From NCBI RefSeq assembly GCF_002532075.1, contig NZ_LYXE01000063.1, forward strand, positions 1-64,000: a DNA stretch of 64,000 bases, written 5' to 3'. Under the pieces are notes generated by a model, which was not told the origin of the DNA, ran no database searches, and saw nothing but the letters and a program-made list of their open reading frames with translations. This document shows, piece by piece, positions 1 to 64,000 of this stretch (position 1 is the first letter of the stretch; each line of letters starts with the position of its first letter). Position numbers and translations under genes: made by a program. Source of the DNA: Candidatus Chloroploca asiatica (GTDB lineage: Bacteria; Chloroflexota; Chloroflexia; Chloroflexales; Chloroflexaceae).

Positions 1-75
1 CACCCTGCGTGCGACTTGCATGCATTAGGCACGCCGCCAGCGTTCGTCCTGAGCCAGGATCAAACTCTGCGTTGA
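1..75 (-). rRNA. 16S rRNA, 5' end (partial)
   Basis: The reverse complement of 49-68 is the universal 27F site AGAGTTTGATCCTGGCTCAG, followed toward the window edge by the conserved ACGCTGGCGGCGTGCCTAA and GCAAGTCG segments. The gene is read leftward and runs off the window. The 5' end at about 75 is set by aligning the 27F site to E. coli position 8. Confidence 0.97.
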
Positions 76-83
76 ATCATGAA

Positions 84-107
84 GGTTTGTATCTCACGAT
101 ACAAACC
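84..107 (-). other. Hairpin in the 16S leader
   Basis: A perfect 9-bp stem (GGTTTGTAT / ATACAAACC) with a 6-nt loop sits 9 nt upstream of the mature 16S 5' end. It would form in the rRNA precursor and may help processing or antitermination; that role is inferred from position only. Confidence 0.6.
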
Positions 108-305
108 GTGAATAAGCACGCACAGAACCACACTCGATTGTCAAGGTACAGTTGGCGGCGAGCCATCAGCAATAAAAAATCTAGCGTCACTTAACTGTGA
201 CCCCAGAGTTGGTAAGGACGCTATGTTGTCCAGACCTGTTAGAACTGATGTTGTCTTGTCTGCCTCCTGTTGGAGTGAGACGCCTCATTTCTCGACCGCT
301 TTGGG

Positions 306-334
306 ATTATACGCTATCTTTGCGGGCTTGTCAA
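306..334 (-). promoter_or_regulatory. Consensus sigma-70 promoter of the rrn operon
   Basis: On the minus strand TTGACA (329-334) and TATAAT (306-311) are separated by exactly 17 nt, a full match to the vegetative consensus. Transcription would start near 299, leaving a leader of about 220 nt before 16S rRNA. The strength and position fit an rRNA operon promoter. Confidence 0.85.
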
Positions 335-385
335 GCCACATGTTGTGGGCTTGTCAGGGCTTGAGCAAAGTCATCCTGATCATGC

Positions 386-420
386 GTCCGCATCTGCGTC
401 ATCTGCGTCATCTGCGGATC
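386..420. repeat. 9-nt tandem repeat, ATCTGCGTC units
   Basis: Three units ATCTGCGTC, ATCTGCGTC, ATCTGCGGA follow GTCCGC. The same design, with AATCTGCGT units, recurs as a long inverted repeat at 7543-7610 and as a single fragment near 35338-35355, so this is a dispersed spacer repeat family. It lies upstream of the rrn promoter. Confidence 0.7.
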
Positions 421-559
421 CTATGCTTGTCGTGGCTTTTCACTGAGGGCCAAACGTATCGCTGTCAGCTGCGCCGCTGGTGGGCGTATGGAGCGGCACT
501 GGCCCCAACTTATAAATGTATACTCATTTTTGCTATGCTTATTATTATGGTATACGCCC

Positions 560-1162
560 TTACGCTGTTTCGCCTTCCTCTTCTTCGGTTGATGAAAATG
601 TTACCTTCTCATAGACCTCTTCAAGATGGAGGACACACTGAACAGTAGTAACCTCAATAGTGTCTTCTCGGTTGGTTGCCTCTGATAAGACCCATGTATT
701 GTCACTTTGCCGTGCAAATCGCTCAATGTGATAGGTTTCCTGTGCGATTAAGATATACTCACGCAGTGAAAGAATTGCACGGTAATGCTGAAATTTCTTT
801 CCGCGATCATATTTCTCTGTTGATGGCGACAATACTTCGATAATAACGGTCGGATTAAGGAGGGTGTCTTCTTTCTTGTCTTCAAACTGTTCGTTACCGC
901 AAACAATAGTAATATCGGGGTACGTATAGAGCCCGGTCTGAATGACTTTTACCCGCATATCACTTGGATATACCGTGCATTGACGCTGGCGTAGTTGCGC
1001 ATACAGTGTTGCATAGGTACTCCCCGCAATACGGTTGTGGCGCGCACTTGCACCAGACATCGCATAGATCATCCCTGCGAGGTACTCATGTTTTTCGTCG
1101 TTCGTGCGCTCGAATGCTAAATACTCATCGCTTGTGGCATAATGCTTTGGTTGCGCGGTCAT
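560..1162 (-). CDS. Uma2-family (DUF820) PD-(D/E)XK nuclease-like protein
   Basis: A 200-residue Uma2 protein. The restriction-endonuclease-like core is visible: YPDITIV gives the first acidic residue, IIEVLSPST the E-x-V-S motif, and YDRGKKFQHY the lysine and conserved downstream residues. The start is placed at MTAQPK because GGAGG lies 5 nt upstream of that ATG; an in-frame ATG 12 nt earlier overlaps this ribosome site. Uma2 proteins are expanded in cyanobacteria and Chloroflexota and have no settled function. The 3' end faces the rrn promoter region. A second, distant paralogue lies at 27292-27909. Confidence 0.85.
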   Translation of the reverse strand: MTAQPKHYATSDEYLAFERTNDEKHEYLAGMIYAMSGASARHNRIAGSTYATLYAQLRQRQCTVYPSDMRVKVIQTGLYTYPDITIVCGNEQFEDKKEDTLLNPTVIIEVLSPSTEKYDRGKKFQHYRAILSLREYILIAQETYHIERFARQSDNTWVLSEATNREDTIEVTTVQCVLHLEEVYEKVTFSSTEEEEGETA

Positions 1163-1202
1163 AGACGCCTCCATATCGAGGTGAAACGCACGTTCTGCTG
1201 CT

Positions 1203-1628
1203 TCATATCATACCATGAAATAGAGGCGTTCGGCAAGGGATGCCAAACGCAACGTGTCCTCGGTAGGGGCGTTCTCGATGCCGGTTCTTCCGCTTCAGGC
1301 GCTCTAGCTCCTCAAATACATCGGACGACACCACGCGTGTTTTCCAGCCGGGTTCCTTCAACGAAGTTGAGACGACCACTTTCGGCGTATCCGTCCACAG
1401 CCGTCCGTACTCGCGCTCATATGCGGGTTTCGCGGCGTCTTCAGCGGCGTCTGGCCAATACGGGATCATCACCTCGTAGACCTTGCGCCCATACAGGAAC
1501 GCGTCGGCACCAGCGGCAAGCTCATTGAAGACGCGGTGAACTTCCTCGTCGATGCGAAGCCAGCTTCCGTCGTCTTGCCCTTGCGCCTCTATACAGCCGT
1601 CCAGCGACAAGTTCATCGACACGATCAT
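1203..1628 (-). pseudogene. Dihydrofolate reductase / RibD-C-like protein, internally deleted
   Basis: Residues 1-110 match the small dihydrofolate-reductase-fold family (YwjB type): IVSMNLSLDGCIE at the N terminus, then FLYGRKVYEVMIPYWP and WTDTPKVVVSTSL. After FEELERLK the expected nucleotide-binding segment is missing and the frame passes through unrelated residues to CRTPLFHGMI, which recalls the family's late TPLF motif. At 141 residues it is about 40 shorter than usual. The best explanation is an internal deletion with frame change, leaving a non-functional remnant, although a short protein could still be made. Confidence 0.65.
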
Positions 1629-1672
1629 TCGTCCTATATGCGTCCTCCTGCAGCCGAACGAACTAAGGATTC

Positions 1673-1694
1673 ATGTGGCGCGAAGCCGCCACAT
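1673..1694. repeat. Palindromic repeat, copy 1
   Basis: ATGTGGCG and CGCCACAT form a perfect 8-bp stem around the loop CGAAGC. The identical 22-nt sequence occurs at 3849-3870. Both copies lie at borders of degraded genes, like a REP-type element. Confidence 0.7.
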
Positions 1695-1970
1695 CATCCT
1701 TGTTGAGCGAAGCCGAAGCGCCCAACGGAGGAGAATCATATGGGATTTCCGGTGGGGGTCTGGGCCAGGGGTGTGTGCCCGCGAAGCGCCATCGCGTGCG
1801 TGCCCGTGCGGCGAATGCCCAGCATTTCGGTCAGGCGGAGGCCTGTGTCCGGCTCAGCCCGGGAGCGTCCATCTACCCAGCGCTCGACCAGCGGGTCGCC
1901 ACGCCAGGATAGTCGCTCCCTCGGGCAACCCAAAGCCAGCGTCCGCATGCAAGGTCATGCGCTGACGACC
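1695..1970. other. Spacer without a recognisable gene
   Basis: GC-rich sequence between the palindromic repeat and the end of the transposase remnant. Short open frames on both strands resemble nothing I know. It may be the terminal non-coding part of the IS91-type element, but I see no diagnostic end. Confidence 0.4.
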
Positions 1971-2657
1971 TCAGCGACGCTGCTCGCAGGACGCGACGGG
2001 CTCCGGTCCTGGTGGTGCCCGCTGCCGGGGTAGCACCCACTCCAGCCGCAACGCCTGACCGCAGGTGGGGCAGCGCAGCTCCTGGTGCTGGTCGGGCTCG
2101 GGGCGTTCGTCGTCTGGGGGCAGGAGCTCAAGCTTCCGCTGTTGGAGGATCAACTGGGCGCGCAGCCGCGTCAGCGCCTGGCGCGCCCCCACTCGGAACA
2201 GCCCGTACTACCGAACCTTGACGAAGCCTTTGGGCAGGATGTGCTGGAGAAATCGCTCCATGAACACCTCCGCCGGCAGCGTGCTGATGCGAGTCTGGCG
2301 TGTCGCCCCATCCTGGGAGCGAAACGTCACCTCGCCATCGGCCATGCCCAGGATGCTGTTGTTGCTCAGCGCCACCCGGAAGACGTACGGGGCCACATAC
2401 TTCAGCGCCGTTCGTCCACTTCCGACCGGGCGGCAGTCGACCACCCAGTTCGGTTGCCAGACCGCAGCGGGGATGCTACGCCACAGCTCCGTCTGGCGCA
2501 GCACTGCCTGGAGCTTGGCGCGAAAGAGGATGGCCAGCGGTTTGACGTGGACGAGGAAGTCGGCTTTGGCGGTCTGCCAGGTGCGCCCATCAGCGGCTAG
2601 CCCACCGCCCCGAACGAGGTAGTGGATGTGGGGGTGGTAGCGCTGATCGGCGCAAAG
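1971..2657 (-). pseudogene. IS91-family (Y2/HUH-class) transposase remnant
   Basis: One continuous minus-strand frame encodes the C-terminal part of an IS91/IS801-type transposase: YHPHIHYLVRGGGLA, then PVGSGRTALKYVAPYVFRVA, LPAEVFMERFLQHILPKGF, and a C-terminal CPTCGQALRLEWVLP zinc-ribbon-like motif. The frame is broken once, by TAG at 2208-2210, inside a segment that normally reads KVRYYG (here KVR-stop-YG), so a tyrosine codon probably became a stop. The N-terminal zinc finger and the region before YHPHIHY are missing; a stop at 2658-2660 closes the frame upstream. The element is dead. Confidence 0.85.
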
Positions 2658-2691
2658 CTATGAAGATGCGGCGTTCCCGGCATGGCGTTCC

Positions 2692-3066
2692 TCATACAAC
2701 TCGTATGCCAGTGTCCAAGATCTCTTTTACCAGTGGGTTGCTCGGCGTGAAATCTCTAGGATTGAACGGCAAGACCTCCAAATCGGTGCTGACAGCAATC
2801 GTGATCTTGCGAATTTTGTTCTTGTCCATGAAACGAACGCCCTCGAATTCATGAGAAACCAAAGCTAAATCAATGTCGCTCCATTGATTTGCCTGGCCGC
2901 TGGCATAACTACCAAACAAGATTGCCTCCTGAATTTCGAACCCATGCTCTTTGAGCGAAGTCAGGTAGTGTGAAATTATTTGTCGAATGTGATTTGGGAT
3001 GTCAGCAGCTCCCATATCGTTCTTCGCTGAATCAAGCCAGTACTTCACATGCTCTTGAATGTTCAT
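2692..3066 (-). CDS. MNT-type minimal nucleotidyltransferase with HEPN-like N-terminal stub
   Basis: A 124-residue protein. Residues about 45-110 are a minimal nucleotidyltransferase: ILFGSYASGQANQWSDIDLA has the GS-x10-DxD signature, followed by a third acidic strand (STDLEVLPF). The first 20 residues, MNIQEHVKYWLDSAKND, look instead like the start of a HEPN-domain toxin. In HEPN/MNT pairs the two proteins are separate, so a deletion that fused the HEPN start to the MNT antitoxin is likely. Starting further upstream would add a 33-residue tail of low-complexity sequence, so MNIQ is preferred. No intact HEPN partner is nearby. Confidence 0.75.
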   Translation of the reverse strand: MNIQEHVKYWLDSAKNDMGAADIPNHIRQIISHYLTSLKEHGFEIQEAILFGSYASGQANQWSDIDLALVSHEFEGVRFMDKNKIRKITIAVSTDLEVLPFNPRDFTPSNPLVKEILDTGIRVV

Positions 3067-3339
3067 GCTGTCAATTATAGCAGAGCTATAGTATATTCTC
3101 TCCACAAAGCGCGTTGCGGTTCCATCTCGCCGTGGCACGCGAGGTCGCGGCGCTGGCGCACCCACATGCCCGCAGTCGCTCGCTCGCCGGGCGCACGATG
3201 AACGGCGTAGTTGTTCTGGCCCCCGCAGGGCTCGTTGTAGGAGCCGCCCCCGCCCGCAGGCGCAACCTGTGAGCGGGGGGCGGCTGTATGCTTGGGAGTC
3301 AGGCTATAGCTCGTCGCAAAAACGGCGCGGGAGGCTGCC
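3067..3339. other. GC-rich spacer, no gene seen
   Basis: The spacer between the PH-like gene and the MNT gene is markedly GC-rich at 3110-3300, unlike the AT-rich MNT gene beside it. Its composition resembles the IS91 remnant on the other side, so it may be another piece of mobile DNA, but no motif supports this. Confidence 0.35.
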
Positions 3340-3699
3340 TTATGTGCGCTGGTGCAAGGCGGCCCGAATCGTTGCTACAACGGATTCTGGATCTGGCACA
3401 GTGGCGATAAAGCGTTGATACCGCGCACCGGGCTGCAAGGTGATCACGACGGCGGGCAGCTTTTGGTACACCGCGACAACGTCATTTCCACCGCGCCTAA
3501 GCATCGTGCCCAAAACAATCACCCAAGGAAAACCTGTGCCCACCCGCATACCTTCAAGGATCGTCCACGGATCGTCAACCACCTCAACAAACCTAATCTC
3601 GTTGAGGTTAGCTACTGCGCCGGAACGCAAGCCCCCAAGCTGCTCCCACAGCGAAAAACGGAACACTAATTGATCACGTTCACATTCAAAACGCGCCAT
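3340..3699 (-). CDS. Conserved PH-domain-like protein of unknown function
   Basis: A 119-residue soluble protein that starts after GGAGG-6 nt-ATG. The pattern of short beta strands, the central VEVVDDPWTILEGMRVGTG, and LGTMLRRGGNDVVAVY followed by PAVVITL and a C-terminal helix (DPESVVATIRAAL) match a small conserved family with a PH-like fold found mainly in Actinobacteria and Chloroflexota. The function is unknown. It is probably intact, in contrast to its neighbours. Confidence 0.6.
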   Translation of the reverse strand: MARFECERDQLVFRFSLWEQLGGLRSGAVANLNEIRFVEVVDDPWTILEGMRVGTGFPWVIVLGTMLRRGGNDVVAVYQKLPAVVITLQPGARYQRFIATVPDPESVVATIRAALHQRT

Positions 3700-3714
3700 G
3701 GTATACCTCCAATC

Positions 3715-3848
3715 ACCTTAAAAAGACCAAAATGCCCTTGATAGGCATGGAGCTCACCCTCTGGAGTCCCAGGCTTCGCCGAAAAAAGCGCTTCAACTTC
3801 TGAGAGCGCCGCTTCATAATCTTCCGGTGTACGAATAGGCCGGATATC
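3715..3848 (-). pseudogene. HigA-like antitoxin fragment
   Basis: The minus-strand frame from 3848 reads DIRPIRTPEDYEAALSEVEA, then LFSAKPGTPEGEL, the typical N terminus of HigA-type antitoxins. The start codon is absent because the palindromic repeat at 3849-3870 lies exactly at the fragment's 5' border. After GEL the similarity ends and the helix-turn-helix region is gone. Confidence 0.6.
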
Positions 3849-3870
3849 ATGTGGCGCGAAGCCGCCACAT
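3849..3870. repeat. Palindromic repeat, copy 2
   Basis: Identical in all 22 nt to 1673-1694. It replaces the start codon of the HigA-like fragment. Confidence 0.7.
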
Positions 3871-3953
3871 CCCCGGTCGCGGTGGCAGAGGCGCTGAGCA
3901 GGTCGACGGTCGACGCCCTGGCTGTGACCACGCGGGATGGTGGTTCCGTCTCA

Positions 3954-4661
3954 CTACGCCCCCCGATGCTGCAAAAACGCCGCGTAGTCGTTCAGGTTGT
4001 CTTGCGTGCTGCGATCGGCGATCTGGAACGAGCGGTTCTTGTAATGGAAGAGCACGGCCCGCGTGGCGATCAGGCTGCGAAAGCCGTGCGGGTAGAGCCG
4101 GCCGGCGAGCTCTTCTTCGTTGTGGTAGTTCAGGTTTTGTGGGTTGAACAGGATCTCGGGCGCGAGCTCGTAGGCGATCACGCTGCGTTGCACGCCGAAG
4201 AAGAAGCCGTTCACGTTGAGCCCCTCTGGTAACTCGATGACCGCAGGCGATTCGGGCGTATAATTCGTGATCCACTGTTCCTGGTTGTACGGTGCGCCCT
4301 CGGGGTTGCACACCGGGCCGACGATACTTTGCGGCCGTTGCGCGAGCAGATCAGCCATAAGCTCGATCGCGAGCGGCGCCAGCAGGACGTCGTTGTTGGC
4401 GAGGAACAGATTTTGCCATGCGCCGGCCTTGAAATAGGCATAGGCCTTGTTCCACGAATCCGTCACACCGCCGGGCACCTCTTTAGCGATGATGTGCTGC
4501 ACCCCCCATTCGCGGACGAACGCCACGGTATCGTCGCTGCTGGCATCATCCACCAGCAACAGATCGAACGGCTTCGTCGGCAACGCACGGATCGACTCTA
4601 GCATCTGCCGAGTGTATTCAAGCTGGTTGAACGTGGTGATGGCGATCAAGCTAGGATGCAT
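3954..4661 (-). CDS. Family 2 glycosyltransferase
   Basis: A 235-residue GT-A fold enzyme. SLIAITTFNQLEYTRQMLES is the first beta-alpha unit, LLLVDDASSDDT the nucleotide-sugar-binding strand, FLANNDVLL the metal-site region, and the C-terminal half carries a bulky FFFGVQ and HNEEELAGRL acceptor-side segment. The start MHPSLIA lies 10 nt after the stop of the GT4 gene; the longer frame would overlap GT4 and adds nothing conserved. It is the last gene of a folK-SDR-GT4-GT2 run and probably acts on a surface glycan or glycolipid. The sugar donor cannot be told. Confidence 0.85.
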   Translation of the reverse strand: MHPSLIAITTFNQLEYTRQMLESIRALPTKPFDLLLVDDASSDDTVAFVREWGVQHIIAKEVPGGVTDSWNKAYAYFKAGAWQNLFLANNDVLLAPLAIELMADLLAQRPQSIVGPVCNPEGAPYNQEQWITNYTPESPAVIELPEGLNVNGFFFGVQRSVIAYELAPEILFNPQNLNYHNEEELAGRLYPHGFRSLIATRAVLFHYKNRSFQIADRSTQDNLNDYAAFLQHRGA

Positions 4662-4671
4662 ACGGGTTTTC

Positions 4672-6075
4672 CTACTTCGGCACGACATACCCCGCCCGAT
4701 ACCAGCGATCCACCGTCGCTGCATCGGCGCTGGCGGCACCGGCCTGCGCCGGAGTGAATCCGCCGGGGTGGGCAGCGATCAGGTCGCTCAGCAGCGGCTC
4801 GCGCTCGTGGCGGGCCGCAAAATCGTGAAACACCATCCCGTCGCCCCACGTGTAGCACCATGGGGCCAGTACATAGCTCGTCTGCGCGCCCAGCGGCACA
4901 ACCCGCGTCGGCGCAGCCGGTACTTTTTGCGCATTCAGGATGGCCCGAGCATATGCCTGCAACTGCTGCGCGATCGCAAAGTTGGCGTGCAGATAGGCCA
5001 TGGTCTCGGCTGATGTACGCGTCCCCTCGCGCCAGATCGTCGCAGCGAGCGCGGCAGCGGCGGCGTTGTCGTCGTAGTGTACCTTGGCAATCAGGTTGTC
5101 CGGCAAGAGTGAGCGATGGGTCGCCACCCGCGCAACAATCGCCGGGGTGCCGCAGGCGAGCGACTCGTAGGCCACATTGCCGAAGGCCTCGACAAACGAG
5201 CCCAGCACAAGCGTCACATCGCCGAGCCGGTAGTAGTCGGGCATCAGGCTTTGCGGGATCCACTCGTGGAAGATGAAGTGCTTACTCAAGTCGCGCGTCG
5301 CAATCGTCTCCAGCGCCTCCTGGTAGAAAGCGCGTACATCGGGGGCGATCTTCTCGTCATACCAGCGCGGCACCAGGACGCGCAACGACGTGCAGCCGTA
5401 CTGGTGTACCAACGCATCGGCGACGGCGATGGTTTGGCGCAGGCCCTTGGTTGGCTCGGGGCGGTGCGGGTGCAACACGACGAAATGTTGCTCAGGATCG
5501 ATCCCAACCAGGTCGCAGATCGCTCGTGAAGGCGGGCCGGGGCGGAACTGGCCAAAGTCAATTCCGTTGTTGATCGTGATGGCCCGCTGCGGCAGTTCAG
5601 GCAGGAAACGCCCGGCGGTGTGCAGGTACACCTGGCGCGAATACTCGGCGATGGCGATCAGCGTATCGGCGCTGAACAAGAAGCTGCCCAGGATCGTCTC
5701 GGGATAGACGTTGTCGCGCAGCGAGATCACCGTCGGCACATTGCGATAGAGGAACGGCACGAGCAACTCGCCGTCGTGCATATAGAAGCGGTCGGCGGTG
5801 GCGAGGCGATCGCCGACGGCCTGAATGATCTCGGCGATCTGGTAGGCCGGCACGGCGTACGGTTCGGGGAAGGGTTGCTTGAAGGGCAGCACGGGCAGTA
5901 CTTCCACGTTCTCGTGCCAGCGGAACGGGTGCGCCTCGGGGTGGCGCGTGCAGAGCACTGTCACATCATGTCCAAGTTCGCCCAGATGCGTCAGCACCGT
6001 ACGCTGATGCTTGGCCGAGCCGCCGATCACTCGGTCGGGGAAGAGCGGGTTGATCGAAAAACCGACGATCTTCAT
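4672..6075 (-). CDS. Family 4 glycosyltransferase (GT-B) with C-terminal extension
   Basis: 467 residues. The N-terminal Rossmann half opens with KIVGFSINPLFPDRVIGGSA; the C-terminal half has HPHRPEPTKGL and the donor-site GSFVEAFGNVAYESLACGTP (E-x7-E). About 75 residues after the GT-B fold (TSYVLAPWCYTWGDGMVFHD onward, with a Trp/Tyr-rich patch) are not part of the usual family and may bind an acceptor or partner. The start overlaps the SDR stop in an ATGA, so the two are translationally coupled. The next gene, GT2, is 10 nt downstream. Confidence 0.88.
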   Translation of the reverse strand: MKIVGFSINPLFPDRVIGGSAKHQRTVLTHLGELGHDVTVLCTRHPEAHPFRWHENVEVLPVLPFKQPFPEPYAVPAYQIAEIIQAVGDRLATADRFYMHDGELLVPFLYRNVPTVISLRDNVYPETILGSFLFSADTLIAIAEYSRQVYLHTAGRFLPELPQRAITINNGIDFGQFRPGPPSRAICDLVGIDPEQHFVVLHPHRPEPTKGLRQTIAVADALVHQYGCTSLRVLVPRWYDEKIAPDVRAFYQEALETIATRDLSKHFIFHEWIPQSLMPDYYRLGDVTLVLGSFVEAFGNVAYESLACGTPAIVARVATHRSLLPDNLIAKVHYDDNAAAAALAATIWREGTRTSAETMAYLHANFAIAQQLQAYARAILNAQKVPAAPTRVVPLGAQTSYVLAPWCYTWGDGMVFHDFAARHEREPLLSDLIAAHPGGFTPAQAGAASADAATVDRWYRAGYVVPK

Positions 6076-6845
6076 ACTTTGTCCTGGTCGAACTGCGCGG
6101 CGTTCTGGCCGATATTGGTCAGGCCTTCGCCGCCGTCAACCGTCAGCACCTGGCCGGTGATGAAGCGGCTGCCGAGCAGGTACAGAATGGCACCGGTGAT
6201 GTCGTCGGTGGTGCCCTGGCGGTGCAACGGGATGCCCTGGATGCGCCACGCGACATACTCGGGACTGCGTGTGCCGGCGGGCAGCACCACGCCGGGGGCC
6301 ACGCCGTTCACCGTGATGCGCGGGGCGAACTCCAGGGCAGCCATCCGCGTGAACTCGACCAGTGTTTTCTTCGCCAGCAGGTAGGCGGCATATTCGTACT
6401 GGTTGAAAGCGAGCTTGTTGTCGATGATGTTGATCACGCTGCCCTGCTCTACCTGCGCGGCAAAGGCCTGGGTCAGAAAGAACGGCGCACGCAGGTTCAC
6501 CTGGAACTGCTGATCGAAGATCGCAGCGGTGGTGTTGGCTATCGTCGCCTGGGTGTAGGCCGAGGCGCTGTTGACTAGGACGCGCAGATTCGGCATCGCC
6601 GCGTGTACGGCTGCCATGTAATCCGGGATCGCCGTGACATCGGCGAGATCGAGCGGGGCCAGGTGGCACTGCACCCCCAGCGCGCGGATCTCGGTGGCGG
6701 TGGCTTCGGCGGCCTCGGACGAGCGTCCGTAGTGCACCACAATATCGTAGCCGGCGCCGGCGAGCGCCAGCGCAATCGCACGGCCAAGGCGAATTGCGCC
6801 ACCGGTGACGAGGGCGGCGGGGCGGGATGATGGCTCAGTAGACAC
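6072..6845 (-). CDS. SDR oxidoreductase, probable pteridine / dihydrofolate reductase (FolM-like)
   Basis: 257 residues. The NADPH site is TGGAIRLGRAIALAL; the arginine after TGGA, instead of the usual glycine-rich pattern, and the HYGRSSEAAE segment after strand 2 are features of pteridine reductases (PTR1/FolM). The active-site Y-x3-K is Y-LLA-K, and the C terminus has GQVLTVDGGEG. It lies just downstream of folK, which supports reduction of a pterin or dihydrofolate. A general 3-oxoacyl-type SDR cannot be excluded. Its stop overlaps the GT4 start. Confidence 0.75.
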   Translation of the reverse strand: MSTEPSSRPAALVTGGAIRLGRAIALALAGAGYDIVVHYGRSSEAAEATATEIRALGVQCHLAPLDLADVTAIPDYMAAVHAAMPNLRVLVNSASAYTQATIANTTAAIFDQQFQVNLRAPFFLTQAFAAQVEQGSVINIIDNKLAFNQYEYAAYLLAKKTLVEFTRMAALEFAPRITVNGVAPGVVLPAGTRSPEYVAWRIQGIPLHRQGTTDDITGAILYLLGSRFITGQVLTVDGGEGLTNIGQNAAQFDQDKV

Positions 6846-6948
6846 GAGATTTCCTCATATTGTTACGCGCTTGATGCGCCAGATGAAAGACCAAAGACGA
6901 CGACGGATGAACGAGCATTGCTCGGCAGAGCGCACTGTGGAGGCTCTG

Positions 6949-7461
6949 TTACGCCTTGTGATAACGCGATCCCTCGCGCACGATGGTCAGCGGCGCGGCC
7001 CCGATCATCAGATCGTGGAAGGGTAAGCTCACGCCCGGTGCCAGGTCAGGTTGTTCGGCATCGGTATGCATCCCAATGGCGGCGATCAGTTCGAGCAGCA
7101 TCGGGCGCGTATACGACTCATGCGGCAACAGATCGGCGGGAACCTCCAGCGCACCAACTGCCAGACCAAAGAGCGGGTCGAGGTCAGCGGTACGGCTCTT
7201 CGTTTTGCTGCCCGGTGCGCCACGATCGCGCCCGCAGGCGGTTTCGAGCGCATTACAGATCTGCTTTAGTTGAAGGGTTGACAGATCCAGATCAATGCAT
7301 GCAACCGTATTCAGGAACGGACCGCCGATGACCCCGACCGGTGCTGTTTCGATGACGCGGCCCAGGTGCAGCGTTGGGGCGAGTTCGAGTAGCGCTTGCA
7401 CCATCCGTGGCAGATGCACGTGCGGCGCAATATTACTGCCAAGGCCAAGAAAGTAGCGCAT
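6949..7461 (-). CDS. folK: 2-amino-4-hydroxy-6-hydroxymethyldihydropteridine diphosphokinase
   Basis: 170 residues, the normal HPPK length. It transfers pyrophosphate from ATP to 6-hydroxymethyl-dihydropterin in folate synthesis. Visible signatures are FLGLGSNI at the N terminus, ETAPVG, PFLNTVACIDL, and the ATP/Mg loop RDRGAPGSKTKSRTADLDPL; the usual LDLDIL is LDPLFG here, so one acidic position differs. It is probably the first gene of the leftward operon. folB and folP are not in the window. Confidence 0.88.
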   Translation of the reverse strand: MRYFLGLGSNIAPHVHLPRMVQALLELAPTLHLGRVIETAPVGVIGGPFLNTVACIDLDLSTLQLKQICNALETACGRDRGAPGSKTKSRTADLDPLFGLAVGALEVPADLLPHESYTRPMLLELIAAIGMHTDAEQPDLAPGVSLPFHDLMIGAAPLTIVREGSRYHKA

Positions 7462-7542
7462 ACATGTAGTATACGAGAAAAATCAGTGGTCTGTCAACGA
7501 AGGTTTCTGACTTGGCATGGCGGTTGCAAAGTCATTTCGATC

Positions 7543-7610
7543 GTCCGCAGATTACGCAGATTACGCAGATTATAGCTTCCGCATCTGCGTAATCTGCGTA
7601 ATCTGCGGAC
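7543..7610. repeat. Perfect 28-bp inverted repeat made of 9-nt units
   Basis: Each arm (7543-7570 and 7583-7610) contains GTCCGC followed by repeated AGATTACGC units, and the arms are exact reverse complements around a 12-nt loop. It lies between folK and the aconitase terminator. Related single-armed copies are at 386-420 and near 35338. Confidence 0.85.
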
Positions 7611-7711
7611 ACTATCTAACCCTACTGGTGGGTGTGGCGTCAGGGCATACGCGTAAGCCTCCGGTTGGGGTTTGGCGGACGCAGCCGCCAAGAAGCGCGC
7701 TTGCGCTGGGA

Positions 7712-7740
7712 GCGTGGGCACGGCAATGCCGTGCCCACGC
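7712..7740 (-). terminator. Hairpin after acnA
   Basis: GCGTGGGCACGGC pairs perfectly with GCCGTGCCCACGC around loop AAT, 9 nt after the acnA stop. There is no clear U-tract, so intrinsic termination is inferred from position and stem strength. Confidence 0.65.
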
Positions 7741-7749
7741 GCATTCATC

Positions 7750-10476
<2,727 letters not shown>

Positions 10477-10594
10477 CACGGTCTCCTCTGGCTCACCGGC
10501 CTGCCGACTGTGGCGGCCAATATGCACCTTCTGATCGCCTTGATTATAGCACGCACTGCTTATCTGGGGGTGTAGCCCTCTAGTGACGCTCCTG

Positions 10595-10639
10595 GGGATG
10601 GTGAAGTAGCCCCGCATTGCGGGGCTACTTCACCATCCC
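10595..10639 (-). terminator. 21-bp perfect hairpin overlapping a stop codon
   Basis: GGGATGGTGAAGTAGCCCCGC and its exact complement flank the loop ATT. The stem includes the last codons of the GT-C membrane protein, whose stop is at 10625-10627. No U-tract follows on the minus strand. Confidence 0.7.
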
Positions 10640-12301
10640 AACACGACCAATGTTAGCGCGATACGTTTGCTCACAGATTTGAATGCGTTCGGCAGCAATG
10701 AACGCATAACGACTTGTTCCATCGCCCAATTCTGGGGCAAAACAGGCAAGATATCCTGGCGGCGGCTGGCGTTCGTGAGCCAGAAAGCCACTGGTGTTCA
10801 AATCGGGATTACGGGCAATCACGTAATCATTCAACCCAAGCGCATCGATCACATTTGCCCACGGCAATGACCAGGCAAGCACACCGACTGATGATGCTAC
10901 GGTCACCATATGTCCCTCGCCAGTCGCAAAGGGTGGGGTATCGCGAGGAGGGATATTTGCTGTCAGAAAACGCTGAAGGACTTTATGCTCCTGATGGCGC
11001 ATGCCAATGGCATGATCAATCAGCCAGAACTGATTGTCGTCATAACGTTGCAGGTATGCCATCAGCCACGCGGGGAGACCTGGATAACGATCGGTCACTG
11101 CATCAACGACGGACACTTTCAAGAAGCCGGTCTCTTCACGCGTCGTATACTGCTGGCTTGCCGCCCAATGGATCCATTGGATAGGCCATGAACATACCAA
11201 GAAGAGGATGAGCATAGCACTTGCAAGGGCAGGGGGAATGGAGATTCGTCCCAGCATCCAGATGAAACTCACCGCAATGAGCGGTATGATCTGGCTGTAG
11301 ACGCGAAACTCAAAATGGTCACCACCAATCAGAAAGGTGTAATAGCTCATATGTACAATCAGAGTAGTGATGACAATGATGCTCGTAAGACCATTCACGT
11401 TGATGCGTAGCCACGGTCGGCGGATAAGGGTTATGCCCAGAAACAGACCGGCTAGTGCGAACCAGATCCAGAGGCTATACTCCATCACAAAGGTGAGCAG
11501 ATAACGCGGGCCGCTTTCCATACGGTCAATGTTCGTTGCACTCTTCGCAAAGTAGGTGTTGGGCAACCAGGCCCCGTAGGTAGCAAAACGCCAGAGCAAA
11601 TGGATCGGGATAATGAGCAACGGGATCAGCCCGACGACAAAGTTCCATCGTTGTCCACCGGCCCACCCATTCGTCAGCATGTGCAGAACGACCAGAACAA
11701 CACTGGATGCCGCCAATAACATGCCATCAGGCCGAGTCAAGGCACTCAACGCAGCGACAAAACAGAGGGCGAACGCCCATCGGATCGTGCTCTTGCTGGT
11801 CGCAGGCCAGAGGGCAACGGTGACCCAGAGCAAGACCAGGAAGTTAAAGAGTGCCGTCTCAAGCCCCGAGCTCGTCCAGGCAAGAAAGGTACGATTGCTC
11901 AAGACGATGAGCAGACCGAGCACGAGCAGAAGAAGCCGCCAGGGGCGTAGTTGCTCTGCTGTTACGCGCAGTAGCAGCAGAGCAGTCAGCAACAGGGTCA
12001 GCAACGAAAAACTAAGGGAAAGAAGATTCGCCGACTCGGGGGGAGCAACGCCTGTAAGACGCCAGATAAGATCAAGGAGCACAACCCAGAGAAAGCTTGT
12101 ATAGCCTTCTACAGGCAAAAACGGCGGCATATTCCATACATATCCGTAACCAAGAAGACTATTGCCAACGTAACGAAAAGAAATATATGCGTCGTCAGTA
12201 AGAAACCAGAAAATTTGCCAGCCATAGAACAAACCGAAACAAGCTATGATGGCAATTCCCAAAACACCATAACGTTCGCGTAATGTCAGATTTAGCTTCA
12301 T
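10625..12301 (-). CDS. GT-C fold membrane glycosyltransferase (AftB-like)
   Basis: 558 residues with about ten hydrophobic segments in the first 400 and a soluble C-terminal tail. Right after the first membrane helix comes [17 protein letters not shown], then [11 protein letters not shown]; the DDAYISFRY ... VEGYT pair marks a family of polyprenyl-phosphate-sugar-dependent transferases related to AftB arabinofuranosyltransferases. It probably adds a sugar to a cell-envelope glycan on the outer face of the membrane. The donor is unknown. Its last codons lie inside a 21-bp hairpin. Confidence 0.75.
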
Positions 12302-12447
12302 AAAAGCATCAACGTGTTGAGATTATAGCTGCTACCAGGCCTTTGGTATCATACGCGGTTTTTGTAGTACGTGCAATTTGTGCTAACTTCCCGGGCGGTT
12401 GCATCTTCTGTCGTCGCCGTAGGTGAGCGTCCATATCACGGGTGAGC

Positions 12448-14007
12448 TCACACCTTCGGGAGCCGCACCCACACTTCGGTGCCTTGGCCGAGGGCGCTGG
12501 TGGCACCAATGCTGCCACCCATTGCTTCGATCAGGGCTTTGGCAATAGCGAGGCCCAGGCCGGCGTTACCTTCGGCGCGCCCGCGGGATTGGTCGGCGCG
12601 GTAGAAGCGCTCAAAGATGTGCGGGAGATCAGCCGGGGCGATGCCGTTGCCGGTATCGCGGACCGTTACGCAGATGCTGCTGCCCTGTGGTTCGGCGGCA
12701 AGCGTGATGGTTCCACCAGCGGGGGTGTGACGCAACGCATTGTCGAGCAGGATGAGCAAGACTTGATGCAGGCGATCAGGATCGGCGTTGACGCGCCCCT
12801 GGACTGAACCTGCTTGGACGGCAAGGCCACGTTCGCTGCCAAGACGTGCAATCTGGCGCTGGATCTCGCCGAGCAGTGGCGGCAGATCAACGGGGGCGAT
12901 GTTGAGCGGAAGCTTGCCGCTGTCGAGCCGCGAGAGTACCAGGAGATCGTCAACGAGCCGCGCCATATGGTCGCTCTCGGTGAGCACATCGCCGAGCAGT
13001 TCGCGCTGGTCTTGATCATCCGCTGGCGTGCCACGCAAAGCCACTTCGGTGCTGGCCCGAATGAGGGTCAGCGGGGTGCGCAATTCGTGGCTGGCGCTGG
13101 CGATGAAGTGCTGTTGACGTTGCCACGCCTCTTGGGCAGGCTGGAGCGCACGCCCGGCAAGCCACCAACTAGCAAAACCGATGCCAACCACACTCAGCAA
13201 GGCCAGGCTCAGCAAACTGACCATCAATTGATTGAGTACCCGCGCCTGATCACTGAGCACGCGCCCTAGTTGCAGGGCGACCGGGCCATCGGTGCGCGTC
13301 AGCCGATAGGTCAACAGACGCACCTCGCGCCCATCAGCCGTTTGGACAGTGCGGACATCGCTGCCACTCACAAGCGCTTGCTCAAGCGCCTCGCGTTGCG
13401 GCGCAATTGGCACCATATATGGATTGGGATCAAAGAGCACGCGCCCACTCGCATCAAGGGGCAGCACAAAGATCGCCGCAAGTTCGGCATCATAAGCAAC
13501 CGACGCAAAGGCATCGGCACTCGTGGTCGGCGCGGTAGGAAGAGGCACCAGACGCGACTCATTGTCACGATCGTTGTCCCTGATCGTCCCGTCGCTCATC
13601 ACCATCAACTCGGTGCCATCGACAAACTCCACCTCAAAGACCGTCCGCCCGCGCTCGGTCTCCGCTTTCACCCGGCGCACCTCGCTCTGCTGATACGATG
13701 CCCTGGCAAGGCGAGCGGCATCCTCCGCCGTGATGGGACGATCAGCGGGATCGGGGCGAAGATCGGGGAGCAGGCCGAGTTCGCCACGGACAATTGACCA
13801 GTCGCGGTCAGCCGGAACGAGATCAGGCGGAAGGGGGGCAGCCAGGGCATGAAACTCGTGGGCCATTTTGTGTTGCAGGGCAAGATCAGTGATGCCCTGA
13901 AAATAGCGTGCAACCACGAGGTAAGCCCCACTCCCAACAAGCCCCACCAGCAGCAGGGCCATCAGCATATAGAGCATGGTCAAACGTAGGCGTAAGCCCT
14001 TAAACAC
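12448..14007 (-). CDS. Two-component sensor histidine kinase
   Basis: 519 residues. There is a membrane helix near residues 10-32 and a second around 270-290, bracketing an extracytoplasmic sensor of about 240 residues that contains PepSY-like motifs (AARLARASYQQSEVRRVKAE and FEVEFVDGTELMV). Then come HisKA (HFIASASHELRTPLTLIRAS, phosphoryl His) and HATPase_c (LLDNALRHTP, RDTGNGI, NAGLGLAIAKAL). The start is taken as GTG at 14005-14007, after GGAGG, inside the stop of the regulator gene; this codes for VFKGLRLRL. It pairs with the adjacent OmpR-type regulator. The PepSY-like sensor matches the PepSY gene transcribed divergently. Confidence 0.88.
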   Translation of the reverse strand: MFKGLRLRLTMLYMLMALLLVGLVGSGAYLVVARYFQGITDLALQHKMAHEFHALAAPLPPDLVPADRDWSIVRGELGLLPDLRPDPADRPITAEDAARLARASYQQSEVRRVKAETERGRTVFEVEFVDGTELMVMSDGTIRDNDRDNESRLVPLPTAPTTSADAFASVAYDAELAAIFVLPLDASGRVLFDPNPYMVPIAPQREALEQALVSGSDVRTVQTADGREVRLLTYRLTRTDGPVALQLGRVLSDQARVLNQLMVSLLSLALLSVVGIGFASWWLAGRALQPAQEAWQRQQHFIASASHELRTPLTLIRASTEVALRGTPADDQDQRELLGDVLTESDHMARLVDDLLVLSRLDSGKLPLNIAPVDLPPLLGEIQRQIARLGSERGLAVQAGSVQGRVNADPDRLHQVLLILLDNALRHTPAGGTITLAAEPQGSSICVTVRDTGNGIAPADLPHIFERFYRADQSRGRAEGNAGLGLAIAKALIEAMGGSIGATSALGQGTEVWVRLPKV

Positions 14008-14683
14008 GGTCAACCTCCAGCCGATAACCAACGCCACGCACCGTCACAATCGGATCGGGCTCGCCGGCAGCATTCAGCTTGCGCCGCAGATACGAGATAT
14101 AGACCTCAACCATCTGTGGTTGCACATCCTGCTCGTACGACCAGACATAATCGAGGATCTGCTGTTTGGCGAGCGTCTGCCCGGCATTGCGCAGCAAATA
14201 TTCGAGCAGATTCCACTCGGTGGGGGTCAGGTCAAGCGAGCGCAGCCCACGCCGGGCCGTATGATTGCGGAGATCGAGTACAAGCTCACCATTGCGCAGT
14301 TCATCAAGCGACGGTGCCACTGGGTGAAAACGGCGACTGAGCGCCCGCACGCGCACCAGCAACTCTTCAAAGGCAAACGGCTTGACCAGATAATCATCGG
14401 CCCCGCTGTCGAAGCCAGCGACCTTATCTTCAACCTGGCCCCGGGCGGTCAACAAGAGCAACGCCGTCGCCAGGCGCGCTGCGCGTGCCGCACGACAAAG
14501 GGCAGGCCCGTCACGCCCTGGGAGCATCCAATCAATAATCGCCACATCATAGGTGCCCCGCAACAACAGATCGAGCCCGGCTTCACCATCGTGAGCCTGA
14601 TCAACCTGATAATGTTCCTCACGCAAAACTCGCGCCACCAAACGGGCGAGACGCTGATCATCCTCAATCACCAGCACACGCAT
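14000..14683 (-). CDS. OmpR/PhoB-family response regulator
   Basis: 227 residues. The receiver domain begins MRVLVIEDDQ, has the phosphoacceptor in DVAIIDWMLPG, and ends with LVKPFAFEELL; the C-terminal winged helix has LTPTEWNLLEYLLRN and VEVYISYLRRKL with GVGYRLE. It overlaps the kinase start by 8 nt. A direct repeat at 14722-14739 in the promoter region is a candidate binding site. Confidence 0.93.
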   Translation of the reverse strand: MRVLVIEDDQRLARLVARVLREEHYQVDQAHDGEAGLDLLLRGTYDVAIIDWMLPGRDGPALCRAARAARLATALLLLTARGQVEDKVAGFDSGADDYLVKPFAFEELLVRVRALSRRFHPVAPSLDELRNGELVLDLRNHTARRGLRSLDLTPTEWNLLEYLLRNAGQTLAKQQILDYVWSYEQDVQPQMVEVYISYLRRKLNAAGEPDPIVTVRGVGYRLEVDRV

Positions 14684-14721
14684 AGTTCCTCCTCATCTCA
14701 CCTGCATCATACCGCACAAAG

Positions 14722-14739
14722 CTTGGAAAAACCTTGGAA
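14722..14739. promoter_or_regulatory. Candidate OmpR-type direct-repeat binding site
   Basis: CTTGGAA occurs twice with an 11-bp period (14722-14728 and 14733-14739), the geometry typical of OmpR/PhoB regulators. It lies 39 bp upstream of the regulator start and in the divergent promoter region of the PepSY gene. Confidence 0.5.
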
Positions 14740-14854
14740 GATTGCCCCATCACTTTAAGCATCTCTTCAGGTTGCAAGGGTATGCTTACCTTATGAGATA
14801 TGAATGGCCTTGCGGCGCAGGGTTGGGAGTAGGGCTAACGCCCTACAAATCCAT

Positions 14855-14907
14855 GCTTGTGCTGGTGAAAACGGCCAGCGAAGCTAGCCGTTTTCACCAG
14901 CACAAGC
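14855..14907 (+). other. 21-bp perfect hairpin in the PepSY gene leader
   Basis: GCTTGTGCTGGTGAAAACGGC (14855-14875) is exactly complementary to 14887-14907. It lies between two divergent genes, 49 nt before the PepSY start, so it cannot be a simple 3' terminator of either. A smaller GTAGGGC/GCCCTAC stem is just upstream. Confidence 0.6.
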
Positions 14908-14956
14908 GAAATTCCTGAGGGCCGCAGGCTCTATAAAAAAGAAGGGCATGTGTAAA

Positions 14957-15691
14957 ATGACTCAGCGTACGATGTTGATAATTGCAGCAGGTTTGACCGC
15001 GTTTGTGCTGGTGCTGGTGGGTGGGTTGGCAAATCGTTTGAGTAGCGGGACGGCTGTCGTGCCAACGGCAACAACGGCTAGCGCACCTGCACAAGCCACT
15101 GAGGGCACGCTTGATCCAACGGTTGAAGCCCTGATCCGTGAGCGTGAGGCTGCGTACCAGCAGGCACTGACCGAGGCAAATAGTCGCCTGGAACAAGCGA
15201 ATCAGCAACTAGCCGAGATGGCCCAACAGACCGTTCCTGCCGCCGATCAGGCCGTGACAACGGCACCCGCAGCGGCACCCGTCACCTACGCCGTCACGCC
15301 AGAGCAAGCGCAGCAACTCGCGCTCGAGCGCGTTCCAGGGGCGACGCTGATCCGTACCCCTGAGGTGGTGAGCTATCAGGGTGTTGCCGCCTATGAAGTT
15401 GTGCTTGATCAAGGGACGCTCTATGTTGATGCGCAGAGCGCGGCAGTACTTGCTGATAGCACCACGCCTCGTACTGCGTCGGGTGGGCAAATCACCGCCG
15501 AAGAGGCGGCACAGGCGGCACTGCTCTATGCCGGAGGAGGGACAGTGCGCAAGACCGAGCTTGAAAACGAACGAGGCGTGCTCGTCTATGAAGTCAAGTT
15601 CGCTGATGAGAGCGAAATCTATGTCGATGCCACCACCGGCCAGGTGATCTATGCCAAGATCAAGGGTGAGCGCCAGTCAGAGGAGGACTGA
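14957..15691 (+). CDS. Membrane-anchored protein with two PepSY domains
   Basis: 244 residues. An N-terminal signal anchor (TMLIIAAGLTAFVLVLVGGL) is followed by a coiled-coil-like stretch (IREREAAYQQALTEANSRLE) and two PepSY modules at about 110-165 (TPEQAQQLALERVPGA ... GTLYVDAQSAAVL) and 175-235 (TAEEAAQAALLYAGG ... SEIYVDATTGQVIY). PepSY domains occur in regulators and redox partners outside the membrane. The start at the second ATG has AAGGG about 10 nt upstream. It heads a run with a small secreted protein, ApbE and a heme membrane protein, and is divergent from a two-component pair whose kinase also has PepSY-like motifs. Confidence 0.8.
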   Translation: MTQRTMLIIAAGLTAFVLVLVGGLANRLSSGTAVVPTATTASAPAQATEGTLDPTVEALIREREAAYQQALTEANSRLEQANQQLAEMAQQTVPAADQAVTTAPAAAPVTYAVTPEQAQQLALERVPGATLIRTPEVVSYQGVAAYEVVLDQGTLYVDAQSAAVLADSTTPRTASGGQITAEEAAQAALLYAGGGTVRKTELENERGVLVYEVKFADESEIYVDATTGQVIYAKIKGERQSEED

Positions 15692-15696
15692 TCACG

Positions 15697-16035
15697 ATGA
15701 AGAAGCCGAAAGCACAGGGGCAACGTACGCAAGGGGTGAAACTGATGATCAGTGCGGCAGCCCTGGCGGCAACACTTGGTGGCTGGGCCACCTTGAGTAG
15801 CCAGGCCACCCCAGAAATGGTTGCCGCGCCCGTGGCAGCAGTCGTGAGTGCGCCACCCGCGTGGTTGCTCAACCCGCCACCCATTCCGACGCTGCAAGCC
15901 ATTGGCACTACGCCCGCCGCCGTGCAGGTGCCAGGCACGCAACCCGTGGTTGTCGCACCGGCACCGGCCCTCCGCGAAGTCGTAGTGGCCCCGGCCCGGC
16001 CGGCGCCCGTCACCACGACACAGTCGTCGCGTTAA
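15697..16035 (+). CDS. Small secreted Ala/Pro-rich protein, unknown
   Basis: 112 residues, 5 nt after the PepSY gene. A signal-peptide-like segment (LMISAAALAATLGGWATLS) is followed by a low-complexity region rich in Ala, Pro and Val (PPAWLLNPPPIPTLQAIG, VVVAPAPAL) that predicts an extended linker. No cysteine, heme or FMN-attachment motif was seen. Its place next to apbE suggests a role in the same module. I do not recognise the family. Confidence 0.6.
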   Translation: MKKPKAQGQRTQGVKLMISAAALAATLGGWATLSSQATPEMVAAPVAAVVSAPPAWLLNPPPIPTLQAIGTTPAAVQVPGTQPVVVAPAPALREVVVAPARPAPVTTTQSSR

Positions 16036-16062
16036 GGTGGTCTGGGAACGAAGTTTTCTAAT

Positions 16063-16083
16063 GATTTGACGCAAAGGCGCAAA
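16063..16083 (+). repeat. Core fragment of the 115-bp dispersed element
   Basis: TTTGACGCAAAGGCGCAAAGG is the central motif of the elements at 18055-18168 and 35490-35604. The copy lies directly before apbE and its AAAGGG probably serves as the apbE ribosome-binding site. Confidence 0.6.
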
Positions 16084-16093
16084 GGGCGTTGTG

Positions 16094-17053
16094 ATGGTTC
16101 AGCTAACATTCCGGGCCATGGGATCGACCATCTTGGTGCTGGTTGAGAGCGCTGATCCAGCTGCCGAACAGGCGCTGCGTCAGGTTCCTGCTTGGTTTGC
16201 CACCTGGGAAGATGCGCTGAGTCGCTTTCAGGTTGCGAGCGAATTAATGCAACTCAATCAGCGGGCAGGTAGGGGGTGGGTCACGGTCAGTCCTGTGCTC
16301 TGGGAGGTGCTGGATGGCGCGCTTGAGGCGGCGCAGGCAACCAATGGCCTGGTAGCACCTACCTTGCTTGCCCACCTGGTTGAGGCTGGCTATGACCGGG
16401 ACTTTGCCAGCTTGTCGGTTGAACGTCCATCCCCAGGCGCTAATGGTTGGCCGCAAAAAGACCAACTATCAGCGCAGAACATAGCTTTTTGGCGCTTGAT
16501 CGAGCGCAACCCGACGACACGCGCCGTGGCATTGCCGGCAGGCATGCTGCTCGACCTGGGAGGCTTTGCCAAGGGATGGGCTGCCACCCAGGCGGTGAGG
16601 CGTCTGGCGGATTATGGGGCGACCCTGGTTGATGCCGGGGGCGACATTGCCGTCAGTGGCCCCCGTCGCGACGGCTCGCCCTGGCCTATTGCCGTGGCCG
16701 ATCCCCGTCAACCAGACCATGAACTAGCGCTGGTGTTGCTGACAAAGGGTGGCCTGGCCACGTCGGGGCGCGATTATCGGCGCTGGCGCAAGGGGGCGGA
16801 TTTGCTCCACCATATCATTGATCCACGCACAGGCAAGCCCGCCACGAGTGACCTGCTGAGCGTGACGGTGGCCGCCCCAACCCTGGAGAAAGCAGAAGCA
16901 GCGGCAAAGGCGGCGCTGATCCTTGGGAGTGAAGCAGGGCTGGCATGGCTTGAAGCACAGCCAGAACTGGCCGCCTTGCTGGTACTTGAAGAGAATCAAC
17001 CTATTCAGACGACAACCTGGACTGCCGTCTGTTGGAAAGAGAGTGCATCATGA
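16094..17053 (+). CDS. apbE: FAD:protein FMN transferase
   Basis: 319 residues. The enzyme attaches FMN from FAD to a threonine or serine of exported proteins, in an Mg-dependent reaction. Motifs are FRAMGSTI at the N terminus, LDLGGFAKGWA, VDAGGDIAVSG, and ATSGRDYRRW with HHIIDPRTGKPA. No lipobox or clear signal peptide is seen, which is unusual because many ApbE proteins are exported. GTG directly before the ATG is an alternative start. The stop overlaps the next start as ATGA. No obvious DxxTGAT acceptor is in the window. Confidence 0.9.
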   Translation: MVQLTFRAMGSTILVLVESADPAAEQALRQVPAWFATWEDALSRFQVASELMQLNQRAGRGWVTVSPVLWEVLDGALEAAQATNGLVAPTLLAHLVEAGYDRDFASLSVERPSPGANGWPQKDQLSAQNIAFWRLIERNPTTRAVALPAGMLLDLGGFAKGWAATQAVRRLADYGATLVDAGGDIAVSGPRRDGSPWPIAVADPRQPDHELALVLLTKGGLATSGRDYRRWRKGADLLHHIIDPRTGKPATSDLLSVTVAAPTLEKAEAAAKAALILGSEAGLAWLEAQPELAALLVLEENQPIQTTTWTAVCWKESAS

Positions 17054-18021
17054 CAACGCCCGAATCGACGGCACCAGCAACAGCAGCGAAGACAACCCAG
17101 ATCGTTGCAACGGACACCTCCGAGACAGCCGTGCCTGCGGCGTCCAAGCCACTAGACGACCAGACGCCCACCCCGGTAGCAGCGCAAGGCGCAGGTTCAC
17201 CTGTTGCGACCAGGCCGGCGCCGATCAAGACGACCAAGCCAGTTCCGCCGCGAGCCACGCGCACCCCGGTTGCGACCACACAAACACCGCGGCGGGCACC
17301 AACCCCCGATCCGGATTTCGCTGATCTGCCCCCGGCGATGTCGCCCCAGGCGTTGATCGGGCTATTGCTTGGCGCTATTCTGGGGGCCTTTGCCGCTGTC
17401 GTTGTGTTGCCGACATGGCTGCCGGGGCTCAGCGCTTCGCTGCTAGGGGCCGAGCCCAAGGCCTACTGGTACCTAGCGCGTAGCAGCGCCATGGTCGCCT
17501 ATGCCCTGCTCTGGCTCTCGATGGTCTTTGGTCTGCTGATGACCAACCGGCTGGCGCGGCTCTGGCCGGGCGGGCCAGTCGCCTTCGATCTGCACCAGCA
17601 TACGAGTCTGCTGGGCCTGGCTTTTGCCATCTTTCATGGGCTGATTCTGCTTGGGGATACCTATATCCAGGCGAGCCTGTGGCAACTGCTACTACCCTTT
17701 GGCTATCAGGGCTTCGCGCCCTTCTGGGTGGGCCTGGGGCAACTGGCCCTCTATGGCCTGGCGCTGGTTGGGCTCAGCTTTTATGTCAAAGATCGCATCG
17801 GTAGAGCTATGTGGAGGCTGATTCATTTCTTGAGTTTTCTTGTTTTTATCTTTGCACTCATTCATGGTATCTGGAGTGGAAGCGACAGCAGCAACGGGAT
17901 GATCAGCGGTTTTTACTGGTTGAGTGGTGGCACGATCCTCTTCTTGACAGTCTACCGCGTATTGGTGAGCCGTCAGGCAAAGAGACCAGAAAAAAGCAAA
18001 CAGGCTACGCCTGTGTTATGA
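17050..18021 (+). CDS. Ferric-reductase-type heme b membrane protein with Pro/Thr-rich N terminus
   Basis: 323 residues. The first 100 are a hydrophilic Thr/Pro/Ala-rich region without structure; then come about six membrane helices. Heme-ligand histidines are arranged as in the YedZ/ferric reductase domain: LHQHTSLLGLAFAIFHG and LIHFLSFLVFIFALIHG. There is no cytoplasmic FAD/NAD domain, so electrons must come from another protein or quinol. Coupled to apbE by ATGA, it suggests transmembrane electron transfer to a flavinylated or periplasmic partner. Confidence 0.82.
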   Translation: MTTPESTAPATAAKTTQIVATDTSETAVPAASKPLDDQTPTPVAAQGAGSPVATRPAPIKTTKPVPPRATRTPVATTQTPRRAPTPDPDFADLPPAMSPQALIGLLLGAILGAFAAVVVLPTWLPGLSASLLGAEPKAYWYLARSSAMVAYALLWLSMVFGLLMTNRLARLWPGGPVAFDLHQHTSLLGLAFAIFHGLILLGDTYIQASLWQLLLPFGYQGFAPFWVGLGQLALYGLALVGLSFYVKDRIGRAMWRLIHFLSFLVFIFALIHGIWSGSDSSNGMISGFYWLSGGTILFLTVYRVLVSRQAKRPEKSKQATPVL

Positions 18022-18054
18022 TACCTTTCACAACCATTGAACCATGTCTAAAAT

Positions 18055-18168
18055 CAACACCTTGCAAATAAGCTCACGCGAAGTCGCAAAGGGCGATCAC
18101 ACCTACGCAAAAAACTTTGCGCCTTTGCGCCTTTGCGTCAAAACAACCGCCTTCTTTGCAAAGTATTG
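18055..18168 (-). mobile_element. MITE-like element, copy A
   Basis: 114 bp, inverted relative to copy B at 35490-35604. Ends are CAACACCTTGCAAATAAG on the left and CTTCTTTGCAAAGTATTG on the right, imperfect inverted repeats. The interior holds the GCGCCTTTGCGTCAAAA core. It is flanked by the direct repeat TGTCTAAAA (18045-18053 and 18169-18177), read as a target-site duplication. It encodes no protein. Confidence 0.8.
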
Positions 18169-18225
18169 TGTCTAAAACGTTGACCGGTGTTGGCGTCTGG
18201 CGGTGCTTCGTGAAAGGTAACCGAC

Positions 18226-18894
18226 GTGAAAGCATTTCTCGTCTACTGGCATCCCGAGCCCCAGAGTTTCAACCATGCCATGTTTGTGACAGCCCAGGCA
18301 ACCCTGACCCGGCTTGGAGCTGAAGTCAAAACGTCGGATCTGTATGCAATGGCGTTTGACCCTGTGTCTAGTCGGAAGAATTTTAGGACGGTGCGCGATC
18401 CGGCTTTTCTCAAACTTCAGACCGAGGAGATCTATGCCTCAGAGCATCAAGGCTTTGCGACTGATCTCGACGAGGAGATGGCAAAACTTGAGTGGTGCGA
18501 CCTGATGATCTGGCAATTCCCGCTCTGGTGGTTTGGGTTGCCGGCGACCATGAAGGGTTGGGTTGATCGCGTCTTTGCGATGGGGCGTATCTATGGGGGC
18601 CGCCGTATGTACGAAGGAGGCGCGTTTCGCGGCAAACGTGCCTTGCTCTCATTGACCACCGGTGGCCCCGCGCAAGCCTATGTGAAACATGGCTTTCACG
18701 GGGATATCCACACGATCCTCAAGCCGATCCAGCATGGCATGTTGCAATTTGTCGGCTTTGATGTGCTTGCCCCGCAGGTTGTCTATGGGCCGGTACGGAT
18801 GAGCGACGCGCAGCGTCAGGCGGAACTGGATCGCTTTGCGCAGCGCCTGGGTCGGCTTGATCAGGAGACGCCGCTTGCATGGGAAACGTACTAG
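18226..18894 (+). CDS. NAD(P)H dehydrogenase (quinone), flavodoxin-2 family
   Basis: 222 residues, soluble. The flavodoxin-like fold starts KAFLVYWHPEPQSFNHAM; WCDLMIWQFPLWWFGLPATMKGW-type residues form the FMN and quinone pocket, followed by GKRALLSLTTGG. This matches the NQO1/MdaB/KefF-associated group, which reduces quinones by two electrons using NAD(P)H and FAD or FMN. It is a single gene, convergent with hutH. Confidence 0.88.
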   Translation: MKAFLVYWHPEPQSFNHAMFVTAQATLTRLGAEVKTSDLYAMAFDPVSSRKNFRTVRDPAFLKLQTEEIYASEHQGFATDLDEEMAKLEWCDLMIWQFPLWWFGLPATMKGWVDRVFAMGRIYGGRRMYEGGAFRGKRALLSLTTGGPAQAYVKHGFHGDIHTILKPIQHGMLQFVGFDVLAPQVVYGPVRMSDAQRQAELDRFAQRLGRLDQETPLAWETY

Positions 18895-18914
18895 TCTGTT
18901 GCCCAAAGACGACA

Positions 18915-18951
18915 GGAGCGAGCAGTGCGGCTTTGCCGCACTGCTCGCTCC
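18915..18951. terminator. Bidirectional terminator hairpin
   Basis: GGAGCGAGCAGTGCGGC and its exact complement flank loop TTT between convergent genes (quinone reductase stop at 18894, hutH stop at 18957). GTCTTCT follows on the plus strand. Confidence 0.8.
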
Positions 18952-18956
18952 GTCTT

Positions 18957-20510
18957 CTATCGCTGCATCGCTGCGGTGACAGCGGCGACGATTGACCCGT
19001 CGGCGACCAGGCGACGCACCGCCTCGATATGCGGGTACATCACGGTATCGCGTTCGATAAAGGGCACGTGTTGGCGGATGAGTTCATACGCAGCCCTGGT
19101 GCCGCGCCCGAGGCGAGCCTGGGGGCCGACGATCTGGCGGCGAAAATCGAGACCCTGCGCCGCCGCGAGCAACTCGATTGCCAGGATCTGCGCAACATTG
19201 TCGAGGATCGTGCGGGTTTTGAGGCCGGCGGTCATGCCCATGCTGACATGATCTTCGACGTTGGCCGACGAGGGAATGGTATCAACACTGGCGGGATGGG
19301 CTAGAATTTTGTTTTCCGTCGCCAGCGCCGCCGCAGTGTATTGCACCAGCATAAAACCCGAATTCAGCCCGCCTTCGTTGGTGAGGAACGCCGGCAGCGT
19401 CTGGATATTCGAGGCTTCGTCGGTGAGGCGCATGATGCGTCGTTCGGCGATATTGCCCAGTTCAGCGACAGCGAGACCGAGGTAGTCGAACGCAATCGCG
19501 AGCGGCTCGCCGTGAAAGTTGCCCCCTGACAGAACGGTGATAGACTGATCTGTCTCGTCAATAAAGATGAGCGGGTTATCGGTGACGGCATTGAGTTCGA
19601 TCGCAAAGACCCAGCGGGCATAAGCGATCGCATCACGGGCGGCCCCGTGTACCTGCGGAATGCAGCGCAGGGTATAGGCATCCTGCACATTGCGCGGGTC
19701 GTGGCCCCGGGTCAATTCGCTGCCGTCAAGCAGCGCACGCAGGTAGGCGGCGCATTCTTGCTGGCGCGGGAACGGCCGCAGCGCGTGAATGCGTTCATCG
19801 AAAGCAAGCACCGTCCCATTCAGGGCTTCGAGGCTCAGGCAGCCGGCAATATCGGCGGTCTGGCTCAGCAATTCAGCGCGGTAGGTCTCAAGCGCACCCA
19901 GGGCACACATACCCGTCGTGCCATTCGTCAGGGCCAGGCCCTCTTTGGCGGCGAGTTGGCATGGTTCAAGACCAGCGCGGCGCAACGCCTCGGCCCCGGG
20001 CAGGCGTTCCCCGCGATGCTCGGCCTCACCCAGGCCAATCAGCGGCAGCGCCATATGCGCGAGTGGGGCGAGATCGCCACTGGCACCGAGCGAGCCTTTG
20101 CTGGGAATAAGCGGATGAATGCCGGCGTTGAGCATCGCCAGCAACAATTCGAGCGTCGCAGGGCGAATACCCGAATGCCCACGGGCAAGCGTATTCGCCC
20201 GGATCAGCATCATCGCCCTTACCGTGGGCGTATCAAGGAGCGGACCAACGCCAACCGCGTGGCTCATCACGATATTGTGTTGCAACTGCACGACCTGATC
20301 GGGCGGGATCAGCCGGTCTTTGAACGCCCCAAAGCCCGTTGTAATGCCATACGCGATCTCACCGCGTTCGAGCAACTGCTCAACCGCCCACGCCGCCCGC
20401 GCCACCTTCGTCGTCGCCTCGGGGCTCAACGCAACCGCAGGCGCACCGGGTTGACTATGCGCCACAGTCAAGACCTGTTCGATGGTCAAAGCTTCGCCAT
20501 TGATCTGCAT
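18957..20510 (-). CDS. hutH: Histidine ammonia-lyase
   Basis: 517 residues. It removes ammonia from L-histidine to give urocanate. The Ala-Ser-Gly triad that cyclises to the MIO cofactor is in GSLGASGDLAPLAH at about residue 143; YGITTGFGAF, LTNGTTGMCALG, and VHGAARDAIAYAR with NFHGEPLA are other family signatures. The start MQINGEALT is preceded by GGAGG with 8 nt spacing; the longer frame adds 27 unrelated residues. It stands alone, not in an operon with the other hut genes. Confidence 0.95.
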   Translation of the reverse strand: MQINGEALTIEQVLTVAHSQPGAPAVALSPEATTKVARAAWAVEQLLERGEIAYGITTGFGAFKDRLIPPDQVVQLQHNIVMSHAVGVGPLLDTPTVRAMMLIRANTLARGHSGIRPATLELLLAMLNAGIHPLIPSKGSLGASGDLAPLAHMALPLIGLGEAEHRGERLPGAEALRRAGLEPCQLAAKEGLALTNGTTGMCALGALETYRAELLSQTADIAGCLSLEALNGTVLAFDERIHALRPFPRQQECAAYLRALLDGSELTRGHDPRNVQDAYTLRCIPQVHGAARDAIAYARWVFAIELNAVTDNPLIFIDETDQSITVLSGGNFHGEPLAIAFDYLGLAVAELGNIAERRIMRLTDEASNIQTLPAFLTNEGGLNSGFMLVQYTAAALATENKILAHPASVDTIPSSANVEDHVSMGMTAGLKTRTILDNVAQILAIELLAAAQGLDFRRQIVGPQARLGRGTRAAYELIRQHVPFIERDTVMYPHIEAVRRLVADGSIVAAVTAAMQR

Positions 20511-20640
20511 ATTGTGCAACCTCCAGTTCAGATAACCAGGCACACCTGCGGACGAAGCACCAGTTGGGCTTGGCGCTGCTACGCCTGACACCCCTCTTTT
20601 GGGAATAGGTCTTTGAGGTGAGTCAAGCCCAGTCGTATCA

Positions 20641-20705
20641 TATCACAGACGTATCTTCCAGTTGTGATAAGGAGACAGTGGGATCTATCACGAGGATGGT
20701 ATAAT
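20641..20705 (+). promoter_or_regulatory. Candidate promoter and operator of the hybrid kinase gene
   Basis: A TATAAT -10 box is at 20700-20705. Upstream, TATCAC (20641-20646), GTGATA (20664-20669) and TATCAC (20686-20691) are spaced by 22-23 bp in alternating orientation, about two helical turns, so a dimeric regulator could bind. No good -35 box is visible, which would fit activator dependence. Confidence 0.45.
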
Positions 20706-20769
20706 TATAATGACCTTGCACATCAACTGAACCATAGCAATGTTGCCCACAAACGGATGGGAGGGTCCT

Positions 20770-23700
20770 ATGTCCACAACAATGACCCAATCTGAGCTTG
20801 AAAGTGAATTAGCACGGGCACGCGCACAGGTAGTGGAACTGGAAACAGTGATTGAAGCATTGGATGTCAGTTTATGTTTCTGGATGCCAGATACAACTTT
20901 GACCTTTGCCAATGGAAAATACAAAAAGATCTTTGGTGTTCAGGGCGAGGCGCGGGGGCAAAAGTGGATCAACTTCTTGCCAGAAGATGCGCGCGCTTCC
21001 ACGGCGGCATTCTATGCCGAAGTGACGGCCAACCCACGCACAGTGAGCTATGAACATCCCGTTACGGTAGAGGATGGAAGGGTACGGGAATATCATTGGA
21101 TCGATACGCCTATTCAGGATGAACATGATAAAACAACAAGATTTTTATCGGTTGGCATTGATATCACCGAACGCAAACAAGCCGAAAAATTGACTGCCGC
21201 GCAGCGGGATCTGGCCCAGTTGATCGCACAGGAGTTGCCAGCTGCAGACGCATGGGCAGCTTGCCTTCAGGCCGCGATTGTTGTGTCAGGCTTAGATTGT
21301 GGCGGGCTGTATCTTTTCAATGCAAACAACCGGGCCTTTGAGCTTGTCTATCATCAAGGGTTGAGCGACGACTTTGTGCGGGCCGTTGCACATTTTGGCG
21401 AAGACAGCTCGGGTTCTCAGCTTATGCTTCGTGGCACCATGATCTCTTTCACAGAAGCTGAACTGCATACCCGGAGTTATTACCAGGCTGAGGGCCTGCG
21501 CTCTTTGGCGGTTATTCCGATTCAACATCGCGGGCAGGTTCTGGGTTGTTTAAATATTGCTTCACATGTCCAAGTTTTTATTCCAGAACAAACACATCAT
21601 ATTCTGGAGACGATCGCTGCAGAGATTGCGAATGTGCTTATTCATCAGCAAACCCAGGCGGATCTGGAACGTCGCCACGCCCAGTTGCAGCAAACCCTTT
21701 TTGCCGCACACATGGGCACCTGGCGTTATGACGTTCCTGGCCGCCGTATGTCTTGGTCGCCTGAGGCGGCGCAGATCATTGGGACGGAGCAATCTGAAGA
21801 GGATTTCAGCACGATCATCGAGTATTTTCATCCAGAGGATCGAGATAGAGCGGCCAATGCGCTGCAAGAGTCATTGACGCAAAAGAGCATCCCCAAAATT
21901 GAATATCGCATGTTCACGGCCTCAGGCGATTTGCGCTGGGTTACAAATTACGCAAAGTTTGAATATGATCAAGAAGGAAATCCGCTCGCAATTTCAGGGC
22001 TGATCCAGGATATCACCGAACGCAAACGGGTAGAAGAAGCGCGCCGCGAAAGCGATGAGCGCTACCACCTGCTCTTTCACCATATGGCTCAGGGGGTTGT
22101 TTTTCAGCAAGCGGATGGGCAGATCATCCACGCCAATCCGTCTGCCGAACGAATTCTGGGCCTGACTCTGGATCAAATGCAGGGTCGCAAGTCCATCGAC
22201 CCACACTGGCATGCTATCCAGGAGGATGGGTCGGCCTTTTCAGGGGAAGAGCATCCCGCGATGGTCTCTTTGCATACCGGCAAACCCGTGCATAATGTGG
22301 TCATGGGGGTCTACAATCCCCAACTAGAGTCTTACCGCTGGATCAATATCAATGCCGTGCCGCGCTTTTTCACTGGCGGCGAGAAGCCCTACCAGGTGTT
22401 CACGACCTTTGAAGATATTACCGAACGGAAGCAGGCCGAGGACAAATTGCGGCTCGCCGAACAACGCTACCGCGCCCTGATCGAGAACGCGCCGGATGGC
22501 ATTGTGTTGATGAATGTGGATGGCAGTCTCAAGTATGCTAGCCCGTCTACCGAGTGGATCATGGGTTTTGGCAGTGATGAGGTACTTGGCTTGAACCCGT
22601 TTGAGCTCACTCATCCCGACGATAGGGACATGGTGCTTGAAAAACTCGCTGAACTGCTCCGGAACCCCACGTATGTACCAACGATTCAATACCGGTTCCA
22701 GAAGAAGAATGGGGAATGGCGCTGGATCGAAAGTACGTTCAGCAATCTGCTGGCCCAGCCAAATGTTGAGGCGATCATTATCAATTTCCGGGATATCCAT
22801 GAACGCAAGGCAGCTGAGGAGGCGCTCACCAAGAGCCAGGCCTTGCTGACCGAGGCGCAGCGCATTGGTCGCATTGGGCATATGGAATGGAACGGCCGCG
22901 ATCAGACGCTGATCTGCTCAGACGAGCTGTACGATATTTTCGAATTGCCGCGTGGGACAGGCATAACGCAAGACACTGTTGCGCAGATGATGCTCCCCGG
23001 TGAACAGGAACGGGTTGAGCGTCTGGATATGCTTGCCATGCAACAGCAGACTGACATCGAATATGAATTCGGTATTCGCACCAGCGACGGAAGCATTCGC
23101 TGGGTGCACCAGATGGGGAAAATGACCTATGACGAACATGGCATGCCCCTCCGCATGATGGCAATCATCCAGGATATAACCGAAAGGAAGAAAACTGAGC
23201 AGACTCTGAGCGAAAGCCGGACACGGTTGGAAATGGCGCTCAAAGGGAGCAAAGCCGGGATGTGGGATTGGAATGTGCAGACTGGTGCGACCATCTTCAA
23301 TGAACGCTGGGCCGAGATTGTAGGCTATGCCCTGCATGAACTCGAACCAATCAACATCAAAATCTGGGATGATCTGTGCCATCCCGATGATCTGAAGCGA
23401 TCTACTGATCTGTTGCAGCAGCATTTTTCAGGCGAGACCGAATTTTATGCGTGCGAAGTCCGCATGAAACACAAGAACGGTTCATGGGTGTGGGTCATGG
23501 ATCAGGGCAAGGTGATGGAGTGGGATGAGCAGGGCAATCCCGTCCGGATGTTTGGAACCCACCTCGATATTACCAGGCAAAAACGCGAGGAATTGTATAC
23601 CCAGGCGATCTTACGGCTAACTAATGCATCGTATGCGACAAACAAGATGGACGATCTGATGCGCACGATGCTGGATGAAGCCGAGGCGTTAACCGACAGT

Positions 23701-25734
23701 ACGATCGGTTTTTTCCACTTTGTTGATGACGACCAGAATACGATCAACTTGCAGGCATGGTCGACGAATACCTTATTGCATGTCTGCACCGCTGAAGGCC
23801 AGGGGCAACATTACCCGGTGGATCAGGCGGGCATATGGGCAGATACCATCCGCAGCGGCGAACCGCATATCTATAATGATTTCCCTTCCCTCATACATCA
23901 AAAAGGCATGCCAGAAGGTCATGCCCCCATCAGCCGGATGCTCTCTCTGCCGATCACACGGAACAATCTTGTGGTGGCTGCCATGGGCGTGGGCAATAAG
24001 CCAGAGCATTATACTGAAGAGGATCTGGGTATCCTGCAACGTCTTGCCGAGACGGTCTTTGATATCATTATGCGCAAGCGGGTGGAAGACGAATTGCGCA
24101 CCAGCGAAGAGAAATATCGCCTGCTTTCCGAAGAGTTGGAGGAACGCGTGAAGCAACGCACCACCGAGGTGCGGGATCTGTATGAGCATGCCCCAACCGG
24201 CTACTACTCTTTGAATGCCGATGGTCACGTTGTCGCAATCAATCAGACGGCGCTGACCTGGCTTGGCTATGTGCGCGAAGAAGTCCTGGGGGCTTCATTC
24301 GAGAGCTTTGTTACCAGAACGAGCACCGCGGTCTTCAAGGAGGCCTTTGCCGAACTGAAGAAACGTGGAGAGATGTTGAATATCGAGTGTGAAATGAAGC
24401 GCAAGGATGGCTCCACATTCCCTGCGCTGCTCAACTCGGTGGCAATCCTTGATGCATACGGCAATTACCTCCAGAGCCGATCCACAATCTTTGATCATAC
24501 CGAACGCAAACATGCAGAAGACGCCCTACGCTTCAGCCGCGACCAGTTGAGCACGGCCAATGCCGCTTTGCAAAAGGCCTCACGCGCAAAAAACGAGTTC
24601 CTTGCCAACATGAGCCACGAACTGCGTACGCCCCTGAATGGCATTCTGGGCATGGCTGAGATCTTGCTGGAAGAGATCCGCGGGCCGCTGAACGAACGCC
24701 AACGTAAAATGGTCGCGGTCATCGAGTCGAGCGGACGGCATTTGCTCAGCCTGATCAATGACATCCTCGACCTGTCCAAGATCGAAGCCGGCAAGCTAGC
24801 GATTCACATTGAGCAGATTGCGGTGGCGGATATCTGTGAAACAAGCCTGGTCTTCATTAAGGAACCGGCCATGAAGAAAGGCATCAAGGTCGAGTTCGAT
24901 CTAGATCCGCAGGTTGTGATAGTGCGCGCCGATGTGCGTCGTCTCAAGCAGATCTTGATCAACCTGTTGAGCAATGCGGTCAAGTTCACGCCGTCCAAGG
25001 GGCAGGTCACCCTTCAGGTCAGGGGCGATGTGGAACACCAGACGCTTGACTTTACGGTGATCGATACCGGTATCGGGATTGACCCAGAAGATCTGAAGCG
25101 CCTGTTTACCCCCTTTACCCAGGTGGATAGCAGCCTGACGCGTGGGCATGAAGGCACGGGCCTGGGTCTGGCGCTCGTCATGGAGTTAGTTGAACTGCAT
25201 GGCGGCAGTGTCAAAGTGGCAAGTGATGTCGGCGCGGGAAGCACGTTTACCGTGTGCTTGCCCTGGCACAATGACCTCGAAAAAAGAACACCAAAAACAG
25301 ATACGAGATCATTGGAACGTCTGGCATCTGGGCAGTCTTCTGAACAGAACCAAGCTCAATCGCTGGGCAAGATTCTTCTGGCAGAAGATATGGAAATGAA
25401 CATTATGATCATTAGCGATTATTTGGAAAGCCTTGGCTATGTCATCATCACGGCAGCCAATGGACAACAAGCCATCGAAGGCGCCCAGGAGCATGTGCCC
25501 GACCTGATCCTAATGGACATTCAAATGCCAGTGATGGATGGGCTGGAAGCCACCCGCCGGTTGCGGGCGGATGCGCGTTTTGTCACCGTGCCCATCATTG
25601 CGATCACAGCCCTGACAATGACCGGCGACCGCGAGCGCTGCCTTGAAGCCGGCGCCACCGACTACATCAGCAAGCCGATTAAACTGAAGCAACTCGGCGA
25701 GATGATCAAACTCTTGTTGAACACAACTGATTGA
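20770..25734 (+). CDS. Hybrid sensor histidine kinase, seven PAS, two GAF, HisKA, HATPase, receiver
   Basis: 1654 residues, no membrane helices, so a cytoplasmic sensor. Approximate domain order: PAS 20-135, GAF 150-285, PAS 305-420, PAS 430-555, PAS 565-685, PAS 690-810, PAS 815-935, GAF 945-1100, PAS 1135-1255, HisKA near 1275-1340 (NMSHELRTPLNGILG), HATPase_c near 1390-1500 (NLLSNAVKFTP, DTGIGI, GTGLGLALV), receiver 1530-1650 (DLILMDIQMPVMDG, ITALTM, SKPIKL). PAS units end in the DITERK-type linker. The GGGAGGG site precedes the chosen ATG. The likely phosphorelay partner (HPt and regulator) is not in the window; signals and heme or flavin ligands cannot be read. Confidence 0.93.
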   Translation: MSTTMTQSELESELARARAQVVELETVIEALDVSLCFWMPDTTLTFANGKYKKIFGVQGEARGQKWINFLPEDARASTAAFYAEVTANPRTVSYEHPVTVEDGRVREYHWIDTPIQDEHDKTTRFLSVGIDITERKQAEKLTAAQRDLAQLIAQELPAADAWAACLQAAIVVSGLDCGGLYLFNANNRAFELVYHQGLSDDFVRAVAHFGEDSSGSQLMLRGTMISFTEAELHTRSYYQAEGLRSLAVIPIQHRGQVLGCLNIASHVQVFIPEQTHHILETIAAEIANVLIHQQTQADLERRHAQLQQTLFAAHMGTWRYDVPGRRMSWSPEAAQIIGTEQSEEDFSTIIEYFHPEDRDRAANALQESLTQKSIPKIEYRMFTASGDLRWVTNYAKFEYDQEGNPLAISGLIQDITERKRVEEARRESDERYHLLFHHMAQGVVFQQADGQIIHANPSAERILGLTLDQMQGRKSIDPHWHAIQEDGSAFSGEEHPAMVSLHTGKPVHNVVMGVYNPQLESYRWININAVPRFFTGGEKPYQVFTTFEDITERKQAEDKLRLAEQRYRALIENAPDGIVLMNVDGSLKYASPSTEWIMGFGSDEVLGLNPFELTHPDDRDMVLEKLAELLRNPTYVPTIQYRFQKKNGEWRWIESTFSNLLAQPNVEAIIINFRDIHERKAAEEALTKSQALLTEAQRIGRIGHMEWNGRDQTLICSDELYDIFELPRGTGITQDTVAQMMLPGEQERVERLDMLAMQQQTDIEYEFGIRTSDGSIRWVHQMGKMTYDEHGMPLRMMAIIQDITERKKTEQTLSESRTRLEMALKGSKAGMWDWNVQTGATIFNERWAEIVGYALHELEPINIKIWDDLCHPDDLKRSTDLLQQHFSGETEFYACEVRMKHKNGSWVWVMDQGKVMEWDEQGNPVRMFGTHLDITRQKREELYTQAILRLTNASYATNKMDDLMRTMLDEAEALTDSTIGFFHFVDDDQNTINLQAWSTNTLLHVCTAEGQGQHYPVDQAGIWADTIRSGEPHIYNDFPSLIHQKGMPEGHAPISRMLSLPITRNNLVVAAMGVGNKPEHYTEEDLGILQRLAETVFDIIMRKRVEDELRTSEEKYRLLSEELEERVKQRTTEVRDLYEHAPTGYYSLNADGHVVAINQTALTWLGYVREEVLGASFESFVTRTSTAVFKEAFAELKKRGEMLNIECEMKRKDGSTFPALLNSVAILDAYGNYLQSRSTIFDHTERKHAEDALRFSRDQLSTANAALQKASRAKNEFLANMSHELRTPLNGILGMAEILLEEIRGPLNERQRKMVAVIESSGRHLLSLINDILDLSKIEAGKLAIHIEQIAVADICETSLVFIKEPAMKKGIKVEFDLDPQVVIVRADVRRLKQILINLLSNAVKFTPSKGQVTLQVRGDVEHQTLDFTVIDTGIGIDPEDLKRLFTPFTQVDSSLTRGHEGTGLGLALVMELVELHGGSVKVASDVGAGSTFTVCLPWHNDLEKRTPKTDTRSLERLASGQSSEQNQAQSLGKILLAEDMEMNIMIISDYLESLGYVIITAANGQQAIEGAQEHVPDLILMDIQMPVMDGLEATRRLRADARFVTVPIIAITALTMTGDRERCLEAGATDYISKPIKLKQLGEMIKLLLNTTD

Positions 25735-25748
25735 ATAGTTTGCCAACA

Positions 25749-25813
25749 AAGTTTTCCGACCTTCCTGGGAGCGAGGGCGAGACGCCCTCGCTCCCAGGAA
25801 GGTCGGAAAACTT
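25749..25813. terminator. 31-bp perfect bidirectional hairpin
   Basis: The left arm 25749-25779 and right arm 25783-25813 are exact complements with loop AGA, beginning AAGTTTTCC and ending GGAAAACTT. It lies between the convergent kinase gene and hutI. The terminal A/T runs can give U-tracts in both directions. Confidence 0.85.
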
Positions 25814-25823
25814 AATTCACAGA

Positions 25824-27122
25824 CTATTGCGTGCGCTCTTGTCCCGGATGGCTGTAGATGACGCCCTTTTTGATCACCTGATCAACCGGATTGCCGCCAA
25901 ATTCGTAGGCCAGGTAGCGGTAGTCGTCGATATCGAGCAGCAGCAAGTCGGCCTGTTTGCCCACTTCGATGGAGCCGATGCGTGCGCCGAGGCCAAGCGC
26001 GTGGGCGGCGTTAATGGTGCAGGCGTTGAGTGCTTCACCCGGTAGCAGGCGCTGGTAGCGGCAGGCGAGCGCCATGACGAGCGGCAACGAGGGGCACGGG
26101 GCCGAACCGGGGTTGATGTCGGTGGTCAGCGCAATGGCGGCCCCGGCGTCGATCATTGCGCGCGCTGCGGCATAGTGGGTGCCGCCGAGGTTGAGCGTCA
26201 CCGCCGGAATCAAGACGCCAATGGCCGGGCTAGCGGCAAGCTGGGCGATGCCTGCCGCCCCCGTCACATCAAGATGATCCACCGAGACGCAGCCCATCGC
26301 AAGCGCCATTGCTAGCCCACCCAGTTCAGTGAACTCGTCAACATGGGCTTTGAGCGGCAGACCCAGGGCCGCTGCGGCTGCGAGCATCCGTCGTGATTGA
26401 GCTACATCAAACGCACCCTGTTCGCAGAAGACGTCAACAAAGAGTGGCACCTCTGCTACGGCAAAGTGGGACTGGCGATACCACGCCACGGCGGCGGGCA
26501 ACATTTCGTTGATCACCAGATCGAGATAGGCCTCGGTACGCCCTGCATAGTCGGCGGGCACCGCATGCGCCCCAAGAAAGGTCGGTACCAGATCAAGCGG
26601 GTGGCTCTGATCAAGTAGTGCGGTTGCCTCAAGCTGACGCAACTCGGCAGTGGTCGTTAGGCCATAGCCCGTCTTGGCCTCGGCGGTGGTAGTGCCCAGG
26701 CGCAGCATCTGGTCGAGGCGAGGCCGCGTCGCGGCAACAAGCTGGTCAACCGAGGCAGCAGCAGTGGCCCGGGCGGTACTGGCGATCCCGCCCCCGGCGG
26801 CCATGATCTCCTGATAGGTTGCCCCGCCGATCCGCAATTCAAATTCGTCCAGCCGATGACCCGCATACACCACATGCGTATGTGGATCAACAAACCCGGG
26901 GCACACGACCTTGCCGTGGGCATCAATTTCAGTGACGGCAGCATAGGCACGGCGCAGATCTTCCGAAGGGCCAACCGCCACGATGGTTGAGCCCTGCACT
27001 GCCACCGCGCCATCGGCGAGCAGACCAAGCTCACGCAACGCAGCGCCGCGTTTCGGGCCAGCGGGCGACGCACATGTGATCAACTGAGCGGCACGATGAA
27101 TCAAGAGATCAATGGCTTGCAT
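25824..27122 (-). CDS. hutI: Imidazolonepropionase
   Basis: 432 residues. It hydrolyses 4-imidazolone-5-propanoate to N-formimino-L-glutamate, the third step of histidine degradation. The amidohydrolase metal motif is CPGFVDPHTHVVYAG; KTGYGLTTTAELR, FLGAHAVP, LKAHVDEFTELGG and TTDINPGSAPCPSL are family signatures, with a C-terminal GKQADLLLLD. It is alone, ending against a 31-bp hairpin and with a MITE-like element upstream of its start. Confidence 0.95.
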   Translation of the reverse strand: MQAIDLLIHRAAQLITCASPAGPKRGAALRELGLLADGAVAVQGSTIVAVGPSEDLRRAYAAVTEIDAHGKVVCPGFVDPHTHVVYAGHRLDEFELRIGGATYQEIMAAGGGIASTARATAAASVDQLVAATRPRLDQMLRLGTTTAEAKTGYGLTTTAELRQLEATALLDQSHPLDLVPTFLGAHAVPADYAGRTEAYLDLVINEMLPAAVAWYRQSHFAVAEVPLFVDVFCEQGAFDVAQSRRMLAAAAALGLPLKAHVDEFTELGGLAMALAMGCVSVDHLDVTGAAGIAQLAASPAIGVLIPAVTLNLGGTHYAAARAMIDAGAAIALTTDINPGSAPCPSLPLVMALACRYQRLLPGEALNACTINAAHALGLGARIGSIEVGKQADLLLLDIDDYRYLAYEFGGNPVDQVIKKGVIYSHPGQERTQ

Positions 27123-27136
27123 CTAGCGTTCCTCAA

Positions 27137-27254
27137 AGGCTGTCTGAAAAGGTGACGGTTTGCTTCGGAGTGCCGGCTTTAGCCGGCTAAAGCCGGCACT
27201 CCAAGGGTGCATCACGTGGTGGCGAACGATACTGACACCCTTTTCAGACAGCCT
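27137..27254. mobile_element. MITE-like element with internal 36-bp palindrome
   Basis: AGGCTGTCTGAAAAGGTG (27137-27154) and its complement with one extra base (27236-27254) form terminal inverted repeats. The 5-bp direct repeat CTCAA flanks both ends (27132-27136, 27255-27259). Inside, 27167-27202 is a perfect palindrome built of 18-nt halves (GGAGTGCCGGCTTTAGCC). It has no coding capacity. Its position is just upstream of the hutI start, where it could carry or disturb promoter sequence. Confidence 0.7.
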
Positions 27255-27291
27255 CTCAAAAGTCGGTGCTTCGCTGGCAACCATCCCAGCC

Positions 27292-27909
27292 CTATGTTGC
27301 ATCAAATACCTCATCGACAGACACACTGAAATCATCAATAAGCTTCGAGCGAGCACGCTCGCCCCGTGCGAAGACGCCGTAGGTGACGTAAGCCGCGTCA
27401 TCAAGAACCAGCACGATGATGGTAGCGGTGAGCGGATTGACAATCCAGTATTCGAGGAAGCCCGCCTCGGCATAATCGAGCGGCTTTTCGTCGGTATCAC
27501 GAGTCGGACGGTCAGGGCTGACGATTTCGATCACCAGATCAGCGCCAAGCCAAGCGTCATTCTGATTGCGGGGATCCTGGGCATCAAGCAGAACCACCAG
27601 ATCTGGTTCACGAAACTTGCCCGGACGCAGCTGAACCCGGAGTGGTGCGAAGAGCACTTTGCCTCCTTGTGGACGGAGCAGCAGTACCAGCAATTCATAC
27701 AGGAAGGCAAGGATAATTTGATGATCGCGTGTCGGCATCGGAAGCACCTCGATAACGCCATCCGTAAACTCGATGAGGTGATTGGTCTGGTTCGTCAGCT
27801 TGAAGTATTGCTCGACACTCCACAAACCCTGGAGAGGTTCCAGGGCAAGATCGAGCCCATCAACGGCACGAACTATGCGCAGGTCACTTGTGGACGCATC
27901 AGTCGTCAT
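27292..27909 (-). CDS. Uma2-family (DUF820) PD-(D/E)XK nuclease-like protein
   Basis: 205 residues. The core motifs are EPDLVVLLDA and LVIEIVSPDRPTRDTDEKPL with YAEAGFLEYWIV after it. The start MTTDASTSD is chosen because similarity begins there; the open frame continues 56 codons upstream through non-conserved sequence. It differs strongly from the copy at 560-1162, so these are separate lineages rather than a recent duplication. Function unknown. Confidence 0.82.
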   Translation of the reverse strand: MTTDASTSDLRIVRAVDGLDLALEPLQGLWSVEQYFKLTNQTNHLIEFTDGVIEVLPMPTRDHQIILAFLYELLVLLLRPQGGKVLFAPLRVQLRPGKFREPDLVVLLDAQDPRNQNDAWLGADLVIEIVSPDRPTRDTDEKPLDYAEAGFLEYWIVNPLTATIIVLVLDDAAYVTYGVFARGERARSKLIDDFSVSVDEVFDAT

Positions 27910-28127
27910 AGCGCTACCCTCGGCGTGAGGCGAGTATCTGCACACAGTATACCGAATCAACCCACCTGCACGCAACGCACCTATTCTGGTGGGGATGGCG
28001 AAGGCCGGCTTCGCGTTCCATAGACGAAGCCCCTTTGCTGCGCTCCTAAGAAACAAAAACTGACACGATTTTGACACAACACCATGCTATACTTGCTCGA
28101 CAGAGTTCAGCAACAAGAAGTACACAT

Positions 28128-29135
28128 ATGATGAAACACCCAAACCCTGAGCAAAGATCAGGCTTGTTTGCACGTATGCTTACCCCGCGCACCATCAGTC
28201 TAGCCGTCCTGTTTGGTACAGCGGCAGTCTTGGCAATGCCACCACGCACAGGGCATTTGCGTACACGTGGCAGGCCCAGCACCAGCTACGCCGAGGCCTG
28301 CGAACGCTTTGTGGCCCTGGCTGCGCTAGATGGGCCAGAGGTCAATGCGCAGTGCGGTTCGCGCTTGCTTGATCACGGTGCCCCAACTGAGTCAGTGGTT
28401 GTGCTGTTGCATGGCATGACCAGTTGCCCCGTGCAATTCAACGTGTTTGGCGAACAATTGCACCAACGTGGTCATACGGTGCTGATTCCTCGGCTGCCAC
28501 GGAATGGCATGGCCGATCGGCGTACGGCAGAACTTGGGCGTTTGCAGCCAGCCGAACTGGTGGCCTTTGGCGACGAGGTGGTAGACATTGCTTGCGGCCT
28601 GGGCAAGCGTGTCATCGTGCTGGGGCTCTCGGCGGGGGGCACGGTGGCCGCATGGATCGCACAAGAACGGTCTGAGGTTGCACGGACGATGATGATCGCC
28701 CCGTTCCTGGGCATTAGTACGTTGCCCCTGCTTCGCCAAGCGGTGATCCGCAACACCCTCTTGCGCATACCCAATATTATGGTTGACGACAAGCCGGAAG
28801 AAGCAGCCCGTAAACCCGAGTATAACTATATCCGCAAAGCCTTGCGGAGCTTTGGGGTGATGATGCTCGTAGGCGAATACGTTTTGCGCGAGTCGCGTCG
28901 ACGCCCGCCCGCTTCAGGCGAGGTAATCGTCGTGACGAATGATGCCGATACAGTCGTTAATCGTCAGTTGATCGATCAACTGACCCGGAACTGGCAAGCA
29001 GACGCTCATCAGCGGGTGATTCCATTTTCCTTCAGTGCCGATGATAACCTGGCCCACGATATGATTGACCCGCATCAGCCAACAGCACGTATAGATTATG
29101 TCTATCCGCTTTTGACACAGTATCTTGAAGCATAA
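28128..29135 (+). CDS. Alpha/beta hydrolase with N-terminal signal anchor
   Basis: 335 residues. A hydrophobic segment around residues 17-35 (ISLAVLFGTAAVLAM) would anchor or export it. The hydrolase core has VVVLLHGMTSCPVQF (oxyanion region), the nucleophile elbow VLGLSAGGTVAAW, an acid in VVTNDADTVVN and a late His in DNLAHDMIDP. Family members include carboxylesterases and lysophospholipases; the substrate is unknown. A second ATG 3 nt later is equally possible. It is the first of four same-strand genes that alternate hydrolases and membrane proteins. Confidence 0.8.
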   Translation: MMKHPNPEQRSGLFARMLTPRTISLAVLFGTAAVLAMPPRTGHLRTRGRPSTSYAEACERFVALAALDGPEVNAQCGSRLLDHGAPTESVVVLLHGMTSCPVQFNVFGEQLHQRGHTVLIPRLPRNGMADRRTAELGRLQPAELVAFGDEVVDIACGLGKRVIVLGLSAGGTVAAWIAQERSEVARTMMIAPFLGISTLPLLRQAVIRNTLLRIPNIMVDDKPEEAARKPEYNYIRKALRSFGVMMLVGEYVLRESRRRPPASGEVIVVTNDADTVVNRQLIDQLTRNWQADAHQRVIPFSFSADDNLAHDMIDPHQPTARIDYVYPLLTQYLEA

Positions 29136-29158
29136 AGGCATGTTTCAGGTGTACCATT

Positions 29159-29848
29159 ATGCCATTTGATCTAAGACCACTCTTTCAAGCCTTCCTGTCG
29201 CTCTGGACCTTGTTGTTCCAGCTTGAACATCTCAATGGCAGCCTGCTCGAACTGATCCACTCGTATGTGGGTTTGCATGTTGCCTTTGGCATCTTTTTCC
29301 TGGCCGGGCTCTCCGAGGCGTATGGAACACGTGCGGTGATGCTGTTTCTCAATCGCATCGGGCGACGTCCCTTCTTTCTGAACCTGCTGATCACCAGCAT
29401 CCTGTTTGTCTTTGGGGCCGTCATCTGGGCGTTTACCATTCGCGAGATGAGTGCGCTGTTCTTCGACAATCCGCAGCCACTTTCGTATGCCATTCAAGCC
29501 GTGGGGCTCGCCTATCTGCCGCTGCTCTTTGCCTTCCTTGCCTTCGTTCCCTACCTTGGCCCAGGCCTGTTGATCTTGCTTCAGGTCATCAGCCTGATCC
29601 TGGCGATTTTCAGCATCAGCATTGGCCTGGATGTGCCGCTGGGGGAAGCGGCAATCATGGTGGTTGGCGGGTGGGTGATTTTGCAATTGTTGCGCTGGCT
29701 TACCACCAGGCCAACAACGGCGCTGAGTCGCTGGTTGCTGCGCGTCATTTCAGGACGGGATGTCCACTATCAACTGCGCGATATTGTGCCGCCAATGCCA
29801 CTAGGCCTCAGTGACCAGACCAGCACGTCTGCGGAGGAAGCATCGTGA
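29159..29848 (+). CDS. Integral membrane protein, unknown
   Basis: 229 residues with about five hydrophobic segments (LLELIHSYVGLHVAFGIFFL; FFLNLLITSILFVFGAVIW; LAYLPLLFAFLAFVPYLG; LLILLQVISLILAIFSISI; AAIMVVGGWVILQLL). The layout resembles YIP1-domain proteins, like the last gene of this cluster, but sequence similarity is weak. The next gene overlaps its stop (GTGA), so translation is coupled. Confidence 0.6.
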   Translation: MPFDLRPLFQAFLSLWTLLFQLEHLNGSLLELIHSYVGLHVAFGIFFLAGLSEAYGTRAVMLFLNRIGRRPFFLNLLITSILFVFGAVIWAFTIREMSALFFDNPQPLSYAIQAVGLAYLPLLFAFLAFVPYLGPGLLILLQVISLILAIFSISIGLDVPLGEAAIMVVGGWVILQLLRWLTTRPTTALSRWLLRVISGRDVHYQLRDIVPPMPLGLSDQTSTSAEEAS

Positions 29849-30912
29849 CCTTGTTTGTCTATACCTTGCAGTTGATGATCAACTTCATCCAGATCTTTGG
29901 CCTAGAGCTCCTATTTCTGGTCAGTCTGATGATCTTCGTCGTCCTGCTTGCAGGGTTGATGGTGCCGTTAAGCATCTTGGGTTGGTGGGCCGGAGGCGCT
30001 GAGTCGGCACGGATTCGCGAGGAACACCTCGCCCCCCAACCCAAACCAGCCCGCCCATCGGTGCATGCGCGGCCACAACCTAGCGATACTGCCACGAAGC
30101 CAGAACACTTCCTGGTCTATCTCTCGGGGATCGGCGATGTCTCGGGCGAATACCTGGGCGATTTAGAATGGGACTTCGTCAATCGGCTGAAAGAGGCGTT
30201 GCCGCATACGCATGTGATCCATAATATTTTTGCTTTTTCAGTGAACAATGTTGGCCTCACTGAAGAGAGTCGCTTCGGGCGGTTCTGGGATTCTATTCAG
30301 CAGGCTCGTGCGGGCAGTACACGGATGCGTTCGCTTGGCGGGCTGATCAACTTTCGCAATCTGCTGCATGTAGCGGTTTCGGCTGACCAACGCTATGGCC
30401 CGGTCTTCAACTATGGCACTGCCAGCACGATTATGCAATCCTTGCTCGAGGCGGGCTATCAACCAGGTGATGGGCGTCCTGTTACCTTGTATGGCTACAG
30501 TGGCGGCGGCCAAGTCGTCTTAGGCTCAGCCCAGTACCTCAAGCCAGCGATTCAAGCCCCATTGCAGGTGATCTCGATGGGCGGTGTGATGTCTGATAGC
30601 TACAGCATTGCGCTCGCCGACCAGATTATCCATCTGGAGGGGGACCTGGACAGTGTGCAGCGCCTCGGCGATTACCTGTTTCCGCGTCGCTGGCCGATTG
30701 CCCGCAACTCACGCTGGAATAAGGCTGTTGCCTCAGGAAAATTGCGCCGCTTCTCTACTGGCCCGATGACCCACTCTGGCTCGGCAAGCTATTTCGATGA
30801 TCAGAGTTTTTTGCCCGATGGGCAGAGCTATCTGGACTATACGATTGAGCTTGCAACAACATTGATTGAAGAGTTTCGGGTCGGCTCGCGTTCGCCCTCG
30901 GTAGAACAATGA
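29845..30912 (+). CDS. Membrane-anchored alpha/beta-hydrolase-like protein
   Basis: 355 residues, GTG start inside the previous stop. Two N-terminal hydrophobic segments (FIQIFGLELLFLVSLMIFVV and following) anchor it; after a Pro-rich linker the soluble domain begins FLVYLSGIGDVSGEYLG. A nucleophile elbow VTLYGYSGGGQVVLGSAQ (G-x-S-x-G-G) identifies a serine-hydrolase fold; a late THSGSASYFDD may supply the histidine. I do not recognise a named family. It is coupled to the neighbouring membrane protein. Confidence 0.65.
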   Translation: MTLFVYTLQLMINFIQIFGLELLFLVSLMIFVVLLAGLMVPLSILGWWAGGAESARIREEHLAPQPKPARPSVHARPQPSDTATKPEHFLVYLSGIGDVSGEYLGDLEWDFVNRLKEALPHTHVIHNIFAFSVNNVGLTEESRFGRFWDSIQQARAGSTRMRSLGGLINFRNLLHVAVSADQRYGPVFNYGTASTIMQSLLEAGYQPGDGRPVTLYGYSGGGQVVLGSAQYLKPAIQAPLQVISMGGVMSDSYSIALADQIIHLEGDLDSVQRLGDYLFPRRWPIARNSRWNKAVASGKLRRFSTGPMTHSGSASYFDDQSFLPDGQSYLDYTIELATTLIEEFRVGSRSPSVEQ

Positions 30913-30927
30913 GATGAAGGTAACACG

Positions 30928-31587
30928 ATGCTCATGACCATGCTCCGCAGCAGCATTGCCATTCTGCTGCGCCCGTCAGTGACCACCTTCGAGGCTCACG
31001 AGCGCAATAGTTTGCGCTGGGCGCTGGCCTATGTGTCGCTAGGCGCACTGTTGACGGCCTTGCTGGGGATCGCATCATTTTATCTGCACCGCCCTTTTAT
31101 GGATGCGCAACTAGACGCGATCGCCGCTGAGTTCACGAATTTTGGCCAGGCGATCGGTCAGGATCTGCCGATCGCCGAGTTTATGTTTCCCGCCGAAACG
31201 CATACCCCTATTTTGTCCAATGCGTTGGGGACGCTGATCGGTTTTATGACCTATTTAACGATTGTTTTTCTGCTTGGCAAGGCGCTAGGTGGGAGCGGCA
31301 CGTATGGCGAACTGGCATATGATGTCGCTCTTTTCTGGGTGCCGATTTCAGTCGTGTCAGCCACGCTCAACGTCTTCTCGATCAGCCTGTTCTCGTGTCT
31401 CACCGCGCCGGTGGTTGTCTTTGTCTCTTTTTACGGCTTTTACCTGACCTTTCTGAGCGTGCAGGCAGGGCTGAATCTGCCGCCGATGCGGGCGCTGGTT
31501 GTTGTTCTCGTGCCAACGACGTTGTTTTTTATGTTTTTCTGCGGCCTATTTGCCCTAGCCTTTCTCGTGATTAGCCAGCAGGGGTGA
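30928..31587 (+). CDS. YIP1-family membrane protein
   Basis: 219 residues, five predicted membrane helices. The family pattern is seen: an N-terminal cytoplasmic amphipathic stretch (LLRPSVTTFEAHERNSLRWAL), then LAYDVALFWVPISVVSATL and the repeated helical pairs of bacterial YIP1 (DUF/YIP1) proteins. Such proteins are linked to envelope and lipid functions but are poorly understood. Last gene of the four-gene cluster. Confidence 0.7.
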   Translation: MLMTMLRSSIAILLRPSVTTFEAHERNSLRWALAYVSLGALLTALLGIASFYLHRPFMDAQLDAIAAEFTNFGQAIGQDLPIAEFMFPAETHTPILSNALGTLIGFMTYLTIVFLLGKALGGSGTYGELAYDVALFWVPISVVSATLNVFSISLFSCLTAPVVVFVSFYGFYLTFLSVQAGLNLPPMRALVVVLVPTTLFFMFFCGLFALAFLVISQQG

Positions 31588-32296
31588 AGCACCCGCCCCT
31601 GGCGCAAGCTCAAAGCGGCACCGTCATCATGAGCAGGAGCTGCTTCATCCCGACGTAGTAGCAAAAGCATCGTTACGTATGGCACCTTGTCACCCTGAGT
31701 ACCACATGGCCTGCGATGCTTCGCTACGCTCCTAAGACAAGGTTCGTAGGCACTTGACAGTTTGCGCCCTACGTAGTAGTGCCGACTTTAGTCGGCTGAG
31801 GCCGACTAAAGTCGGCACTACAACTGCCATACTCAAAGGCTCTTTCTGAAACCTTGTCTAAGCAACAAACCTCATGGATGGTCGGATCGCAACACCTTCG
31901 CGGTCATTCCGAACGGAGCCGTAGGCGCAGTAAGGAAGCTGCACGGATCGGCAAGACCCCTCGCTCCGCTCGGGGTGACACGGCGAGCGCGGCGGGGTGG
32001 TTCAATGCCCGCCCCAGGAGGACGATCCACCCCGGGCGAAAGCGCCGGAGGCAGCGGGGGCGTCCGGTCGGCGTGATTCCCAACAAGGCGTGCAGATCCG
32101 TCCGATCGCCGAGGTCGGTTGCCTCGTCGCCTTCGGCTGGCATCTCTCCACGATCGGTGTTTGTGCCCACAATCGTAGCAGAAATGGTCATGACCCGCAC
32201 GTCATATGAAAAACCTACCCCCAAAAGCCGGGGGGGTGGGGAAAAAGCGCATTGGGACGCCATCCCGCAAAACCTCGCTACCTGAGAGCCCCCAGA
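31588..32296. other. Repeat-rich spacer without genes
   Basis: It contains a hairpin-bearing repeat at 31735-31859 and, at about 31890-31985, a CGGAGCCGTAGGCGCAG / GACCCCTCGCTCCGCTC segment of a kind that is dispersed in many bacterial genomes. The short open frames are Arg-rich translations of these repeats and are not credible genes. Confidence 0.6.
31735..31859. repeat. Inverted-repeat element with 21-bp central hairpin
   Basis: Ends AGACAAGGTT / AACCTTGTCT bracket a central hairpin at 31776-31821 in which GTAGTGCCGACTTTAGTCGGC pairs perfectly with its complement around TGAG. The hairpin belongs to the AGTGCCGACTTTAGTCGG family also found at 27167-27202 and 35652-35841. No target duplication was found here. 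Confidence 0.6.
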
Positions 32297-32914
32297 TCAT
32301 CCCTGCTGACGCCACCGCCACCAGACGAACAGCATCGCCATGCCTGCAACCGTGAAGACTACGCCAAAGCCTGCCCCGATGAGTGAGTTCTGGCGTCCAC
32401 AGTAGCCACAAAACTCGAGGAAGGTGTCGGTGGTGAAATAGCGCGCCAGCCGGGCCTCGTTCGTCAGCGCCTGCCGGGTTCCGTCATTCATCATATACAG
32501 GTAGCCTGTCGGCCATTGGCGAGTCAGATCGTCGCATTGCACGTCGCCCGATAAGGTAACAAAGACGACGACGTCGCGTGCGTTGTCGGTGAAAAAGACT
32601 TCGGTGTATTTGGTCTCTTCCCGTTCATTCAAGGGGCCAAAGCCGTAGCGGATCGAGGTAGCGGAAAGCCCCTGGACTTGCTGCAGGGTTTCGCAATCCC
32701 ACGCCCCTTCTTCAATCCGGGCATACGTTCGCGTGGCGCTTGCGACGTTCGCCGCTTCGTCCAGCGTGAGTTGTTGCGGCCCTGCGGCTGTCTCCACCAG
32801 ATCGGGGATCAGAAAAGCCGAGACGTAGAGGCCGACGACCAGCAGGATCAGGCCCATCCAGGGCAACCAGCGCTGCAGATTACGGCGTGCCTCAAGCTGT
32901 TTGTCCGTCAGCAT
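32297..32914 (-). CDS. Two-helix membrane protein of unknown function, downstream of hutU
   Basis: 205 residues. One membrane helix near the N terminus (LPWMGLILLVVGLYVSAFLI) and one near the C terminus (LIGAGFGVVFTVAGMAMLFVWW) enclose a domain of about 130 residues that would lie outside the cytoplasm and has four cysteines (two in FCGYCGRQ, others in WDCE and VQCDD), so disulfides or metal binding are possible. It starts 9 nt after hutU, so the two are probably cotranscribed. Nothing else ties it to histidine use. Family not recognised. Confidence 0.7.
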   Translation of the reverse strand: MLTDKQLEARRNLQRWLPWMGLILLVVGLYVSAFLIPDLVETAAGPQQLTLDEAANVASATRTYARIEEGAWDCETLQQVQGLSATSIRYGFGPLNEREETKYTEVFFTDNARDVVVFVTLSGDVQCDDLTRQWPTGYLYMMNDGTRQALTNEARLARYFTTDTFLEFCGYCGRQNSLIGAGFGVVFTVAGMAMLFVWWRWRQQG

Positions 32915-32923
32915 GGCGTATCC

Positions 32924-34573
32924 CTATGGCAACATTGGCATATCAAGGCCATGCGTTCGCGCAAAGGCGATCGCTTCGTCGTAGCCGGCGTCGGCGTGGC
33001 GGACGACGCCCATCCCCGGGTCGCTGGTGAGCACGCGTTCAAGGCGGCGCGCCGCTTCGGGGGTGCCGTCGGCGACAATGACCTGGCCGGCGTGGATGCT
33101 GTAGCCAATGCCAACGCCGCCACCGTGGTGCAGGCTGACCCAGGTTGCGCCGCCAACGGCGTTGATCATCAGGTTGAGCAGCGGCCAGTCGGCGATGGCG
33201 TCGGAGCCATCACGCATCGCTTCGGTCTCGCGGTTGGGGCTGGCGACCGAGCCGGCATCAAGATGGTCGCGCCCGATGACGATGGGCGCTTTGACGGCAC
33301 CGCTAGCAACGAGTTCGTTGAAGCGCAAGCCCGCCCGCGCCCGTTCGCCGTAGCCGAGCCAGCAGATCCGCGCCGGCAACCCCTGAAACGCGACGTGCTC
33401 GCGGGCCAGGGTGAGCCAGCGCCGCAGGTGGTCGTTCTCGGGGAAGAGTTCCATGATCGCCTGGTCAGTAACGTAGATGTCTTCGGGGTCGCCCGAGAGC
33501 GCCACCCAACGGAAGGGGCCTTTGCCTTCGCAGAAGAGCGGGCGGATGTAGGCTGGCACAAAACCGGGGTAACTGAAGGCCTCGGCGACCCCGGCGTCAA
33601 AGGCGCGCTGACGCAGATTGTTGCCATAGTCAAAGACAATCACGCCCTGATCGCGCCACGCAAGCAGCGTCTCAACATGGCGTGCCATCGAGTCCATCGC
33701 CCGCCGGTCATACTCAACCGGATCAGCATCGCGCAGAGTGGCGGCCTCCTCCAGACTCAACCCAGCCGGAATATAGCCGTAACGAACATCGTGCGCACTC
33801 GTCTGATCAGTCGCAATGTCGGGCGTGACGCCACAGGCCAGGAGCTCGGGCAGCGCTTCGGCGGCATTGGCGATCAGGCCCACCGACAAGGGCAACCCCT
33901 GAGCGCGGGCCTCTTCCACCCAGGTCATCGCCTCTTCGAGATTGTCGGTGGCGCGATCAAGCTGGCGGAGTGCCAGGCGGCGTTCGATGCGCCACGGATC
34001 AACGTCAACCAGCAGCGCGACGCCTTCATTGAAGGTGACGGCCTGAGCCTGTGCGCCGCCCATCTCGCCAAGGCCAGCCGTGATCACCAGCTTGCCCCGC
34101 AGACTCGGCCAGCCCTGCGCCAGCGCCAACGCGCCAAAGGTCTCGTAGGTACCCTGCAAAATGCCCTGCGTCCCGATGTAAATCCAGCTCCCGGCGGTCA
34201 TCTGACCATACATCGTCAGCCCGGCCTGCTCCCAGCGCTCGAAATTCGCCTGGGTCGCCCAGGCCGGCACCAGATTAGAATTGGCAATCAGCACCCGTGG
34301 CGCATCAGTGTGGGTGCGAAAGACAACGACCGGTTTGCCCGATTGCACCAGCAACGTCTCATCGGGCTCAAGGCGGCGCAACGTCGCCAGAATCGCCTCA
34401 AGGCTTGCCCAATTACGCGCAGCCCGCCCCCGACCACCATACACAATCAGATTATCGGGATCAAAGGCCACCTCGGGGTCAAGATTATTCTGCAACATCC
34501 GATAGACAGCCTCGATCTGCCAGTTCTTACAACTCAAGGCAAGCCCACGCGGTGCGCGCATCATTCGGGTCAT
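32924..34573 (-). CDS. hutU: Urocanate hydratase
   Basis: 549 residues, the usual length. It converts urocanate to imidazolonepropionate using tightly bound NAD+ as an electrophile. Signatures: [31 protein letters not shown], the NAD loop [12 protein letters not shown], and [32 protein letters not shown] lies near the C terminus. The start [10 protein letters not shown] has GAGGG 6 nt upstream; the ATG nine codons earlier lacks this. It is followed closely by a small membrane-protein gene. Confidence 0.95.
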
Positions 34574-34647
34574 CGTTGTCCCTCTTTCATCATGATCCAA
34601 CTCGCATCAGAGCCGTCACAAACGTCGCCTGAAGCTTGAACTCAAGT

Positions 34648-34999
34648 TTAGGGAATAATTTTCGTAGCAGCGAGCCGTTGCGCTAATGTACGCTCATTTG
34701 CTTCCAGCACGTCTGGTGCAAAAGCGGACGGCAGATAGCGCTGTTCAAACAAGCGCTGATCGAGATCGGCAAGCGTCGCTGACATCATTGGTTGAGTATC
34801 AAGCAGTGGTTCCATCATCTCTGGCACCAATAAAGATGACTCCTGCACGGCCATAACCAGGTAAGTCATTGGCAAACGCACAAATAGCCTGTCGCACCGT
34901 TGTCGGAGCGTCACCACGAAGCGTTTCTTTGCGCTCAACAAGATCAGACTCGAGATCAGTAAGCATCATGATGAGTTCCTGATCAGAATAATGCGCCAT
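34648..34999 (-). pseudogene. AlbA_2 / Schlafen-type ATP-binding protein remnant
   Basis: The start MAHYSDQELIMML and ESDLVERKETLRGDAPTT, then AICAFANDLPGYGRAGVIFIGARDDG, is the typical N terminus of the AlbA_2 family. That frame stops soon after. A second minus-strand frame resumes with ADLDQRLFEQRYLPSAFAPD and LEANERTLAQRLAATKI, a later segment of the same family. The middle of the protein is missing, so an internal deletion of some 60-100 codons with a frameshift near 34800-34830 has destroyed the gene. Confidence 0.75.
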
Positions 35000-35120
35000 T
35001 TTTGACACCTCAAGGTGATCGCATGAGCAAAGAGTAGGAAATAGGAAATAGGACGAGCACATGGTACCACGCCTTAGCGAAGCGTGCCAACCCATGCCGT
35101 CTACGTATAGGGCTGTTGCA

Positions 35121-35321
35121 AAGATACTGCTGGCAAACCTCGACTCAGCGCCGCGCTACGCTTTTTGGCTCGTCGGATGTCGAAAAATCGCGTTGTGTAC
35201 GTCCTCAGCCAGCGGGCGAAGCCGCCACAGCCAACCTCCGCAAAAATGCGCGTTCGCCCTGTAGCGGGATACTGGCTCTGTGAGAGCAAGGCGCTCATGG
35301 GGAGTTTGCCAGCAGTATCTT
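35121..35321. mobile_element. 201-bp element with 18-bp perfect terminal inverted repeats
   Basis: AAGATACTGCTGGCAAAC (35121-35138) is the exact complement of 35304-35321. The interior has no credible gene. TGCA occurs next to both ends and may be a short target duplication. It looks like a non-autonomous transposon relic. Confidence 0.6.
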
Positions 35322-35389
35322 GCAAAGTCCTCCTGATCGTCCGCAGATTACGCATAGTTTCAGAATCGGGCCTTCCAGTTTGACCGTTT

Positions 35390-35446
35390 GGTAGCACCGG
35401 CTTCCAGCCAGTGGGTCTTCCTGACCGGCTGGAAGCCGGTGCTACC
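35390..35446. repeat. 20-bp perfect hairpin repeat
   Basis: GGTAGCACCGGCTTCCAGCC and its exact complement (35427-35446) enclose a 17-nt loop. The GTAG-ACCGGCTTCCAGCC design parallels the GTAGTGCCGACTTTAGTCGG hairpins nearby, so it is probably a diverged member of that family. Confidence 0.6.
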
Positions 35447-35489
35447 TTCGCTGCGAACTGTCAAGCTCGTTTGACACATGCCTTAGGCA

Positions 35490-35604
35490 CAATACCTTGC
35501 AAATAAGGCGGCTATTTTGACGCAAAGGCGCAAAGGTTTTTGCGTAGGTGAGCGTAACCCTTCGCGTCTTCGCGTCTTCGCGTGAGCTTATTTGAAAAGT
35601 ATTG
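35490..35604 (+). mobile_element. MITE-like element, copy B
   Basis: 115 bp. Ends CAATACCTTGCAAATAAG and CTTATTTGAAAAGTATTG are imperfect inverted repeats; the interior has the TTTTGACGCAAAGGCGCAAAGG core, TTTTTGCGTAGGTG, and CGTCTTCGCG units. It matches copy A (18055-18168) along its whole length in opposite orientation. A 10-bp direct repeat GCCTTAGGCA (35480-35489 and 35605-35614) flanks it. Confidence 0.82.
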
Positions 35605-35651
35605 GCCTTAGGCATGGTTTCAGAAGGGCCGGATCAGCGTTGCACTCGACG

Positions 35652-35841
35652 GTAGTGCCGACTTCAACGCTTGGTGTGAGATCGTTTTTGCCGCACTGGG
35701 ACGCCGCCGAAAAATGCATATGTCGCCCGATTGCGATGCGGAGGCTACGCGTGTACCGCATCCTGATGCAAAACCGTGTACGAGAACTCACACCAAGCGT
35801 TTCAGTCGGCTTCCGGCTCAGCCGACTGAAGTCGGCACTAC
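35652..35841. repeat. Imperfect inverted-repeat element
   Basis: The left end GTAGTGCCGACTTCA plus ACGCTTGGTGTGAG (35652-35680) matches the complement of 35787-35841, except that the right arm carries an extra 26-nt hairpin (AGTCGGCTTCC...AGCCGACT, 35804-35827). One arm seems to have lost, or the other gained, the hairpin module. Confidence 0.65.
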
Positions 35842-35845
35842 GTAA

Positions 35846-35878
35846 CCCTTTGCGCCTTTGCGCCTTTGCGTCAAATCA
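35846..35878 (-). repeat. Core fragment of the 115-bp element at the hutG stop
   Basis: CCTTTGCGCCTTTGCG and CGTCAAAT repeat the MITE core, and the hutG stop codon (35876-35878) lies at its edge. It may have altered the end of hutG. Confidence 0.55.
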
Positions 35879-36814
35879 TCCGGCAAAGCCCTGCAACGCA
35901 TACCAGAGCATGGCGGCGGCTAGGCGGCAGGTGCGCAGGTCAAGGTCGTACGGCGGGCAGACTTCGCTCAGTTCGATCAGGCGGGTGCGCCGGTCGCGTC
36001 CGGCGAGTTCGGCGAGGGCGCAGAATTCGTCGCCGCGCATGCCAAGTGGGTTGGGCGCACTGACACCGGGGGCTTCGGCGGCGTTGACGACATCCATGTC
36101 AAAGCCCCAGAAGATCGTGGTTGCGCTACTCTCCGTGGTGATGTGTTCGACGGTCGCGGTGACACCCCTGGAGCGCGCCATTTGCAAGGTCGTGACCTGG
36201 GCGCCACACTTCTCCAGAAAGGCGGTGTAGACGGGTGAATTGGCAAAGGGCTGGGCACCAATGACGTGATAGTTGGTCGGCGCGAGGCGGCCTTCGCCGA
36301 TCAACTGGCGATAGGGTGTGCCGCTGTTGCGCGGGGTGTCGGCCCGTACATCGTAGTGCGCGTCAAGGTTGAACGCCAACGCCGGCCCGGCTGCCGCCGT
36401 TAATCCGGCATAGTCGGGATAGGCCACATCGTTGCCGCCGCCAAGCACAAGCAGCCGTTTACCGTCGGCGATGATCTGCGCTACCACCGCCATATGCAGG
36501 TCGTGCCGCTCTTCAAGCGTTGGCGCTGGCGGAGTATCGCCCAGGTCAACCAGCGCAAGCTCGGTGAGCCCGGCGCTGCCCATGCGATAGAGGCAGCGCC
36601 GGATCGCCGCAGGTGCATCGGCTGCGCCCGGGCGTCCGCCGTTGCGGCGCACCCCTTCATCCTCGGGAAACCCGAGGATCACCACCGACGCATCGGCATA
36701 CGCCGCGATCCCCCGTTGCACCACGTCGCCCAGACGCACATCGTTCGTGTCGTTACGGGAGAAAAAGAGCTCCCCAGCAACAGGTACCAGCCGTTCCAGA
36801 TCAAGCTTTGGCAT
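35876..36814 (-). CDS. hutG: Formimidoylglutamase (arginase/ureohydrolase family)
   Basis: 312 residues. It would hydrolyse N-formimino-glutamate to glutamate and formamide, the last step of the pathway. Metal-site motifs are FNLDAHYDVR and FWGFDMDVV; the first motif, usually GGGHD/E, is VLGGGNDVAYPDY, so the first manganese-ligand histidine is replaced by asparagine. RNGGRPGAADAPAAIRR is the usual substrate-side loop. The start overlaps the stop of the upstream secreted-protein gene by one base (TGATG). Its identity as HutG rests on the family plus the nearby hut genes; agmatinase-like activity is less likely. Confidence 0.82.
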   Translation of the reverse strand: MPKLDLERLVPVAGELFFSRNDTNDVRLGDVVQRGIAAYADASVVILGFPEDEGVRRNGGRPGAADAPAAIRRCLYRMGSAGLTELALVDLGDTPPAPTLEERHDLHMAVVAQIIADGKRLLVLGGGNDVAYPDYAGLTAAAGPALAFNLDAHYDVRADTPRNSGTPYRQLIGEGRLAPTNYHVIGAQPFANSPVYTAFLEKCGAQVTTLQMARSRGVTATVEHITTESSATTIFWGFDMDVVNAAEAPGVSAPNPLGMRGDEFCALAELAGRDRRTRLIELSEVCPPYDLDLRTCRLAAAMLWYALQGFAG

Positions 36815-39024
36815 CAGGGCACCTCCCGCGCCTGCCAGAAGCGTCCCGCAGCGGCAACGCCCACTACCCCAGTCGAACCTGGGGGCAACTCAATCACGAA
36901 GGGCAGATCAGGGCGCAATTCAATGGGCGCACTGCGGAAGACTTCGCGCTCATCGAGGCTGACGACAACAGTTGCATTGGCAAGGCGTTGCGGCGTCGCC
37001 AGCGTCACCGTCAGACCACCATCGTCGCGTCGCTCTAGACCAACCGTGCCTTCGGGTGATGCCGTGGCCGGCAGTCCCATCTGCCAGACTGGTTGCCAAG
37101 TGGTCGCGATCGCACGGGATGCCCCCGGCGCAAGCAGCGGGTCGTCCCAAAAGGTCGGTTGCGCGCCGCTCCATACTTCGACATAGGCGCTGCCATCATC
37201 CGTATACAGTCCTGGCTCGACACTCGGCCCAAAGCCAAAGATCTTGCCGCCAACCGTGCCTTCCCCATGACTCACCACTGCCCCATACTCGGCCTCGACA
37301 TCATAGGCCCCGATAAAAGACACCGGCGTCGGCGTAAACGCACCAATATAGCCCGTCCAATTGGTGGGGTTGCGCAGATCGCGGCCAGCCTGGTAAGGCC
37401 ACGGAAAACGCTGGCGTGGGGCAGGCAACGCCTGATCGAACGTCGCATGGACAATCAGTTCATCGGTAGGCACGATAAAACGCATCCCCGGCCCAACCTG
37501 ATTATCACCAGCAGGGCTCAGGATCGCATTGGTCCACATCTGCAGCGGTTGCGCCGTCGTCGTCGGGTTACGGGCCTCAAGGCGCACCGCAAAACGCGCC
37601 TCGTCGGCACGGAGCGTCACCGTACCCAGCACCTCAAACCCACGTTGGCGCTCGGTCGTCGTCGCGATCACGTCGACCCGGTCGCCCTCACGGATCACCT
37701 GCATCGCCCACGGAAGATTCTCCAGATAGCCATGCTCCTCGGTTGGCACGGCCCACTCGAGGCCGCCCACGCCAAGCCACCAGCCACGCTGTCCAAACGG
37801 ACTCGGCTTGATCACCTGATTCTGGTAGAAGATCCGGCGTCCGGTAGTGCGATCAACGGCCTGCACCAGGCGTCCACCGAGTTCGGGGAGAAAGGTGAGC
37901 GTGAGGAAGCGGTTCTCGACCACAAGCGCACGGTACTCACGGGGCTGCGGCGGGCCAACCAGGGCTGGTTCAAGGCGGTCATACGGATAGATCGCATCAC
38001 CGGGTTGGGTCGGGCGCAGAGCCGGGGCGAGATCGTAGGTCGGGATCGTCAGCGTCGTCTCGCGTACCGCCAGGGGCTCGGCGGGCACCGGGCGCGCATA
38101 GTGCAACGTGTGGCCGTGACGCCAGCCCAGATAATGCTGGCCCACATTGCCCATCTCAACCTTCCAGGGATCAGGATTAGCCGGATTATAGGTCAAGAGA
38201 CGGCGTTCAAACGCCTGGAAGAGCACCGGCACTTGTTGCCCGGCAACCGTCACCGTCGCCCAGTACGGCTCGGTAATCGGGTAGCCAAAGACAAAGAGCG
38301 GATCAACAACCTGCTCGCGCACCACCCGGCCATTGACCAACACCGGCCCGCGCTGCTCCATAAACTGCTGAAACACCATCGGCACATTGCGCCCCGTCAC
38401 CGGCTCATAACGCACAATCGTCGTCTCGGGGCGCGCAAACGCGGGATTCTCACCCATCCCGGCTGGCCCAAAGGTCGCACTGACGCGCTGGCCGACACGT
38501 GAGGGCACCCGATTACCCCCATCAAGCGCCGCCAGCGGAGCGAGCATCGCATACGTCGGAGCGTCAGGATTGCCTACAGGATCGCCGGCGACCGGAATGG
38601 CCGCCGCCTCGCGATTCACAAACGTCGTCGCGCCCACCTGCAAACGCCCAACAATCATCTCGACCACCAGCAACCCGCCGGTCACAAACCATGGCGAAGT
38701 GCGATCACCGGCAGGATCATTGATCTCCATACGCGCCTTATCAACATACTGCACGAGGCGCACCCCGCCGGGAGCCTGGTCGAAACGCTCATAGCGACGC
38801 GAACCGGGCAACTCACCCCAGACCCACGAACGGCCCGCGCTACCGGCGGCCACCAGCGCATCAGCCCGCGTCCAGATCTGGCGAAAAGCCGGATCAGCAA
38901 ACCCATCGGGCGCAACCGTTTGTGCCTGGGCAACCGGGGGAAGCAGCGCAAGCAGCAGCGCACACAGCAGCAGCAGACTGACCAGAGAAGCACGTTGCGC
39001 AAGTGAAATCCGATTTGTTTTCAT
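36814..39024 (-). CDS. Secreted protein with DUF5107 domain
   Basis: 736 residues. A signal peptide ends near LLPPVAQAQT. Residues about 35-320 are a surface module typical of Chloroflexota, with RYERFDQAPGGVRLVQYVDK and, later, FERRLLTYNPANPDPWKVEM and GNVGQHYLGWRHG. From about 340 there is a galactose-mutarotase-like DUF5107 region (VENRFLTLTFLPELGGRLVQ, QNQVIKPSPFGQRGWWLGVG, LQMWTNAILSP). This fold handles carbohydrates in other families, so a glycan substrate is possible. It is coupled to hutG by a 1-nt overlap although the functions look unrelated. Confidence 0.8.
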   Translation of the reverse strand: MKTNRISLAQRASLVSLLLLCALLLALLPPVAQAQTVAPDGFADPAFRQIWTRADALVAAGSAGRSWVWGELPGSRRYERFDQAPGGVRLVQYVDKARMEINDPAGDRTSPWFVTGGLLVVEMIVGRLQVGATTFVNREAAAIPVAGDPVGNPDAPTYAMLAPLAALDGGNRVPSRVGQRVSATFGPAGMGENPAFARPETTIVRYEPVTGRNVPMVFQQFMEQRGPVLVNGRVVREQVVDPLFVFGYPITEPYWATVTVAGQQVPVLFQAFERRLLTYNPANPDPWKVEMGNVGQHYLGWRHGHTLHYARPVPAEPLAVRETTLTIPTYDLAPALRPTQPGDAIYPYDRLEPALVGPPQPREYRALVVENRFLTLTFLPELGGRLVQAVDRTTGRRIFYQNQVIKPSPFGQRGWWLGVGGLEWAVPTEEHGYLENLPWAMQVIREGDRVDVIATTTERQRGFEVLGTVTLRADEARFAVRLEARNPTTTAQPLQMWTNAILSPAGDNQVGPGMRFIVPTDELIVHATFDQALPAPRQRFPWPYQAGRDLRNPTNWTGYIGAFTPTPVSFIGAYDVEAEYGAVVSHGEGTVGGKIFGFGPSVEPGLYTDDGSAYVEVWSGAQPTFWDDPLLAPGASRAIATTWQPVWQMGLPATASPEGTVGLERRDDGGLTVTLATPQRLANATVVVSLDEREVFRSAPIELRPDLPFVIELPPGSTGVVGVAAAGRFWQAREVP

Positions 39025-39197
39025 AGTTTACTCTTTTGGCACAACAAACTGTGCCATCAACAACAGCAGCAAGGCAATGTGGCCTATGCGTTGAAATCTT
39101 GCCGGCAACCTGGATGTTTCGAGCGCCATGTGCGTCTCCACTACGTCACAGCAGTTGTATCATTATATAAGCAAATCCTCCTGCACGCCGATCAACC

Positions 39198-39246
39198 TTA
39201 TACGGGTGATTGAGGAGGCCGTAGGCCTCCTCAATCACCCGTATAA
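39198..39246 (+). other. 23-bp perfect hairpin just before the MFS start
   Basis: TTATACGGGTGATTGAGGAG plus GCC (39198-39220) is the exact complement of 39224-39246, loop GTA. It ends 7 nt before the ATG at 39254 and lies between divergent genes, so it is not a terminator of a known upstream gene. In the mRNA it would place a very stable stem over the ribosome site; no Shine-Dalgarno is free. Confidence 0.65.
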
Positions 39247-39253
39247 TAGACTG

Positions 39254-40438
39254 ATGCAAACCAATTCATCTTCTACCAGCGATCGCCAGATCATCGTTGC
39301 CGCACTTGTTTTGAGCCTGGGAGGGGCCGTTGCCCTCGGGTTTGGTCGCTTTGCGTATGCACTCTTGCTTGAGCCAATGCGCACCGATCTCAACTGGAGC
39401 TATGCCCAGGCAGGGTTGATTGGCAGCGCCAACGCCATCGGCTACCTTGCAGGTACGATGCTCGTCGGGCTCGCCGTCGCCCGTTGGGGCGCACCGCTCA
39501 CAGTGCGCATTGCCCTCGTTCTCACCAGCCTTAGCCTGTTGCTGACCGGGTTGCTCAGTCTCTTTCCCGCCCTCCTAGCGCTACGCATTCTGACTGGGAT
39601 CGGGGGCGGCCTCATCTATGTCGGCGGGGCCACCGTGGTGATGAACCGCAGTGGCACAGGAGGACGCCCACCACTTGGCCTCTACTACAGTGGGCCAGGA
39701 ATTGGCATTGCCATTTCAGGGCTAGCGGTACCACCGCTGCTCGCAAGCCTGCAACAGGACGGATGGCGCACCATCTGGCTTGGGATGGGGCTTATCGGGC
39801 TGCTTGCCCTGGTCTTGATGGAACCATTTTTGCGCACCGCCGAAGCCCATGCCCGGGCGAGTGGCATGGCTCCTGGACGGGCACGCCCGGTCGCGAGCGA
39901 CTACGGATCTATCTGGCCGCTCATGCTCTCCTTTTTCATCTATGGCATCGGCTATATTGGCTACATGACCTTTATTATCGCCTTTATGCAGGCCCAAGGA
40001 GCCGCCCCCGCACTCGTGCAGTGGTTCTGGGGTGGCCTGGGTCTCGCTGCCATCGCGGGAGGGGCGCTCTGGGTACCGGTGATCGGCAAGCTTGGACCGC
40101 GCCACGGCCAGGCAATCATTATGTCAATGCTCACCCTGGCTGCACTGCTGCCGCTGCTTGCACCGCAAACCTGGAGCTACGCCTTATCAGCGCTGCTCTT
40201 TGGCGGCTCATTTCTCTCGATTGTGACTGCGGTGACGAGTGAAATCCGACGACGGCTACCACCTGAACGCTGGGCGCTCGTCACCGGCCACGCCGTCGCC
40301 CTCTTTGCGCTGGGTCAACTGATCGGTCCAGTGCTCACCGGTCTGATTGCCGACCTACCGGGTGGCCTTGCCTACGGCATGATGCTCTCGGCTGGCGCCC
40401 TCGGGCTGGCGACGCTAGTCGCCTTGATCAAGCGTTGA
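39254..40438 (+). CDS. MFS transporter, YbfB/YjiJ family
   Basis: 394 residues, twelve hydrophobic segments. The family signature GFGRFAYALLLEPM is near the N terminus, followed by SANAIGYLAGTMLVGL and LYYSGPGIGIAISGL; in the second half FFIYGIGYIGYMTFIIAFMQ. The substrate is unknown; some members are linked to export of small organic compounds. The start MQTNSSS is used because the longer open frame reads through the 23-bp hairpin. It is convergent with the Usp gene. Confidence 0.85.
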   Translation: MQTNSSSTSDRQIIVAALVLSLGGAVALGFGRFAYALLLEPMRTDLNWSYAQAGLIGSANAIGYLAGTMLVGLAVARWGAPLTVRIALVLTSLSLLLTGLLSLFPALLALRILTGIGGGLIYVGGATVVMNRSGTGGRPPLGLYYSGPGIGIAISGLAVPPLLASLQQDGWRTIWLGMGLIGLLALVLMEPFLRTAEAHARASGMAPGRARPVASDYGSIWPLMLSFFIYGIGYIGYMTFIIAFMQAQGAAPALVQWFWGGLGLAAIAGGALWVPVIGKLGPRHGQAIIMSMLTLAALLPLLAPQTWSYALSALLFGGSFLSIVTAVTSEIRRRLPPERWALVTGHAVALFALGQLIGPVLTGLIADLPGGLAYGMMLSAGALGLATLVALIKR

Positions 40439-40454
40439 CGCCCCACTATGGAGC

Positions 40455-40503
40455 TTCTTGCGCCGAAACAAGCTAGCGACGCTGGCTTGTTTCGGCGCAA
40501 GAA
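40455..40503. terminator. 19-bp perfect hairpin between convergent genes
   Basis: TTCTTGCGCCGAAACAAGC and its exact complement (40485-40503) enclose an 11-nt loop; TTC/GAA ends give short U-tracts on both strands. It separates the MFS gene and the Usp gene. Confidence 0.75.
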
Positions 40504-40539
40504 AACCCCTGGGTGCCGCAGGCACCCAAAAGCTCGCCC

Positions 40540-40962
40540 CTACTTCACAACCATCACCGGGCAAGGCGCACGATGGGTAACCGCCATGCTCACACTCCCA
40601 AGCATCAAACCCTTCCACTGGCTCAGGCCGCGCGCACCAATGACAAGCAAATCAGGATTACGGGTATGCACCACATCGAGGATGACATCGGCGGCACCGC
40701 CCTCGATGACATCGGTGTCAACATAGGCAATCCCAAGCTCGCGGAGGCGGCTCTCGACATTGGCAACAAGTGAACGGGCGTGCTCAAGCATATGGCTGAG
40801 CGTCCGACTATAATTCGGCTCACCAAGCGAATCAGGGATTCGAGTCAACGCATGCAAGACCAGAACTTCGGCATGATAGCGCAAGGCGAGTGAGGCCGCA
40901 ATATCGGTCGCACGCTCGGAAGGGGCCGAACCGTCAGTCGCAAGCAGAATCTTCTTGAACAT
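40540..40962 (-). CDS. Universal stress protein (UspA family)
   Basis: 140 residues, single Usp domain: MFKKILLATDGSAPSERA at the N terminus and the ATP-binding signature GARGLSQWKGLMLGS (G-2x-G-9x-G-S) near the C terminus, so probably ATP-binding. The start is fixed by AAGGAG 8 nt upstream. It is alone on its strand, upstream of a hairpin. Confidence 0.93.
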   Translation of the reverse strand: MFKKILLATDGSAPSERATDIAASLALRYHAEVLVLHALTRIPDSLGEPNYSRTLSHMLEHARSLVANVESRLRELGIAYVDTDVIEGGAADVILDVVHTRNPDLLVIGARGLSQWKGLMLGSVSMAVTHRAPCPVMVVK

Positions 40963-41185
40963 GATGAGACTCCTTTGTATCATCAAGTCGTTGATGGGAG
41001 ACAAACGTGGTTGCGGAGGCAGAAACAGGGCGCAAGGAGGGGTGGCACACAGGGACACACAATCTGTAATTATCTATGATAGCACAGGCTTACAAGAGAG
41101 TCTAGACCCATGCAAGAACATGCCGTCCCCCCAAAACGGATACTCACCCACCGCACTATGCGGATCGCCACGCAGATCCAGACGC

Positions 41186-41818
41186 TTACGGCACAAGCCG
41201 GTGCTGAACGGCAAGCATGGCAGCTTCGGTGCGGCTGCTGGCTCCAAGTTTCGCCAGAATGCTGCTCACATGATATTTGACGGTTGACTGGCTGATCCGT
41301 AATTTGGCGGCAATTTCGCCATTGTTCGCGCCATGGGTTACCAACGCCAGAACTTCTTGTTCGCGGGGCGTCAGGTCAAAGTGGATTTCGGCGGGTTTGC
41401 GCGCTGCTTCCATAAGCACCCGTGTTGCTTCAGGGTCAAGCGTTGGGCGCCCAGCATGTGCGGCGCGAATGGCATCAGCAAGTTGATTGGCACTGATATT
41501 TTTGAGCAGGTAGCCGATAGCCCCAGCCTGCAACGCTCCTTGCACCAGTTCATCCTCGCGAAAGCTGGTCAGGGCCACCACCTGAATCTGGGGATAACGC
41601 GCTTTGATCGCTCGCGTGGTGGCGGCTCCATCCATCTCAGGCATCACCAGATCCATCAAGATGACGTCAGGCATCTGCTCCTCGCACAACGCAAGCGCGG
41701 TATGACCACTATCAGCCTCGGCGACCAGTTCGAGGTCGCTATAGGCGAGCAGAAAAGCGGCGAGGCCACTGCGGACAACCGCATGGTCGTCAACGATCAT
41801 GACACGAATTGGTTCCAT
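41186..41818 (-). CDS. NarL/FixJ-family response regulator
   Basis: 210 residues. Receiver: RVMIVDDHAVVRSGL, phosphoacceptor DVILMDLVMPEMDG, LTSFRE, LLKNISANQL. LuxR-type helix-turn-helix: LTPREQEVLALVTHG and ISQSTVKYHVSSILAKL. The second ATG is chosen as start because GGAGG lies 6 nt upstream; the ATG four codons earlier overlaps the kinase stop (TGATG). It is the output partner of the kinase at 41830-44031. Confidence 0.93.
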   Translation of the reverse strand: MEPIRVMIVDDHAVVRSGLAAFLLAYSDLELVAEADSGHTALALCEEQMPDVILMDLVMPEMDGAATTRAIKARYPQIQVVALTSFREDELVQGALQAGAIGYLLKNISANQLADAIRAAHAGRPTLDPEATRVLMEAARKPAEIHFDLTPREQEVLALVTHGANNGEIAAKLRISQSTVKYHVSSILAKLGASSRTEAAMLAVQHRLVP

Positions 41819-41829
41819 AGGCTCCTCCA

Positions 41830-44031
41830 TCAGGTAAGAACGTCAACGGCGATCCTGGTTCCCATACCGATGCGACTCGTCATCTCGAGCCTCGCCCCAA
41901 TTTTGGCGGCACGTTCGCGCATAATGCCAAGGCCAAGCGAATGGCTCCTCACGGTGGTCGCATCAAACCCACGGCCATCGTCTTGCACCGTGAGCACCAC
42001 ATGCCCAGGCGTAAAGGTGAGCGTCAGAACAACATGCGAGGCACTGGCGTGTTTAACCACATTATTGAGCGCTTCTTGGGCAATACGGTAGAGCGCCACC
42101 TGGATCTCGGGCGGCAGTCGCTGCTCTGCTTCACCTTCAACTTCAACGGTTATCTGCAAGCGCGACCGTCCGACGAAGGCTGCGGCAAGTTGGTGCAGCA
42201 GTTCATCAAGGTTGCTCTCGGTCAGTGTCGCTGGACGCAATTCGAGCAAGAGGGTGCGCATTTCGGCGAGTGCGCCGCGCGTCAATTCGCGCAATTCAGC
42301 CAGTTTGGCCTCGCCAACAACAGGGTCACGCTCCCAGATCCGGGGCAGCACATCGGCAATCAGGCTGGCCGAAAAGAGAGTCTGGGTTACGGCATCATGC
42401 AATTCGCGGGCAAGCCGATTCCGTTCGGCCATGACGGCTATCTGTTCGGCTTTATCACGCAGACGCGCATTCTGCAACGCTAGGGCCGCCTGGTCAGCAA
42501 AGAGTGAGGCCAGATTGATCTCTTCGTCGGTAAAAGTACGTGGCTCACAGTAGTAAAAGGCCAACCCGCCATAGGCAACATCCTGGGCAACCAGAGGCAA
42601 GGCGAGCACCGCACGAAAGCGATACAGCGCAGCTTTCAACGCCTCAAGACGCGCAGGATCAACCAGAACACTTTCGATCGCGGCAAGCGACTCGGCCTGT
42701 GCCTGTTCAACCGTACGGATATTCAACTGACGCACATCAGGCACAATCATTATCTGCCGCGAGGCCACCACACGACCAATCGTGCCGACCCCTGATGGCA
42801 ATGTAACCTGCCGCACTTCCGGGGGCAAGTCACCACGCAACGCTTGGATCGTCAACGTCTGCTGCTCTTCGTGCAACAGATAGAGCGCAACGGCATCGCT
42901 GGCAAGCAACTGATCGGCCTGCGCAACAATCGCATCCAGCAATTGCGGTAGGGCATGCTCGGCATTCAGCCGCACCAAGATCTCGCGCAACCCTTCGGCT
43001 ACCTGCCGCCTCCGCTCGAGTTCCTGATTGCGTTGCTCAAGCTCATAGGTGCGTTCGGCTACCCGCTGCTCGAGCAGGCGATTCGCCTCGTAGAGAGCCG
43101 CCCGTGAGCGTTTGTGCTCGAGCGCGTTGATCAGCATCTCGCCAACAACATGGAGCACCGAGATATCAAGCTCGGCCCAGGTCTTTTCGTGACGTACTGC
43201 ATCAAAGCCCAACAGACCAACGACCCGTTCTTGATAGGTCATCGGCACCGCGAGCAACGACTTGATCCCCTGGCTGGTGAATTCACGCTGTTCAACGGCT
43301 GCCTCAGGTGGAAGTTGATCAACCCAGGGAATATGCAGGATCTGACGTTGCAAGAGTTGCTGGTTTGACCAGGCAAGGTCCGCAGTAGACAGGCCCTGCA
43401 AACGGTGGATCTGCGCTTCGATGCCCTCGGCACACCACTCCTGGATGCACGAGAGCGACGTTGCATCATCACTGTACAAAAAGATATAGGCGCGATCAGC
43501 CTGCGTAAAGGTGCCAATAGTCTGGAGAGCCTGTCGAATGCCATGATCAATCTGATCAGGCGGCCTATTGATAAAACTATTCGAGAGCGTTGTGATAATC
43601 TGTTCGAAAGTCACATGATGCCGCAGGCGATCCAGGGTCTTCTGCAACTCGTGCTCAGCCAGCACACGCTCGGTCACACTCGTCGTGACATGCACAATCC
43701 CAACAAGCGTTGCCTCATGGTAGAGCGGAGCCGAGACCGAGTCCCAGTACGAGACGCGGCCATTGATGGTCAACGGGAAGGCCTCTTGATAGACGGTCTC
43801 GCCCGCGAGGGCACGCAAAAAGATGGCGCGGGCTGAAGCTTCATTGCCCGGCAGCAAATCGAGAAACGACGTTCCCTGCCTAACCTGTTCCGTTGGCAAG
43901 GAACTGTAGCGGCGGACAAATTCGATCAGCGTCGGATTGAACCGGCGCAGGCGCAGGTCGCAATCGAGAAGCGCAATGCCCATCGGCATCTGATCGAAGA
44001 AGATTTCAAGCATGTGCTGCTGCTCACTCAT
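41830..44031 (-). CDS. PAS-GAF-GAF sensor histidine kinase (HisKA_3, NarX/DesK type)
   Basis: 733 residues, no membrane helices. PAS at about 5-120 (FFDQMPMGIALLDCDLRLRR), GAF at about 150-300 (ADRAYIFLYSDDATSLS), a coiled coil (EANRLLEQRVAERTYELEQR), a second GAF at about 350-520 (LLASDAVALYLLHEEQQ), then HisKA_3 (AERNRLARELHDAVTQTLFS) and HATPase (AQEALNNVVKHASASH, VQDDGRGFD, GLGIMRERA). Soluble GAF kinases of this kind often sense redox or small ligands; no metal-binding cysteine cluster is seen. Coupled to the NarL-type regulator; the receiver gene lies just upstream. Confidence 0.92.
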   Translation of the reverse strand: MSEQQHMLEIFFDQMPMGIALLDCDLRLRRFNPTLIEFVRRYSSLPTEQVRQGTSFLDLLPGNEASARAIFLRALAGETVYQEAFPLTINGRVSYWDSVSAPLYHEATLVGIVHVTTSVTERVLAEHELQKTLDRLRHHVTFEQIITTLSNSFINRPPDQIDHGIRQALQTIGTFTQADRAYIFLYSDDATSLSCIQEWCAEGIEAQIHRLQGLSTADLAWSNQQLLQRQILHIPWVDQLPPEAAVEQREFTSQGIKSLLAVPMTYQERVVGLLGFDAVRHEKTWAELDISVLHVVGEMLINALEHKRSRAALYEANRLLEQRVAERTYELEQRNQELERRRQVAEGLREILVRLNAEHALPQLLDAIVAQADQLLASDAVALYLLHEEQQTLTIQALRGDLPPEVRQVTLPSGVGTIGRVVASRQIMIVPDVRQLNIRTVEQAQAESLAAIESVLVDPARLEALKAALYRFRAVLALPLVAQDVAYGGLAFYYCEPRTFTDEEINLASLFADQAALALQNARLRDKAEQIAVMAERNRLARELHDAVTQTLFSASLIADVLPRIWERDPVVGEAKLAELRELTRGALAEMRTLLLELRPATLTESNLDELLHQLAAAFVGRSRLQITVEVEGEAEQRLPPEIQVALYRIAQEALNNVVKHASASHVVLTLTFTPGHVVLTVQDDGRGFDATTVRSHSLGLGIMRERAAKIGARLEMTSRIGMGTRIAVDVLT

Positions 44032-44079
44032 GCCCCTATGGTACATGTCCTGAGACAGAAGATCAATGGGAATTCACCC

Positions 44080-44445
44080 TCACAATGAGGCCAAAGTCTT
44101 GAGCAGATCTTCTGGAGGGGCACCTTTGCTGAGAAAGGCCGTAGCCCCAGCCTGCAAAGCTGGCTGATGGGCCTCGGGGCGACTACTCATCGCAATAATT
44201 TTGAGGCCCGGCTGCTCATCGTGCAACAGCCGGACAAGATGGATCGCGGGAAGACCGGGCAGTTCCCAATCGAGCAGCACAAGCTCGGCAGCGCACTCGG
44301 CAACCAGCAGCAGCAAACCAGTGGCATCGACTGCTTCGCCCACAATCGCAAAGTTGGGTTCTTGCTCAAGACGTAGCCGCAACGCATCACGGACACTGGC
44401 CTGGTCGTCGGCGAGGAGAATTTGGCGCATTGGGAGGGCATTCAT
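44080..44445 (-). CDS. Stand-alone receiver-domain response regulator
   Basis: 121 residues, only a receiver domain: QILLADDQASVRDALRLRL, phosphoacceptor in LVLLDWELPGLP, AMSSRPE, and FLSKGAPPEDLL with the conserved lysine. There is no output domain. The start MNALPMRQ follows GGAG. It is the first gene of the receiver-kinase-NarL set and may act as a phosphate sink or a phosphorelay step for that kinase. Confidence 0.85.
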   Translation of the reverse strand: MNALPMRQILLADDQASVRDALRLRLEQEPNFAIVGEAVDATGLLLLVAECAAELVLLDWELPGLPAIHLVRLLHDEQPGLKIIAMSSRPEAHQPALQAGATAFLSKGAPPEDLLKTLASL

Positions 44446-44541
44446 AGGCTCCACCTCATGCCTGTAGCATACGCCCAACGCTTATCGTGCGCATCAGGCA
44501 GATGCAGGGCGTGTGCGTTAGACCAAAGGCGGGGAGCAAGA

Positions 44542-44570
44542 CTAGTCAGTCGACTAGGGTAATTTTACCC
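44542..44570. promoter_or_regulatory. Two adjacent operator-like palindromes
   Basis: CTAGTC-N4-GACTAG (44542-44557) is followed directly by GGGTAA-TT-TTACCC (44557-44570). They lie between the two-component operon (leftward) and the rhodanese gene (rightward), 30 bp upstream of its promoter, so both directions could be controlled. Confidence 0.5.
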
Positions 44571-44599
44571 ATCTGCAATAAAGAGTTATTTCCCTTTTG

Positions 44600-44627
44600 T
44601 TGATTAAGTTGATCATATTAATATACT
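44600..44627 (+). promoter_or_regulatory. Promoter of the rhodanese gene
   Basis: TTGATT (44600-44605), 16-nt spacer, TATACT (44622-44627), in an AT-rich segment. The start codon follows about 65 nt later with AAGGAG before it. Confidence 0.6.
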
Positions 44628-44694
44628 TTCACTTTGAAAGCGGCGCATGATGCGTTGCTCAGCCGTAGCGCTACCTTACAAGGAGTGATCTGTG

Positions 44695-45702
44695 ATGCAT
44701 ACGCCTGTCGTTTCACGTGGCAATGGTCTGATGCTCGTTGTTCTTGTGACCCTGGTGCTTGTGTTGGCCGGATGCTCGGCTGCCCAGACGCCTGCGGCAG
44801 CCCCTGTTGCTGCGCCTGTACTTGCCCAAGGTACCGAACTGGGCGTACGCGGCCCCGAGCAGGCCCTGGTGAGCACCGAGTGGCTGGCGGCAAACCTGGA
44901 TAATCCCCAGGTGCGGGTGATCGAGGTCAGTGTTGTTCCGGGACTCTACGAGCGGGGCCATATTCCAGGGGCAGTGAACTTTGTCTGGCACACTGATTTT
45001 GTCGATACGGTCAATCGGGACATTGTTGCGCCTGACCGCTTCGAGCAACTGGCTCGCGCTGCCGGCATTAACCAGGATACGACGGTTGTCCTCTATGGCG
45101 ATAATAGCAACTGGTTTGCCGCCTGGGGGGCATGGATCTTTCTGCAGTACGGGGCCAGTGATGTGCGCCTGCTTGATGGCAGCCGCGCCAAGTGGGAGGC
45201 CGAGGGCCGTGAGTTGGCCGTAACCGTCCCGAGTGTTGCGGCTGGCGATTTCACCGTTGCCCACCGCGAGAGTCTGCGCGCCAGATTGCCTGATGTTTTA
45301 GCGGTTGTTGAGGGCGCAACAACCGCCTCACTGATCGACATCCGGTCGGCTGATGAGTTCTCAGGCAAGATCTTTGCCCCCGAGGGCTTTCAAGAGTTGG
45401 CAATCCGGGCAGGCCATATTCCAGGTGCGATCAATATCCCTTGGAAGCAAGCCCTCAATGAAGATGGTACCTTCAAGTCGGTTGATGAGTTGCAGAGCCT
45501 CTATGCTGGGCTGGGCATTGATGGCAGCCAGCCGATTATCACCTATTGCCGGATTGGTGAGCGCGCCAGCCACACCTGGTTTGTCTTGAGCCAGATCCTC
45601 GGCTACGAGGTTGCCGTCTATGATGGCTCGTGGACCGAGTGGGGCAATACGATTGGGGTTCCGATTGCCAATCCGAGTGGCACTGTGTGGGGCGCCCAAT
45701 AA
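44695..45702 (+). CDS. Thiosulfate sulfurtransferase lipoprotein, tandem rhodanese
   Basis: 335 residues. The signal peptide ends with the lipobox LAGC, so it is a membrane-attached, extracytoplasmic lipoprotein. Two rhodanese domains follow: the first (about 55-175) has DNSNWFAAW in place of the active loop and is inactive; the second (about 195-320) has the catalytic cysteine in YCRIGERASHTWFVL. The CRIGERxSHTW loop is that of the thiosulfate-type SseA group. GTG directly upstream is an alternative start. The next gene is a YeeE/YedE transporter, so sulfane-sulfur handling outside the membrane feeding uptake is likely. Confidence 0.9.
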   Translation: MHTPVVSRGNGLMLVVLVTLVLVLAGCSAAQTPAAAPVAAPVLAQGTELGVRGPEQALVSTEWLAANLDNPQVRVIEVSVVPGLYERGHIPGAVNFVWHTDFVDTVNRDIVAPDRFEQLARAAGINQDTTVVLYGDNSNWFAAWGAWIFLQYGASDVRLLDGSRAKWEAEGRELAVTVPSVAAGDFTVAHRESLRARLPDVLAVVEGATTASLIDIRSADEFSGKIFAPEGFQELAIRAGHIPGAINIPWKQALNEDGTFKSVDELQSLYAGLGIDGSQPIITYCRIGERASHTWFVLSQILGYEVAVYDGSWTEWGNTIGVPIANPSGTVWGAQ

Positions 45703-45712
45703 TCGCCGGGCA

Positions 45713-45739
45713 ACCAGGGTCAGCATGGCTGGCCCTGGT
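45713..45739 (+). terminator. Hairpin between rhodanese and transporter genes
   Basis: ACCAGGGTCAGC and GCTGGCCCTGGT pair over 12 bp with one G-U, loop ATG. With no U-tract it may attenuate rather than end transcription into the transporter gene 25 nt further. Confidence 0.45.
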
Positions 45740-45763
45740 GCTCTACCCAGGTAAGCGCGATCT

Positions 45764-46990
45764 ATGACTGAGCTTCCTTCAACACGGGCTGATCACCAAC
45801 CGCTCGCGCGGTTCACCCGTATCACCGCCTTGCGGATCGGTCTCGCCGTTGCGCTGCTCATCGGGTTGACGAGCACCGCCTACTGGCTCCACGCCACCCC
45901 TGGACGCGGCGCAACGGCAGCGCTTTCGTTGCTGCTCGGGGCAAGTCTGGGCTTTGTCTTTCAGCGGGGCCGTTTTTGCTATTTTTGCATCTTGCGCGAC
46001 TGGATTGAGTTTCGCAACAGTGGTCCGGTGTATGCGATCCTTGCCGCCCTGTCCGCCGGTTCAATCGGTTATGCGCTTGTCTTCGGGATCTTTCTGCCCA
46101 ATCCCTTCAGTGGACGCCTACCTCCCGAGGCCCATATTGGCCCGGTTAGCTGGGTTCTCGCAGCTGGTGGCCTGGCCTTTGGGCTTGGCATGGCCCTGTC
46201 GGGGGCGTGTGTCAGCGGTCACCTCTATCGGCTCGGTGAGGGTTCAACGCGGGCGCCTGTGGCGTTGCTCGGTGTGCTTGCCGGCTTCGGGCTAGGCTTC
46301 CTGAGCTGGAATCAGCTCTATCTCACGACTATTGCCGAGGCACCCGTGCTCTGGTTGCCCGCTCGGCTTGGGTACGGGGGGGCGCTGTTCCTCCAACTCG
46401 TTCTTCTGGGAGGCCTCGCCTTCTTGTTGCTCCGAAACCTCCCCGAGTTGCCGCCCCGCCCGGCGCAACGGCTTGATCTGGCGGGTGTGTGGGCGGCCCT
46501 CTTCCACCAGCGCTGGCATGCCCTCGTCACAGGTGCCCTGGTGGGTCTGCTGGGCACCGTCGCCTACATGCGCATTGAACCACTTGGGGTAACATCGCAA
46601 CTCGGCAGCCTTGCGCGAACAGGCATGGATCAGGTCGGGCTGCTCCCAACAACGCTCTTTGGGCTGGATCGACTGGCAGGCTGTGCCACCCAGGTCGTGC
46701 AGACCATTACCGCCAATGGCCTACTCATCTCCGGCCTGGTGCTCGGCTCACTCACCGCCGCCTTGCTTGCCGACCGGTTTCAACCCGACCGGCTCACCGT
46801 GCGCGGGGCCGGCAGCGCCCTGGTTGGTGGCATCTTGCAAGGATGGGGAGCAATGGTTGCTCTCGGCTGCACCGTCGGCACCCTGCTTTCGGGCATCTCG
46901 GCGTTTGCCGTCTCGGGATGGCTCTTTGGCCTGACAATGCTTGCTGGAGTCTGGCTCGGCATCCGCAGCAGCTTGCACCGTCTGGTTTGA
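45764..46990 (+). CDS. YeeE/YedE (TsuA-like) sulfur-compound transporter
   Basis: 408 residues, about ten or eleven membrane helices. Conserved cysteine motifs of the thiosulfate transporter family are present: RGRFCYFCILRDW near the N terminus, GMALSGACVSGHLYRLGEG in the first half, RLAGCATQVV and VALGCTVGTLLSGIS in the second. TsuA imports thiosulfate by passing it along such cysteines. Next to a rhodanese lipoprotein, thiosulfate or sulfane-sulfur uptake is the best guess; selenium or other sulfur compounds are possible. Confidence 0.85.
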   Translation: MTELPSTRADHQPLARFTRITALRIGLAVALLIGLTSTAYWLHATPGRGATAALSLLLGASLGFVFQRGRFCYFCILRDWIEFRNSGPVYAILAALSAGSIGYALVFGIFLPNPFSGRLPPEAHIGPVSWVLAAGGLAFGLGMALSGACVSGHLYRLGEGSTRAPVALLGVLAGFGLGFLSWNQLYLTTIAEAPVLWLPARLGYGGALFLQLVLLGGLAFLLLRNLPELPPRPAQRLDLAGVWAALFHQRWHALVTGALVGLLGTVAYMRIEPLGVTSQLGSLARTGMDQVGLLPTTLFGLDRLAGCATQVVQTITANGLLISGLVLGSLTAALLADRFQPDRLTVRGAGSALVGGILQGWGAMVALGCTVGTLLSGISAFAVSGWLFGLTMLAGVWLGIRSSLHRLV

Positions 46991-47150
46991 ATTCATGACA
47001 CGACTATCAGCTAGCCATAAGATTTCACTCACGTCGCAAGTGTTATACTAGACTGATGGAAATCGCCTGATAGCGTGACGGAGCGCCTGGTGAGAGTCAA
47101 GCGCCGTTTGTCGTGCGCCGATCCAGGTGGTCTGTTGAGTATAACAACAT

Positions 47151-50100
47151 ATGCAGCGAGATCGTTCCTTTCGACGAACCTATAGTGGGCGGACTGTCCC
47201 TCGTCGTCCGGCTTATCCGGGGTTGATGCGAGGGCGACGTTCCCCCAAACAGCCATCGTATCTTCCCCATATTGCAGGCAACCTTGTCGCGTTCATCTTC
47301 CTGAGCATCATTGGCGTATCTCTGCTCGTTGGCTCATTAGCCTATAGTGCCTATGCGAGCACGGCGGCGACGCTTATGCCCCGCCTTGATGCCCTCGCCG
47401 AACGCGAACTCTTTCAGACCTCACGGATCTTCGATCGCAATGGCGAAGTGCTCTACGAGTTTTTTGATGCCGGACGCCGCACCAATGTCGCGATTGACGA
47501 GGTTTCACCTCTGCTCATCAGTGCAACCGTCGCGATTGAAGACAAGACCTTCTTTACCAATCCCGGGGTTGACCTAGGCGGTATTATTCGCACCCTCATT
47601 TCCAGCCTCCAGGCCGGTGAAGAGACCGGTGGGGCCTCGACGATCAGTCAGCAGGTGATCAAAAATAGTGTGTTGACCGCCGAAGAGCGCGCCCCTGAAC
47701 GGCGGTATGAGCGCAAAATGAAAGAGATCATTCTTGCTCAAGAGCTTGATCAGCTCTTCACCAAAGAAGAAGTGCTTGAGCTCTATCTGAACGAGAACTT
47801 CTATGGCAACCTCGCCTATGGCATTGAGGCTGCGAGCGAGAGCTTTTTTGGCGTACAAGCCCGCGATCTTAACCTCAATCAAGCCTCTCTGCTCGCTGGA
47901 TTGCCTCAGTTACCCACCGTCTATAACCCAGTCAATCACCTCGAACGTGATACCGAAGGTGGGTATCTGCCCGGGGTCATCCTCGGTGAAAACTGGCTCA
48001 GTGCTGACTATCGTTTGCCCGAAAGCCTTAGTCCGCCACGCTGGCGTCAGGTGGCTGTGCTTCGCCGGATGGTCGAGGACGAGTATGTTACTGAAGCCGA
48101 AGCGCGCACGGCGATAGCCGAACCCTTGCGCTTTGCCCCCCAGGAAGTGCCCCTCAATGCACCTCATTTTGTCTTCTATGTGCGTGATCTTGTGCAAGAG
48201 CGCTATGGACAACAGGCCCTCTTCAATGGTGGGTTGCGCATTACGACAACCCTTGACCTCGATCTGCAGCAAATGGCCCAGCAAAAGGCGGCTGAACGCA
48301 TCACCGATCTGCGTGAACGCAATATTCATAATGCGTCAGTGGTCGTGATGCAACCCAACACCGGCCAGGTGCTGGCAATGGTCGGGAGTATTGACTACGA
48401 TGCGGTTATCGCCACAACAACCGTCGGTGAAACAGGCAATGTGATCGATGGACAGGTCAATGTGGCGACCCGCGAGCGCCAACCAGGTTCGGCCCTCAAG
48501 CCCTTTACTTATCTGGCCGCGATGGAACAGGGGATGCATCCCGAAACAGTGATCTGGGATGTACCAACTGATTTTCCGTCGTCGTCGAGCGGGGCGGGCG
48601 CCTGGTATACTCCTTTGAACTATAACGGGCGCTTTAATGGCCCGGTACGCATGCGCACCGCGCTCGCCAATTCACTCAATATTCCCGCGGTCAAAGCCCT
48701 TCGCTTTGCCGGTATTCAACAAACCCTCGATCTGCTCGATCGCGTGGGTATCAAACAGGGCCTCAAACGCGGCGAAGATTTCTACGGTCTCTCGCTAACC
48801 CTGGGTGGCGGCGAGGTGACACCGCTTGAACTGACGACCGCCTACAATACCCTCGCCAGTGGCGGACGCTACTACGAACCCGTCTCGGTCCTGCGCATTA
48901 CCGATAGTGCGGGCAATGTGCTCGAAGAGTTCTTGCCTAATCGTGGAACCGAGGTCATCGACCCCAATCTGGTGGCGATCATCTCGGATATGATGAGTGA
49001 TGACCGAGCACGCCAGGCCGTCTGGGGGCTCAACAGTCCGCTCAAGCTTTCGCTCCCCGCTGCAGTCAAGACCGGAACAACCAACGACTGGCGCGACGCA
49101 TGGGCGGCAGGCTATACGCCCTTTGTCACGGTCGGGGTCTGGACAGGCAACAATAATAATGAGCCGACCGAACGGGTGGAAAGCCTCACCGGCGGTGGTA
49201 TCATCTGGCGCAATGTGATGGAGGAATTGTTCGACTGGATCGAAGAGCAACCCCGTTATCGGGCGCTCTTTGCCGCACCCTATCCGAATAGCGTCATCCC
49301 GACGAGCTTTACCTTGCCCGCCAATGGTGTCCTGTCGCGCTCCATTTGTGAACTTCCGGGTCCTTATGGGGGCTACCGCGAAGAACTCTTCACGCGGCAA
49401 ATGCTGACTGATATCCTGGAAGCACGGCGCAATACCCCAACGGGGAGTGATTCAAGTCAACCACTGCCTGCCAATCAAAGCCTGGAAACCTTGACGATCC
49501 CGTGTGATGCCTTCGAACGAATCACGCTGGTACAAGTTCCCACGGAACAAGACTGGTCAAGTGATGGTCAATTGCTGATCACGGCTCCAGCGGAACTGGA
49601 TACGACGAATCCCGAGGCCACAAACTCGCTCGACGCAGCGGCCTTCTGTCGCCCCTCCGATGACCTGAACTACCCTGCCATGTTGCGGCGTGAGCTTATC
49701 ATTTGGAATACCCCTCCACCCGACCCAAGCATGCGCGTTCGGTATGAGTGGGAAGGTGGGAGCACAGGCATCACCAAACAGGCTGTCGAGGCGCTACCCG
49801 CATGCAGTGCCGAGATGTTCGAGGCACCTGTACCGCAACCGCCCGTCGAAGGCGCGATCTTGATGCCCGATCTGCTCCGTCTGGGCGAAAATCAGGCCAA
49901 AAGCACTCTGGCAAGCCTGGGTATTCCAGCAAGCGTCATCTTTGTTGACTATCAGGATCGCACCTATATTGGCGATCTCTATGACCAGTTCGTGCCTTAT
50001 GCAGTCGTCAGCACGATCCCCGCACCCGGTGATTGGATCGTGCCCGGTTCAGCTATTATCCTGGGCATCCGCGCACCAGATCCTGAGCCACAACCAGAAC

Positions 50101-50252
50101 CACCCCCGCCCCCAGCGGAACCATCCCCGCCCCCAACGGAACCGCCTCCGCCCCCAACGGAACCACCCCCGCCCCCAGCGGAACCGCCTCCGCCCCCAAC
50201 GGAACCGCCTCCGCCCCCAACGGAACCGCCTCCGCCCCCAACGGAACCATAG
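47151..50252 (+). CDS. Class A penicillin-binding protein (PBP1A-type) with PASTA domain and Pro-rich tail
   Basis: 1033 residues. A basic cytoplasmic N terminus and one membrane helix (NLVAFIFLSIIGVSLLVGSL) precede a GT51 transglycosylase (AIEDKTFFTNPGVDLGG, TGGASTISQQVIKN) and a transpeptidase with SxxK in QPGSALKPFTYLAAME, SxN in ANSLNIPAVKAL and KTG in AVKTGTTNDWRDAWA. A PASTA-like domain follows (MPDLLRLGENQAKSTLASLG) and the last about 51 residues are EPPPPPT repeats. It builds and crosslinks peptidoglycan. Between KTG and PASTA there is an extra segment of about 200 residues with several cysteines. Confidence 0.93.
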   Translation: MQRDRSFRRTYSGRTVPRRPAYPGLMRGRRSPKQPSYLPHIAGNLVAFIFLSIIGVSLLVGSLAYSAYASTAATLMPRLDALAERELFQTSRIFDRNGEVLYEFFDAGRRTNVAIDEVSPLLISATVAIEDKTFFTNPGVDLGGIIRTLISSLQAGEETGGASTISQQVIKNSVLTAEERAPERRYERKMKEIILAQELDQLFTKEEVLELYLNENFYGNLAYGIEAASESFFGVQARDLNLNQASLLAGLPQLPTVYNPVNHLERDTEGGYLPGVILGENWLSADYRLPESLSPPRWRQVAVLRRMVEDEYVTEAEARTAIAEPLRFAPQEVPLNAPHFVFYVRDLVQERYGQQALFNGGLRITTTLDLDLQQMAQQKAAERITDLRERNIHNASVVVMQPNTGQVLAMVGSIDYDAVIATTTVGETGNVIDGQVNVATRERQPGSALKPFTYLAAMEQGMHPETVIWDVPTDFPSSSSGAGAWYTPLNYNGRFNGPVRMRTALANSLNIPAVKALRFAGIQQTLDLLDRVGIKQGLKRGEDFYGLSLTLGGGEVTPLELTTAYNTLASGGRYYEPVSVLRITDSAGNVLEEFLPNRGTEVIDPNLVAIISDMMSDDRARQAVWGLNSPLKLSLPAAVKTGTTNDWRDAWAAGYTPFVTVGVWTGNNNNEPTERVESLTGGGIIWRNVMEELFDWIEEQPRYRALFAAPYPNSVIPTSFTLPANGVLSRSICELPGPYGGYREELFTRQMLTDILEARRNTPTGSDSSQPLPANQSLETLTIPCDAFERITLVQVPTEQDWSSDGQLLITAPAELDTTNPEATNSLDAAAFCRPSDDLNYPAMLRRELIIWNTPPPDPSMRVRYEWEGGSTGITKQAVEALPACSAEMFEAPVPQPPVEGAILMPDLLRLGENQAKSTLASLGIPASVIFVDYQDRTYIGDLYDQFVPYAVVSTIPAPGDWIVPGSAIILGIRAPDPEPQPEPPPPPAEPSPPPTEPPPPPTEPPPPPAEPPPPPTEPPPPPTEPPPPPTEP
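50097..50249 (+). repeat. 21-nt tandem repeats coding EPPPPPT/A
   Basis: Seven 21-nt units starting with GAA, in frame, code for Glu-Pro5-Thr/Ala and end the PBP. Copies are nearly identical, so unit number may vary by slippage. Confidence 0.85.
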
Positions 50253-50399
50253 TAGAGGCACGGCGCCGCCGTGCCCCGTAAGGCCGAAGCACGCGCCACA
50301 CCCGAGCGAAACGGCGCAAAGGCATAGATCTGCTATAATGTTCAACTGAGATTGCACCCGCAAACACTCGATGCCTCAAACAACAACAAAGGCAAGGTC

Positions 50400-51155
50400 A
50401 TGGCACCGGCAGTACAAGACCCGTTGGTAGATGAAGCGGTGGAAAGAGCAAACGAGCATGCTCACTCGCGCGATCAACTCAAGCGTCTGGCAGCTGAGAG
50501 GGCCGTCAAGCTGATCTCCCCAGGGATGGTGGTTGGGCTCGGCGTTGGCTCAACCGCAATCCACGCGATCCGCAAGATCGGGGCGTTACTTGCGGATGGT
50601 GAGCTACACAATATCATTGGGATCCCATGTTCCAAGGCCGTAGCCGCCGAAGCTAGTCGCCTCGGTATTCCCCTGAGCGATCTTGATGAACAGCCTGTGG
50701 TCGATCTCACGATTGATGGGGCTGATGAAGTTGATTCGCAACTCAACTTAATCAAGGGTGGGGGTGGTGCGTTGCTGCGCGAGAAAATGGTTGCACAGGC
50801 AAGCCTGCGCGAAGTGATTGTTGTGGACGAGGGTAAACTCTCGCCACAGCTTGGGACGCTCTTTGCCCTGCCAGTTGAAGTCATTACCTTTGGCTGGAAG
50901 AGTCAGGCTCGCTTTCTCGAACAACTTGGCGCAACGGTATGCCTGCGACGGCGGGTCGATGGTGGGCCGTATCTAACCGATCAAAATAACTACATTCTTG
51001 ACTGCACGTTTGGAAGTATCCATGACCCTGAAGTGCTCGCACGCCACCTTGAGCAACGGGCAGGTATTGTTGAGCACGGGCTGTTTCTCGGCCTTGCCAC
51101 TGATCTGATTATCGCCGGAACATCGGGGGTTCGCCAGATGAGTGTTGCACGCTAA
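50400..51155 (+). CDS. rpiA: Ribose-5-phosphate isomerase A
   Basis: 251 residues. It interconverts ribose 5-phosphate and ribulose 5-phosphate. Motifs: [13 protein letters not shown], the catalytic [26 protein letters not shown] and [12 protein letters not shown]. The start follows AAGG; a TATAAT at 50334-50339 is a likely -10 box. The stop directly abuts rpe (TAAATG), so the two are coexpressed. Confidence 0.95.
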
Positions 51156-51827
51156 ATGCAACTGGCACCGTCACTGCTCACAGCCGATTTTACCCGTCTG
51201 GGCGCTGAGGTTGAGGCAGCGTTCGAGGCTGGCATCCGCTGGCTGCATCTTGATGTGATGGATGGGCGCTTTGTGCCTAATCTTAGTTTTGGGCCGCTCG
51301 TGATCCGTGCCCTCCAACCCATTGCCCAACACTATGGGGCCATCCTTGATGCCCACTTGATGATCGTTGAGCCAGAACGTTATCTGGCTGATTTTGTAGC
51401 GGCAGGCTGTGACTATCTTACTATCCACGCCGAAGCAACCCCCCATACCCATCGAGCCGTGCAGACCATCCATGAATTGGGGGCCAAGGCCGGGGTTGCC
51501 CTCAATCCAGGCACACCCCTCGGCACCCTCGAAGCATTGTTGCCAGATCTCGACCTTGCCCTGATAATGACGGTCAATCCGGGTTTCGGTGGCCAACGTC
51601 TCATTCATAACTGCCTCGCCAAGGTTGCCCAACTCGATGCCTGGAGAACCCAACAGTCTCGCTCAGACCTCTTGATTCAGGTCGATGGAGGGGTCAATGC
51701 TCAGACCATTGCTGACGTCCAGCGTGCCGGGGCTGACCTTGCCGTTGTGGGTTCAGCCCTCTATCAGCCAAACCAGACGGTGACCGAAGCCCTCACAATG
51801 TTGCGCACAGCACTGGCTTCAGGGTAA
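51156..51827 (+). CDS. rpe: Ribulose-phosphate 3-epimerase
   Basis: 223 residues, TIM barrel. It interconverts ribulose 5-phosphate and xylulose 5-phosphate. The metal and acid-base residues are seen in LAPSLLTADF, WLHLDVMDGRFVPNLSFG, DAHLMI, MTVNPGFGGQ and IQVDGGVN. It starts at the base after the rpiA stop; with rpiA it provides the non-oxidative pentose phosphate (and possibly Calvin-cycle) interconversions. Confidence 0.95.
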   Translation: MQLAPSLLTADFTRLGAEVEAAFEAGIRWLHLDVMDGRFVPNLSFGPLVIRALQPIAQHYGAILDAHLMIVEPERYLADFVAAGCDYLTIHAEATPHTHRAVQTIHELGAKAGVALNPGTPLGTLEALLPDLDLALIMTVNPGFGGQRLIHNCLAKVAQLDAWRTQQSRSDLLIQVDGGVNAQTIADVQRAGADLAVVGSALYQPNQTVTEALTMLRTALASG

Positions 51828-51875
51828 CTTCTGACCTTCTCATCCGTATGGGCCACAGGCCCCAGGAGTCACCTT

Positions 51876-52859
51876 ATGATCCTTGCCGGTGATATTGGTG
51901 GAACAAAGACAATTTGTGCGCTCTTTTCGGTCGAAGAAGGCCCTCATGCTCCGCTCGTGGAAGTTACCTTTCCCAGCGGGCGTTATGTAAGCCTTGAAGC
52001 AATTGTGCGGGCCTTCCTGGCTGATCATCCAGGCACTATTCAGTCGGCCTGCTTTGGCGTCGCCGGCCCCGTTGTTGATGGACGTGCCACCATAACAAAT
52101 CTCTCGTGGGTCGTGGAAGAAGAACGCCTCCAAGAAGAACTTGGGCAGATCCCGGTGACCCTGATCAATGACTTGAAGGCAATTGCACAAGCGGTTCCGT
52201 ATCTGGAACAAGGTGATGTCGCTACCCTCAATCCTGGTGAAACCGTAGACCAAGGGGCCATGGGGGTGATTGCCCCCGGCACTGGGCTCGGTGAGGCGTT
52301 TTTAACCTGGGATAATGGGCGTTACCGGGCTCATCCGTCAGAGGGTGGGCATTCTTCCTTTGCCCCTACAACACCAACCGAAGCCGATTTGCTCAAGTAT
52401 CTCCTGGAAGAACATCGCCACGTGAGCTACGAACGGGTCTGTTCCGGGATGGGCATTCCCAATATTTATGCCTATTTCCGTGACCGTGTCTTTCGCCAGG
52501 AGACACCAAGTGTCGCGAGTCAACTGGCAACCGCCGATGATCCAACTCCGGTTATTGTGAGTGGCGCACTGAATCCTACCGGTCCTTGCCCGGTGTGTGC
52601 GGCAACTCTCGATTGTTTTCTTGGTATTCTGGGCAGTGAGGCCGGCAACCTGGCGCTAAAAGTTCTCGCAACGGGCGGGATCTATCTTGGCGGCGGCATT
52701 CCACCACGTCTGTTGCCACAGCTTCGCGGCGAACGTTTCCTCAATGCGATGCGGAACAAAGGCCGCTTCCGTAAACTGATGGAACGCATCCCGGTGCATG
52801 TCATCCTCAACTCCAAAACGGCCCTCTATGGCGCTGCGGCGTATGCCTTGATGGATTGA
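51876..52859 (+). CDS. glk: Glucokinase (Glk family)
   Basis: 327 residues. It phosphorylates glucose with ATP. Motifs: AGDIGGTKT (phosphate loop 1), FGVAGPVVDG, LINDLKAIA, VIAPGTGLGEAFLTW and EGGHSSFAP, with a late ATGGIYLGGGI. This is the Glk (PF02685-type), not ROK, branch: the ROK zinc-cysteine motif is missing. A CPVCAATLDCF segment adds several cysteines of unknown role. It follows rpe by 48 nt. Confidence 0.9.
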   Translation: MILAGDIGGTKTICALFSVEEGPHAPLVEVTFPSGRYVSLEAIVRAFLADHPGTIQSACFGVAGPVVDGRATITNLSWVVEEERLQEELGQIPVTLINDLKAIAQAVPYLEQGDVATLNPGETVDQGAMGVIAPGTGLGEAFLTWDNGRYRAHPSEGGHSSFAPTTPTEADLLKYLLEEHRHVSYERVCSGMGIPNIYAYFRDRVFRQETPSVASQLATADDPTPVIVSGALNPTGPCPVCAATLDCFLGILGSEAGNLALKVLATGGIYLGGGIPPRLLPQLRGERFLNAMRNKGRFRKLMERIPVHVILNSKTALYGAAAYALMD

Positions 52860-52889
52860 TCAGGCAACGCATATGGTACAATCCTCGCC

Positions 52890-53738
52890 ATGGATCACCT
52901 AGCCCCGGCGCGACAGCGCTTTCTCAGTTGCATCAAGCACGCCGACCCCGAGGTGCCCCTGGCAGCAGCGGCGCTGGCATTGGCATGGGAAGATCAGGGT
53001 GGGGTTGACCGTGAACCGTGGCTCACCCACTTCGATACCTTTGCCACGACGCTTACCCCTATGGTCAACGCAACCAGCAAGGCGACCGAACAGATTGCCG
53101 CACTCAACACCTATCTCTTTGACACGCTCGGCTTTTATGGTGATCCCTCGTGTTATCGGCATCCTGATCCGGCCCATAGTTACCTCGATAAGGTCATTGA
53201 GCGGCGAACTGGGTTACCGATCATGCTCGCCCTGATTTACCTTGAAACAGGCTGGCGGCTCGGCCTGCCAGTGGATGGTCTGGCGTTGCCAGGCCATTTT
53301 ATGGTACGCTTTCGTGATCCTGCCGGCGATCACTTTGTTGATCCGTTCAGTGGTGGTTCGAGTTGGAGTATGGCCGATTGCGAGCGCCAAATTGCCACCT
53401 TTTACGGCGCCGTCGGTGATGAACTGTCAGCGATCATTATGGCTCCACCCGGGCGCGGGGCGATCCTCGCCCGCATTCTGCGCAATCTCAAGCAGACCCA
53501 TCTGGCCCGCGGCGATAGTCGGCGGGCCCTGACCGCCGTTGAACGCCTCTTGCTGCTCGATGCCAGTGACCCCGGTGAACTCCGCGATCGCGGGTTACTG
53601 CGCCTCCGCACCGGTCAGTTGCACGCTGCAATCACCGATCTCGAAGCCTATGTCCAGCGCAACCCCGCCGCTAACGACATCAGCGAGATCAAACGCATCG
53701 CCCGCGAAGTCATCTCCCAACTCGTCAAGCGCAACTAA
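52890..53738 (+). CDS. SirB1-like transglutaminase-fold protein with TPR tail
   Basis: 282 residues. The N-terminal two-thirds is the transglutaminase-like (SirB1/DUF) domain: YLDKVIERRTGLPIMLALIY, LPVDGLALPGHFMVRF and HFVDPFSGG carry the conserved Gly-His and Asp; the usual catalytic Cys is not where expected. The C-terminal third has TPR-like helices (RRALTAVERLLLLDASDPGE). Function unknown in bacteria. It ends at a 22-bp hairpin and probably closes the rpiA-rpe-glk transcription unit. Confidence 0.85.
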   Translation: MDHLAPARQRFLSCIKHADPEVPLAAAALALAWEDQGGVDREPWLTHFDTFATTLTPMVNATSKATEQIAALNTYLFDTLGFYGDPSCYRHPDPAHSYLDKVIERRTGLPIMLALIYLETGWRLGLPVDGLALPGHFMVRFRDPAGDHFVDPFSGGSSWSMADCERQIATFYGAVGDELSAIIMAPPGRGAILARILRNLKQTHLARGDSRRALTAVERLLLLDASDPGELRDRGLLRLRTGQLHAAITDLEAYVQRNPAANDISEIKRIAREVISQLVKRN

Positions 53739-53751
53739 TTTGGTGCGGCTC

Positions 53752-53798
53752 CTGGGGTTGTGTCACCCTGCGCTCGGCGCAGGGTGACACAACCCCAG
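53752..53798 (+). terminator. 22-bp perfect terminator hairpin
   Basis: CTGGGGTTGTGTCACCCTGC plus GC is the exact complement of 53777-53798, loop TCG, followed by TTTCTT. It stands 14 nt after the SirB1-like gene. Confidence 0.85.
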
Positions 53799-53855
53799 TT
53801 TCTTGTGATGCAAAAAACACATTATTTTTAACTAAAATTTAACTTGTTTATCTAC

Positions 53856-53883
53856 TTTACATTAAAGAAAGCGTATGTATAAT
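53856..53883 (+). promoter_or_regulatory. Promoter of the giant surface-protein gene
   Basis: TTTACA (53856-53861), 16-nt spacer, TATAAT (53878-53883), preceded by a strongly AT-rich stretch (53815-53855) like an UP element. The leader is about 150 nt; no structure in it was recognised. Confidence 0.7.
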
Positions 53884-54038
53884 ATGAAGTAGCAACCTGC
53901 TTCCCACTTCACTATATCCATAGAGCGCAGTTCAACGTCAGCCATACCGTGCAAGGATGCATGCCCGTCATCCGATGATGCTCGTAACCGGGTGATGTTC
54001 TATGCCGACCCTGCACCCAAAGCAAGGGGAATGGTGTT

Positions 54039-57000
54039 ATGTCAACGGTTTCTGTGCGTGCGTTCTTCAAGTTCCTCGTCGGGCTTCTCCTCGTCAGTCT
54101 CCTCCTCTCTTCTCTCTCTGTGCCAAGCCAACCCGTTGCGGCTCAATCCGCAGACCCACCCAGGCAAAGCGCCGAAGAACCGGGCACCGAGCCTCTCGTT
54201 GAGTATGTGCGTGGTCAGATACTCTACGCTGAAGGCGGTTTCGCCGAAGGGTTGACCTTACAAGTATGGCGCGAGGGTGAACTTGTCGCCACAGCACAGA
54301 CCGGGGATCTAGGCCAGTTCAGCCTCACAGGGCTCGCAACTGGCCTGTATGATCTACGGCTCTTTGCGGGTGAACAGCCGGTTGAACTGCTCTCAACGCC
54401 CGTGCTGCATGTCAAAGCGGGCGATGTGACCCCAGTGCAACTGACGGCTGCACGTCCACTACCTCCACCCGATGCGCAAGCAGAAGACGCACAAAGCCCA
54501 CCAGTGAGCGACGACCCGGCACCCCAGACGCCTCCAGTGAGCGACGACCCGGCACCCCAGACGCCTCCAGAATCAGACCCGCCGGCTCAAACCCCACCTG
54601 CACCAGATGCTTCGGCCATTGAACAGGCACCAATCACCCCCCAACAGACGGCCAGCCTCGTTGGGCGCGTCACGGCAGAGGATACCGGTGATGGATTGCC
54701 GGGTGTCTCGGTACGAGTCTGGAATGCAAATGGATTTTTTGTAACTGGTAGCTCGACGAATGCTACCGGTTATTACACCATCACCAATATGTTCGCCGGT
54801 GTATATCGTCTTGAATTTGTGACTTCTTTTTTTAGTCATCCCATCACAGATTTATACCTAGGCGAATTTTATGCCAATCAAACAAGCCTGGGTAACGCAG
54901 ATCCGATTACTCTCACCGACTCACTCACCACAACGATCAACGCCGCGCTGGTGCGTGGCGGGCAAATCAGCGGGCGCGTGATTGCTGAGGATACGAGTGA
55001 AGGGCTGGGTAGTGTTCCTGTCAGGCTCTACAACGCCGCAGGCAATAGCATTGCCACTACGTTCACCGGTCTTACCGGCTACTACACCTTTACCGGTCTG
55101 GTGACAAACACCTATCGCGTAAGCTTCGAGCCACGTACCTCTTCTAACAGCAACATTAACGTTTACCTGGACGAATTCTACAATAATGCAGCGAGCCTTG
55201 AAGAAGCCACACCAATTGAGGTTGGGGCTGCCATAAACCGTACCGCCAATGCGTCGTTAGTACGGGGAACGGAACTGAGAGGGCGCGTCACCGCCGCCGA
55301 CACCGGCAATGGCCTCCAGAGTGTTGGGGTACGCCTCTATAATGCCAGTGGTACGCAAATTCGTAGTGCCACCACAACCGGCCAGGGTGATTACACCTTT
55401 ACTGGATTGATGACCGGCACGTATCGCCTCGAAGTGCGTCCGCAAGATTCCTTTCTGAGTGATGTTCGTCTCTACCTGGGCGGCTTCTATGAGAACAAGC
55501 CGAGCCTTGAAGAAGCAACTGAGATCAGTGCAACGCTCGCTGCCCCCAGCATTGTCAATATCGCGTTGATCAAAGGTGGGCAACTGAGTGGGCGCGTGAC
55601 CGCTGAGGATACAGGGATCGGGTCAAATGGGGTAGTGGTCTCCCTCTTTAATTCCAGTAGTGATACCCGTATCAGTTTTTACCGAGCTACATCAACCGGC
55701 TACTATACTTTTACTGGTCTGGTGACCGACACTTACCGGCTCGAATTCCGCCCCCAGGACTCTTTCAATGCAACCACCCGACTCTACTTAGGCGAATTCT
55801 ACGATGACCAGAATAGCCTTGCGAATGCGACTGGCATTCAGGTGGCGCCATCTGCCGTGGTGACTGCCAATGCCGAACTCGTTCGTGGAGGTGAAATTAA
55901 CGGGCGCGTCACCACCTCAGATACTGGCCAAGGCCTCGCGAATGTGCGGGTGCAACTCTACAATGCCAGCAGCGGGCAGTCCATTGATACCGCATTTACG
56001 GGCAGCACCGGCTACTACACCTTCACCACCCTGGTCTCAGACACCTATCGCCTGCAATTCATTCCGCCCTTCAACTCGCTCTATCTTGGGGAATACTACG
56101 ATGACCAGGCGAGTCTCAACACCGCCACGCCGATCCCGCTAACACCACCCGCCATCATCACCGCCAATGCGGTGCTCCAACGTGGTGGGCAGATCAGCGG
56201 GCGCGTGACCGCCTCGGATACCGGGGACGGCCTCGCTGGGATCACCGTGCGCCTCTCCAATGCCAACGGGCAGAGTACCAGCAGAACTACCGACAGCACC
56301 GGCTACTACACCTTCACCACCCTGGTCTCAGACACCTATCGCCTGCAATTCATTCCGCCCTTCAACTCGCTCTATCTTGGGGAATACTACGATGACCAGG
56401 CGAGTCTCAACACCGCCACGCCGATCCCGCTAACACCACCCGCCATCATCACCGCCAATGCGGTGCTCCAACGTGGTGGGCAGATCAGCGGGCGCGTGAC
56501 CGCCTCGGATACCGGGGACGGTTTGTCGAATGTCAGCGTACAACTCTACAATAGGAGCGGGCAATTTGTTACCAGCCAGAATACGAATGCTACTGGCTAC
56601 TATACGTTCACCAGACTCGTCAGCGAAACGTATCACCTGCGCTTCAGCCCGCCTTTCAACTCGCTCTATCTCGGGGAATTCTACGATGACCAGGCGAGTC
56701 TCAGCGCCGCCACGCCGATTCCTCTTGAGCCACCCGCCATCGTCACCGCGAATGCGGTGCTGCAACTCGGCGGGCAGATCACCGGGCGCGTCACCGCCTC
56801 GGATACTGGTAACGGTTTGTCGAATGTCACCGTGCGCCTCTCCAATGCCAGCGGCAATCCGGTAGCAACAACCGCAACCGATGCGACAGGGCAGTATACG
56901 ATCACGACGCTGGCAACCGGAGTGTATCGGCTTGAATTCAGTGCCCAGTTTGCCAACAATGCCACGACCCGCCTCTATCTGGGCGAGTTCTATAACGATC

Positions 57001-60000
57001 GAACAAGTCTGGATACGGCAACCGGGATCAATATCACCGCACCTGACCTAACGACAATTGATGCGGTGCTGCAACGTGGGGCCGAACTACGTGGCCGGGT
57101 CACGGCGGCTGATACTGGCGCTGGGTTGGAGGATGTTACCGTCAGACTTGTCAATGCGAATGGCAACACGATTGCCACTGTCCCTACCAGTGCAACTGGC
57201 AACTACACCGTCACCACACTGACGACAGGTGTCTATCGGGTAGAATTGATCACCCGCAATGCAGCGAATGCAACCACGCGCACCTATCTTGGGCAGTTCT
57301 ATAACAACCAGCGCTTTATTGAGCTTGCAACGGGGATCAATCTGACGGTTGGCGAATTCACGACCGTAAATATACCGCTGGCACGTGGCGGGCAGATTAG
57401 CGGGCGCGTCACTGCTGCGGATAGCAGTGATGGCTTGGCCGAGGTGGCTGTACGTGTCTATGATGCGAGCGACAACGTCGTCACAACAGTTGAGACAGAT
57501 GCGACTGGTCAATATACCGTGCCCGGCTTGAGTGATAATGCCTACTGGGTCGAGTTTGATCCACGCGGCTCGGCTGACGCGACGGCCCAGTTGTATGTGC
57601 CAGAGTTCCACAATAATCAACCTAATCTTGTAGCAGCCACCGGGGTCAGTGTGGTTGCGCCTGATACGACGAGCATCAATGCCTCGCTCGAACGTGGGGC
57701 GCAACTTACGGGGCGCGTAACCGCAGCAGATAACGGCACTGGCTTAGAGGATGTTACGGTCTTTGTCTATGATGAGACCGGAACTGAGGTCGCTTTTGGC
57801 GAGACCACGGCCACCGGAAACTACACCATCACTGGCTTGATGAGTGGCACCTACCGCATCGGCTTTGATCCAAGCCAGTCCTTTAACGCAACAACCCGGC
57901 TTTATGCGGGTGAATTCCATGCGAACAAATTGACGCTCGAGGAGGCAACGCCAGTTACACTTACGGCACCTGCCGCAACCACGATCAACGCAACCCTCGC
58001 CCGTGGGGGTGAACTGAGCGGACGCATCACCGCAGCCGATACCGGGAACGGGTTACAGAGCGTGCGCGTACGCCTCTACAACACCGGCGGGAGTGAGATC
58101 AATACATTTACCTCAACGGCGACAGGCTACTATACCTTCACCGGTTTGGTCACAGGCACCTATCGCCTCGAGTTCGACACGCAGTGGTTTGGGCAGGCAA
58201 CAACCCGACTCTATGCGCGTGCGTTCTATGACAACAAGGCCACACTCGAGGAAGCCACCACCATTAGTGTGACCGCGCCAACCACAACAACTGTCAACGC
58301 AGTCCTGGCACGTGGTGGTCAACTAAGTGGGCGCATCACCGGGGCCGATACCGGGAATGGTCTGCCTGACGTAGGCGTTCAGCTCTACAATGCGAATGGC
58401 AATAGCATTGACTATATCAGGACGACCAATAGCGGCTACTATACCTTTACCGGGCTCTTTACCGGAACCTATCGCCTGGAGCTACGACCGCAGGATTCCT
58501 TCGACAACACGGTACGCAGCTACCTGCGGCAATTCTATGACAACAAGGCCACGCTCGAGGAAGCCACCGCCATTAGCGTGACCGCGCCAACCACAACAAC
58601 CGTCAATGCAGCGCTGGTACGTGGTGCTCAGCTAAGTGGGCGCGTCACGGCTGCTGATACGGGCGAAGGCTTGCCCGACGTATTGGTGCGCCTCTACGAT
58701 ACCAATAGTGCCTTCAGCAGATCTGTTAATACGACACCCAGCGGGTACTATACCTTCACCACCCTGGTGACTGGCACCTATCAACTTGAGTTCAGAACCC
58801 GTACCTCGAATAACGCAACCACCCGCGCCTATCTGGGCGAGTTCTACAACAACCAGAACAGCGCAGCGACGGCTACCCCGATCACGCTCAATGCACAAGA
58901 CGACACAACCATCAACGCCGAACTGGAGCGTGGAGCACAACTGACGGGGCAGGTTACCGCTGAGGACACCAGTGATCCACTTACCGGCGTTCGCGTCTTG
59001 GTCTACGATCCTACCAACACCGTCATTGCCGATACCACAACCAATAGCAGTGGCAATTACACCACAACCGCACTTGCGAGTGGTGCCTATCGGGTCGAAT
59101 TCCAGACCCAATTTGCCAACAATGCGACCACCCGCAGCTATCTCGGCGAGTTCCACGCTAATCAGACAAGCCTGTTCAATGCCACGGTGATCACGTTGAC
59201 GGCACCTGGCATCACCCCAATCAATGCCGCCCTCGCACGGGGGGCGCAGATTACTGGTCAGGTCACAGCCGGTGAAGCCAGCCCGAGCCTGGCTCAGGGT
59301 GCCGCCCTCGAGAATGTGCTGGTCGCGGCCTATCCAGGCCTGGACTCCTTCTCATCAGTGGCTTCAGCCCGCACCGATGCAACCGGAACCTATACGCTCA
59401 CCGGGTTGGCAACCGGAGCATATCTGATCCAATTTGGCTCAACCGGCACCTACCTTGGTGAATGGTATAACGATCAACCCGACCGTGAGATCGCCGATCT
59501 CGTCTCAGTCACAGCGCCCGCCGTCACGGGCAATATCAATGCTGCCCTGCAACAGGGCGGGCGCATCACTGGGCGCGTGACCGGCAATGATGGCGTCGGC
59601 CTGATGGGCGTTAACGTGAGCATCTACGATGACTGCAATGCTTTTGTGGCGTCAACGACGACCAACAACAATGGGGATTATTTGACCCCTGTGCTACCAG
59701 CAGGCAGCTACCGTACCTACTTCAATCCAACCACTACGGTAAACAGACGTACACGCGAGTATCTACCCGAGTATTACAACGATAAAGCATCGTTAGAGAC
59801 CGCTGATCCTATCCCAGTTGCTGCTGGTGGGGTCAGTGCCAATCGCAATGCCCAGTTGACCCGAGGTGGGCAGATCAGCGGTACCGTCACTGGATCAGGC
59901 GGAGTGCCACTCAATCTGGTTAATGTCTCTTTCTATGACGAGAGTGGTAACTTTATCAGTGGAACCCAGACCAACGAGGATGGCACCTATACGAGTAGTG

Positions 60001-62939
60001 GGCTGGCAGCAGGGAGCTATGGTGTCCGGTTCTTCCCCAGCAGTTCCAACAATGCGACCACCCGAGCCCATCTCGGCACTTGGTACAATAACAAAGCAAC
60101 CCAGGAGACCGCCGATCCGGTCAATGTCACTGCGAATACGGTCACACCTGGCATCAATGCCCAGTTGACGCGGGGTGGGCAGATTAATGGAACGGTTACC
60201 GGCCAAGCTGGCATACCACTTATCAACATAAACGTTCGCATTTACAACAGTGAAGACGGAACATATCTCACCCAGACTTTCACTGCTGCTGATGGGACAT
60301 ACACGACCATCGGCTTACCTACCGGTACATATAAGGTTTACTTCACACCCAACACCTTTATCACCGAATACGTGCCCGAATGGTATAACAATCAAGCCAC
60401 TGAACAGGCAGCCGATCCGGTTGCAGTCACCAATGGAGCAATAAGCGAAAATGTCAATGCTGAGCTCACCTACGTTCCGTATGGGCAGATCAGTGGCACG
60501 GTCACAGGCGAAGGAGGCGTCCCGCTCGAGAATATTGCCGTTCAGGTCTATATCGCCACAGACGGCAGCTTCCTGAACCAGGTGCGTACAGATGCCGAGG
60601 GCAACTATACCGTGCCTAATTTGCCCCCCGGGGCCTATAATGTACGGTTCCGCGCAGACACGCTAGACCTCCAGGCATATCTAGCCAAATGGTACAACGA
60701 TAAAGTGATCGAGGCAAACGCCGATCCAGTCACCGTCAATTCTGGGGCCACAACCGAGAATATCAATGCCACCCTGACCCGCGGTGGACAGATCGCTGGT
60801 ACGATCACCGGCCCAGACAGTCAGCCTCTGAACGACATCGGTGTGCAAGTCTGGACAAGCGACGATAATTTCGTGGCCTCTACCTTCACCGGTAATGACG
60901 GAACGTACCTGACCCCAGGCGTGCCGGCTGGCAACTACAAGGTACGCTTCTCGGGCAATCGCACCTATGTTGGTCAGGTCTACAATAACCAGGCCGATCT
61001 GGCGGAAGGCGATCCGGTTGCCGTCACCCTCGGTGCCGTAACGCCGTCGATCAATGCCCAGATGGTGATTGGCGGCACCATTCGTGGGCAGGTACTGGGC
61101 AATGGCTGCCCGTTGCGCGGGGTCGATGTGCTCATCTGGACCATTGCTGACCCGGCCCCGCGGCTCAGCGACACGTCGGCGAAACTGGTTGACATTGCAT
61201 CCACCAGTTCCAGGGGGTACTATGCAAGCTTTGCCTTACCTGCTGGCAACTATCACGTTGAGTTTTCTACTACCAATAGCAACTTCCCGGCGAATACGTT
61301 TATTGGTGAGTTCTATAACGGCAAAACGACCCGTGAAACGGCCGATCCCGTAGCGACGACCGCTGGGGTTGCGACACGCGGCATCAATGCCGATTTGCAA
61401 ACAGGCGGGCAGATCAGTGGGCGCGTCACCGATGCAACCAGTGGTGATGGCCTGAGCTCTGTCCAGGTGACGGCAATGGATGGCAATGGCAATCCGGTTG
61501 GCTCAACGGCGCGTACCAACGCAACCGGCGACTATACCATCGTTGGCTTGCCAACAGGAAGCTATAAGGTCTTCTTTGAACCGTTTGGTAGTTCCAGTGG
61601 GTATCTGGCTGAGTATTACAATGGCAAACCAGATCAAGCCAGTGCCGATCCCGTCAGTGTGACTGCACCAGATCCAACTGCCAACATTGACGCCAGCCTC
61701 CAGATGGCCGGGCAGATCGCTGGGCAGGTGACCGATGCAAGCAATGGCGCAGGCCTACCAAGTGTTCAGGTACGTGCCTTCAATAGCGCTGGCGAGCAGG
61801 TAGGCTCAATGGCAATGACCGATATCACTGGTGTTTATACGATGACGGGGCTCCCCACGGGAACGTATTACATCTTCTTCCAACCCGTCGGTGTTTCAAG
61901 CCAATACTTTGCGGAGTATTACGATAACAAGCCCGACCTCGCGAGCGCCGATCCCGTCACCGTCACCGCCGCACAGACCACCCCCAACATCAATGCCAGC
62001 CTCGCAAGCGGGGGTCAGATCACCGGGCGCGTTACGGCCACCAGTGGTGGGGCAGGGCTACCGGATGTCCAGGTGCAGGCCTTCGATGCCGACGGCAACC
62101 AAGCTGGGGCAACGGCAACCACTGATGCCACTGGCACCTATACAATCACCAACTTGCGTCCAGGGACGTACCGCGTCTTCTTCGAGCCTGCCGGTGCTTC
62201 AAGCGGGTACTTCCCCGAGTATTACAACAACAAACCCGATCTCGCGAGCGCCGATCCCGTCACGGTCATCGCCTCCCAGACCACCTCCAACATCAACGCG
62301 AGCCTCGCGAGCGGGGGCCAGATCGCCGGGCGCGTCACGGCTGCCAGCGGTGGTGCGGGGCTAGCAGGTGTACACGTACGGATCTTCGATGCCAGTGGCA
62401 CCGAAGTCGTCAGCACCACAACCACGGCCACTGGTACCTATACAACGCCAGCATTAAGCAGTGGCGCCTACCGCGTCTTCTTTGAACCACAAGCAACAAC
62501 CAGCGCCTATCTGCCGATCTACTACGATAACAAGCCTGACCTCGCCACTGCCGATGTCGTTACCGTCGGTCTGAGCACGGTCGAGAATATCAATGCGGCC
62601 CTTGTGCGGGGCGTGCAATTCACTGGTCGTGCATTGCGGGCCAGTCCGGCCAGTCTGGCTCAGGTTGGCGTGGCCGATGTGCAGGTCAATGTCCTGAACG
62701 ACGCCGGGGCCACTGTTGCAGGGGCCACCACGAATGCAAATGGTGAGTTCACCACCTCGCCTGGCCTCAACAGTGGCACCTATCGTGTGGAATTTGTCCC
62801 ACCCCTTGGCAGCGGCTTGCGGTCAAGTGTCACTGACCCCCTTACGGTCACGGTTGGCACACCAGTCGATCCAATCGAGCAGACGTTGGAACCTCAAGGG
62901 GATGCCTTCCGGGTCTTGTTACCGCTCGTACGACGGTAA
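54039..62939 (+). CDS. Giant secreted repeat protein with carboxypeptidase-regulatory-like domains
   Basis: 2966 residues. A signal peptide ends near QPVAAQSADP. One degenerate unit (about 60-140) and a Pro-rich linker with a duplicated PPVSDDPAPQT lead into 27 repeats of about 95-105 residues from residue 205 to the end. A typical unit runs GGQISGRVTAADTG-GL--V-VRLYNASG, then T-ATGYYTFTGLVTGTYRLEF, LYLGEFYNNK-SL-EAT-I-VT and ends N-AL-RG. This is the beta-sandwich CarboxypepD_reg/Cna-B-like (DUF/SdrD-type) fold. Repeats 5-7 contain a 228-nt exact duplication. The C terminus ends VLLPLVRR, which I associate with surface proteins of this phylum. It probably forms a long stalk or sheath component. 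RBS AAGGGG lies about 10 nt before ATG. Confidence 0.9.
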   Translation: MSTVSVRAFFKFLVGLLLVSLLLSSLSVPSQPVAAQSADPPRQSAEEPGTEPLVEYVRGQILYAEGGFAEGLTLQVWREGELVATAQTGDLGQFSLTGLATGLYDLRLFAGEQPVELLSTPVLHVKAGDVTPVQLTAARPLPPPDAQAEDAQSPPVSDDPAPQTPPVSDDPAPQTPPESDPPAQTPPAPDASAIEQAPITPQQTASLVGRVTAEDTGDGLPGVSVRVWNANGFFVTGSSTNATGYYTITNMFAGVYRLEFVTSFFSHPITDLYLGEFYANQTSLGNADPITLTDSLTTTINAALVRGGQISGRVIAEDTSEGLGSVPVRLYNAAGNSIATTFTGLTGYYTFTGLVTNTYRVSFEPRTSSNSNINVYLDEFYNNAASLEEATPIEVGAAINRTANASLVRGTELRGRVTAADTGNGLQSVGVRLYNASGTQIRSATTTGQGDYTFTGLMTGTYRLEVRPQDSFLSDVRLYLGGFYENKPSLEEATEISATLAAPSIVNIALIKGGQLSGRVTAEDTGIGSNGVVVSLFNSSSDTRISFYRATSTGYYTFTGLVTDTYRLEFRPQDSFNATTRLYLGEFYDDQNSLANATGIQVAPSAVVTANAELVRGGEINGRVTTSDTGQGLANVRVQLYNASSGQSIDTAFTGSTGYYTFTTLVSDTYRLQFIPPFNSLYLGEYYDDQASLNTATPIPLTPPAIITANAVLQRGGQISGRVTASDTGDGLAGITVRLSNANGQSTSRTTDSTGYYTFTTLVSDTYRLQFIPPFNSLYLGEYYDDQASLNTATPIPLTPPAIITANAVLQRGGQISGRVTASDTGDGLSNVSVQLYNRSGQFVTSQNTNATGYYTFTRLVSETYHLRFSPPFNSLYLGEFYDDQASLSAATPIPLEPPAIVTANAVLQLGGQITGRVTASDTGNGLSNVTVRLSNASGNPVATTATDATGQYTITTLATGVYRLEFSAQFANNATTRLYLGEFYNDRTSLDTATGINITAPDLTTIDAVLQRGAELRGRVTAADTGAGLEDVTVRLVNANGNTIATVPTSATGNYTVTTLTTGVYRVELITRNAANATTRTYLGQFYNNQRFIELATGINLTVGEFTTVNIPLARGGQISGRVTAADSSDGLAEVAVRVYDASDNVVTTVETDATGQYTVPGLSDNAYWVEFDPRGSADATAQLYVPEFHNNQPNLVAATGVSVVAPDTTSINASLERGAQLTGRVTAADNGTGLEDVTVFVYDETGTEVAFGETTATGNYTITGLMSGTYRIGFDPSQSFNATTRLYAGEFHANKLTLEEATPVTLTAPAATTINATLARGGELSGRITAADTGNGLQSVRVRLYNTGGSEINTFTSTATGYYTFTGLVTGTYRLEFDTQWFGQATTRLYARAFYDNKATLEEATTISVTAPTTTTVNAVLARGGQLSGRITGADTGNGLPDVGVQLYNANGNSIDYIRTTNSGYYTFTGLFTGTYRLELRPQDSFDNTVRSYLRQFYDNKATLEEATAISVTAPTTTTVNAALVRGAQLSGRVTAADTGEGLPDVLVRLYDTNSAFSRSVNTTPSGYYTFTTLVTGTYQLEFRTRTSNNATTRAYLGEFYNNQNSAATATPITLNAQDDTTINAELERGAQLTGQVTAEDTSDPLTGVRVLVYDPTNTVIADTTTNSSGNYTTTALASGAYRVEFQTQFANNATTRSYLGEFHANQTSLFNATVITLTAPGITPINAALARGAQITGQVTAGEASPSLAQGAALENVLVAAYPGLDSFSSVASARTDATGTYTLTGLATGAYLIQFGSTGTYLGEWYNDQPDREIADLVSVTAPAVTGNINAALQQGGRITGRVTGNDGVGLMGVNVSIYDDCNAFVASTTTNNNGDYLTPVLPAGSYRTYFNPTTTVNRRTREYLPEYYNDKASLETADPIPVAAGGVSANRNAQLTRGGQISGTVTGSGGVPLNLVNVSFYDESGNFISGTQTNEDGTYTSSGLAAGSYGVRFFPSSSNNATTRAHLGTWYNNKATQETADPVNVTANTVTPGINAQLTRGGQINGTVTGQAGIPLININVRIYNSEDGTYLTQTFTAADGTYTTIGLPTGTYKVYFTPNTFITEYVPEWYNNQATEQAADPVAVTNGAISENVNAELTYVPYGQISGTVTGEGGVPLENIAVQVYIATDGSFLNQVRTDAEGNYTVPNLPPGAYNVRFRADTLDLQAYLAKWYNDKVIEANADPVTVNSGATTENINATLTRGGQIAGTITGPDSQPLNDIGVQVWTSDDNFVASTFTGNDGTYLTPGVPAGNYKVRFSGNRTYVGQVYNNQADLAEGDPVAVTLGAVTPSINAQMVIGGTIRGQVLGNGCPLRGVDVLIWTIADPAPRLSDTSAKLVDIASTSSRGYYASFALPAGNYHVEFSTTNSNFPANTFIGEFYNGKTTRETADPVATTAGVATRGINADLQTGGQISGRVTDATSGDGLSSVQVTAMDGNGNPVGSTARTNATGDYTIVGLPTGSYKVFFEPFGSSSGYLAEYYNGKPDQASADPVSVTAPDPTANIDASLQMAGQIAGQVTDASNGAGLPSVQVRAFNSAGEQVGSMAMTDITGVYTMTGLPTGTYYIFFQPVGVSSQYFAEYYDNKPDLASADPVTVTAAQTTPNINASLASGGQITGRVTATSGGAGLPDVQVQAFDADGNQAGATATTDATGTYTITNLRPGTYRVFFEPAGASSGYFPEYYNNKPDLASADPVTVIASQTTSNINASLASGGQIAGRVTAASGGAGLAGVHVRIFDASGTEVVSTTTTATGTYTTPALSSGAYRVFFEPQATTSAYLPIYYDNKPDLATADVVTVGLSTVENINAALVRGVQFTGRALRASPASLAQVGVADVQVNVLNDAGATVAGATTNANGEFTTSPGLNSGTYRVEFVPPLGSGLRSSVTDPLTVTVGTPVDPIEQTLEPQGDAFRVLLPLVRR
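56003..56521 (+). repeat. Exact 228-nt tandem duplication inside the giant gene
   Basis: Positions 56003-56230 and 56294-56521 are identical over 228 nt at a period of 291 nt (97 codons), the length of one protein repeat. Other repeats are far more diverged, so this copy arose recently by unequal recombination or gene conversion. Confidence 0.92.
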
Positions 62940-62944
62940 AGATG

Positions 62945-62987
62945 CCTGGGTTGCGGCAGGAGGGGCACCCTCCTGCCGCAACCCAGG
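62945..62987 (+). terminator. 20-bp perfect terminator hairpin
   Basis: CCTGGGTTGCGGCAGGAGGG and its exact complement flank GCA, starting 5 nt after the giant gene's stop. There is no U-tract. Confidence 0.75.
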
Positions 62988-63018
62988 TGGTGTTGCCAAG
63001 GCTCGTGCCCTCAGCCTA

Positions 63019-63046
63019 TTGTCCCTAAGGGGCAACGTGGTATAAT
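63019..63046 (+). promoter_or_regulatory. Promoter of the [2Fe-2S] protein gene
   Basis: TTGTCC (63019-63024), 16-nt spacer, TATAAT (63041-63046), 40 nt before the start codon; AGGGAG serves as ribosome site. Confidence 0.65.
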
Positions 63047-63085
63047 CAGACCCAGGCGAAGCAGATTGCGAAGGGAGTAGATCCT

Positions 63086-63718
63086 ATGCCCAAAGTGATT
63101 ATCAATGATGTGGAGATGGAAGCGAAACCTGGTGAACGCCTTGTGAGTGTCGCACGACGCAATGCCGCCCATATCGGGTTTGTCTGTGGCGGTAATGGCG
63201 TTTGCCAGACCTGCCAGTGTCGCGTGCTTGCCGGGGCCGATCAGTTGAACCCGCCTACCGCAGTGGAACTGGCCTGGATGCCCGAACGACGCCTCGCTGA
63301 AGGCCATCGTCTGGCGTGCCAAGCTTCAATCCGCGGCCAGGGACCCATCGAGATCCTGAGCAAGGCCGAAGAATTGCGTCGTCAGGCGGTGCATGTGGTG
63401 CAACCCCCCGCCAATGAGCAATGGGTCGATCAGCTCAATCCCCTGGTCGATAATGTGCTTAAGCTGTGGGTTGATCAGCTCTCGCGCTATCCCTTTAACT
63501 TGATCAATGCCGTACGCCATGCCGGGCCAGTACGTTTTACGAATCCATCTGATGATGTTGCCCAGTGGGTTGATGACACCTTCCGCGTGGGCAGTATGAT
63601 GCTCACCGGAAGTGCCGCCGCACCCAGGGTTCCCGGACAGGGACGCGCCGAAGCGGCCCTAGACAATGCAGCCCGTGACGTTCGTCGTGCCGAAGCAGAA
63701 GTAAAACGTCTTTCATAG
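63086..63718 (+). CDS. [2Fe-2S] ferredoxin-domain protein, chlorosome-envelope-like
   Basis: 210 residues. Residues 1-95 are a ferredoxin with CGGNGVCQTC and a distal cysteine in RLACQ, the CX5CX2C...C pattern of adrenodoxin-type clusters. Residues 110-175 form a second domain (WVDQLNPLVDNVLKLWVDQL, NLINAVRHAGPVRF, WVDDTFRVGSMML) and the tail is charged and helical. A ferredoxin fused to such an amphipathic domain is known from chlorosome-envelope proteins of green bacteria (CsmI/J/X type in Chlorobi; a counterpart in Chloroflexus). I infer an electron-carrying chlorosome protein; another ferredoxin role is possible. Confidence 0.7.
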   Translation: MPKVIINDVEMEAKPGERLVSVARRNAAHIGFVCGGNGVCQTCQCRVLAGADQLNPPTAVELAWMPERRLAEGHRLACQASIRGQGPIEILSKAEELRRQAVHVVQPPANEQWVDQLNPLVDNVLKLWVDQLSRYPFNLINAVRHAGPVRFTNPSDDVAQWVDDTFRVGSMMLTGSAAAPRVPGQGRAEAALDNAARDVRRAEAEVKRLS

Positions 63719-63739
63719 TAAGACCAGTAAGATACGCGT

Positions 63740-64000
63740 ATGCAGCTTGGTATCAGGCTTGAGATTCACCCTGGAGACGATCTAAGTCGTGTGGCTGATA
63801 TGATCGCCTCCAGGGGCTTTGGTGCGTTGCACGCCCATTTCCCCGAAGGTTGTGACCGCTCGCTGGCCCGTCGCCTTGGACGCGCCTGTGCCCACCATGG
63901 GCTCTCGGTTGATGCCATTTCGGGGTATGCGAACCCCCTGCGCCCTGATGAGGCCCCCATGGGCAGTACGTTTGAGCAACTCTTGGATCTGATTGACCTC
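63740..64000 (+). CDS. Sugar phosphate isomerase/epimerase-like TIM-barrel protein (partial)
   Basis: The first 87 residues, truncated by the window edge. MQLGIRLEIHPGDDLSRVAD, GFGALHAHFPEG and ARRLGRACAHHGLSVDAISG show the beta-alpha units of the AP-endonuclease-2 / xylose isomerase-like barrel. It begins 21 nt after the ferredoxin gene and may be cotranscribed. Specific activity cannot be told. Confidence 0.7.
   Translation, partial: MQLGIRLEIHPGDDLSRVADMIASRGFGALHAHFPEGCDRSLARRLGRACAHHGLSVDAISGYANPLRPDEAPMGSTFEQLLDLIDL

Follow-up and report, generated by a model that had tools for sequence, protein, structure and literature searches.

A conserved gene pair of a divergent Yip1-superfamily protein and a serine hydrolase as a candidate membrane-lipid enzyme in Candidatus Chloroploca asiatica

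Do two predicted hydrolases and two membrane proteins encoded side by side in the photosynthetic bacterium Candidatus Chloroploca asiatica act together and, if so, on what? The genes lie in a stretch of 64,000 nucleotides (contig NZ_LYXE01000063.1, positions 1 to 64,000; "the window"). The four open reading frames at 28128-31587 are real and are all on the + strand. The length of P0001 is counted from the ATG at 28128; its mechanical reading frame begins at a TTG at 28071.

28128..29135, + strand: P0001 (H1), signal-anchored alpha/beta hydrolase, lysophospholipase/lipase-like, 335 aa
28629-28631 (Ser168), 28947-28949 (Asp274) and 29055-29057 (His310), + strand: predicted P0001 triad, from conservation
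29159..29848, + strand: P0002 (M2), putative Yip1-superfamily membrane protein, divergent and with five helices, paired with P0003, 229 aa
29845..29848, + strand: GTGA start/stop overlap coupling P0002 to P0003, from the sequence and homologous junctions
29845..30912, + strand: P0003 (H3), predicted serine hydrolase with a membrane anchor, from an unnamed family of alpha/beta hydrolases, 355 aa, GTG start
30499-30501 (Ser219), 30649-30651 (Asp269) and 30772-30774 (His310), + strand: predicted P0003 triad, from conservation
30928..31587, + strand: P0004 (Y4), canonical Yip1-domain membrane protein, 219 aa

The junctions are, in order, a 23 nt gap, the 4-nt GTGA overlap and a 15 nt gap, which is the spacing that a first-pass annotation had described, and the GLSAGG and GYSGGG motifs that it named are present in the sequence. 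All four genes are under purifying selection, with dN/dS values against the sister genome L036 of 0.128 (P0001), 0.108 (P0002), 0.133 (P0003) and 0.095 (P0004), and on these values the four-gene observation goes beyond chance. A promoter scan of 27900-32350 returned fewer promoter-like sites than in shuffles and was uninformative. PADLOC models matched 0/6 proteins at E <= 0.1, indicating no known anti-phage defence protein.

P0001 passes Pfam Abhydrolase_6 (38.2 bits, cut-off 26.3, E 3.2e-9) and Hydrolase_4 (29.9 bits, cut-off 27, E 4.2e-7), its S168, D274 and H310 are kept in 9/9 homologues, and it belongs to the alpha/beta hydrolases by both Pfam cut-off and triad. It has a single N-terminal hydrophobic stretch (residues 17-35). 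P0004 passes Pfam Yip1 PF04893 (39.0 bits, cut-off 28.6, E 9.6e-10). P0002 has no Pfam match and does not reach the PF04893 cut-off, and P0003 reaches no Pfam family cut-off (14.2 bits against the 26.3 of Abhydrolase_6). Calling P0002 the other "YIP1-like" protein and P0003 the other "hydrolase" of the first-pass annotation therefore needed family-level evidence, and as sequence-based assignments both stand up.

For P0002, Yip1 is matched at E <= 1 by 7/36 relatives (best 1.3e-6). A search with the P0002 profile also retrieved other Chloroflexota proteins, and all five tested (profile E 4e-15 to 1e-20) pass the Yip1 cut-off. Together with five hydrophobic stretches, this profile kinship identifies P0002 as a putative divergent Yip1-superfamily member, giving the cluster its predicted second such protein beside P0004. 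Direct profile comparison of the P0002 and P0004 families found no homology. The AF2 model of P0002 is all-helical (pLDDT 66.9), and a PDB fold search with it gave nothing at E <= 0.001, so that the placement rests on sequence. PDB sequence searches with the P0002 and P0003 families gave no match.

P0003, the 355-residue protein for which an incomplete triad had been named as a refuting outcome, has its Ser219-Asp269-His310 invariant in 38/38 homologues, and with the strand/helix order of the model the triad stands in fold order. Both predicted hydrolases thus have complete Ser-Asp-His triads by conservation. The P0003 model has a thioesterase/carboxylesterase-like fold at modest confidence (the models reach pLDDT 62 and 67); this fold suits such enzymes in general and singles out no substrate. 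Foldseek gave acyl-protein thioesterase 2 and lysophospholipase A2 as best matches. The top VIA score was for M. tuberculosis TesA (Z 14.0, rmsd 3.0, 162 residues), which is a tie, only about 1 in Z away from ordinary esterases. Among the 38 family members, weak Pfam matches were to Thioesterase (14/38), Palm_thioest (2/38) and Abhydrolase_2, the acyl-protein thioesterase/lysophospholipase family (1/38, E 0.23). P0003 has one N-terminal membrane helix, and the charge distribution weakly suggests that its catalytic domain is on the cytoplasmic side. The genome carries three P0003 paralogues.

How far does the cluster extend beyond this locus? Three other genomes repeat the four-gene order, at five loci in all (L041, L042, L043, L045 and L009, the last with its first gene cut by the contig end), so neither of the two refuting outcomes named in the first-pass annotation came about. 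The complete block, in which P0001 and P0004 are added to the pair, is found in only one P0003 clade, which includes the window copy (tree support 100/100), and P0004 accompanies P0003 in this clade only. P0001 also joins P0002 and P0003 in L094-L096, three genomes from a different Chloroflexota family. Since most P0003 loci lack P0001 and P0004, the four-gene cluster was rejected as a deep unit. The proposal that all four genes form one functional unit gives way to a smaller and older core, the coupled pair P0002 and P0003, which is where the deep conservation lies.

The two families occur in the identical 20/61 relatives and in the identical 15/400 genomes of the phylum (P0002 matches at E < 1e-49). 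P0002 is directly upstream in 51/63 P0003-family ORF matches, a count that takes in genes from sister strains, genes truncated at contig ends and one gene split in two, and 34/51 of these adjacent pairs share the 4-nt overlap. The pair is also found in Sinorhizobium, Microvirga and Nonomuraea, and a single cyanobacterial ORF (Kovacikia, L088) fuses P0002, P0003 and a third protein, c2. The invariant GH and NC-type motifs of c2 may resemble those of LRAT/NlpC-P60-type cysteine enzymes; Pfam at E <= 10 gave no such family, and a PDB sequence search with the c2 family gave chance-level matches only.

The neighbours of the pair bear on its substrate. MGDG/diglucosyl-diacylglycerol-synthase-like glycosyltransferases lie within 1.5 kb of 5/56 P0003 matches versus 0.145 expected, where the 56 matches come from 20 P0003-positive genomes, a second fragment, a 228-base fragment and all matches in genomes without P0003 are omitted, and the five cases come from three genomes, two being orthologues in sister species and three lying in a single assembly of 9.3 Mb that is 7% contaminated. 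At some loci, a diglucosyl-diacylglycerol-synthase-like glycosyltransferase adjoins P0003 or comes after P0004, and in L054 an MGDG_synth gene lies at the P0003 stop. An MGT-family or UDPGT-like glycosyltransferase is directly upstream of P0002 in L090, L091 and L092 and, by eye only, in L089, where a patatin lies farther upstream; a DUF1269-diacylglycerol-kinase fusion is upstream of P0002 in L049. Most P0002-P0003 loci have varied neighbours and no adjoining lipid gene, which counts against a lipid role. Of the suggestion of envelope-lipid remodelling or trafficking, then, the lipid link survives in part through these neighbourhoods; "envelope" and "trafficking" are unsupported, the charge distribution weakly placing the P0003 catalytic domain on the cytoplasmic side.

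We put it close to an even call that P0002 and P0003 together make up a single membrane enzyme of two subunits, an acyl hydrolase for membrane (glyco)lipids. Identical distribution, adjacency with the overlap, the Kovacikia fusion, the triad, the fold and the lipid-type neighbours argue for this, and the cluster core probably works on membrane lipids. In the physical complex that we infer, P0002 would serve as a scaffold in the membrane or as the subunit through which lipids enter. P0003, anchored by its one helix with its catalytic domain most likely at the cytoplasmic face, would hydrolyse acyl esters (or thioesters); its substrates would most likely be glycerolipids of the membrane, above all glycolipids based on diacylglycerol, and the reaction would run towards their deacylation or remodelling. 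Here, P0001, which is lysophospholipase-like and probably faces outwards, would be an added hydrolase and P0004 an added further Yip1 protein, which could allow acyl chains to be processed at either face of the membrane. The broader form of this proposal, a so far undescribed multi-subunit membrane hydrolase that occurs in four or more phyla and whose lipid acyl hydrolase always requires a Yip1-superfamily protein as a subunit, with c2 fused on in some cases, is a tentative one that we rather doubt.

There are other possibilities for these observations. P0003 could act on proteins, as an S-acyl-protein thioesterase or a peptidase-like enzyme, with P0002 as receptor or scaffold and c2, where present, as a second processing enzyme. 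The Foldseek matches and the weak Thioesterase and Palm_thioest matches are consistent with this, as are the invariant His and Cys residues of c2 (H343 and C456 among others) and the CAAX-protease domain that c2 carries in Stanieria (1/15 c2 members), which points to protein processing and against the lipid reading. The N-terminal hydrophobic stretch of c2 in Stanieria (read by eye) argues against an all-cytoplasmic complex. However, no consistently co-encoded acylated substrate protein was seen among the neighbours, and the presence of glycosyltransferase and diacylglycerol-kinase genes nearby favours lipids; we consider a protein substrate unlikely.

Still less probable is that P0003, held at the membrane by P0002, serves the making of a lipid or polyketide as a thioesterase, releasing or proofreading its acyl chains: the TesA score and the 14/38 Thioesterase matches suggest it, but that score is a tie with ordinary esterases, and among the classified neighbours of the pair, no gene for an acyl carrier or for a polyketide or fatty-acid synthase is prominent. 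The wider neighbourhood varies from locus to locus and the window copy has lost an ATPase present in sister genomes, as expected if these membrane and hydrolase genes were a chance run with no function in common. For P0002 and P0003, shared presence in 20/61 genomes, the overlap and the three-part fusion largely refute such a run; the argument is less strong for P0001 and P0004, where recurrent order in one clade, with P0001 also in L094-L096, speaks against it. Overall, we regard a chance run as highly improbable.

The broader form of the proposal, if true, would assign an enzymatic role to the Yip1 proteins of bacteria and would suggest that Yip1 proteins started as lipid-handling partners, before Golgi trafficking. 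No settled function for bacterial Yip1-family proteins was found in the papers searched, and a literature search covering few subscription journals found no title or abstract on a Yip1-hydrolase pairing. Because overlap, co-distribution and fusion tie a Yip1 protein to a hydrolase here, this function can be tested directly, and the unnamed hydrolase family (P0003) and its unnamed partner c2 are flagged for annotation.

Among known systems, P0003 shares the alpha/beta hydrolase fold and Ser-Asp-His triad of APT1, APT2, bacterial carboxylesterases and TesA at 10-18% identity over the aligned part; unlike them, it carries a membrane helix at its N-terminus, is partnered with a membrane protein and has its own conserved SADxRYGP and FPxRWP motifs. 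The MGDG/diglucosyl-diacylglycerol synthase-like glycosyltransferases that recur beside P0003 are neighbours rather than parts, and are absent from the cluster in the window. In archaea, Yip1 proteins (COG2881/PF04893) occur in cassettes with SpoIIM-like proteins, for which Makarova et al. (2015; PMC5898192) propose membrane remodelling. Those cassettes likewise place a Yip1 protein in a small conserved set beside another membrane protein, whereas the partner here is a triad-bearing alpha/beta hydrolase, and section 3.3 of that paper describes no hydrolase partner. In the account of eukaryotic YIPF proteins in PMC6682643, different Yip1 proteins with five transmembrane segments assemble in pairs; the five segments, the Yip1 superfamily and the presence of two different Yip1 proteins are paralleled in the cluster here. 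The kinship is at the superfamily level only, and YIPF complexes, described there in Golgi trafficking without a hydrolase, differ in this from the cluster here, which includes predicted hydrolases.

The first-pass annotation had described four neighbouring ORFs on one strand, with 15-23 nt gaps and a GTGA overlap between them, and the sequence bears out the positions, gaps and overlap as claimed:

28128-29135 (+), P0001, signal-anchored hydrolase
29159-29848 (+), P0002, predicted five-helix, divergent Yip1-superfamily protein
29845-30912 (+), P0003, membrane-anchored serine hydrolase
30928-31587 (+), P0004, canonical Yip1 protein

All four are under purifying constraint, with dN/dS values of 0.128 (P0001), 0.108 (P0002), 0.133 (P0003) and 0.095 (P0004) when the sister genome L036 is the reference. 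P0001 passes the Pfam cut-offs for Abhydrolase_6 and Hydrolase_4 and its triad (S168, D274, H310) is kept in 9/9 homologues; P0004 passes the Yip1 cut-off, P0003 scores under the Pfam cut-off, P0002 is without any Pfam match, and none of the four has an NCBIfam name above cut-offs. Judged by P0003, the closest named relative is Candidatus Chloroploca mongolica M50-1 (100% over the best segment).

That P0002 and P0003 form a genuine, deeply conserved Yip1-hydrolase pair is well supported. P0003 was found in 20 of 61 relatives and P0002 in the identical 20; in a phylum draw (n = 400), P0003 was present in 15 and P0002, at E < 1e-49, in the identical 15. At 51 of the 63 P0003-family ORF matches in the fetched loci, a set that takes in almost identical sister strains, contigs cut short and a P0003 ORF split in two (L053), P0002 lies directly upstream on the same strand, and 34 of these adjacent junctions have a -4 overlap. 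At the other 12, P0002 is missing from the fetched stretch (6), elsewhere on the same strand (4), on the opposite strand (1) or fused (1). Fused ORFs involving the pair, its neighbours or c2, a third protein family sometimes found with the pair, are:

L088:6978-10838, Kovacikia minuta plasmid pA, P0002-P0003-c2 fusion in one 1286-aa ORF, with c2 as the C-terminal part
L107:7899-10400, Stanieria plasmid protein BAU67487.1, c2 followed by an Rce1-like CAAX protease domain (Pfam 1.7e-11)
L049:8372-9784, fusion of DUF1269 to the catalytic domain of a diacylglycerol kinase, immediately preceding a P0002-P0003 pair

No account of this pairing turned up in the literature searched, whose coverage leaves out most subscription journals.

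Judged by profile matches, P0002 is a divergent Yip1 protein. PF04893 (Yip1) was matched at E <= 1 by 7/36 P0002 relatives (best 1.3e-6). In the phylum survey the P0002 profile also found proteins in 24 P0003-less genomes (E 1e-8 to 1e-20), and 5/5 of those tested clear the Yip1 cut-off.

The c2 protein is about 590 aa long, has no Pfam family and carries invariant H343 and C456. It occurs in 16/61 relatives, every one among the 20 with P0002 and P0003, and comes after P0003 at several loci; no P0002 or P0003 was seen alongside the Stanieria c2-CAAX gene. It is absent from the window, and the window's own genome (5.84 Mb) has two copies, one adjoining a P0003 paralogue (C62:297618) and the other near a second (C120:8921).

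P0004 accompanies the pair in one P0003 clade (100/100 support). L041, L042, L043, L045 and L009 keep the block of four whole (L009 is cut by a contig end); it is reordered in L044 and lacks P0001 in L046 and L028. The series P0001-P0002-P0003 is found as well in L094, L095 and L096, which belong to another Chloroflexota family and a separate P0003 clade. Both sister Chloroploca genomes have a P-type ATPase gene after P0004; it is absent at 31588-32296, and no orthologue is present in the window's genome, where the best match reaches 33% over part. Fragments of the sister flank match the window at 32227-32289 (inverted) and 35490-35604. The gap after P0004 also holds a perfect 18-bp inverted repeat with a 4-nt loop (31779-31818), whose 18-mer has one further genome copy (C62:210725-210742). 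By eye, the cluster looks as if inserted into a histidine-degradation region; imidazolonepropionase-like and urocanase-like genes flank it on the minus strand (25824-27122 and 32924-34600). AI-2E family transporter genes occur at two unrelated loci, adjoining P0003 (L084:7922-8983) and just upstream of P0001 (L095:405-1613).

Loop 1 and the C-terminal tail of P0002 carry positive charge (mean K+R 3.1 and 4.2, 36 sequences), which makes it probably N-out/C-in; P0003 has an uncharged N-terminus and a single TM. In the Kovacikia fusion two TM stretches lie between P0002 and P0003, which would therefore be on the same side. The charge pattern and fusion layout weakly suggest a cytoplasmic P0003 domain; a hydrophobic stretch at the N-terminus of Stanieria c2 counts against this.

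The pair's surroundings are partly lipid-flavoured. A diglucosyl-diacylglycerol-synthase-like glycosyltransferase (NCBIfam 6.7e-49, under the equivalog cut-off) directly precedes a P0002-less P0003 paralogue in the window's own genome (L005); genes of this type follow P0004 in L045 and L009 and converge on P0003 in L068, and in L054 the P0003 stop is the start of an MGDG_synth gene. Such matches within 1.5 kb of P0003 number 5/56 against 0.145 expected (20 P0003 genomes), representing fewer than five independent events because two are orthologous and three come from the contaminated assembly G030; treated as three events, they have a probability of about 5e-4 under the same Poisson model. The gene that ends immediately ahead of P0002 in Sinorhizobium and Microvirga (L090, L091, L092) encodes an MGT-family or UDPGT-like glycosyltransferase; at the Nonomuraea locus (L089) the frame upstream resembles one by eye, with a patatin-like gene farther upstream. 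Upstream of P0002, DUF1269-type proteins are also encoded in L006, where the match is above cut-off, and in L005 and L087, where it is below. Neighbours of these glycosyltransferase, patatin, kinase or DUF1269 kinds are missing at many other loci. Our best guess is that the substrate is a (glyco)lipid, a guess we would expect to hold about half the time.

The P0003 triad (Ser219, Asp269, His310) is invariant in 38/38 sequences, cyanobacterial, alphaproteobacterial and actinobacterial members included. An AlphaFold2 model (six-sequence input, pLDDT 62, pTM 0.61) predicts a single long N-terminal helix and then the α/β hydrolase strand-helix order. The top Foldseek matches of this model in the PDB were acyl-protein thioesterase 2 (E 3.5e-5) and lysophospholipase A2 (E 1.1e-4), and VIA aligned it with TesA over 162 residues (Z 14.0, rmsd 3.0) and with carboxylesterases and APT1 at Z of about 12-13.
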